32,190 nucleotides of DNA from Dethiobacter sp. GTDB taxonomy: Bacteria; Bacillota; Dethiobacteria; Dethiobacterales; Dethiobacteraceae. Shown here in pieces: positions 1-32,190 of the stretch. The notes beneath the pieces were generated by a model that saw nothing but the letters and a program-made list of their open reading frames with translations, had not been told where the DNA came from and made no database searches. Position numbers and translations under genes: made by a program. The DNA is taken from the NCBI GenBank assembly GCA_018333455.1, contig JAGXTN010000077.1, positions 1 through 32,190 of the forward strand. Reading direction: 5' to 3'. Position 1 is the first letter of the stretch. Every line of letters begins with the position of its first letter.

Positions 1-83
1 AAGTTGCCTCCAGATGGAAGCCCTTCGCCTTGACAAAACAATTTATTTGCATCATCTTCATAATGCTTACTTCGCATGGCGTT

Positions 84-109
84 TCCTGTTTAGTTTTCAA
101 AGAACAGCT
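84..109 (-). other. rRNA leader / boxA-like motif
   Basis: The minus strand reads TGTTCTTTGAAAACTAAACA. The string TTCTTTGAAAACT is a familiar element in the leader and spacer of Bacillota rRNA operons, shortly before the mature rRNA. It sits about 55 bases downstream of P2. No recognisable 16S or 23S 5' end is present in the remaining 83 bases, so the RNA gene must begin beyond the left edge. The motif is seen; its assignment rests on recall of rRNA leaders. Confidence 0.5.
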
Positions 110-165
110 ACTTTAGCTTGTCTGGCTCGCTATGCCTTCTTGTTGCTTTCGCAGCCAGGAATTAT

Positions 166-194
166 AGTTTACCACAAGCTGGTGGCAATGTCAA
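166..194 (-). promoter_or_regulatory. Leftward promoter P2, probably for an rRNA operon off the left edge
   Basis: On the minus strand a perfect -35 TTGACA (194-189) is followed after 17 bases by TAAACT (171-166). A TATAAT (166-161) overlaps it but would need a 22-base spacer, so TAAACT is the better -10. It lies downstream of P1 in the same orientation. No convincing ORF follows before the left edge, which fits a stable-RNA operon rather than a protein gene. Confidence 0.55.
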
Positions 195-261
195 TCGCCC
201 TTTTTCTGGAAACACGACGCTACTGGCCGACAAATACTGCGCCTCACAGAGCGACTTTTTC

Positions 262-290
262 ATAGTAACACATTTCGCAGGACTCGTCAA
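262..290 (-). promoter_or_regulatory. Leftward promoter P1, probably for an rRNA operon off the left edge
   Basis: On the minus strand a -35 TTGACG (290-285) and a -10 TACTAT (267-262) are separated by exactly 17 bases. It reads leftward, away from the 3' end of ddh. With a second promoter about 95 bases further on and an rRNA-leader-like motif beyond it, this has the tandem P1-P2 arrangement common upstream of Bacillota rRNA operons. The promoter elements are seen directly; the rRNA assignment is inference because the RNA gene is outside the window. Confidence 0.6.
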
Positions 291-356
291 ATGGAACTTT
301 CCAGGTTGTGAACTTTCCAAGTTTCCAGAAGCAGAGCAAAAGCGAAATCAATTACT

Positions 357-1349
357 TTAAAGTAGATCCCTGCGCAAATCTTCTGCCGCCCTAGCAGACA
401 GATAACCCGGCGGAACATCAAATACCGTCTTTGCACCAGTTTGTCCTTCACGATTAAGACGAACCACAGCCCTTGCATATGCTACCAGCACGCTAGCCGT
501 AAACTCTGGATTACTCGCCAATTTTAAGGAAAACTCCACAATCTGACTCGTTTCCGCAGCAAATCCCGTCCGGCCGCTGCGAATCACAAAGCCGCCATGC
601 GGCATGCCGGCATGGTTTTCCCTTAGCTCATCCTCACTTATAAATGTAACCTTTGTTTCGTACTCAGCAAAATAGTTAGGCATAGACTTAATTTCAGCTG
701 CTATTTGTTCTCTGTCAGCCCCCTCTTCAGCCACAACAAAACATTCGCGGAGATGTTTCTCCTTCGTTGCCAACTGCGGGTTTTCTCCGCTTCTAACTCT
801 TTCTATTGCATCATCAACAGGAATGGTGTACTGGATTCCATTTTTAACTCCTCGAATCCTTCTAATGGCATCGGAATGTCCCTGACTAACGCCACGACCC
901 CAGAATGTATACTCCTTGCCATCCGGCAAAATTGCCTCGGCGACCATCCTATTCAGGGAAAAAAGCCCCGGGTCCCAACCGATACAAATAGCTGCCGTTT
1001 TACCACTCACTTTAGCAGCCTCATTCACTGCTGCATAGTACTCCGGTATTTTTGCGTGAGTATCGTAGCTGTCTACTGTGTTAAACAAGCCGGCGAAATA
1101 GGGGCCTTGCTCAGGCAAATCTGTCGCTGAACCACCGCACAAAATCAACACGTCGAGCTCATTGATAAAGTCAATGGCATTATCAACCGCTACCACCTTG
1201 ACACTCTGACTGTGAATCCTGAGTGTAGCTGGGGCACGCCTAGTAAATACAGCGACCAGCTCCATATCAGTATTTAATTTAATAGCGGCTTCCACACCCC
1301 GACCCAAATTGCCGTAGCCGACAATTCCAACCCTAATTTTCTCTGCCAT
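357..1349 (-). CDS. ddh: meso-Diaminopimelate D-dehydrogenase
   Basis: This NADPH-dependent cytosolic enzyme reductively aminates L-2-amino-6-oxopimelate (tetrahydrodipicolinate) to meso-DAP in one step, giving DAP for peptidoglycan and lysine. The 330-residue product has the usual family length. It opens with a Rossmann fold (GYGNLGRG at residues 11-18) and carries GWDPGLFS and the WGRGVSQGHSDA segment typical of Ddh. The start is the ATG at 1349, because the minus strand has GGAGGT five bases before it; an in-frame ATG twelve bases upstream has no such site. It is the only long gene on the minus strand. Its transcript would run toward the putative rRNA promoters, and I saw no clear terminator between. 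lysA, encoding the next enzyme, lies divergently across an 850-bp gap. Confidence 0.95.
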   Translation of the reverse strand: MAEKIRVGIVGYGNLGRGVEAAIKLNTDMELVAVFTRRAPATLRIHSQSVKVVAVDNAIDFINELDVLILCGGSATDLPEQGPYFAGLFNTVDSYDTHAKIPEYYAAVNEAAKVSGKTAAICIGWDPGLFSLNRMVAEAILPDGKEYTFWGRGVSQGHSDAIRRIRGVKNGIQYTIPVDDAIERVRSGENPQLATKEKHLRECFVVAEEGADREQIAAEIKSMPNYFAEYETKVTFISEDELRENHAGMPHGGFVIRSGRTGFAAETSQIVEFSLKLASNPEFTASVLVAYARAVVRLNREGQTGAKTVFDVPPGYLSARAAEDLRRDLL

Positions 1350-1398
1350 ATTTACCTCCAATTAAGCATTAATTTAGACTTCACGAAACGCTTTCTCT

Positions 1399-1428
1399 AT
1401 CATAGCGCATCGTGTCAGCTGCTGTAAA
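1399..1428 (-). promoter_or_regulatory. Candidate ddh promoter
   Basis: On the minus strand TTTACA (1428-1423) and TATGAT (1404-1399) are 18 bases apart. The predicted start point lies about 40 bases upstream of the ddh start codon. Each hexamer differs from consensus by one base. I saw no operator or riboswitch between it and the gene. Confidence 0.45.
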
Positions 1429-1666
1429 GTTTTTTCAGTTCGTTTACGGATTAATTGTGAATCCTCTCCCCCCAAAGAGTGGCTGATCCAGAGACACACT
1501 TGACACCAGAAGGGTAGCGGCAGAGAACGCTCCTACTGTGAAAGTATTTTGCGTTCTTTTTCGCTAAGGCTTTCGCTCCGGTTCCCTCGTGAGAAGTGCA
1601 ACGGCTCACCGGCGCTCTTCCGCCCAGGCTGCCCTCGACATTCGCCTTCCATGGCTCAGGTCTCGG

Positions 1667-1688
1667 CGACATGCATCCATGCATGTCG
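1667..1688. repeat. Perfect 10-bp palindrome with 2-base spacer
   Basis: CGACATGCAT and ATGCATGTCG are perfect inverted copies separated by CC. The palindrome lies inside the inverted-repeat-bounded segment. No T-run follows it on either strand, so it is not a simple terminator. Its function is unknown. Confidence 0.6.
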
Positions 1689-1891
1689 GCCGGCTCCAGT
1701 TCTTGGTTTGCCTGCACTTCTAGCCACTCGTCCACATCTCGCTCAAGCTCTCAACAAAAAAGCAGCAGGCAAAGACAGCAGCACCTTGTTGCCTTATCAA
1801 AACCCTTTCAGATATTGTTGACTTCCACGGAATGCGAAAGCGAGCGTTAAGTGTCAGCAGCGTTTAGCGAACGGGAATTCGCAGCGTTAAG

Positions 1892-1937
1892 ACATGCCAA
1901 CGGTTCACATGCTGTAAGCCCAGAGGTTTTGGCATGT
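1892..1937. repeat. Hairpin with 9-bp perfect arms
   Basis: ACATGCCAA (1892-1900) is inverted at TTGGCATGT (1929-1937). The pairing continues imperfectly outward through TTAA/TTAG-type bases. The 28-base loop is too long for a classical terminator and no T-run follows. It lies inside the inverted-repeat-bounded segment and is probably part of that element. Confidence 0.45.
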
Positions 1938-2209
1938 TAGCGAGAATGACAGTTCGTAGCTGCGAAAACGTGCGAGCGTTGTATTTGAGGAAGGCTACAT
2001 TGCCGAGAATGCTTCAATGTCTCATCCCCGGTGTCAAGCGTGTCTCTGGATCAGCCCGGGGGAGTGGGGATATGTCGGGAAGGGAGAGGGGATTTGTCGG
2101 GGAGAGTGTATACATAGGGGGAGTAGTCTTAGCAAGACCGAAAGCACCTGAAGTTGCGGTGGAATTCTTGAAATCTAAGTAATGAAGATGAGTAAAGGGA
2201 GGGAGATTT

Positions 2210-3520
2210 TTGTTTTTATCTGGAACGGGGAGAATTAATCAGGCAGGGCATCTGGAGATTGGCGGTTGTGATACGGTCGACTTGGCTAGAGAATTTGGCA
2301 CGCCGCTTTATATTATGGATGAGGAGCTAATGCGGAAAAATTGTGCTGCATACCGCGATACATTGGCTGAAATATACCCCCACAGCCAGGTGGCATACGC
2401 CGGCAAGGCTTTTTTGACTAAGGCGATGTGCCGTTTGGTGGCGGAGGAGGGGCTGGCGCTCGATGTGGTCTCCGGCGGTGAAATTTATACAGGGCTGGCC
2501 GCCGGTTTTCCCGCCGAGAAGATGATTTTTCATGGTAATAATAAGGCGCCGGCCGAAATTGAGCTGGCACTAAAGCATGGAGTAGGCCGTTTTGTGGTCG
2601 ATAGCCACGGAGAATTAGAGCTACTCGCGGAACTAGCCATGGCGGCCGGGAAAGAAGCAGCAATTTATTTGCGGGTCAAACCCGGGATTGAAGCCCATAC
2701 CCATCATTTTATTCAGACGGGGCAGCTGGATTCTAAGTTTGGCCTGGGACTGGCTGACGGGGAGGCGATGCGGGCAGTGCAGGCGGCGTTAAAAACGCAG
2801 GGGCTGAAGTTAAAAGGGCTGCATTGCCATATCGGTTCGCAGATTTTTGATTTAGAGCCGTTTAAGTTGGCGGCAATCGTGATGCTCGATTTTTGCCGGG
2901 AAATTTACAGTCAGACAGGCTTGATTATCGAGGAGCTCGATTTGGGCGGCGGGGTGGGAATCCGTTATTTGCGCCAAGACGACCCTTGTCCGCTGGCTGA
3001 TTTTGCCCGGCTGATTGCCACCACAGTAAAAGAGAAGTGTGCAGAGCATAATTTGCCTCTGCCTAAGCTGGTGCTGGAGCCGGGGCGCTCAATTGTGGGG
3101 GAGGCGGGTACTACGCTTTATACGGTGGGCACCATCAAGGAGGTTCCCGGCATCCGCAAGTATGTGGCGGTCGACGGCGGGATGATGGATAATTTGCGCA
3201 CCGCGCTCTATGATGCCAAGTATGAAGCGGTGGTGGCCAGTCGTGCTAACGATCCGGCGGAGGAAATAGTCTCGATTGCCGGCAAGGCTTGTGAGTCCGG
3301 CGATATGCTGATTTGGGATGTTTTGCTGCCTAAGCTTCGGCGAGGCGATTTGCTCGCTTGTTTATCTACCGGTGCGTATCATTATTCTATGGCAAATAAC
3401 TATAATCGCTTTCCGCGGCCGGCGGTAGTATTTGTCGGCGGCGGCCGGGCTGATTTAGTTGTGGCACGGGAATCGTATGAAGATTTAATTAGAAACGATT
3501 TGCTTCCATCTGGAATATAA
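2210..3520 (+). CDS. lysA: Diaminopimelate decarboxylase
   Basis: This PLP-dependent enzyme decarboxylates meso-DAP to L-lysine, the last step of the pathway. The 436-residue product has the fold-type III barrel with the PLP lysine in AYAGKAF (Lys66), the HCHIGSQ segment, the GGG phosphate-binding stretch (DLGGGVG), EPGRSIVGEAG, and a C-terminal CESGD motif providing active-site residues across the dimer. The start is a TTG: AAAGGGAGGGAG ends five bases before it, and no in-frame ATG or GTG is better placed. It leads lysA-asd-lysC, with 21 bases to asd. I saw no lysine riboswitch upstream and no convincing promoter. Confidence 0.95.
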   Translation: MFLSGTGRINQAGHLEIGGCDTVDLAREFGTPLYIMDEELMRKNCAAYRDTLAEIYPHSQVAYAGKAFLTKAMCRLVAEEGLALDVVSGGEIYTGLAAGFPAEKMIFHGNNKAPAEIELALKHGVGRFVVDSHGELELLAELAMAAGKEAAIYLRVKPGIEAHTHHFIQTGQLDSKFGLGLADGEAMRAVQAALKTQGLKLKGLHCHIGSQIFDLEPFKLAAIVMLDFCREIYSQTGLIIEELDLGGGVGIRYLRQDDPCPLADFARLIATTVKEKCAEHNLPLPKLVLEPGRSIVGEAGTTLYTVGTIKEVPGIRKYVAVDGGMMDNLRTALYDAKYEAVVASRANDPAEEIVSIAGKACESGDMLIWDVLLPKLRRGDLLACLSTGAYHYSMANNYNRFPRPAVVFVGGGRADLVVARESYEDLIRNDLLPSGI

Positions 3521-3541
3521 TTATTTGAGGGGGGATTTGCA

Positions 3542-4579
3542 GTGAAAAAGTATAACGTGGCCATTGTGGGCGCTACCGGGATGGTGGGGCAGTCGCTAGT
3601 GCAGGTATTGCAGGAGAGGAATTTTCCGCTGGGAGAGCTGAAGCTGCTGGCTTCCGCCCGCTCGGTTAATCTGACGGTTGAAGTGTTGGGCAAGGTGTAC
3701 AATGTGGAAGAAGCAAAGCCGGAAGCGTTTGCCGGGGTTGACGTGGCTTTTTTCAGCGCCGGGGAAGCGATCAGCAAAGAGCTGGCGCCGGAGGCGGTGC
3801 GGCGCGGCGCCGTGGTAATTGATAATAGCAACGCCTTTCGCATGGACGAGGGGATTCCGCTGGTGGTGCCGGAGGTGAATGCTGCCGCCCTAGCCGACCA
3901 TCAAGGGATTATTGCCAATCCCAATTGTTCCACTATTCAGTTGGTGGTAGCCTTGCAGCCGCTGCAGCAAGCGGCCGCGCTGCGGCGGGTGGTCGTCACC
4001 TCCTACCAGGCTGTTTCCGGTGCCGGCAAAGAAGCGGTCGATGAATTGCTGAAGCAGAGTAAAGCAATTATTGAGGGCGAAACTGACTTCCCTAAGGAGC
4101 GGATTCCCCATGCCAACGCCAAAGTCCAGTACCAGCTTGCTTTCAACGTGGTGCCGCAGATTGATGTTTTCGGGGAAGATGGCTACTGCAAGGAAGAAAG
4201 GAAAGTTATCCAGGAAACTCGTAAAATAATGGGGCTGCCGGAATTGAAAATTACGGCTACAACCGTGCGCGTTCCGGTTCTAAACGGCCATTCCGAAGCG
4301 GTGAATCTGGAATTTGTCAGCCGGCTCTCGGTGGCGGAGGCGCGGGCTGCGCTGGAAGGGGCACCTGGGGTAATCGTGCTAGATGATACGGCAGAGCTGA
4401 GTTATCCGATGCCGGCGTTGCAAGATGGCCGCGACGAAGTTTTTGTAGGCCGTATCCGGGCTGACGACTCTGTGCCACACGGCTTAAATATGTGGGTAGT
4501 GGCTGACAATATCCGCAAAGGCGCAGCCACAAATTCAATTCAGATTGCGGAAGCACTAATCGCCCGCGGGCAGTTGTAG
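3542..4579 (+). CDS. asd: Aspartate-semialdehyde dehydrogenase
   Basis: It reduces L-aspartyl-4-phosphate to aspartate semialdehyde with NADPH, the branch-point metabolite for lysine/DAP, threonine and methionine. The 345-residue product begins with a nucleotide-binding fold (GATGMVGQ at residues 10-17) and carries the catalytic cysteine in NPNCSTIQ (Cys129). The histidine segment GHSEAV is also present. The start is GTG, with GAGGGGGG seven bases upstream. It lies between lysA and lysC, 11 bases before the latter, so the three are almost certainly cotranscribed. Length and motifs are normal. Confidence 0.95.
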   Translation: MKKYNVAIVGATGMVGQSLVQVLQERNFPLGELKLLASARSVNLTVEVLGKVYNVEEAKPEAFAGVDVAFFSAGEAISKELAPEAVRRGAVVIDNSNAFRMDEGIPLVVPEVNAAALADHQGIIANPNCSTIQLVVALQPLQQAAALRRVVVTSYQAVSGAGKEAVDELLKQSKAIIEGETDFPKERIPHANAKVQYQLAFNVVPQIDVFGEDGYCKEERKVIQETRKIMGLPELKITATTVRVPVLNGHSEAVNLEFVSRLSVAEARAALEGAPGVIVLDDTAELSYPMPALQDGRDEVFVGRIRADDSVPHGLNMWVVADNIRKGAATNSIQIAEALIARGQL

Positions 4580-4590
4580 GAGGCGCGACA

Positions 4591-5850
4591 GTGAAAATTA
4601 TTGTCCAAAAATTTGGCGGCACTTCGGTTGGCAGCCCTTCCTTGCGGGCAGAAGTAGTGAAGCGGGTGCGGGAAGCGCGGGAGAAGGGTTTTCGGCCTGT
4701 GGTCGTCGTTTCCGCCATGGGACGCGAAGGCGACCCTTATGCCACGGATACTTTGAAAAATTTAATGCTCTCCACTTGCGGCTGCGGGGAGCAGTCGCTG
4801 CGGGATATGGATTTGATTATGGCTTGCGGGGAAATAATCTCTTCCGTGGTGATGTCGTCCACGCTGTGCGCGAGCGGCATTGCATCACTAGCTCTGACCG
4901 GTGCTCAAGCCGGGATGGTGACAGACGGTAATTATGGCTGCGCGCAAGTGGTGGAATTTAATCCGGAGCGGTTGCTGGCACACTTGCGCAGCGATGAAGT
5001 GGTGGTAGTGGCCGGCTTTCAAGGGGTGACGCCGGAGGGTGAAATCAATACCTTGGGGCGGGGCGGCAGTGACACGAGCGCCGTGATCCTCGGTGCCGGA
5101 TTAGGCGCTGAAAAAGTGGAGATTTACACCGATGTGAACGGAATTATGACGGCGGATCCCAAGCTCGTTTCTGCCGCACGCATTATTGACCACCTTACTT
5201 ACAACGAGGTCTGCCAGCTGGCGCATGAAGGCGCCAAGGTAATCCACCCGCGGGCGGTGGAAGTCGCCATGCAGCATAATGTGCCTTTGGTTGTCAAACA
5301 TTTGGAGGAAAGGGCGGCTGGCACAGTGATTAGCGCAGAAAGTATTGCTACGGGCGAAGGACGTTTCGGCGAGCGGGAAATGCGGGTGATTACCGGCATC
5401 GCCCATACTACTGACTTGGCACGTTTGACGGTGGAGATGGGTGCGGATGAAGCTGAACTGGAACTAGAATTGTTTGAAAGCCTGGCCGATTCACGTATTT
5501 CAATTGATCTTATTTCTATTTTTCCAGAGAGAAAGAATTTTACCGTCAAAATGGAGCATCTGCCTCGCGCTGAGGCCTTGCTGAAAAAACTGGGGGTTTC
5601 TTACCAGGTCAATGCCGATTGTGCTAAAGTTGCCGTAGTGGGGCTGGGGATGCGCAATCTGCCCGGCGTGATGGCTAGGGTGATTAAGGCGCTTAACGAT
5701 AAGAAGATCCGTATTCTCCAAAGCGGAGATTCGAATATTACTATTTCCATCTTAATTCAAGAGCATGACCTTCCCGAGGCGCTGTGTACACTGCATGAGT
5801 ATTTCCGGCTGGATGCGCCCTCCGGCGAAGATGAACGCGTTTTGGCTTGA
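4591..5850 (+). CDS. lysC: Aspartate kinase (monofunctional)
   Basis: It phosphorylates L-aspartate at the head of the aspartate family pathway. The 419-residue product has the kinase signature KFGGTSVGS (residues 7-15), then GRGGSDTSA and a second nucleotide-binding segment (EIYTDVNGIMTADP). The C-terminal third has two tandem ACT-like regions (around 265-330 and 345-410), which in this family bind lysine, threonine or DAP as feedback effectors. The effector cannot be read from sequence alone. The start is GTG with AGGAGG seven bases upstream, immediately after the asd stop. The symbol lysC is generic; a Bacillus-style name could be dapG. Confidence 0.92.
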   Translation: MKIIVQKFGGTSVGSPSLRAEVVKRVREAREKGFRPVVVVSAMGREGDPYATDTLKNLMLSTCGCGEQSLRDMDLIMACGEIISSVVMSSTLCASGIASLALTGAQAGMVTDGNYGCAQVVEFNPERLLAHLRSDEVVVVAGFQGVTPEGEINTLGRGGSDTSAVILGAGLGAEKVEIYTDVNGIMTADPKLVSAARIIDHLTYNEVCQLAHEGAKVIHPRAVEVAMQHNVPLVVKHLEERAAGTVISAESIATGEGRFGEREMRVITGIAHTTDLARLTVEMGADEAELELELFESLADSRISIDLISIFPERKNFTVKMEHLPRAEALLKKLGVSYQVNADCAKVAVVGLGMRNLPGVMARVIKALNDKKIRILQSGDSNITISILIQEHDLPEALCTLHEYFRLDAPSGEDERVLA

Positions 5851-5941
5851 AAAAAGCAGGCGCCCTCGACCTGTCCTCACATTAGCTTAAGCTTAGCCCT
5901 CACCCGGCCCTCACCCTTGCTTTAGCTCAGCATTCAGGTTG

Positions 5942-5980
5942 GCCCTCACCCTAACCCTCTCCCGCAGGGAGAGGGGAATT
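5942..5980 (+). repeat. Dispersed palindromic repeat, family A
   Basis: The core CCCTCTCCCGCAGGGAGAGG is preceded by a CCCTCACCCTAA-type stretch and followed by GGAATT. It forms a strong hairpin. A degenerate relative lies just before it (about 5896-5925). It sits between lysC and the T-box promoter. Other copies are at 6568-6590, 6638-6676, 10229-10266 and 31881-31918, with fragments near 1460, 2080 and 27716. Confidence 0.8.
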
Positions 5981-6028
5981 GTTGGGCAGGGAGAGAGGAT
6001 TTGTCGGCAGCGCTTGCGCTAAAATTGC

Positions 6029-6057
6029 TTGACAGGTGGCAGACGAACGGCTAGAAT
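6029..6057 (+). promoter_or_regulatory. Promoter of the T-box leader
   Basis: A perfect -35 TTGACA (6029-6034) and a -10 TAGAAT (6052-6057) are separated by 17 bases. Transcription would begin near 6064, directly before the T-box stem I sequence. It is one of the best promoters in the window. Confidence 0.8.
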
Positions 6058-6063
6058 AAGTTT

Positions 6064-6323
6064 AAGATAACGTAATGACAGGGAAGCAGTATGCAGGGGA
6101 TGAGGATTTCAGAGAGCCGGTGGCGCTGCGAACCGGTGTCCCTCCCTGTTGAAATTACCCCCTCGAGCGGCGGACCGAAATGAAAAGTAGGCTCCGACGG
6201 ATTCCCACCGTTAGCTGGGAAGGGCATTATCCCGCCTGCGGGACGTGCTTACTGAGTGGGCTTTAAGGCCAAATTGGGTGGTAACGCGGATGAATCCGTC
6301 CCTTACAGGGGGGCGGTTTTTTT
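6064..6323 (+). promoter_or_regulatory. T-box leader (tRNA-sensing riboswitch)
   Basis: T-boxes read the charging state of one tRNA and choose between termination and read-through. Stem I is seen with AGAGAGCCGG and the apical GGCGCTGCGAACCGG (about 6111-6135). After it come GAGC (6164-6167), AAGTAGG, the ACGG...CCGTTA stem III region (about 6185-6214), and the T-box sequence GGGTGGTAACGCGG (6276-6289) followed by a terminator. The TGGT bulge would pair with a tRNA ending ACCA, so discriminator base A. The specifier position, read as the triplet before ACC, is ATT (6154-6156, isoleucine); a two-base shift would give TAC (tyrosine). The next gene is aroF, ~580 bases beyond the terminator. Presence of a T-box is near certain; its amino acid is not. 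Confidence 0.9.
6296..6323 (+). terminator. T-box regulated terminator
   Basis: CCGTCCC (6296-6302) pairs with GGGGCGG (6310-6316, one G-U pair), followed by seven T residues (6317-6323). The 5' part of the stem overlaps the sequence needed for the antiterminator that uses the T-box motif just upstream, as expected for transcriptional T-box control. Confidence 0.85.
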
Positions 6324-6378
6324 GTTGTAGAATTGGAGGGGGATATGCAGCAGTCTTCAGTATGTGGCAGATACTAGC

Positions 6379-6403
6379 GGGCGGGTTTGAAACCCGCCCC
6401 TAC
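6379..6403 (+). repeat. Dispersed palindromic repeat, family B
   Basis: GGGCGGGTTTGAAACCCGCC followed by CCTAC forms a perfect hairpin. It lies between the T-box terminator and aroF. Two further copies are at 6495-6535 and, inverted, at 31976-32016. Confidence 0.85.
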
Positions 6404-6494
6404 AATAGGTTTTCAGGAACAAATTTGCGAGCGCGGTTTTTTGTTTATTGTAGGAATTCGATAAGTCTACTCTGAAAATAGCATCTACTATCTG

Positions 6495-6595
6495 CTTGGG
6501 CGGGTTTGAAACCCGCCCCTACATGGTACGAGCGATGGCATAAGTGTTCCCTTCTGCCATCCCAACAATTCCCCTCTCTCTGCGGGAGAGCAACC
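6495..6595 (+). repeat. Composite repeat (family B plus family A half)
   Basis: This block begins with a family B palindrome, continues through ACATGGTACGAGCGA and an AAGTGTTCCCTTCTGCCAT stretch, and ends in a shortened family A hairpin (6568-6590). The first 41 bases (6495-6535) are identical to the reverse complement of 31976-32016. The similarity continues with substitutions and a small indel to the family A part of the right-hand copy. So this is one composite unit, not two independent repeats. Confidence 0.8.
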
Positions 6596-6637
6596 GAACG
6601 AACACGCAGGTTCGCCCCTACAGCACCCTTCCCGGCT

Positions 6638-6676
6638 ATTCCCCTCTCCCTGCGGGAGAGGGCCAGGGTGAGGGCC
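6638..6676 (-). repeat. Dispersed palindromic repeat, family A, inverted
   Basis: This copy is in the opposite orientation to 5942-5980, reading CCCCTCTCCCTGCGGGAGAG and then GGCCAGGGTGAGGGCC. With the blocks at 6379 and 6495 it fills most of the space between the T-box terminator and aroF. I saw no gene or clear promoter in this part. Confidence 0.8.
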
Positions 6677-6773
6677 AGCTGAGGCGCATTTTCATCCTTC
6701 TAATGGTGCCCCGTCTTTGTGGGGGCATGGGGGTCTACCTAGGTATAGGGAATAATTTATGGGTGGTGGTTTT

Positions 6774-6857
6774 ATGGACATAGCTGATTATTTTCTGAAA
6801 CCGGAGTCAGTGGAAGAATGGTCTAAAAATTTAGAACCAAGGCTGGGAAAAAGCTGA
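6774..6857 (+). CDS. Possible 27-residue micro-ORF, unknown function
   Basis: An ATG frame encodes a 27-residue hydrophilic peptide starting MDIADYFLKPESVEEWSKN and ending LGKS. Its composition looks protein-like and unlike the repeat-derived frames around it, but I do not recognise it. The preceding GGGTGGTGG is a weak ribosome site. It lies 47 bases upstream of aroF and downstream of the T-box terminator. It could be a remnant of the gene once controlled by the T-box, a small leader peptide, or chance. Confidence 0.25.
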   Translation: MDIADYFLKPESVEEWSKNLEPRLGKS

Positions 6858-6904
6858 ATACGTAGGCAGTGCTACTTGTGTTAATTTGAGGAGGGCTAAA
6901 AATA

Positions 6905-7933
6905 ATGATTATTGTGATGCAGACCGGTGTGACGGCAGAACAGATTGAAGAGGTGACGGCAAGGCTGCAACAGAGGGGTTTGGGCGTTCATTTATCTGTG
7001 GGAGAATTTAAAACAATTATCGGCGCGATTGGTGATGAGAAGTTGGTGCGGGAGATGGGGCTGGAAGCCTTGCCGTTTGTGGAAAGGGTGCTGCCGATTA
7101 CACAGCCGTTTAAACTGGTGAGCAGGGAGTTTCAGCCGGAAAATTCGCTCTTTCAGGTCGGCGATTGTCTGATCGGTGGTGATGAGGTGGTGTTAATGGC
7201 AGGTCCTTGCGCGGTGGAGAGTGAGGAACAGCTTTTGGAGGCAGCCGAAGGCGTCAAGGCTGCCGGGGCGCAAATTTTACGAGGCGGCGCCTACAAACCG
7301 CGCTCCTCGCCTTACTCATTTCAAGGGCTGGAAGAAGCCGGCTTGCAGATATTAGCCCGTGTGCGGGAGAAAACAGGGATGCCGATAGTTACCGAAGTGA
7401 TGGACCAGCATACTGTGGAGATGGTGGCGGAATACGCAGATATTATCCAGGTAGGCACGCGTAATATGCAAAATTTTTACATGCTGCGGGAACTGGGCAA
7501 GCTAAACAAGCCGATTCTTTTGAAACGGGGTTTGTGCGCCACGATGGAAGAGTGGCTGATGGCGGCGGAATATATTGTTTCCGGGGGGAACCGTCAGGTG
7601 ATTTTATGCGAGCGGGGCATCCGCACTTTTGAGACTTACACGCGCAATACGCTGGATTTATGCGCTGTGCCGGTGATGAAAAGGTTGACACATTTGCCGG
7701 TGATTGTCGACCCCAGCCATGGGACCGGTAGTTGGCGCTGGGTGCCGGCGATGAGCAGGGCTTCGGTGGCTGCCGGAGCCGATGGAGTAATGATCGAGGT
7801 GCATCCGCAGCCGGAGCAGGCGCTCTGCGATGGGGCGCAGTCTCTGACGGTGGAAAAGTTTACCGCACTCGTCGGCGATTTGGATAGACTGGCTGTGGCT
7901 ATGGGGCGGCGGCTGAAAAAGCAGGTGTCTTAA
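6905..7933 (+). CDS. aroF: 3-Deoxy-7-phosphoheptulonate (DAHP) synthase, AroA-I-beta type
   Basis: It condenses phosphoenolpyruvate and erythrose-4-phosphate to DAHP, the first shikimate-pathway step. The 342-residue product has an N-terminal ferredoxin-like domain (about residues 1-70), as in Thermotoga-type enzymes where it mediates tyrosine/phenylalanine feedback. The barrel follows, with GPCAVES (100-106), [16 protein letters not shown] (126-141), KRG and DPSHGTG near the C-terminus. The start ATG follows GAGGAGGG by eight bases. tyrA overlaps its stop (TAATG). An upstream T-box may control it by read-through, but 580 bases of repeats intervene. The symbol follows common Bacillota usage. 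Confidence 0.94.
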
Positions 7934-8838
7934 TGGGAGCGCTCTTTCAGCGCGCAGCTCTGGTAGGTGTCGGCATGTTGGGGGGGTCGCTGGGGCGGGC
8001 CATGCTAAAAAGAGGCTTAGTCAACGAGGTGGTGGGCATTGACCACTGTCCCGGCGTGCTGGCTAAAGCGCTAACGCTTGGTGCCGTCAGCAGCACAACT
8101 GCCTCTTTGCCGGAAGGGGTGGGCGGAGCAGACTTGGTGATTCTGGCTGCTCCGGTTGTGGCTGTGCTGGAGCTGCTGCCAAAAATTGCGCCATATTTAG
8201 CGCCCGGCGCGCTCGTCAGCGATGTGTGCAGCACAAAAAGTGCCGTACTGAATCAGGCGAAGGCTTGCTTGCCTGCGAGCGTTACCTTTCTGGGCGGCCA
8301 TCCTATGGCCGGTTCGGAGAAAGACGGGGTGGAGGCGCTCGACTGGCAGCTCTTTGAAAATGCGGTTTATGTGCTGACCTATACGCTGCGCAATGCTGCC
8401 AGCCGGCAGTTTGTCCGTTTGGTAGAGCAACTGGGCGCTATACCGGTGGAAATGCGGGCGGAGCAACATGACCGGGTGGTGGCAAACATTTCTCATCTGC
8501 CCCATCTGGCTGCTTCCGTGCTGGCGGAAGTCGTTGCCGCCAATAGCCAAGACAGGGAAGAGATTTTAATGCTGGCTGCCGGCGGTTTTCGCGACACTAC
8601 CAGGGTGGCGCTGGGCAATCCGCAGCTCTGGCGGGATATCTGTTTAACTAATCAAAGCGAGCTTGTGATCCTGCTGGATGCCTATCTACGAGAACTTGGG
8701 GCGGTGCGTGATTTGGTGGCGACGGGAGATGAAAATGGTCTGCTCGCTCATTTTCAGCGGGCGCGGGATTTTCGTAGTCGGGTGCCGCTGCCAAATTGCA
8801 CAAGAAAGCGCGGCCAACTTGAATCGGAGGAGGGTTGA
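7933..8838 (+). CDS. tyrA: Prephenate dehydrogenase
   Basis: It oxidatively decarboxylates prephenate to 4-hydroxyphenylpyruvate, the precursor of tyrosine. The 301-residue product has a Rossmann motif GVGMLGGS (residues 12-19), GGHPMAGSE in the active-site region, and the helical dimerisation part containing ISHLPHLAA. It is shorter than Bacillus TyrA, and I see no C-terminal ACT domain, so feedback control by a fused domain is unlikely. Its ATG shares one base with the aroF stop. Its own stop precedes the aroA start by two bases, so the three genes appear translationally coupled. Confidence 0.93.
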   Translation: MGALFQRAALVGVGMLGGSLGRAMLKRGLVNEVVGIDHCPGVLAKALTLGAVSSTTASLPEGVGGADLVILAAPVVAVLELLPKIAPYLAPGALVSDVCSTKSAVLNQAKACLPASVTFLGGHPMAGSEKDGVEALDWQLFENAVYVLTYTLRNAASRQFVRLVEQLGAIPVEMRAEQHDRVVANISHLPHLAASVLAEVVAANSQDREEILMLAAGGFRDTTRVALGNPQLWRDICLTNQSELVILLDAYLRELGAVRDLVATGDENGLLAHFQRARDFRSRVPLPNCTRKRGQLESEEG

Positions 8839-8840
8839 GC

Positions 8841-10145
8841 ATGAAAGTGGTTATCGAGGGCAGTGGTCCGATACGCGGCGAGATAACGGTGCCGGGGGAT
8901 AAGTCCATTTCTCATCGGGCGCTGATTTTAGGCGCTCTGGCTGAGGGAGAAACAGTAATTTCAGGCTTTCTCGCCGGGGAGGATTGTTTATCTACAGCAG
9001 ATTGTCTGCGCAAACTGGGTGTAAGTATCGCTGTGCAGGCGTCGAACGTGCAGGTGGCAGGCGTGGGTCTTTATGGGTTGCGGGAGCCGGCTACCATTTT
9101 GGACTGCGGCAACTCCGGGACGACTGCCCGGCTGTTGCTGGGAATTTTGGCAGGTCAGCCTTTTTACTCGGTGCTGACAGGTGATGGCTCGCTGCGGCAG
9201 CGTCCGATGAGCAGGGTGGTAGAGCCGTTGCGTCGGATGGGTGCGGCAATCTGGGGGCGCAACCAAGGGAAATTGCTGCCGCTCTCAGTGCAGGGCGGAG
9301 TGATGCGTGCGCTGGAATATGTCTCACCCTTAGCCAGTGCCCAGGTAAAGTCAGCCGTTTTGCTGGCGGGGCTGTATGCCCAAGGTATTACGGCGGTGCG
9401 TGAGCCGGAGAAAAGCCGCGATCATTCGGAGAGGATGCTCGCCGCTTTCGGAGCAACAATAGAGGTGGAAGGGAATCTGGTGCGCCTGCAGGGGCAGCCC
9501 AAGCTGCAGGGTCAAGCCGTCCGGGTGCCCGGCGATATTTCTTCCGCCGCCTTTTTTTTAGTGGCAGCCAGTATTATCCCCGGTTCCGATTTGATTGTAC
9601 GCAATGTGGGCGTCAACCCGACCCGGACGGGAGTGCTTGATGTGTTGCGCGAAATGGGGGCAGCACTGGAACTGCTCAACGAGCGATTGGAAAGCGGTGA
9701 GCCGGTAGCAGATATCCGCGTTCAGTCGGCCGATTTGCGCGGGGTGGAGATTGGCGGTGAAATTATTCCGCGCTTGATTGACGAGCTGCCTATTTTGGCG
9801 GTGGCGGCTATGTTTGCCGCAGGCGAAACTTATGTGCGCGATGCGGCGGAGCTGCGAGTAAAGGAGACCGACCGGATCGCGGCGGTGGCTGAAGAATTCG
9901 GTAAGTTGGGGGCAGCAATTACGCCTTTGGCTGACGGTTTTGTGGTGAGCGGAGGGCGGCAGTTGTCTGCAGCCATAACAGATAGCCGCGGCGACCATCG
10001 TATTGCGATGGCGCTCTGTATCGCAGCCTTGGCGGGAAAAGTGCGGCTGACGATGGATTCTGCTGATTGCGTGGTGATTTCTTTCCCCGGTTTTTGGCAG
10101 GCGCTGCGTCAGGGACAGATAGAATGTCTGGATTTTTTGGAGTAG
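8841..10145 (+). CDS. aroA: 3-Phosphoshikimate 1-carboxyvinyltransferase (EPSP synthase)
   Basis: It transfers the enolpyruvyl group of PEP to shikimate-3-phosphate, the penultimate step to chorismate. The 434-residue product carries GDKSISHR (residues 19-26), GNSGTTAR (90-97), GDGSLRQRPM (114-123) and the LRVKETDRI segment. I chose the ATG at 8841 because GGAGGAGGG ends six bases before it; the in-frame TTG at 8835 lies directly against that site. It follows tyrA with two bases between and ends the operon at a strong terminator. aroC and aroB are ~13 kb further on. Confidence 0.96.
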   Translation: MKVVIEGSGPIRGEITVPGDKSISHRALILGALAEGETVISGFLAGEDCLSTADCLRKLGVSIAVQASNVQVAGVGLYGLREPATILDCGNSGTTARLLLGILAGQPFYSVLTGDGSLRQRPMSRVVEPLRRMGAAIWGRNQGKLLPLSVQGGVMRALEYVSPLASAQVKSAVLLAGLYAQGITAVREPEKSRDHSERMLAAFGATIEVEGNLVRLQGQPKLQGQAVRVPGDISSAAFFLVAASIIPGSDLIVRNVGVNPTRTGVLDVLREMGAALELLNERLESGEPVADIRVQSADLRGVEIGGEIIPRLIDELPILAVAAMFAAGETYVRDAAELRVKETDRIAAVAEEFGKLGAAITPLADGFVVSGGRQLSAAITDSRGDHRIAMALCIAALAGKVRLTMDSADCVVISFPGFWQALRQGQIECLDFLE

Positions 10146-10153
10146 AGAAAGCG

Positions 10154-10181
10154 GAGACAGGGCGACTGTCTCATTTTTTTT
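10154..10181 (+). terminator. Rho-independent terminator after aroA
   Basis: GAGACAG (10154-10160) and CTGTCTC (10166-10172) form a perfect seven-base stem with a five-base loop, followed by A and eight T residues. It begins eight bases after the aroA stop and closes the aroF-tyrA-aroA unit. Confidence 0.92.
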
Positions 10182-10228
10182 ATTCCCCTCGAAGAATGCG
10201 GCCACCCCGCTCTGAATTTCTTTAAGTA

Positions 10229-10266
10229 GCCCTCACCCTAGCCCTCTCCCGGGGGGAGAGGGGATT
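10229..10266 (+). repeat. Dispersed palindromic repeat, family A
   Basis: GCCCTCACCCTAGCCCTCTC is followed by CCGGGGGGAGAGGGGATT. The loop differs from the other copies (GGGG in place of GCAG). It lies between the aroA terminator and bshC. Confidence 0.8.
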
Positions 10267-10344
10267 AGCTGGAGGGGGAAGCGAAAAGGAAATATGGTGG
10301 TTTTGTGGAATAAGTTATAGAATCTTAGCAGATGGGAGAGCATT

Positions 10345-11964
10345 ATGTTTAGAACGTGCCTTTTGCCCGAGGAAAGTAAACCGGGCATCTATCAAGACTT
10401 TTTGCATAATTTGCCCCAGGCTACCCGTTTTTTAGGGCCGCATTATGGAGAGACTGGCGTTTTTGTTGCCAAGGCGGAGCAAGTTTGCGCCGGATTTCTA
10501 GGAGAGCGAGCGCAACTGGCAGAGATGCTGCTTGCTTATAATCGGAGGATGGGCTGCTCAGCCGCGGCTGAGGCTCAGATTGAGAAGCTGCGTGATAGTC
10601 AAGCGGTGGCTGTGCTCTGCGGACAGCAGGCAGGGCTGCTCTCTGGGCCTCTGTATACAATTTATAAGGCGCTTTGCGCGGTGAAGTTGGCGGCAAAGCT
10701 GGAGGTGGAACTGAACCGTCCCGTGGTGCCGGTATTTTGGATTGCGTCGGAAGATCACGATTTTTCCGAGGCTAATCATTGTTATGTGCAGGATAGGGAG
10801 GGTAAGCCAAGGCGTATTCAGTTAGGATTAGCCCATAGCGGAGAGCCCGTCGGGCAACTGCCCTTGACTGAAGAGGCAGGCCGGGAAGTGCTGGCCACAT
10901 TGGCGGCGGTCATGCCTGACTCGGAGTTTGGCGCGGAAATTTTTGGCTGGTTGGAGGAGGCGCGCAGTTTGGCGGCGACGCCGGTAGACTGGTTTGCCCG
11001 AATTATGGCTAAACTTTTTGCAGGGCAAGGGCTGGTATTATTCGAACCGCTTTTAGCCGAAGCGCGGACGCTGGCCTCCGCAGTGTTTTGCCAGGCGATT
11101 CAGCAAAGGGAGGCGGCAGAGTCTGCCTTATTTTTGCGGGAGGAGGAGCTGCGGGCGGAGGGCTATGCGCTGCAGGTGGAGCGCGAAGCGGGCGCCACGC
11201 TGCTGATGCGGCTTGGCAAGAAGCGGACTGCCTTATACTGGCGCGACGGTCATTTTGTCACAAGGGACGGTTTGTTTCGCCGGAGCGAAGCAGAACTGCT
11301 GGAGCAGGCTGTTGCGTTGCCGGAGTCGTTAAGTGCCAACGTTTTATTGCGTCCGCTGGTGCAGGATAGCATTTTTCCTACGCTTGTCTATATCCCGGGC
11401 CCGGGGGAGATTGCTTATTTTGCTCAAGTGACGGCGCTCTATCCTGTTTTTGGCGTCGAGCAGCCGCTGCTTTGGCCGCGGCCGGGAGTGACGCTGGTCG
11501 AACGGCGCCTTGCTCAGTATCTGGAGAAATACCAGGTGGCGGAAGTGGAGCTTTTGCATCGTCTGGACGAAGCGCTGGCACGGGAGATGAAGAAGAAAAG
11601 CGAGCTGGATATCGATAGTATCTTTGCTCATTTGCGCGGTCACTTGGCACTGGAGTATGAGCATCTGAAGCGCGATTTGGCAAAATTAAATCCCCAACTG
11701 GGCGCTTTGGCAGATAAGAATTTGGCGCACGTCTACAATCAAGTGAGCTACTTGGAAGCTAAAGCGCGAGAAGAAGACGAAAAAAAGAGTGCAGTGATGG
11801 TTCGTCGTTTTCTTGCTTTGGAGCAGACGCTTAAACCAAACGGTAAACTTCAGGAAAGGGTCTTTTGTCTATTGCCTTTTCTTTTAAAATACGGCCCGAT
11901 TTTTTGGGAGCAGTTGGCGTCCGAATTTCCTCATCAACCGGGACACCATTTGCTTTATCTTTAG
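10345..11964 (+). CDS. bshC: Bacillithiol biosynthesis protein BshC (putative cysteine-adding enzyme)
   Basis: BshC is assigned to the last step of bacillithiol synthesis, adding cysteine to glucosaminyl-malate. The 539-residue product matches the usual family length. It has the N-terminal nucleotide-binding-like core with VLCGQQAGLLSGPLYTIYK (about residues 90-108), FWIASEDHDFSEANH (about 131-145), YIPGPGEIAYFAQ, and a coiled-coil-rich C-terminal part (about 390-500). The ATG follows GGGAGAG by four bases. It leads a bshC-bshB-bshA cluster, with 47 bases to bshB. I saw no clear promoter in the 160 bases upstream. Confidence 0.93.
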   Translation: MFRTCLLPEESKPGIYQDFLHNLPQATRFLGPHYGETGVFVAKAEQVCAGFLGERAQLAEMLLAYNRRMGCSAAAEAQIEKLRDSQAVAVLCGQQAGLLSGPLYTIYKALCAVKLAAKLEVELNRPVVPVFWIASEDHDFSEANHCYVQDREGKPRRIQLGLAHSGEPVGQLPLTEEAGREVLATLAAVMPDSEFGAEIFGWLEEARSLAATPVDWFARIMAKLFAGQGLVLFEPLLAEARTLASAVFCQAIQQREAAESALFLREEELRAEGYALQVEREAGATLLMRLGKKRTALYWRDGHFVTRDGLFRRSEAELLEQAVALPESLSANVLLRPLVQDSIFPTLVYIPGPGEIAYFAQVTALYPVFGVEQPLLWPRPGVTLVERRLAQYLEKYQVAEVELLHRLDEALAREMKKKSELDIDSIFAHLRGHLALEYEHLKRDLAKLNPQLGALADKNLAHVYNQVSYLEAKAREEDEKKSAVMVRRFLALEQTLKPNGKLQERVFCLLPFLLKYGPIFWEQLASEFPHQPGHHLLYL

Positions 11965-12011
11965 GACTGCCTAACTAGCGGCAATTCTTTTTGAAAGGAA
12001 GTGGCGAGCTG

Positions 12012-12764
12012 ATGAAACTGGATATTTTGGCGTTTGGCGCACATCCCGATGATGTGGAGATTGGTTTTGGCGGCACATTGATTAAACATGCGGCCAAAGG
12101 GTATATGTGCGGAATTGTCGATTTGACTGCCGGCGAGATGGGCAGTAACGGTACGCCTGAGATTCGCAGGCAGGAGGCGCTGCAGGCGGCGGAGATTATG
12201 GGGATGCAGGTGCGGGACTGTCTTGGTTTGCCTGATGCACGGCTTGAGGTAAATGAAGAGAGTAAGCTGGCGGTGATTGAAATAATTCGCAAGTACCGTC
12301 CTCACGTGGTGGTTGGCCCCTATCATGCAGACAGGCATCCGGATCATTTGCGGGCGAGTCAGCTGGTGCGGGAAGCGGCTCATCTGTCCGGGTTGCGGAA
12401 ATATCCGGCGGAGGGTGAGGCATACCGGCCGGCGGTAGTGGCCCAATATTTTCTGGCTGTGCATGGTGAGCCTTCCTCGATTGTGGATATCAGTGAACAT
12501 TATGAAAAGAAGATAGCTGCGCTTTGCGCCCATGAAAGCCAGTTTGGTTTGCGCAAGGGAGCGGACTGGCAGACGCTGGTCAATGACCCGGCGTTTATCA
12601 GAATGATTATCAGCCGCGATCAGTTTGTTGGCTCGCTGATTCAAGTGTTGTACGGGGAAGGGATTTACTTTGAGGAAAAAATGATCCTGGATGACTTAAT
12701 GTCACTGCGGGGGCGGATGCCCAAGTTAGCCATGGAGAGGATTAAGGGGGTGGTGCAGCAATGA
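12012..12764 (+). CDS. bshB1: N-acetyl-glucosaminyl-malate deacetylase (LmbE/PIG-L family)
   Basis: This zinc-dependent deacetylase removes acetate from GlcNAc-malate, the second bacillithiol step. The 250-residue product has the zinc-binding AHPDD (residues 10-14), the EMGSNGTPEIR segment, and HADRHPDH further on. I chose the ATG at 12012 because the product then begins MKLDILAFGAHPDD as in the family. The in-frame TTG at 11991 lies upstream of the AGGAAG site and is unlikely. Its stop overlaps the bshA start (ATGA). Family members also deacetylate other GlcNAc conjugates, but both neighbours fix the role here. Confidence 0.93.
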   Translation: MKLDILAFGAHPDDVEIGFGGTLIKHAAKGYMCGIVDLTAGEMGSNGTPEIRRQEALQAAEIMGMQVRDCLGLPDARLEVNEESKLAVIEIIRKYRPHVVVGPYHADRHPDHLRASQLVREAAHLSGLRKYPAEGEAYRPAVVAQYFLAVHGEPSSIVDISEHYEKKIAALCAHESQFGLRKGADWQTLVNDPAFIRMIISRDQFVGSLIQVLYGEGIYFEEKMILDDLMSLRGRMPKLAMERIKGVVQQ

Positions 12765-13891
12765 ACATTGGCATAGTCTGTTATCCAACCCATGGCGGCA
12801 GCGGCGTGGTTGCTACGGAACTGGGGAAAGAGCTGGCGCTGCTTGGGCATACAGTCCATTTTATTTCGTATCAGCCCCCGTTTCGTTTGGAGCGTTTTCA
12901 GCCAAATGTCTATTACCATGAGGTGGAGATGCTCGGTTATCCGCTTTTTAAATACCCGCCGTATACGCTGGCGCTGATTAATAAAATCGCGGAGCTGGCA
13001 GAGCGTGAAAAGCTGGATATTATCCACGCCCATTATGCTATTCCCCATTCCTTTTGTGCCCATCTGGCCAGAGAAGTGCTGGGAGAGAGCAGCCGGGTAA
13101 AGGTAGTGACAACGTTGCATGGCACAGATATTACCTTAGTGGGGAACGACCCGTCGTTTAAGCGGATTACCCGCTTCAGTATCGAGAAAAGCGACGGAAT
13201 TACGGCGGTATCGCATAGTTTGCAGGAGGAGACGCACCGGACTTTCGATGTCACAAAACCGGTGGAGGTAATCTACAATTTTATCAATACTAAGCGAGTT
13301 TTCCGGCTGCCGGGCGCCAGGCAGCTGATCGGCTGCGTACCGGCAACAGGAAGGGTGCTGGTGCATGTTTCTAATTTTCGGCCGGTTAAGCGAGTGCCTG
13401 ATGTGGTGGCTATCTTTGCTAAGGTGCGCCGCGAGCTGGATGCCAAGTTGCTGCTGGTGGGAGACGGGGTGCAGCGGCAGGCGGCGCAGGCTGCTGTGGA
13501 GCAGTTTGGTTTACAGCAAGATGTGCTGTTTTTCGGTGTGCAGGATAACGTGATCCCGCTGTTGTCTGCGGCGGATCTCTTTCTGCTGCCTTCGGAAAAA
13601 GAAAGCTTCGGCTTGGGCGCCCTGGAGGCGATGGCTTGCTGCGTGCCGGTGATTGCCACACAGACCGGCGGATTGCCGGAGCTGGTGGTGCATGGGGAAA
13701 CGGGTTATCTGGCGCCGGTAGGCGATGTGGATGTATTGGCTGATTATGCGCTGCGGCTGCTCTCTGATGAGAGCTTGCTGCGGCAGACGGGGGAGGCGGC
13801 TCGGCGGCGCGCTGAGGAGCAGTTTGAAAGTGAGCTGATGATCCCGCAGTATGAGGCTTTTTACCGGCGCGTCATGGCAGGCGGCAGCTAG
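12761..13891 (+). CDS. bshA: N-acetyl-alpha-D-glucosaminyl L-malate synthase (GT4 glycosyltransferase)
   Basis: It transfers GlcNAc from UDP-GlcNAc to L-malate, the first committed step of bacillithiol synthesis. The 376-residue product is a GT-B fold GT4 enzyme. The N-terminus has CYPTHGGSGVVATELG, then HAHYAIPHS. The C-terminal half has SNFRPVKR and the donor-binding E-x7-E segment SEKESFGLGALEAMACCVPV. The ATG overlaps the bshB stop by four bases, with AAGGGGGTGG eight bases upstream. Gene order here (C, B, A) is the reverse of pathway order. Confidence 0.94.
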   Translation: MNIGIVCYPTHGGSGVVATELGKELALLGHTVHFISYQPPFRLERFQPNVYYHEVEMLGYPLFKYPPYTLALINKIAELAEREKLDIIHAHYAIPHSFCAHLAREVLGESSRVKVVTTLHGTDITLVGNDPSFKRITRFSIEKSDGITAVSHSLQEETHRTFDVTKPVEVIYNFINTKRVFRLPGARQLIGCVPATGRVLVHVSNFRPVKRVPDVVAIFAKVRRELDAKLLLVGDGVQRQAAQAAVEQFGLQQDVLFFGVQDNVIPLLSAADLFLLPSEKESFGLGALEAMACCVPVIATQTGGLPELVVHGETGYLAPVGDVDVLADYALRLLSDESLLRQTGEAARRRAEEQFESELMIPQYEAFYRRVMAGGS

Positions 13892-13955
13892 TAATTTTGA
13901 CGAAGGCCTGCGCGGCAGGCTGCCGCAAAATACTTGCGAGAGTTACATAAAATGC

Positions 13956-13984
13956 TTGACAGGCAAAATAGCCCATGCTAAAAT
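13956..13984 (+). promoter_or_regulatory. Promoter of the his operon
   Basis: A perfect -35 TTGACA (13956-13961) and -10 TAAAAT (13979-13984) are separated by 17 bases. Transcription should start near 13991, leaving a leader of only about 40 bases before hisZ. There is therefore no room for a T-box or attenuator, unlike many his operons. Confidence 0.85.
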
Positions 13985-14013
13985 TTAATACGTTAACACT
14001 TTAACGTATTAAA
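13984..14013 (+). promoter_or_regulatory. Operator-like perfect inverted repeat over the his transcription start
   Basis: TTTAATACGTTAA and TTAACGTATTAAA are perfect 13-base inverted copies separated by CACT. The left arm shares the last base of the -10 box, and the predicted start point lies inside the palindrome. A bound dimeric repressor would block initiation. As RNA it would be AT-rich with no following T-run, so it is not a terminator. A TrpR-like protein (YerC/HisR) has been proposed as a his regulator in Bacillota; whether this is its site is inference. Confidence 0.75.
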
Positions 14014-14030
14014 GGAAAGGTTGTGCGGCG

Positions 14031-15230
14031 GTGAATGAGAAGTTAAGAAGATTGCTGACGCCTGAAGGCGTACGGGATCTTTTGCCCGAGCTGGCTGGGC
14101 AGAAGCGGGAGCTGGAAAAGAGGATTCAGGCAAGTTTTAGCCGATGGGGATATGGAGAAGTGTCCACACCGGCTTTTGAGTATAGTGCCAATTTTGTGGA
14201 TGAGATGAAGGCGGAGCTGACAGATAAGCTCTACCGTTTTTTAGATGAACGTGGGAGGACACTGGTGCTGCGTCCGGACTTTACTTTGCCGCTTGCACGG
14301 GTGGTTGCCACGCATTTAGCCGCAAGTCCCTTGCCGCTGCGTTTGTGTTATGGCGGCGATATTTATCGCTATGCCCATGGCCAGCAGGGGAAGCAGCGGG
14401 TAGTGACGCAGGCGGGGGTGGAGTTAATCGGTTCGGGCTGCGCCGGAGCCGACGCAGAAGTGATTGCGCTGGCAGTCGATGTTTTGCTAGAGTTAGGCCT
14501 TGCCGAATTTACTTTTTGCCTGGGTCATGCTGGTTTTCTGGAAAGGATGCTTACCGCTTATGGAGTGGCGGCAGCGGAGCGGGAAACTATTAAGTTCTAC
14601 TTTAATAATAAGGATTTTGTTGCGCTGAAAATGTTGGTGCAGAGCCTTGCCCTCAGCGAGAAAGCTAAGGAGGCTATTTTGCGCGTCCCCGGGCTGCGGG
14701 GCGGCAAAGAGATTTTAGCGGAGGCGGCTGGGCTTGTGCCGGGCGGTGCGGCTGACGAACCGCTGCGTTTGCTGGCAGAAGTATGGGAGGTATTGGCAGA
14801 TTACGGCGCGACCAAGTTTATTACTCTGGATTTGGGTTTGGTGCGGATGCTGGATTATTACACCGGCATGGTTTTTGAAGGGTATACCGGCGGTTTGGGT
14901 TATGCTCTTTGCGGCGGCGGCCGCTATGACCAGCTGCTGGGGCATTTTGGCCCACAAAGGCCGGCGGTGGGGTTTGCCATCAATGTTGACCACGTTTTAA
15001 AAGTATTACAGCGGGGGAGAGAACTGCCTGCCGGCTCGGCGCTTGCTTTTGTGGGTTACGGCAAGGCACAGCGTGCGGCAGCCTTTGCTAAAGCAGCCCT
15101 ATTGCGGCAAGCAGGCGAAAGGGTGCTGGTGGACGTGGAAGAACGCCCGCAGGAGGCGGCTTTGGCCGAAGGAGAAAGGCTAGGCGCGGCTAAAGTGGTT
15201 TATCTAGACGGGAGGGCTGGTAATGGTTAA
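14031..15230 (+). CDS. hisZ: ATP phosphoribosyltransferase regulatory subunit
   Basis: HisZ is a histidyl-tRNA synthetase-like protein without aminoacylation activity. It assembles with short-form HisG and confers activity and histidine feedback. The 399-residue product has class II aaRS-like segments: TPAFEY, RPDFTLPLAR (motif 2 region), LDLGLVRMLDYYTGMVFEGY, and CGGGRYDQLLGHFG. It lacks a full anticodon-binding domain ending, as usual for HisZ. The start is GTG, with AAAGGAAAGG ten bases upstream. It leads the his operon and overlaps hisG by eight bases. A true HisRS is less likely given the short hisG next door. Confidence 0.93.
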   Translation: MNEKLRRLLTPEGVRDLLPELAGQKRELEKRIQASFSRWGYGEVSTPAFEYSANFVDEMKAELTDKLYRFLDERGRTLVLRPDFTLPLARVVATHLAASPLPLRLCYGGDIYRYAHGQQGKQRVVTQAGVELIGSGCAGADAEVIALAVDVLLELGLAEFTFCLGHAGFLERMLTAYGVAAAERETIKFYFNNKDFVALKMLVQSLALSEKAKEAILRVPGLRGGKEILAEAAGLVPGGAADEPLRLLAEVWEVLADYGATKFITLDLGLVRMLDYYTGMVFEGYTGGLGYALCGGGRYDQLLGHFGPQRPAVGFAINVDHVLKVLQRGRELPAGSALAFVGYGKAQRAAAFAKAALLRQAGERVLVDVEERPQEAALAEGERLGAAKVVYLDGRAGNG

Positions 15231-15873
15231 TAAGGATTGGCTGACTGTGGCGTTGGCTAAGGGGCGGATGCTGCCGCCGGCGCTTGAGCTTTTTGAAAAA
15301 GCGGGAATCGGCTGCGGTCAGTTGCGGGAAACCTCGCGGAAACTGGTCTTTACTGTCGAGGAACATAAACTGCGCTTTATTTTGGCTAAACCGATGGATA
15401 TCCCTACCTATGTAGAATATGGTGTTGCCGATTTGGGGGTAGTGGGTAAAGATGTGTTGATGGAACAGGAAAAAGAGCTTTATGAGCTGTTGGATTTGAA
15501 AATCGGTCCCTGCCGTTTGGCGGTGGCGCAAAAATGCGGCGGCGGCAAGTTTAACGGCGGTTATGTCGCTACAAAGTATCCGCGGGTGGCAGAGCGCTAT
15601 TTCCAGGGGCAGGGGAAGCAGGCTGAAGTAATCAAGCTGCACGGTTCTATTGAGTTGGCGCCGCTGCTTAATCTGGCTGACGCAATCGTCGACTTGGTTT
15701 CTACCGGCAAGACGTTAATCGAGCATCATTTGGAAGAAATCGAAGTCATCGCCCAAATTACCTCACGCTTGGTGGCAAACCCCGGCAGCTATCAGGTAAA
15801 AGGAGTGCGGGTAACCGATTTGCTGCAACGTTTGGAGGCGGTCTTGACTGAGGGGGAGGCAAAGCCATGCTAA
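15223..15873 (+). CDS. hisG: ATP phosphoribosyltransferase, short form catalytic subunit
   Basis: It joins ATP and PRPP to give phosphoribosyl-ATP, the first and regulated step of histidine synthesis. At 216 residues it is the short HisG, lacking the C-terminal histidine-binding domain, so it depends on HisZ. LAKGRM near the start and the PRPP-binding DLVSTGKTLIEH (about residues 162-173) are typical. The ATG lies inside the end of hisZ with GGGAGG eight bases upstream, and the stop overlaps hisD by seven bases. Both overlaps suggest translational coupling. Confidence 0.95.
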   Translation: MVNKDWLTVALAKGRMLPPALELFEKAGIGCGQLRETSRKLVFTVEEHKLRFILAKPMDIPTYVEYGVADLGVVGKDVLMEQEKELYELLDLKIGPCRLAVAQKCGGGKFNGGYVATKYPRVAERYFQGQGKQAEVIKLHGSIELAPLLNLADAIVDLVSTGKTLIEHHLEEIEVIAQITSRLVANPGSYQVKGVRVTDLLQRLEAVLTEGEAKPC

Positions 15874-17171
15874 GAGAGTTTAACGCAAAATCATTTCGCG
15901 AAAATTTTGTGCGCCGCGGTTTTGCTGATTTCCCTGCAGAGCTGGCGGCGGTGCGCGCCATTTTGGCGGCTGTGCGCCAAAACGGCGACAGGGCAGTACG
16001 ACAGTATACGCAGCAGTTTGACGGGGCTGCCTTAGAGTTGCTGCGTGTCGGTGAGGATGAGTTTGCGGCGGCGGAGGCAGCAGTGGAGCCGGCGGCGCGG
16101 GAGGCTTTGTTGCGGGCAGCAGAAAATATCCGGGCGTATCATTTGCGCCAGTTGCAAAGCTCGTGGCTGGAGGTCTTGCCCGACGGGGTGGCGCTGGGGC
16201 AGCGGTTGACGGCGGTTGATAGTGTCGGTGCTTATGTGCCGGGAGGGGGCGCCGCTTATCCTTCATCGGTGCTGATGACTGTGCTTCCCGCCCGCGTGGC
16301 CGGAGTAAGGGAAGTGGTGGTAGTGACGCCGCCAAAAGCAAACGGCGAAATTAATCCCTATATTTTGCTGGCGGCAAAAATCGCCGGAGCGGATGCCGTT
16401 TTCAAGTGCGGCGGTGCGCAGGCGGTGGCAGCGCTGGCTTACGGGACGGAGAGCATTCCGCGCGTCGATAAAATTGTGGGGCCGGGCAATATTTATGTGA
16501 CGCTCGCTAAAAGGGAAGTTTACGGCGACGTGGGGATTGATCTGCTGGCTGGCCCGAGTGAAGTGCTGGTGGTGGCTGATGAGACGGCGCGCGCCGATTT
16601 TGTGGCAGCAGATTTATTGTCACAGGCCGAACATGATTTGCTGGCGGCCGCTTATCTGCTTACCACCTCCCGGCGCTTAGCTGCCGATGTGCAGCGGGAG
16701 TTGGCTGTGCAGTCTGCTAAGTTGGAGCGTTGTGATGTGGCGCGACAGGCGCTGATGAAGCAAGGGGCATTGGTGCTGGTTGATTGTCTGGAGGAGGCTT
16801 TTGCCATCGTAAATATGCTGGCGCCGGAACATTTGGAACTGCAAGTTGCCGACCCTTGGGCTGCGCTGGGCAAGGTGCAAAATGCGGGGGCAGTTTTTCT
16901 CGGAGCGTATACGCCGGAGCCGGTGGGCGATTACTGGGCCGGAGCAAATCATGTTTTGCCGACGGCAGGAGCGGCACGTTTTGCTTCGGTGTTATCGGTA
17001 GCTGATTTTATGAAAAAGATGAGTGTGGTATATTACCCGCCGCAGGCTTTGCTTGAGGCGTCTAAACAAATAGAGGCTCTGGCGCGTGTGGAGGGGCTGC
17101 AAGCACACGGGCAGGCGGTGAAGATAAGGAGGGAGTTTCTTGAAAAAACGGGTGGCAAGCATCACACGTAA
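15867..17171 (+). CDS. hisD: Histidinol dehydrogenase
   Basis: This zinc- and NAD-dependent enzyme oxidises L-histidinol to L-histidine in two steps. The 434-residue product has normal length, with YVPGGGAAYPSS, KCGGAQAVAALAYGT, VGPGNIYVT and GPSEVLVVAD. The zinc-ligand and catalytic segments LLSQAEHD and LAPEHLEL are present, and the C-terminal part has GDYWAGANHVLPT. The ATG follows GGGGGAGG and overlaps the hisG stop by seven bases. Its 3' end overlaps hisB by 32 bases. Confidence 0.96.
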   Translation: MLREFNAKSFRENFVRRGFADFPAELAAVRAILAAVRQNGDRAVRQYTQQFDGAALELLRVGEDEFAAAEAAVEPAAREALLRAAENIRAYHLRQLQSSWLEVLPDGVALGQRLTAVDSVGAYVPGGGAAYPSSVLMTVLPARVAGVREVVVVTPPKANGEINPYILLAAKIAGADAVFKCGGAQAVAALAYGTESIPRVDKIVGPGNIYVTLAKREVYGDVGIDLLAGPSEVLVVADETARADFVAADLLSQAEHDLLAAAYLLTTSRRLAADVQRELAVQSAKLERCDVARQALMKQGALVLVDCLEEAFAIVNMLAPEHLELQVADPWAALGKVQNAGAVFLGAYTPEPVGDYWAGANHVLPTAGAARFASVLSVADFMKKMSVVYYPPQALLEASKQIEALARVEGLQAHGQAVKIRREFLEKTGGKHHT

Positions 17172-17730
17172 AACGGGGGAAACTAGCGTGGCGTTGAGCT
17201 TGGTGCTCGACGGTGAAGGCAGAGTTTCGCTGGCTGCCGGAGTGGCTTTCTTTGAGCATATGCTGACGCTTTTTGCACAGCATGGGTTTTTTAATCTTGA
17301 GCTTGAAGCAGAGGGCGATTTGCCAGTGGATGCTCACCATCTGGTGGAAGATGTCGGTTTGGTGCTGGGAGACGCTTTTGCCGAAGCATTGGGAGATAAA
17401 GCGGGGATTAAAAGATACGGTTCTGTTCTTTTACCGATGGATGAGGCGCTGGTGCAGGTGGCGGTAGACCTTTCAGGGCGTCCGTACTTAGGCTTTAAGC
17501 TGAATTTGCCCTCTACACGCCTGGGAAATTTTGAGACAGAGTTGGTGGAAGAATTTCTGCGTGCTTTTGTCAACCGGGCGAAATGTACGCTGCATGTGCA
17601 GCAACTGGCGGGGAGCAATACGCACCATCTGATTGAGGCGGTATTTAAGGGATTGGGACGGGCATTGGATGAAGCTACTGCGCTGGAGCCGCGGCTGAAG
17701 GGGATACCCTCAACCAAGGGTATCTTATAG
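17140..17730 (+). CDS. hisB: Imidazoleglycerol-phosphate dehydratase
   Basis: This manganese enzyme dehydrates imidazole-glycerol phosphate to imidazole-acetol phosphate. The 196-residue monofunctional product carries the duplicated metal-binding motifs DAHHLVED and NTHHLIEA. The start is TTG at 17140: AAGGAGG ends seven bases before it, and the reading begins MKKRVASITRKT, as expected for HisB. It lies inside the last 32 bases of hisD. A perfect eight-base hairpin occupies the last codons, and a 71-base gap follows before hisH. Confidence 0.94.
   Translation: MKKRVASITRKTGETSVALSLVLDGEGRVSLAAGVAFFEHMLTLFAQHGFFNLELEAEGDLPVDAHHLVEDVGLVLGDAFAEALGDKAGIKRYGSVLLPMDEALVQVAVDLSGRPYLGFKLNLPSTRLGNFETELVEEFLRAFVNRAKCTLHVQQLAGSNTHHLIEAVFKGLGRALDEATALEPRLKGIPSTKGIL
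17703..17724 (+). other. RNA hairpin at the end of hisB
   Basis: GATACCCT and AGGGTATC form a perfect eight-base stem with a CAACCA loop. It lies inside the last codons of hisB, just before the only real gap in the his cluster. TTATAGG follows rather than a T-run, so it is at most a weak terminator; mRNA processing or stability control is equally possible. Confidence 0.4.
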
Positions 17731-17801
17731 GAGAAGATAAACCTAGCGGATTAGCAGGATTTTTCTTTTAATCGGGGAATATAGAAGGGCGGGAGTCAGC
17801 G

Positions 17802-18410
17802 ATGATCGCTATTATTGATTACGGCGGAGGGAATCTGCGTAGCGTGCAAAACGGTTTTGCCGCAGCCGGTCTGCCCACGGTGGTTTCTGACGAGCCGCAC
17901 GAACTGGAGGCGGCGGACGGCTTGGTTCTGCCCGGCGTGGGCGCATTTGGCCAAGCGATGAAAAATCTGCGGGAAAGCGGCTTAGGGCAGCTGCTTTTGC
18001 GCCGGGTGGCGGCGGGAGTGCCGTTGCTTGGTATCTGTCTTGGTCTGCAGCTCTTATTTGACAGGAGCGAGGAGAAGGGGGAACATGCCGGGTTGGGGTT
18101 GATTGCAGGCGCTGTAGTGCCTTTTCCCGGTGTGCTGAAAGTGCCGCAAATCGGCTGGAATCAACTGTCTATCCTGCGGGAGCACCCACTGCTGGAAGGG
18201 ATTTCTCAGGGGGACTACTTTTATTTTGTGCACTCATTTTATGCTTGCCCCACTGACCCTGAAGTAGTTTTGGCCAGCGCAGACTACGGGGGAGCTTTTC
18301 CCGCCGTGGTACAAAAAGATAATTTATTTGGGATTCAGTTTCATCCGGAGAAAAGCAGCCGGTTGGGTTTACAGATTCTGAAGAATTTCGGGAGGTTGGT
18401 GGAATGCTGA
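17802..18410 (+). CDS. hisH: Imidazole glycerol phosphate synthase, glutaminase subunit
   Basis: HisH releases ammonia from glutamine and channels it to HisF. The 202-residue product is a class I glutamine amidotransferase with the nucleophile in LGICLGLQLL (Cys79) and the His-Glu pair in FHPEKS (His181, Glu183). It has normal length. The gene follows a 71-base gap after hisB and overlaps hisA by seven bases (ATGCTGA). HisF is encoded one gene further on, completing the two-subunit enzyme. Confidence 0.96.
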   Translation: MIAIIDYGGGNLRSVQNGFAAAGLPTVVSDEPHELEAADGLVLPGVGAFGQAMKNLRESGLGQLLLRRVAAGVPLLGICLGLQLLFDRSEEKGEHAGLGLIAGAVVPFPGVLKVPQIGWNQLSILREHPLLEGISQGDYFYFVHSFYACPTDPEVVLASADYGGAFPAVVQKDNLFGIQFHPEKSSRLGLQILKNFGRLVEC

Positions 18411-19132
18411 TCATTCCCGCCGTAGATATTCGAGACGGACGGTGCGTGCGGTTAGTTCATGGCGAGTTAGCTAAGGAAACAGTCTATCATGCGGATCCAG
18501 TGGCGGTAGCGCTGCGCTGGGAGGCGGAAGGGGCGGCCCGCATCCATCTGGTGGATTTGGACGGTGCGTTTCAGGGTGGGATGCAAAACAGCGCTGTGAT
18601 TGAGCAAATTGCCCGGGCGGTTAAGGTTCCGGTGCAGGTGGGCGGCGGGATTCGAGATGAAGCCAGAGCGGCCGAATTGTTAGACCGAGGCGTCTCCCGC
18701 GTAATTTTGGGCACGGTAGCGGTGACTTCTCCCCGGCTGGTTGAAGAGCTGTGTTATCGCTTCCCCGGTCAAGTGCTGGTGGGGATTGATGCCCGGGCGG
18801 GGCGGGTTGCCATCCGCGGCTGGGTGGAGGAGGCGGAGCAGAGCGCGATTGATTTGGCCTGCAAAATGGGAGACTTGGGCATTAAGGAAATTATTTATAC
18901 CGATATTAACAGGGACGGGACGCTGCAGGGGCCAAACTTGGTGGCGCTGGAGGAAATGGCAAAGGCAGTCAGCCTGCAGGTAATCGCCTCGGGCGGTGTC
19001 TCATCCCTGGATGATCTTCAGAAACTGTGTCTCCTTGAGCCGCTGGGGGTTAGCGGCGTGATTTTGGGACAGGCTCTCTATACCGGGCGGGTTGACTTGC
19101 GTGATGCGCTGAAAATAGCGGGGTGCGCTTAG
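18404..19132 (+). CDS. hisA: Phosphoribosylformimino-5-aminoimidazole carboxamide ribotide isomerase
   Basis: HisA catalyses the Amadori rearrangement of ProFAR to PRFAR. The 242-residue beta-alpha barrel begins MLIIPAVDIRDGRCVRL, with the catalytic Asp8. The second acidic residue lies in YTDINRDGT, and phosphate-binding VGGGIR and ASGGVSS are present. The ATG overlaps the hisH stop, with GGGAGG upstream. It abuts hisF with no intervening base, so the paralogous barrels HisA and HisF are encoded head to tail. Confidence 0.96.
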   Translation: MLIIPAVDIRDGRCVRLVHGELAKETVYHADPVAVALRWEAEGAARIHLVDLDGAFQGGMQNSAVIEQIARAVKVPVQVGGGIRDEARAAELLDRGVSRVILGTVAVTSPRLVEELCYRFPGQVLVGIDARAGRVAIRGWVEEAEQSAIDLACKMGDLGIKEIIYTDINRDGTLQGPNLVALEEMAKAVSLQVIASGGVSSLDDLQKLCLLEPLGVSGVILGQALYTGRVDLRDALKIAGCA

Positions 19133-19912
19133 ATGCTCGCGAAGCGAATTGTGCCTTGTCTGGATGTGAAGGATGGGCGCGTGGTAAAAGGCACACAGTT
19201 TGTACAGCTACGCGATGCCGGCGATCCAGTGTCTTTGGCTCGTTTTTACGATTTGGCCGGCGCCGATGAACTGGTATTTTTGGATATTTCCGCCTCACAT
19301 GAGGGACGGGGGACGATGTTGGATGTTGTGCGCCGTACGGCGGAACAGGTCTTCATTCCCTTTATTGTGGGCGGCGGCATCAGCCGGCTGGAGGATGTGC
19401 GCCGGTTGCTGGGTGCCGGGGCGGATAAAGTGTCGCTAAATACGGCGGCTGTAGAAAATCCGCAGTTGATTTCCGCCGCCGCAGAGCATTTCGGCTCGCA
19501 GTGCGTCGTGCTGGCGGTGGACGCAAAATGGAACGCGACGCTCGGCACTTGGGAGGTCTATACGCACGGCGGACGGAATGCCACGGGCAAAGATGTGCTT
19601 ACCTGGGTGGCGGAGGGAGAACGGCTTGGCGCCGGCGAAATTCTTTTAACGAGCATGGATTGTGACGGCGGCAAGGACGGATATGATTTGCGGCTTACAG
19701 CGGCGGTGGCAGAGCAGGTTAATCTTCCGCTGATTGCCTCCGGCGGCGCCGGTACGATGGAACATTTTTATGCGGCGCTGACGGCAGGGAAAGCGGATGC
19801 CGCGTTGGCTGCCTCTGTTTTCCATTATCAGGAGTTTAGTGTGGCGGAAGTCAAGCTGTATCTTCGAAAACGGGGGGTGCCAGTGCGCTATGACGAAATT
19901 GAAATTTGCTGA
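19133..19912 (+). CDS. hisF: Imidazole glycerol phosphate synthase, cyclase subunit
   Basis: HisF uses ammonia from HisH to convert PRFAR to imidazole-glycerol phosphate and AICAR. The 259-residue barrel starts [20 protein letters not shown], with Asp11. It has VGGGISR, the second catalytic aspartate in [14 protein letters not shown], and [11 protein letters not shown]. The ATG directly follows the hisA stop. No strong ribosome site precedes it, suggesting translational coupling. The last 23 bases overlap hisIE. Confidence 0.96.
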
Positions 19913-20522
19913 AGATGGCTTGATTCCGGTGGTAATCCAGGAGGCAGAAACGCAGCGGGTGTTGATGCTTGCCTATATGAATGAGGAGGCACTGCAAAAA
20001 ACAATCGCTACCGGCCAAACTTGGTTTTACAGCCGCAGCCGCCAGGAACTTTGGCACAAGGGCGCCACATCCGGCCATTTTCAGCAGGTAAAACGGATTG
20101 ATTATGATTGTGACGGCGATGCGCTGCTCGTGCAGGTGGAACAGGTGGGTGGCAGCGCCTGTCATACGGGAGCAACCAGCTGTTTTTACGAAACGCTCTT
20201 TGGCGATGCATCTGTCGGTACGGCTAACTTTCTGGCGGAATTGGCACAAATTATTGAGGAGCGGAAGATAACTAAGCCGGCTGGTTCATATGTGGCTAAA
20301 CTTTTTGAGCAGGGGCTGGATCGGATTTTAAAAAAAGTTGGCGAAGAGGCGGGCGAAGTGATTATTGCCGCTAAGAATCAAGATCGCACGGAACTAATTT
20401 ATGAAAGCAGCGATTTATTTTTCCATCTGTTGGTGTTGCTCTCGGAAAAAAATGTGACGCTGGCGGAAGTCTTGCGGGAGTTGGCTAGACGCCACCGTCC
20501 TGCGACTGCGGGGCAGGCATAA
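19890..20522 (+). CDS. hisIE: Bifunctional phosphoribosyl-AMP cyclohydrolase / phosphoribosyl-ATP pyrophosphatase
   Basis: It carries out steps two and three of histidine synthesis. The 210-residue product has the HisI domain first (about residues 1-105), with zinc- and magnesium-binding DCDGDA (73-78) and CHTG (91-94). The HisE MazG-like domain follows (about 115-205), with [14 protein letters not shown] chose the ATG at 19890 inside hisF because it gives the normal N-terminus ([15 protein letters not shown]). The frame is open further upstream, but that part is unlike HisI. Its stop shares a base with hisJ (TAATG). Confidence 0.95.
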
Positions 20523-21331
20523 TGTTTGTGGATTATCATTTGCATACCGTCCGTTGTTGTCATGCCAGCGGCAGCTTGGCAGAATATTTGGCGGAAGCAG
20601 AGAAAAAGGGGCTGGCTGAAATCGGCTTTGCCGACCATTTCCCCTTGGACTTATTTGGTGTAGTGGAGGATGAGCCGCTGACGATGCGTGCCTCAGAGCT
20701 GCCCGATTATATCCGGGATGTGGAGTTGCTGCGCCAGCAGGCGAATATCCCTGTGCGTCTTGGCGTGGAGGTGGAATATCTGCCCGGACGGGAACGGGAA
20801 ACTGCCGAAATGTTGGCTGGTTACGGTTTCGATTATGCCATCGGCTCAATCCACTATCTTGACGGCTGGGATTTTACCCATCCCGGTCAAATCGAACGCT
20901 ATAAGCTGGAAGATATTGATGCTCTCTATGAGCGCTACTTTACGCTTGTACAGCAGATGGTAGCCAGCCGCTTGTTTCAAATTATCGGTCACTTAGATGT
21001 GGTCAAAAAGTTTTCCTTTTTCCCGCGCCGGAGATGGGAGCATCTGCTGGAAAATACCTGTCGGGCAATAAAACAGGCAGACGTCTGTGTGGAGCTAAAT
21101 ACTGCAGGTTGGCGCGCGCCGGTAGGTGAGGCTTACCCAGCAGAAGCTTTTTTGGCAAAGTGTTCCGAAATGAACGTGCCGGTGACGATGGGTTCCGATG
21201 CCCACAAACCACGGGACGTCGGCAGCGGCTTGCACCGTGCCGCGCTGCTCCTGCATAATTTGGGCTTTAAGGAGATAGCGACTTTTAACGCAGGGCAGCG
21301 GCAGATGCGTCCGCTGACATGGTCAGGCTAG
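20522..21331 (+). CDS. hisJ: Histidinol-phosphatase, PHP family
   Basis: It dephosphorylates L-histidinol phosphate. The 269-residue product is a PHP-type trinuclear metal enzyme with DYHLHT (His6, His8), FADHFP (Asp38, His39), GVEVEYLPG, GSIHYLDGWDF, IGHLDVVKKF and GSDAHKP in the expected order. It is unrelated to the HAD-type phosphatase of enteric bacteria. It closes the his cluster and is coupled to hisIE by a one-base overlap. With hisJ present, hisC is the only biosynthetic step missing from the cluster. Confidence 0.93.
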   Translation: MFVDYHLHTVRCCHASGSLAEYLAEAEKKGLAEIGFADHFPLDLFGVVEDEPLTMRASELPDYIRDVELLRQQANIPVRLGVEVEYLPGRERETAEMLAGYGFDYAIGSIHYLDGWDFTHPGQIERYKLEDIDALYERYFTLVQQMVASRLFQIIGHLDVVKKFSFFPRRRWEHLLENTCRAIKQADVCVELNTAGWRAPVGEAYPAEAFLAKCSEMNVPVTMGSDAHKPRDVGSGLHRAALLLHNLGFKEIATFNAGQRQMRPLTWSG

Positions 21332-21376
21332 AGTCAGCCAAGTTAAGTAACGAAGTGAAAAGGCAGGGGAAGTGGA

Positions 21377-21826
21377 ATGAGGCTTTCAACCAAAGGTCGC
21401 TATGGTGTCCATGCCATGTTCGATTTAGCCATGCATAGCGGCGACGCTGCTATTGCCCTAAAGAGCGTGGCTCAGCGCGAAAATATCTCGGAAAAATATC
21501 TTGAGCATCTTTTTGCTAATCTAAAAAAGGCAGGCTTAATTCATAGTGTGCGCGGCGCTCAGGGAGGCTATCGTTTGGCGCGGCCGCCGGAAGAAATTAC
21601 ATTGGGTGATATCATCCGGGTGCTGGAAGGGCCGGTGGCTCCGGCTGAATGCAAGGCGGAGGCGGGCGGTAATGAAGACTGTCACAGCTCCTCCTCATGT
21701 GCGATGCGTTCCATCTGGTGCCGCATCCGTGATGAGATTAACAGCATTTTAGATAATATTACCTTGGCGGAAGTGGTGGAAGAACAACGGAAACGCAGTG
21801 GGCAAGGGTATATGTTTCATATCTAA
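21377..21826 (+). CDS. Rrf2-family transcriptional regulator, IscR-like
   Basis: The 149-residue product has the Rrf2 winged-helix start (MRLSTKGRYGVHAMFDLA) and the wing segment VRGAQGGYRLARP. A cysteine cluster follows: Cys92, Cys102, Cys108 and Cys115. Three such cysteines bind a [2Fe-2S] cluster in IscR, so it is probably a redox- or iron-sulfur-responsive regulator. No isc, suf or cysteine-synthesis gene is next to it: hisJ ends 45 bases upstream and an Ogt-type gene begins 50 bases downstream. CymR-type regulators are close relatives but lack this cysteine set. The target is unknown. Confidence 0.88.
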   Translation: MRLSTKGRYGVHAMFDLAMHSGDAAIALKSVAQRENISEKYLEHLFANLKKAGLIHSVRGAQGGYRLARPPEEITLGDIIRVLEGPVAPAECKAEAGGNEDCHSSSSCAMRSIWCRIRDEINSILDNITLAEVVEEQRKRSGQGYMFHI

Positions 21827-21876
21827 ACGGGCGGTGACAAGCGGTTTCTGAGCAACTGATTGCGAGGAGGATGCTA

Positions 21877-22374
21877 ATGAGAATCGGTGAAGTTGCCGCT
21901 TGCCGCTCGGTGGAGACGGCGGGCGGGTTTGTAGCGCTGGCATATACTGCGGCAGGCTTGTATGAGCTGGAGTTGCCGCAAGCAGAGAGCAAAGACGGCT
22001 ATCTGGCTGTGGGCCGGACAGACCCGGTGTGGCTGCAAAAATTGGCGGCAGATTTAGGCAGTTACTTTAATGGTGAGCCGATTTCCTTTGACTGTCCGCT
22101 GGATTATAATTTTTATCCGCCGTTTTTTAAGGATGTTTTAACAGTTTGTGCCAAAATTGCCTATGGGCAGCGGCGCACTTACGGCTGGTTGGCGGCGGAG
22201 GCTGGTTCGCCTAAGGCTGTGCGGGCGGCAGGCCAGGCTATGGCTAAAAACAGGACGCCTTTAGTTATCCCTTGTCATCGAGTGCTGCGCAGTGATGGGG
22301 GTTTGGGTGGTTTTAGCGGCGGACTGTTCTGGAAAGAGAAACTATTGGCGCTGGAAGTTGCCGCTCAAGCCTGA
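21877..22374 (+). CDS. ogt: Methylated-DNA--[protein]-cysteine S-methyltransferase
   Basis: It repairs O6-methylguanine and related lesions by irreversible transfer of the alkyl group to its own cysteine. The 165-residue product has the helix-turn-helix part (YGWLAAEAGSPKAVRAAGQAMAKN) and the active site IPCHRV (residues 131-136, Cys133), followed by GGLGGFSGG. I chose the ATG at 21877 rather than the in-frame ATG at 21871, because GAGGAGG abuts the latter with no spacing. No Ada-type regulatory domain is present. The symbol is by family; Ogt and AdaB types are hard to separate. Confidence 0.9.
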   Translation: MRIGEVAACRSVETAGGFVALAYTAAGLYELELPQAESKDGYLAVGRTDPVWLQKLAADLGSYFNGEPISFDCPLDYNFYPPFFKDVLTVCAKIAYGQRRTYGWLAAEAGSPKAVRAAGQAMAKNRTPLVIPCHRVLRSDGGLGGFSGGLFWKEKLLALEVAAQA

Positions 22375-22441
22375 AGAGTTACGATCGCAAGAGCAGTTTA
22401 GTGGAGGTAGTGCCGGCTGCTCTGCCGGGGAGGAACAGAGG

Positions 22442-23020
22442 ATGATTGATCCGGAGGCATTTCGTCAATCGGTTGGTTCGTTTTATTGGGAGGTGGCGCT
22501 GCTGGGGCTGGGCCTGTTGTCAGGCTTGTTTATAACCTTGCGGCTGATTAAGCGTGCTGAGCTTGCTGAGGGTGCTTCCCGCACTGACTTTTGGTGCCTG
22601 GCTGATCTTTGCGCTCCCGGGCTGGCTTTAGTTCAAGCTATTTGGAGCTTAAGAGGTTTTTTCAGTCAGGCAGGATATGGAATTGAGACTAAGGTGCCCT
22701 GGGCCGTATTTTTTGACGGCGTGCCGCGGCATCCCTTGTTTTTGTACCATTTTGCTTTAAATTTAGCGTTATTTTTCTTTCTGCTCCATGTTGGCAAACG
22801 GGAAAAAGTGCCGGGAACAGTCTTTTTGCGCTATTTTATTTGGTATTTTGGGGGGCGTTACTGGATTGAGGGTGTGGTGGCAGACCCGTTGCTTTGGTGG
22901 CGCTTTAAGGCCGGTCAGCTGGTCAGCCTGCTTTTGCTCCACGTTGGGTTAATTTTGCAGTGGCAGCGCCGGCGCCGGTTTAAAAAAGCAGAGGGAGGCG
23001 AGCAAGGATGCGTTACCTGA
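22442..23020 (+). CDS. Degenerate Lgt-like integral membrane protein
   Basis: The 192-residue product resembles prolipoprotein diacylglyceryl transferase (Lgt) in several blocks: the first membrane helix ([14 protein letters not shown]), [26 protein letters not shown] and [10 protein letters not shown]. It is about 70 residues shorter than Lgt: the stretch carrying GARLYY and the HGG loop is missing. The catalytic GRxxNF is replaced by WSLRGF, the acidic residue after RHPxxLY is His, and the Arg of IEGLR is Val. It is probably not an active Lgt. About four or five membrane helices are visible. The ATG follows GGGGAGG by eight bases; the 3' end overlaps aroC by 13 bases. Confidence 0.75.
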
Positions 23021-24168
23021 CGGCGGGGGAGTCGCATGGCCCTGCGCTATGCGCCATTGTTGAAGGGTTGCCAGCCAACCTTTCGCTTGATCCGGAAAAG
23101 ATAAACGCCGATTTGGCGCGGCGGCAGCAAGGTTATGGTCGGGGCGGCCGAATGAAGATCGAGAAAGATTGTGTGGAAGTGCTTTCCGGTTTGCGTTTCG
23201 GACGTACGCTCGGCAGCCCGTTGGCACTGCGGATTATTAACCGTGACTTTGAAAACTGGCGGGGAAAGATGGACCCGGCAGGGACTGAACCGGCGGATTT
23301 AGAGACGGTAACACGGCCGCGTCCGGGGCATGCCGATTTAGCGGGTGCATTAAAGTTTAATTTGGCAGATGTGCGCGATGTGTTGGAGCGGGCCAGCGCA
23401 CGTGAAACGGCAGCGCGCGTCGTGGTGGGGGCGGCTGCAAAAGCGCTTCTGTCCGCGTTTGGCATTCAGGTGTATTCGCAGATTGCGGCCATCGGAGAAG
23501 TTGCCGCAGAGACTCTGCCTGCCGAAGCGCTGGAGTTAAAATACGGTGAGGTGGAAGAATCCCAGCTGCGCAGTGCAGACAAAGCGACGGAAGCCGCCAT
23601 GATGGCGGCTATTGACGATGCTAAGGCGGCAGGCGATTCACTGGGCGGAGTTTTTGAAGTGGTCGTATTAGGTTTACCGGCAGGTCTGGGGAGTTATACC
23701 CACTGGGACAAGAAGCTTGACGGCCGCCTAGCTGCAGCGCTGATGAGCATCCAGGCGATTAAAGGGGTAGAGGTGGGCGGTGGCTTTGCTTTAGCGGCGC
23801 TGCCCGGTTCCGCTGTCCATGACCAAATCGCTTATCAGGAAGGACGGGGTTATTTTCGTCTTACTAATCGTGCCGGCGGAATCGAAGGCGGCATGACTAA
23901 TGGGGAGCCTGTCGTTCTCCGAGCGGCCATGAAACCTATCCCCACGTTATATAAGCCGTTAAAGAGTGTAGAGATGGCTAATCACCTGCCCTTTGAGGCG
24001 GCGGTGGAACGTTCTGATGTTTGCGCCGTACCGGCGGCGGCGGTGGTGGGGGAAGCGGTGGTGGCGTGGGAAATAGCGCTTGCGCTGCGCGAAAAGGTGG
24101 GTGGTGACTCTGTGGAGGAAATGCAGGCGAACCTAGCGAATTACTTAAAAATTTTAGCCGGACGCTAG
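23008..24168 (+). CDS. aroC: Chorismate synthase
   Basis: This FMN-dependent enzyme converts EPSP to chorismate by 1,4-elimination. The 386-residue product has the signatures [44 protein letters not shown], and [16 protein letters not shown]. It is typical of the monofunctional bacterial enzyme, which needs reduced flavin from elsewhere. The ATG at 23008 has GGGAGG about ten bases upstream and overlaps the end of the Lgt-like gene. aroB follows 13 bases later, so the two shikimate genes form a second aro unit separate from aroF-tyrA-aroA. Confidence 0.96.
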
Positions 24169-24181
24169 GAGGCGGATCTGG

Positions 24182-25303
24182 ATGAGATTGGTGGAAGTCG
24201 CTCTGGCTGAGCGGAGCTATCCGATTTATATCGGTCAGAATATTTGGCGGGAAATTCCCCGTCTTTGGGCTGAGCGGCTCAAGCCGGGCAAAGTGCTGCT
24301 TGTCAGTGATGAAACGGTATTTCCGCTTTATGGCAGACGAATGGTTGACAGCCTGCAGCAGGCTGGTTTTGCGGTGAAGTCGGCTGTGGTGCCTGCAGGG
24401 GAGGGCAGTAAGACTCTTGCCAAGGCAGACCAGCTTTACAGCGCCGCTATTTTGGCCGGTTTGGAGCGCAGGGATTTGCTTGTGGCGCTCGGCGGCGGTG
24501 TAGTAGGCGACTTGGCAGGGTTCGTGGCGGCTACTTATCTGCGCGGCGTGAATTTTGCGCAGGTTCCCACCACGCTTTTAGCCCAGGTGGACAGCAGCGT
24601 GGGCGGTAAAACGGCAGTTAATCACAGCTTGGGAAAAAATCTGATCGGCGCGTTTTATCAGCCAAAATTGGTCTGGGTGGAGCTTGATACGCTGGTAACC
24701 TTGCCGCAGCGGGAATACTTGGCCGGGGCGGCGGAAGTAATCAAATACGGAGTTATTTTGAGTGAAGCTCTTTTGAATTTACTGGCGGCACGCTGGCAGG
24801 ACTTTCTGGCGAAAGAACCGGAACTGCTTACTGCCGTGGTGGGAGATTGCTGTGCCTTAAAAGCTGCTGTAGTGGCAGCCGATGAGCGGGAGGCAGGTTT
24901 GCGCGCCATTTTGAATTTCGGCCATACCTTGGGCCATGCACTGGAAGCGGCTACAGCATATGGCCACTATCTGCACGGGGAGGCTGTACTTGCCGGGATG
25001 GCGATGGCAGTTAAACTGGCGCTTGGCAAAGGGATTCTTTCAAGTGAGGACTCTGCTAGGCTGCTCGAGGTATTTGGGCGGGTGGGGCTTGTCGCTCCGC
25101 CGCCGGCACTGCCTGCGGCAGATGTGTTGGCAGCATTAAACCGTGACAAAAAACGGGAGGCTGGAAAAACCGTTTTCATTTTGCCTGAAGCAATCGGCAG
25201 GGTGCGGGCTTTTGACGATTTGGCTGCCGAGGCTGTGCGGCAGGTTTTGGACTGCTATCTCTCCGGCGGCACGGCTGGGGATTTGTTGCGGCTGACAGAT
25301 TGA
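24182..25303 (+). CDS. aroB: 3-Dehydroquinate synthase
   Basis: This NAD- and metal-dependent enzyme cyclises DAHP to 3-dehydroquinate, the second shikimate step. The 373-residue product has the NAD-binding GGGVVGDLAGFVAATYLRG, then QVPTTLLAQVDSSVGGKTAVNH, EVIKYG and the metal-ligand histidines in NFGHTLGHALEA and HGEAV. AGGAGG lies nine bases before the ATG and overlaps the aroC stop. A small hairpin follows its stop. aroK and aroE, which often adjoin aroB, are not present. Confidence 0.96.
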   Translation: MRLVEVALAERSYPIYIGQNIWREIPRLWAERLKPGKVLLVSDETVFPLYGRRMVDSLQQAGFAVKSAVVPAGEGSKTLAKADQLYSAAILAGLERRDLLVALGGGVVGDLAGFVAATYLRGVNFAQVPTTLLAQVDSSVGGKTAVNHSLGKNLIGAFYQPKLVWVELDTLVTLPQREYLAGAAEVIKYGVILSEALLNLLAARWQDFLAKEPELLTAVVGDCCALKAAVVAADEREAGLRAILNFGHTLGHALEAATAYGHYLHGEAVLAGMAMAVKLALGKGILSSEDSARLLEVFGRVGLVAPPPALPAADVLAALNRDKKREAGKTVFILPEAIGRVRAFDDLAAEAVRQVLDCYLSGGTAGDLLRLTD

Positions 25304-25323
25304 ATCGCGAAAAGTTGCGATTC
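25302..25323 (+). other. Small hairpin after aroB
   Basis: GAATCGC and GCGATTC pair perfectly around an eight-base loop, starting within the aroB stop codon. No T-run follows, so it is a poor terminator. It resembles the hairpin at 25473-25494 in stem sequence. Confidence 0.4.
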
Positions 25324-25351
25324 GCTCAGCCCTTGTGGCAAAAAACACAAA

Positions 25352-25380
25352 TTGACAATGTGCTAATGAGCGTTTATAAT
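25352..25380 (+). promoter_or_regulatory. Consensus promoter for secDF
   Basis: TTGACA (25352-25357) and TATAAT (25375-25380) are both perfect and 17 bases apart. Transcription should start near 25387, giving a leader of about 165 bases before secD. Being fully consensus, it predicts strong constitutive expression unless the leader is regulated. Confidence 0.88.
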
Positions 25381-25472
25381 TACTGTGGAACTACGCCACG
25401 ATCCACTCTCAAACCTCCAACTTATCCTCTCTCCCATTAATAGATGTCAGAGGTCAGATGTCGGACTCGTTG

Positions 25473-25513
25473 GAATCGGCGAAATAACCGATTCATAAAG
25501 GTTGTTTTTTTTT
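25473..25513 (+). other. Hairpin and T-run in the secD leader
   Basis: GAATCGG (25473-25479) and CCGATTC (25488-25494) form a perfect seven-base stem. A run of nine T residues begins ten bases later (25505-25513). The gap makes it a weak terminator by usual rules, but its place between promoter and secD could allow attenuation. It is only a candidate. Confidence 0.35.
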
Positions 25514-25552
25514 GCACTTATAAAATTTCTTCCGAGACAAGGAGGTATCCAG

Positions 25553-26770
25553 ATGAAAAATAACCGTCCTCTGCTGCTGGTTTTGACGGTTATCCTGCTG
25601 TTGGCTCTAAGCGCTGTTGCCGTTGACCAGGCTGTGAAAAACCTGAATTTGGGCCTGGATCTGCGTGGAGGAGTCTACATTTTGTACCAGGCGGAAGAAG
25701 CTGGCGATGCCGCCGGCGGAGATAAAATTGACCGCGCTATTACAATTATCCGTAATCGGATTGATGCTCTCGGCGTGGCTAATCCCGTCATTCAGCGGGA
25801 GGGAGCAGACAGGATCCGCATTGATTTGCCAGGCATTGAAGATCAGCGGGCTGCCAGGGAAGTAATCGGCAGAACGGCGATGTTGTCTTTTGTCGGCCCT
25901 GGCGGGGAAACTATTCTGACAGGCGCAGAGCTGAGAAACGCCGGTGTCACTATGGATCAGTTTAACCGCCCGGCGGTATCGTTGGAGTTTAACCCGGACG
26001 GCAGAGCAAAGTTTGCCGCTGCCACAGAGCAGTTTCTTGGCCAGATAATTTATATCCACTTGGATGAAGAGGTTATCTCTGCGCCGACAGTGGAAAGCAT
26101 TATCACAGACGGTAACGCCATTATCACCGGCGCAGGCACCATGGACGAGGCAGCCAATCTGGCGTTGATGCTGCGCTCCGGCGCGCTGCCAGTGAGATTG
26201 ATTGAGTTGGAAACGAGGGGCGTGGGTCCGCAGTTAGGGCAGGATTCCATGACGCGCAGCGTGCAGGCCGGGATAGCCGGATTGTTGCTGGTGCTGCTTT
26301 TCATGCTTGTTTATTATCGCGGTTTTGGACTGGTCGCTAATGTGAGCTTAATCGTTTATCTGGCACTCGTTTTAGGTGTGCTGACCGCGATTAATGCTAC
26401 TTTGACATTGTTTGGCATCGCCGGTTTGATTTTATCGGTGGGGATGGCGGTCGATGCCAATGTGATTATTTTTGAGCGGATAAAAGAAGAATTAAAAGCG
26501 GGTCGCACGATGCGTACTTCCATTGAGGCTGGTTTCCAGCGTGCATTTCGCTCCATTCTTGACTCGAATGTAACCACACTGATTGCTGCTGCCGTTTTGT
26601 TCAGTTTTGCTACCGGTCAAGTTCGCGGATTCGCCATTACCCTTAGTATTGGTATCCTCGTCAGCATGGCTACCGCCATTTTGCTGACACGGTTTCTGCT
26701 GCGCCAGGCTGCCCGCGCCAATTTATTCAGAGCTCCTGAAAACACCGGGCTTAGGGGGGTAAGCAAATGA
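25553..26770 (+). CDS. secD: Protein translocase subunit SecD
   Basis: SecD works with SecF and SecYEG to drive late stages of protein export using the proton motive force. The 405-residue product has an N-terminal membrane helix, the conserved LGLDLRGG segment, a periplasmic-type P1 domain (about residues 40-220), and a C-terminal RND-like bundle of five helices with GMAVDANVIIFERIKEE. The ATG at 25553 has GGAGGT six bases upstream. An in-frame ATG 51 bases earlier follows the T-run and has no good ribosome site. The stop overlaps secF by four bases (ATGA). It is shorter than the proteobacterial form, as usual in Bacillota. Confidence 0.95.
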   Translation: MKNNRPLLLVLTVILLLALSAVAVDQAVKNLNLGLDLRGGVYILYQAEEAGDAAGGDKIDRAITIIRNRIDALGVANPVIQREGADRIRIDLPGIEDQRAAREVIGRTAMLSFVGPGGETILTGAELRNAGVTMDQFNRPAVSLEFNPDGRAKFAAATEQFLGQIIYIHLDEEVISAPTVESIITDGNAIITGAGTMDEAANLALMLRSGALPVRLIELETRGVGPQLGQDSMTRSVQAGIAGLLLVLLFMLVYYRGFGLVANVSLIVYLALVLGVLTAINATLTLFGIAGLILSVGMAVDANVIIFERIKEELKAGRTMRTSIEAGFQRAFRSILDSNVTTLIAAAVLFSFATGQVRGFAITLSIGILVSMATAILLTRFLLRQAARANLFRAPENTGLRGVSK

Positions 26771-27669
26771 GTTTTGTCGCTTTAAGGAAGTATGCCTTTA
26801 TCTTTTCAGCCGTTATGATTATTGCCGGCATGATTTCCATGGGTATCAATGGTCTAAATTATGGGATTGACTTTACCGGCGGCACTCTTCTCCATCTTGA
26901 TATTCGTCAGGAATTTACACTTGAAGAGGCGCGCGATGTGCTGGCACCGCTTGGTCTGGAAGCGGCTACGCTGCAAAAGGTGGGTGCGGAAGGGCTGGCT
27001 GAAGGTGAGAAACAGGAACTGCTGATACAGACGCAGCAGTTGACTCCGGCAGAACAGGATGAAATTTTTACTGCCTTTCAAGAAAGGTATGAATTAACAG
27101 CCGCCGACTTGCTTCGCGTAGAGAATGTGGCGGCCATAGTAGGCGGCGAGCTGCAGCGGCAGGCGTTGATCGCTTTGCTGTTGGCTGGTTTGGGGATGAT
27201 CGCCTATATTACTATTCGCTTCGAGTTCCGTTTTGCTATTAGCGCCATCGCCGCACTGATCCATGATCTGCTGGTGATGCTGGCTTTCTTCTCCATTTTC
27301 CAGATAGAAGTAAACGGACCATTTATTGCGGCCGTGCTGACGGTGTTGGGTTATTCCATTAACGACACCATCGTGATTTATGACAGAGTTCGTGAGAATT
27401 TGAAGACCCGCCGCAAAGAAGCTCTTGCGGATGTGGTGGACAATAGTATCCGTCAGTCTTTGATCCGCACCCTTAACACATCGATAACTACCATCATCGT
27501 CATTACAACTATTCTGGTTTTCGGCGGCATAACATTGTATCCTTTTATGCTGGCGTTACTGGTGGGCGTTTTTTTTGGCACCTATTCCTCGATCTTTATC
27601 GCGAGTCCCCTCTGGCTGGCTTGGAGAGAACGTGACACGCGTAAACAACTCAGAGCAAAATCAGCCTAA
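26767..27669 (+). CDS. secF: Protein translocase subunit SecF
   Basis: SecF is the partner of SecD in the auxiliary export complex. The 300-residue product has an N-terminal helix, the conserved LNYGIDFTGGTLLHLD segment, a small extracytoplasmic domain, and five C-terminal membrane helices including TVLGYSINDTIVIYDRVREN and the RTLNTSITT segment. Its start lies in the secD stop. SecD and SecF are separate proteins here, unlike the fused SecDF of Bacillus. The gene ends at a strong terminator that begins within the stop codon region. Confidence 0.95.
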   Translation: MSFVALRKYAFIFSAVMIIAGMISMGINGLNYGIDFTGGTLLHLDIRQEFTLEEARDVLAPLGLEAATLQKVGAEGLAEGEKQELLIQTQQLTPAEQDEIFTAFQERYELTAADLLRVENVAAIVGGELQRQALIALLLAGLGMIAYITIRFEFRFAISAIAALIHDLLVMLAFFSIFQIEVNGPFIAAVLTVLGYSINDTIVIYDRVRENLKTRRKEALADVVDNSIRQSLIRTLNTSITTIIVITTILVFGGITLYPFMLALLVGVFFGTYSSIFIASPLWLAWRERDTRKQLRAKSA

Positions 27670-27692
27670 AGCTAAAGCTTTAGGTTTTTTTT
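27665..27692 (+). terminator. Rho-independent terminator after secF
   Basis: CCTAAAGC (27665-27672) and GCTTTAGG (27677-27684) form a perfect eight-base stem with a TAAA loop, followed by eight T residues. The stem includes the secF stop codon. Confidence 0.92.
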
Positions 27693-27715
27693 CTTTTTCT
27701 TGAGTGACAGATACC

Positions 27716-27782
27716 GGAGGGAGAGGGGAATTTGTGAGCGACCACCCCGCCCTGGCGGGCACCCCTCCAAGGGAGGGGAATT
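27716..27782 (+). repeat. Dispersed repeats: family A fragment and family C
   Basis: A half-copy of family A (27716-27733) is followed by a different hairpin-rich unit (27741-27782) with ACCACCCCGCCCTGGCGGG and then CACCCCTCCAAGGGAGGGGA. Part of the latter (GCCACCCCGC) also appears near 10200. Both lie between the secF terminator and recJ. Confidence 0.65.
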
Positions 27783-27828
27783 GTTTTTGGTTGTATTATC
27801 TGTATCAAAAAAAGGGATTTTACGCGTT

Positions 27829-27856
27829 TTGACGAATCAATGGTCTTAGAGATAAT
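27829..27856 (+). promoter_or_regulatory. Candidate recJ promoter
   Basis: TTGACG (27829-27834) and GATAAT (27851-27856) are 16 bases apart, ending 29 bases before the recJ start. It lies after the secF terminator and the repeats, so a promoter is expected here. Confidence 0.55.
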
Positions 27857-27885
27857 GCTGGGGGGAACCGGAGGGCTAAAAAAAT

Positions 27886-29574
27886 ATGTCGGTTAAACAA
27901 TGGCGCTGGGTGGCGCCGGAAATAGACTGGAGTGCGGTGAAGCGGCTCTCGGAAACGATGAAGCTGCACCGCCTAACAGCCGCCTGCCTGATGCAAAGGG
28001 GCGTCTCCACTGCGGAGGAGGCGCGCTTTTTCCTGAATGGCAGCCTGACGGAGCTTGCCGATCCTTTTGCTATGGCCGGCATGGAAGAGGCGGTACAGAG
28101 ACTTGCTAATGCTGTCGCCGCTAGGGAGACGCTACTGATTTATGGTGATTATGATGCTGACGGCGTTACTTCTGTGGCGCTCTTGACCCGGGCGCTGCAA
28201 AAGTTAGGAGTGCCGGTGGAATACTACCTGCCAAGCCGTCTTGGCGACGGCTATGGTCTGCATGGGCAGATTCTGAGTCAGTTTGCCGCCGCCGGAGGCA
28301 AGCTGGTACTGACTGTAGATTGTGGCATTAACTCTTTTGAGGAAATGGACCTGGCGAAACAGTTAGCGATTGATTTAATAGTTACCGATCACCATGAAGC
28401 TTTTCCCGGTGCTCGCAGCGCTTATGCAGTATTAAATCCTAAGCAGCTCCACTGCAGTTATCCTGAGCGGAATCTGGCGGGGGTGGGCGTAGCTTGGACG
28501 CTGGTGAGGGCGCTGTATAGCCGCCTAGGCGTACCTTTTGCGGAGGCGGCGGAACTTCTTGACCTGGTAGCGGTAGGCTCTATCGCTGATGTGGTGCCTC
28601 TACTGGGCGAGAACAGGATTTTGGTGAAAGCCGGTCTGGAAGAATTGGCGAAGGGAAGCCGTCCCGGCTTGGCTGCTCTAGCTCGGCTTTGCGGCAGGGG
28701 AGAAGGAAAGCTGACAGCGCAGCAGGTGGCCTTTGGAATGGCACCCCGCCTCAATGCACCGGGACGTCTAGGTGACGCGCTCCCTGCATTGCAGGCTCTT
28801 TTGGCCTCGCCGGCTGAAGCTGAGCAACTGGCGCTGGACTTGGATGAGAAGAACCGTCTGCGGCAGCAGGTGGAGAAAGATATTTTGGGAAATGCTCGCG
28901 AACAGGCAGCCGCCTGTGAGGATGCGGCGCTGGTGTTGTGGCATCAAGACTGGCATCCCGGTGTGATCGGAATTGTGGCGGGACGTTTGGCTGCGGAGTT
29001 TGGCAAACCAACCGTCTTAATTGCCCTAGACGGCGAAGAAGGTCGCGGCTCCATCCGTTCTGTTCCCGGTTGTAATCTGATGGACGCGTTGCAGCTTTGC
29101 GCGAAACAGCTGATTCGCTTTGGCGGTCATCCGGAAGCAGCAGGACTTTCTGTGGGCAAGGCAAACTTGGCGCTGTTTCAGGCAGACTTTTGCCGAGCGG
29201 TGGAGCTGCAGGGAGTAAAGGAAGGTAGGGCTATGGTCATGGCAGAGGCGCAACCTGCCGATTTGTCCCTGGCGCTGGTGGAGGAATTAACCGGGTTGGA
29301 ACCATTCGGTCAGGGAAATCCCGAACCCCTTTTTTTGCTGAGGGAGATTGCTGTGGTTACGGCGCGAAGGGTTGGTGCGCAGGGCGCGCACCTGCAGTTA
29401 CGCTTACAAAAGGAAAGCCGGATTTTTAATGCGATTTGCTTTGGCGGCGGCGATAAGCAAATTTCAGCGGGAGAGACGGTGGACGCAGCAGTGCTCGCCA
29501 CTGCTAACACCTGGCAGGGACAGACTGCCTTATCGCTCCAAGTGCGCGCTTTGCGCATCAGTCCGCCGGAGTAG
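27886..29574 (+). CDS. recJ: Single-stranded-DNA-specific exonuclease RecJ
   Basis: RecJ degrades single-stranded DNA 5' to 3' in recombination and mismatch repair. The 562-residue product has the DHH-phosphoesterase motifs YGDYDADGVTS and VTDHHEAF, the VGVAWTLVRAL linker, DHHA1 with RGSIRS and FGGHPEAAG, and a C-terminal OB-like part containing FGQGNPEP. The length is near that of E. coli RecJ; it lacks the long C-terminal extension of some Bacillota RecJ proteins. CCGGAGGG lies ten bases before the ATG. rel follows 44 bases after the stop, so the two are probably cotranscribed. Confidence 0.95.
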   Translation: MSVKQWRWVAPEIDWSAVKRLSETMKLHRLTAACLMQRGVSTAEEARFFLNGSLTELADPFAMAGMEEAVQRLANAVAARETLLIYGDYDADGVTSVALLTRALQKLGVPVEYYLPSRLGDGYGLHGQILSQFAAAGGKLVLTVDCGINSFEEMDLAKQLAIDLIVTDHHEAFPGARSAYAVLNPKQLHCSYPERNLAGVGVAWTLVRALYSRLGVPFAEAAELLDLVAVGSIADVVPLLGENRILVKAGLEELAKGSRPGLAALARLCGRGEGKLTAQQVAFGMAPRLNAPGRLGDALPALQALLASPAEAEQLALDLDEKNRLRQQVEKDILGNAREQAAACEDAALVLWHQDWHPGVIGIVAGRLAAEFGKPTVLIALDGEEGRGSIRSVPGCNLMDALQLCAKQLIRFGGHPEAAGLSVGKANLALFQADFCRAVELQGVKEGRAMVMAEAQPADLSLALVEELTGLEPFGQGNPEPLFLLREIAVVTARRVGAQGAHLQLRLQKESRIFNAICFGGGDKQISAGETVDAAVLATANTWQGQTALSLQVRALRISPPE

Positions 29575-29618
29575 AGGGATTTTTGAGCGACTTTATGCTC
29601 CCGAGGGGGAAGGGATTT

Positions 29619-31775
29619 ATGAGCCTGGAAGTGCTGAAATCACAAATAAAAGCATACTATCCCGTGGAGCCTGACTGGAGCCAGTTGGAGAAGGCGTATC
29701 ATTTTGCGGTGTCAGCGCACCAAGGGCAAAAGCGTTTTTCCGGCGAACTGTATATTACTCATCCGCTTGGCGTGGCCACCATTTTAGCTGAGTTGGAATT
29801 AGATGTGGATACGATCGTTTCCGGACTTTTACACGATGTGGTGGAAGATACCGAAGCTCCACTGGAGCAAATAAGCCAAGAGTTTGGTAAAGATGTCGCC
29901 ATGTTGGTGGACGGCGTCACCAAGCTTTCTAAATTGGAATATAGGTCTAAAGAAGAGCACCAGGCAGAAAATCTGCGCAAGATGTTTATTGCTATGGCTA
30001 AAGATATTCGTGTGCTTTTAATCAAGCTGGCGGATCGTACTCACAATATGCGCACGCTGAAATACTTGACGTCAATCAAGCAACAGGCAATTTCCAGGGA
30101 AACTTTGGAGATTTACGCGCCGCTGGCCCACCGCCTCGGGATCTATAAAATCAAGTGGGAACTGGAAGATTTGGCTTTTCGCTTTTTGGAGCGGGATCGC
30201 TATTACGCTTTGGTAGATCGGCTGGCTAAAAAAAGGCAGGAGCGGGAAGCGTTTATCGGCCAGACTATTGATGTGCTTCAGCCGAAGCTGGATGAAGTGG
30301 GCATTGAAGCCCATGTTTCCGGCAGGCCTAAACATCTCTACAGTATTTCCCAGAAAATGAAAGAACAGGGCAAGGAATTTCACGAAATTTATGATTTGAC
30401 GGCTATCCGCATTATCGTTGAATCATTGAAAGACTGTTACGGCGCTCTGGGTATTGTCCATACCTTATGGAAGCCCATTCCCGGTAAATTCAAAGACTAT
30501 ATTGCCATGCCTAAAGCTAATATGTACCAGTCGCTGCATACTTTGGTGATGGTGGGCAAGAACGAACTGCTGGAAGTGCAGATTCGCACTATGGAGATGC
30601 ACAGGACGGCAGAATACGGGATTGCGGCGCATTGGCGCTATAAAGAAAAGAAAGATGGCCGGCATGACTCGGAGTTTGACGACAAGCTCTCTTGGCTGCG
30701 GCAAATTGTGGAACTGCAGCAAGATTCAAAAGATGCTCATGAATTTATGGAAAGTGTAAAAATTGACCTTTTTACCGATGAGGTATTTGTTTTTACGCCA
30801 AAAGGCGATGTGATTGATCTGCCGGCTGGTTCCATTCCCTTGGATTTTGCTTATAAGATTCACACAGATATTGGACACCGCTGTATCGGTGCGCGGATAA
30901 ACGGACGCTTAGTGCCGCTTGATTACGAACTGAAAACCGGTGATATCGTCGAAGTGATGACTGCGAAGCAGGGCCACCCCAGCCGTGACTGGCTAAACAT
31001 GGTAAAAAGCTCCGGTGCCAGAGCAAAGATTCGCGGCTGGTTTAAGAAGGAGCGGCGAGATGAGAACTTGGGCAAAGGCAAAGAGCTGCTGGAAAAAGAA
31101 TTGCGCAGGCATGAGCTGGAGCCTAGCCAGTATTTGAAAAGCCCCTTTTTGCAAGAGATGGGAAAAAAATTTAATGTTCACGGCGAAGAAGAAATCTATG
31201 TGGCTATCGGGTTGGGTGGGATAACGCCGGCGCAGGCGGTGAGCCGCTTAAAGGAAGAATACCGCAAAAAGTTCGGCCCTGCAGCACCGGAGCCTCTTAA
31301 AGAGTTTAAACCGCAAAAACCAGGCAAAGCCGGCAAAGGTGTAAGGATTGACGGGATAGACAACTTGCTTTTGCGCTTTGCCAAGTGTTGCACCCCGGTT
31401 CCCGGCGACAAGATTGCGGGCGTCGTTACTCGTGGCCGCGGTGTTTCTATTCATCGCAAAGACTGCCCCAATGTGCAGGAGCGGACGGAAAAACAGCAGC
31501 TGCTTGACGCTTCTTGGGAAGAAAGGGCTGAAGGAGCGTATCCGGTAGAGATTGAAGTAAGCGCCATGGACCGGTCGCAAATTTTGATGGATGTGGTTAA
31601 CGCTGTGGCCGAATGTAAAGTAAATATTACCGCTTTAAACGGGCGGAGCACAAAAGACAGGCTGTCATTAATCAGTATGACTGTGATGGTTGCGGATATT
31701 GCTCACTTAGACAATATTATCAGCCGCATCAACCGAGTCAAAGACGTCTACCATGTTCACCGCCTCAAAGGCTAG
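29619..31775 (+). CDS. rel: Bifunctional (p)ppGpp synthetase/hydrolase Rel
   Basis: Rel makes and degrades the alarmone (p)ppGpp in the stringent response. From the ATG at 29619 the product is 718 residues. The HD hydrolase domain is intact (LLHDVVEDTE, His72-Asp73; KLADRTHNMRT). The synthetase domain has KFKDYIAMPKANMYQSLHT and LEVQIRT. TGS (VFVFTPKGDVIDLPAGS), helical, zinc-finger-like (RFAKCCTPVPGD) and C-terminal ACT domains follow. Both catalytic centres look functional. GAGGGGGAAGGG lies just before this ATG; in-frame upstream starts at 29583 and 29595 lack such a site. Also called relA or spoT elsewhere. Confidence 0.95.
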   Translation: MSLEVLKSQIKAYYPVEPDWSQLEKAYHFAVSAHQGQKRFSGELYITHPLGVATILAELELDVDTIVSGLLHDVVEDTEAPLEQISQEFGKDVAMLVDGVTKLSKLEYRSKEEHQAENLRKMFIAMAKDIRVLLIKLADRTHNMRTLKYLTSIKQQAISRETLEIYAPLAHRLGIYKIKWELEDLAFRFLERDRYYALVDRLAKKRQEREAFIGQTIDVLQPKLDEVGIEAHVSGRPKHLYSISQKMKEQGKEFHEIYDLTAIRIIVESLKDCYGALGIVHTLWKPIPGKFKDYIAMPKANMYQSLHTLVMVGKNELLEVQIRTMEMHRTAEYGIAAHWRYKEKKDGRHDSEFDDKLSWLRQIVELQQDSKDAHEFMESVKIDLFTDEVFVFTPKGDVIDLPAGSIPLDFAYKIHTDIGHRCIGARINGRLVPLDYELKTGDIVEVMTAKQGHPSRDWLNMVKSSGARAKIRGWFKKERRDENLGKGKELLEKELRRHELEPSQYLKSPFLQEMGKKFNVHGEEEIYVAIGLGGITPAQAVSRLKEEYRKKFGPAAPEPLKEFKPQKPGKAGKGVRIDGIDNLLLRFAKCCTPVPGDKIAGVVTRGRGVSIHRKDCPNVQERTEKQQLLDASWEERAEGAYPVEIEVSAMDRSQILMDVVNAVAECKVNITALNGRSTKDRLSLISMTVMVADIAHLDNIISRINRVKDVYHVHRLKG

Positions 31776-31823
31776 AGTTAAAGGACAGTGCAAGAAAACA
31801 AGCAAGCAAGAAAAGGAAAAGGA

Positions 31824-31868
31824 CGTAACGAACTTTTAAAGCAAAGTATCGTTATGCCCTTTTATTTT
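31824..31868 (+). terminator. Probable terminator after rel
   Basis: CGTAACGA (31824-31831) pairs with TCGTTATG (31849-31856, one G-T pair), and ACTTT/AAAGT extend the stem inward with a short bulge. CCC and then TTTTATTTT follow. It lies about 50 bases after the rel stop. Confidence 0.7.
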
Positions 31869-31880
31869 GTAGACAATCAT

Positions 31881-32016
31881 GCCCTCACCCTAGCCCTCTC
31901 CCGCAGGGAGAGGGGATTTGCAGGGAAGGAAGATGGGGGGGGCTGTTGAGATGGGAGAAGGGAATACTTATACCCTCGCTCGTACCATGTAGGGGCGGGT
32001 TTCAAACCCGCCCAAG
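31881..32016 (-). repeat. Composite repeat (families A and B), inverted copy of 6495-6595
   Basis: A full family A unit (31881-31918) is followed by a spacer and then a family B palindrome. The last 41 bases (31976-32016) are the exact reverse complement of 6495-6535. The spacer also matches the left copy imperfectly. The IS110-type frame begins directly at its right edge. Confidence 0.85.
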
Positions 32017-32190
32017 AGGTCGAGGATCGGCAACGCCCTTTTGAGGAAGAGCTGGAGCTGCTTGATACTATTCCCGGAGTAGGCAGGCGTTCCGCCGAAG
32101 TCATTCTGGCTGAAATCGGTACTGATATGGATCGCTTTCCATCAGATTCACACCTAGCCTCTTGGGCGGGGATGTCGCCAGGCAGCAATG
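32016..32190 (+). pseudogene. IS110-family transposase fragment, 5' truncated, runs off the right edge
   Basis: The frame from 32016 reads EVEDRQRPFEEELELLDTIP and continues with GVGRRSAEVILAEIGTDM, RFPS and LASWAGMSPG. This is the C-terminal Transposase_20 region of IS110-family (DEDD) transposases. The N-terminal RuvC-like catalytic domain is absent: upstream the frame passes into the family B repeat and reaches a stop at 31947-31949 with no start codon. The window ends inside the gene, so its 3' end is unseen. It is a remnant, unless the window edge hides a rearranged copy. Confidence 0.8.

Follow-up and report, generated by a model that had tools for sequence, protein, structure and literature searches.

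The perfect 30-bp inverted repeat at the his promoter of Dethiobacter sp. is very probably the operator through which HisR (YerC) represses the his operon, with histidine-loaded dimers bound at overlapping sites spaced 8 bp apart. The element almost certainly belongs to a known kind, the HisR operator, and that assignment settles how the his operon is probably controlled here. The arrangement of the sites differs from the published description, and it is this arrangement that we analyse below together with the alternative readings of the repeat.

The palindrome at the his promoter

The repeat consists of TTTAATACGTTAA (13984-13996), the spacer CACT (13997-14000) and TTAACGTATTAAA (14001-14013), letter for letter as the original prediction had described it, and comprises four TTAA cores (13985-13988, 13993-13996, 14001-14004 and 14009-14012) that follow one another in steps of exactly 8 bp. 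No other perfect inverted repeat in the window, which is the whole stretch of 32,190 nucleotides analysed, is as long: its arms measure 13 bp, versus 10 bp for the runner-up (spacers of up to 20). In 40 first-order Markov shuffles no arm reached at least 13, the maximum being 12. The features of the promoter and the operon are as follows.

13956-13961, + strand: -35 box TTGACA of the his promoter (promoter scan; TTGAC upstream of hisZ in 18 of 18 family members)
13979-13984, + strand: -10 box TAAAAT, TG-extended (promoter scan); its final base is base 1 of the palindrome
13984-14013, no strand: 30-bp palindrome, 13 + 4 + 13 (sequence; shuffles; kept in relatives)
14031-15230, + strand: hisZ with a GTG start, the first gene of the operon (TIGR00443 hisZ, 331 bits)
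15223-21331, + strand: hisG, hisD, hisB, hisH, hisA, hisF, hisIE and hisJ (Pfam and NCBIfam)

The promoter scan counted 11 of 12 consensus bases and a spacer of 17 nt between the -35 and -10 boxes. The expected +1 would lie at about 13991, inside the palindrome, which spans the -10/+1 region and ends 17 bp before hisZ. The scan agrees with the earlier statement that the repeat opens with the final -10 base and includes the start point, the +1 being a predicted one. The leader from the predicted +1 to the GTG at 14031 measures ~40 nt, the length given before, and carries no Rfam element. The nine genes that had been proposed for the operon were confirmed by Pfam and NCBIfam in the order hisZ-G-D-B-H-A-F-IE-J (14031-21331); hisC is not among them. 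A genome search for further copies of the palindrome, which the original prediction had suggested, found it to be single-copy in the 2.26-Mb draft assembly when up to 3 mismatches were allowed, and the many unrelated copies that would have spoken against an operator did not appear.

Conservation was examined in the 18 family members that have hisZ, the present genome included. In-phase cores are present at this promoter in all 18, and in 16 of them the 30-bp frame begins 27-30 bp after the TTGAC of the -35 box; the arrays of G007 and G014 are displaced, with the 8-bp phase kept. A lack of conservation upstream of hisZ, the other outcome that had been named as speaking against the operator, was thus not observed, as the palindrome is kept in 16 of the 18. 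Alignment of the 16 sites revealed that C-n-TTA is invariant or nearly so at columns 8-12 and 16-20, as are TAA-n-G at columns 19-23 and 27-31 and a further TTA at columns 2-4. The pairing between the arms amounted to 91.8%, compared with 26-41% in slid versions, and joint changes of the arms occurred in 7 cells versus 3.2 in shuffles that ignore relatedness. The clearest joint change is found in G020, which belongs to another family and in which the arms have changed together (TTTAGTGCTTTA/TAAAGCACTAAA).

HisR and its box

The genome contains one TrpR-family gene (G000:C98:4354-4656), which lies away from the his operon. Its product scored 138.7 bits with TIGR02531 (YerC), far above the curated cut-off of 42.2, and 22.7 bits with the TrpR model TIGR01321, below the cut-off of 67.25. 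The closest solved structures are the 'Trp repressor' entries 3kor, 3frw and 3g1c. A TrpR operator proper, responding to tryptophan, was rejected because the sole TrpR-family protein fails TIGR01321. Downstream of hisR there are ORFs of 705 and 668 aa, whose sizes correspond to those of pcrA and ligA, the genes that come next after yerC in B. subtilis; the likeness is one of size only. A HisR gene was present in each family member examined.

According to the main text of PMC9413887 (Ashniev et al. 2022), YerC is the histidine repressor HisR, whose binding site in Bacillota is a 20-bp palindrome with the consensus cacTTTAnnnnnnTAAAgtg. In that account HisR of R. gnavus, the one species assayed, bound the hisX site in vitro and required histidine. 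The assay was performed with an isolated 20-bp site between poly-G flanks, so that tandem binding would not have shown. We located the best match to the consensus at the right side of the palindrome.

13997-14016, + strand: HisR box B, CACTTTAACGTATTAAAGGA, 12 of 14 specified bases of cacTTTAnnnnnnTAAAgtg

The comparison with the HisR motif, which had been proposed earlier, therefore gave a fit with 2 mismatches. The centre of box B lies 8 bp to the right of the centre of the palindrome. The original prediction that the palindrome is the operator thus stands, but the HisR box proper is off-centre, and the 30-bp palindrome is better described as a tandem array. The TrpR-like YerC/HisR that had been offered as a candidate regulator is likewise supported, although it is more than a candidate in the literature, as HisR had already been published with in vitro binding in one species. 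The preference for a DNA-binding repressor over a T-box or attenuation is borne out by the HisR gene, by the match to the consensus and by the conservation in register with the promoter.

When the genome was searched with cacTTTAnnnnnnTAAAgtg at 3 mismatches, 68 places were found, compared with 107 for the reversed control, so that hits at this level carry no information. The ten other places with 2 mismatches lie mostly within ORFs, and no recognisable histidine gene is associated with any of them. The four-core pattern with 1 mismatch occurred at about chance level except for the his sites. No family-3 amino-acid solute-binding protein was found in the genome, and hence there is no HisXYZ target in it. 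The his operator is the sole convincing HisR site in this genome, and there is no second regulon member that confirms the motif.

Evidence from outside the window was obtained from 106 other genomes of the phylum, in which the 450 bp upstream of hisZ were scored with the 20-bp box (strong, a score of at least 18) and the presence of HisR was called independently by TIGR02531. A strong box was detected in 41 of 77 genomes with HisR but in 0 of 29 without it (Fisher p = 3e-8, relatedness uncorrected), and in 25 of the 36 HisR-bearing families. These genomes link the box to HisR without recourse to the window. The sole exception found, a palindrome without HisR, is the incomplete draft of G020. 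In G013, a family member that lacks hisZ, a HisR-like box with no core at -8 precedes a gene for a family-3 solute-binding protein by 29 bp; as expected, this box would fit a histidine transporter under HisR, the kind of transporter that HisR controls elsewhere.

No strong HisR box was found before hisR itself (best score 15). The gene here neither adjoins the his operon nor follows such a box, unlike the HisR systems described in the main text of PMC9413887. The hisR match is preceded, at a distance of about 84 bp, by an AGGATTT-N12-ACGAAT element, which is kept in 15 of 19 family members, and most members of a sister family have the form AGGAWTT...AAGAAT ahead of hisR. We take the element to resemble a promoter for sigma-H, which acts at the onset of sporulation. 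A sporulation defect has been reported for yerC mutants of B. subtilis (PMC4703394, PMC11914059). In one relative, a 198-aa protein with two tandem Trp_repressor (PF01371) domains is encoded at G006:C63 556-1152, and an ordinary HisR is present as well.

Proposed tandem sites and alternative readings

Besides box B, the array contains two further candidate sites of the same length.

13989-14008, no strand: HisR site A, TACGTTAACACTTTAACGTA, with the same centre as the palindrome; CnTTA-N6-TAAnG near-invariant in 16 relatives
13981-14000, no strand: putative third, weaker site C (TTTA-N6-TAAC), overlapping the -10 box

Site A lies 8 bp upstream of B, and the two share one core. In site C the left TTA is invariant or nearly so, and the right half-site (TAAnG) is poorly conserved among the 16 aligned sites, which makes three dimers less sure than two. 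Judged from its sequence, the palindrome could accommodate overlapping sites for HisR dimers, two of them well supported and a third weaker.

The 41 strong boxes of the phylum allowed us to ask how general this phasing is. The core at -8, which lies outside the 20-mer used for selection, was TTAA-like (at least 3 of 4 bases) in 76% of these boxes; in 20 of the 25 families this held for the majority of members. The corresponding values were 38% at -16 and 32% at +16, and off-phase offsets were TTAA-like in ~9% on family average, with single offsets of up to 43%. At least three contiguous in-phase cores were present in 36 of the 41 boxes. It is moderately likely that, at his promoters across Bacillota, HisR operators generally consist of TTAA-type half-sites arrayed in tandem with a strict 8-bp phase and not of single 20-bp palindromes, that two to three HisR dimers bind them cooperatively, in the manner of TrpR at aroH and trp, and that the four-core symmetric form seen here is the fully developed version. 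The main text of PMC9413887 presents one 20-bp palindrome and says nothing of tandem sites for HisR; judged against that text, the tandem architecture has apparently not been described so far.

A HisR operator for a single dimer, in which only one 20-bp box works (B, or the central A) and the other in-phase cores arose by chance, from constraint on the promoter or as relics, is a less likely account, though one to be taken seriously. It agrees with the motif in the main text of PMC9413887, which is one 20-bp palindrome, and with the binding of HisR to an isolated 20-bp site reported there. The weak conservation of site C, the transporter box of G013 without a -8 core and the 5 of 41 boxes with only two cores also fit it. 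It does not readily explain why the -8 core is TTAA-like so much more often than the average off-phase position, nor why both arms are symmetric over their full 13 bp and have in places changed jointly. That another dimeric regulator reads the operator in place of HisR is quite improbable. Such a regulator could account for G020, where the co-varied palindrome before hisZ (G020:C253 5965-5994) is kept and no HisR was detected by PF01371 or TIGR02531 in the 92%-complete draft; in its congener G023, which is 75% complete, neither HisR nor a hisZ hit was found. The simplest reason for the missing HisR of G020 is sequence absent from the draft, a different reader of the palindrome being the other possibility. 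The match of the site to the HisR consensus, the restriction of strong hisZ boxes to genomes with HisR and the HisR gene in every family member examined all argue against a different regulator at the operator studied here.

The repeat might also work as RNA, either as a hairpin of the his leader (an attenuator or a stability element) or as the terminator of the upstream gene, and the 30-mer in full length would, as RNA, have a folding energy of -10.5 kcal/mol (z = -5.3). However, transcription is predicted to start at or after the first bases of the repeat, so that the his mRNA can contain it only in part, and the leader from the predicted +1 folds no better than its shuffles (z = -0.02). Neither a T run nor a terminator-like site nor an Rfam match was found at the locus, and the shifted arrays of G007 and G014, with their 8-bp phase intact, fit DNA half-sites rather than a hairpin. 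A role as RNA is thus extremely unlikely. A his T-box or attenuator at hisZ was rejected on the same leader z-score and on the lack of an Rfam T-box or his-leader match.

Proposed mechanism and related systems

In the mechanism that we favour, histidine-loaded HisR dimers would occupy B (13997-14016), A (13989-14008) and perhaps C (13981-14000) when histidine is plentiful, and neighbouring dimers would share TTAA cores from adjacent faces of the helix. Bound HisR would cover the -10 box and the start point and so keep RNA polymerase off; when histidine is low, HisR would let go and the his operon would be transcribed. The binding at this site, the number of dimers, their cooperativity and the repression by occlusion are what we infer from these comparisons.

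The element resembles the HisR operators of Bacillota described in the main text of PMC9413887 in its position at the his promoter, in its cacTTTAnnnnnnTAAAgtg box and in the presence of a HisR gene in the genome, and also in that the strong box is absent where HisR is absent and that a transporter gene is the likely target in a relative without hisZ. It differs from them in that four cores at 8-bp intervals form a symmetric array of 30 bp, whereas the operator described there is a 20-bp palindrome. With the TrpR operators of E. coli (trp, aroH and trpR) it has in common a repressor of the TrpR fold, an amino acid as corepressor and half-sites 8 bp apart. Multiple TrpR sites are present within the aroH and trp operators (Kumamoto 1987, as cited in PMC7518442), and TrpR dimers bind cooperatively in tandem (PMC8745587). 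The differences are that the sites here have a TTAA core and CnTTA half-sites instead of the GNACT/CTAG of TrpR, that the ligand is histidine, and that the repressor scores as YerC rather than TrpR. Leaders with his T-boxes and his attenuators are alternative controls of his operons in Bacillota according to the main text of PMC9413887; unlike these, the present locus has no Rfam match and only the short leader.

With this assignment the HisR regulon comes to include a Dethiobacter-like lineage that the main text of the PMC9413887 survey does not name. The array also suggests a correction to the model of the operator, in which the number of in-phase cores would set the steepness with which the his genes respond to histidine. 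The likeness to TrpR suggests that tandem binding with shared cores may be an old property of the TrpR fold, common to the tryptophan- and histidine-sensing branches.

Several other elements were observed in the window. Directly upstream of the his operon (10345-13891) lies a bacillithiol-type cluster with bshC (TIGR03998), a PIG-L deacetylase and a family-4 glycosyltransferase, the latter two being likely bshB and bshA. A T-box leader (Rfam RF00230, 111.5 bits) is present at 6066-6306, upstream of aroF-tyrA-aroA (6905-10145). The palindromic 21-mer GGGCGGGTTTGAAACCCGCCC has three copies in the window (6379-6399, 6498-6518 and 31993-32013), where none is expected by chance. A dispersed palindromic repeat, CCCTCTCCC-NNN-GGGAGAGGG, has four copies (5955-5975, 6642-6662, 10242-10262 and 31894-31914), which are partly interleaved with those of the 21-mer. 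In congeners, similar GGAGAGGG stretches, comparable to this dispersed repeat, are found upstream of hisZ and hisR.
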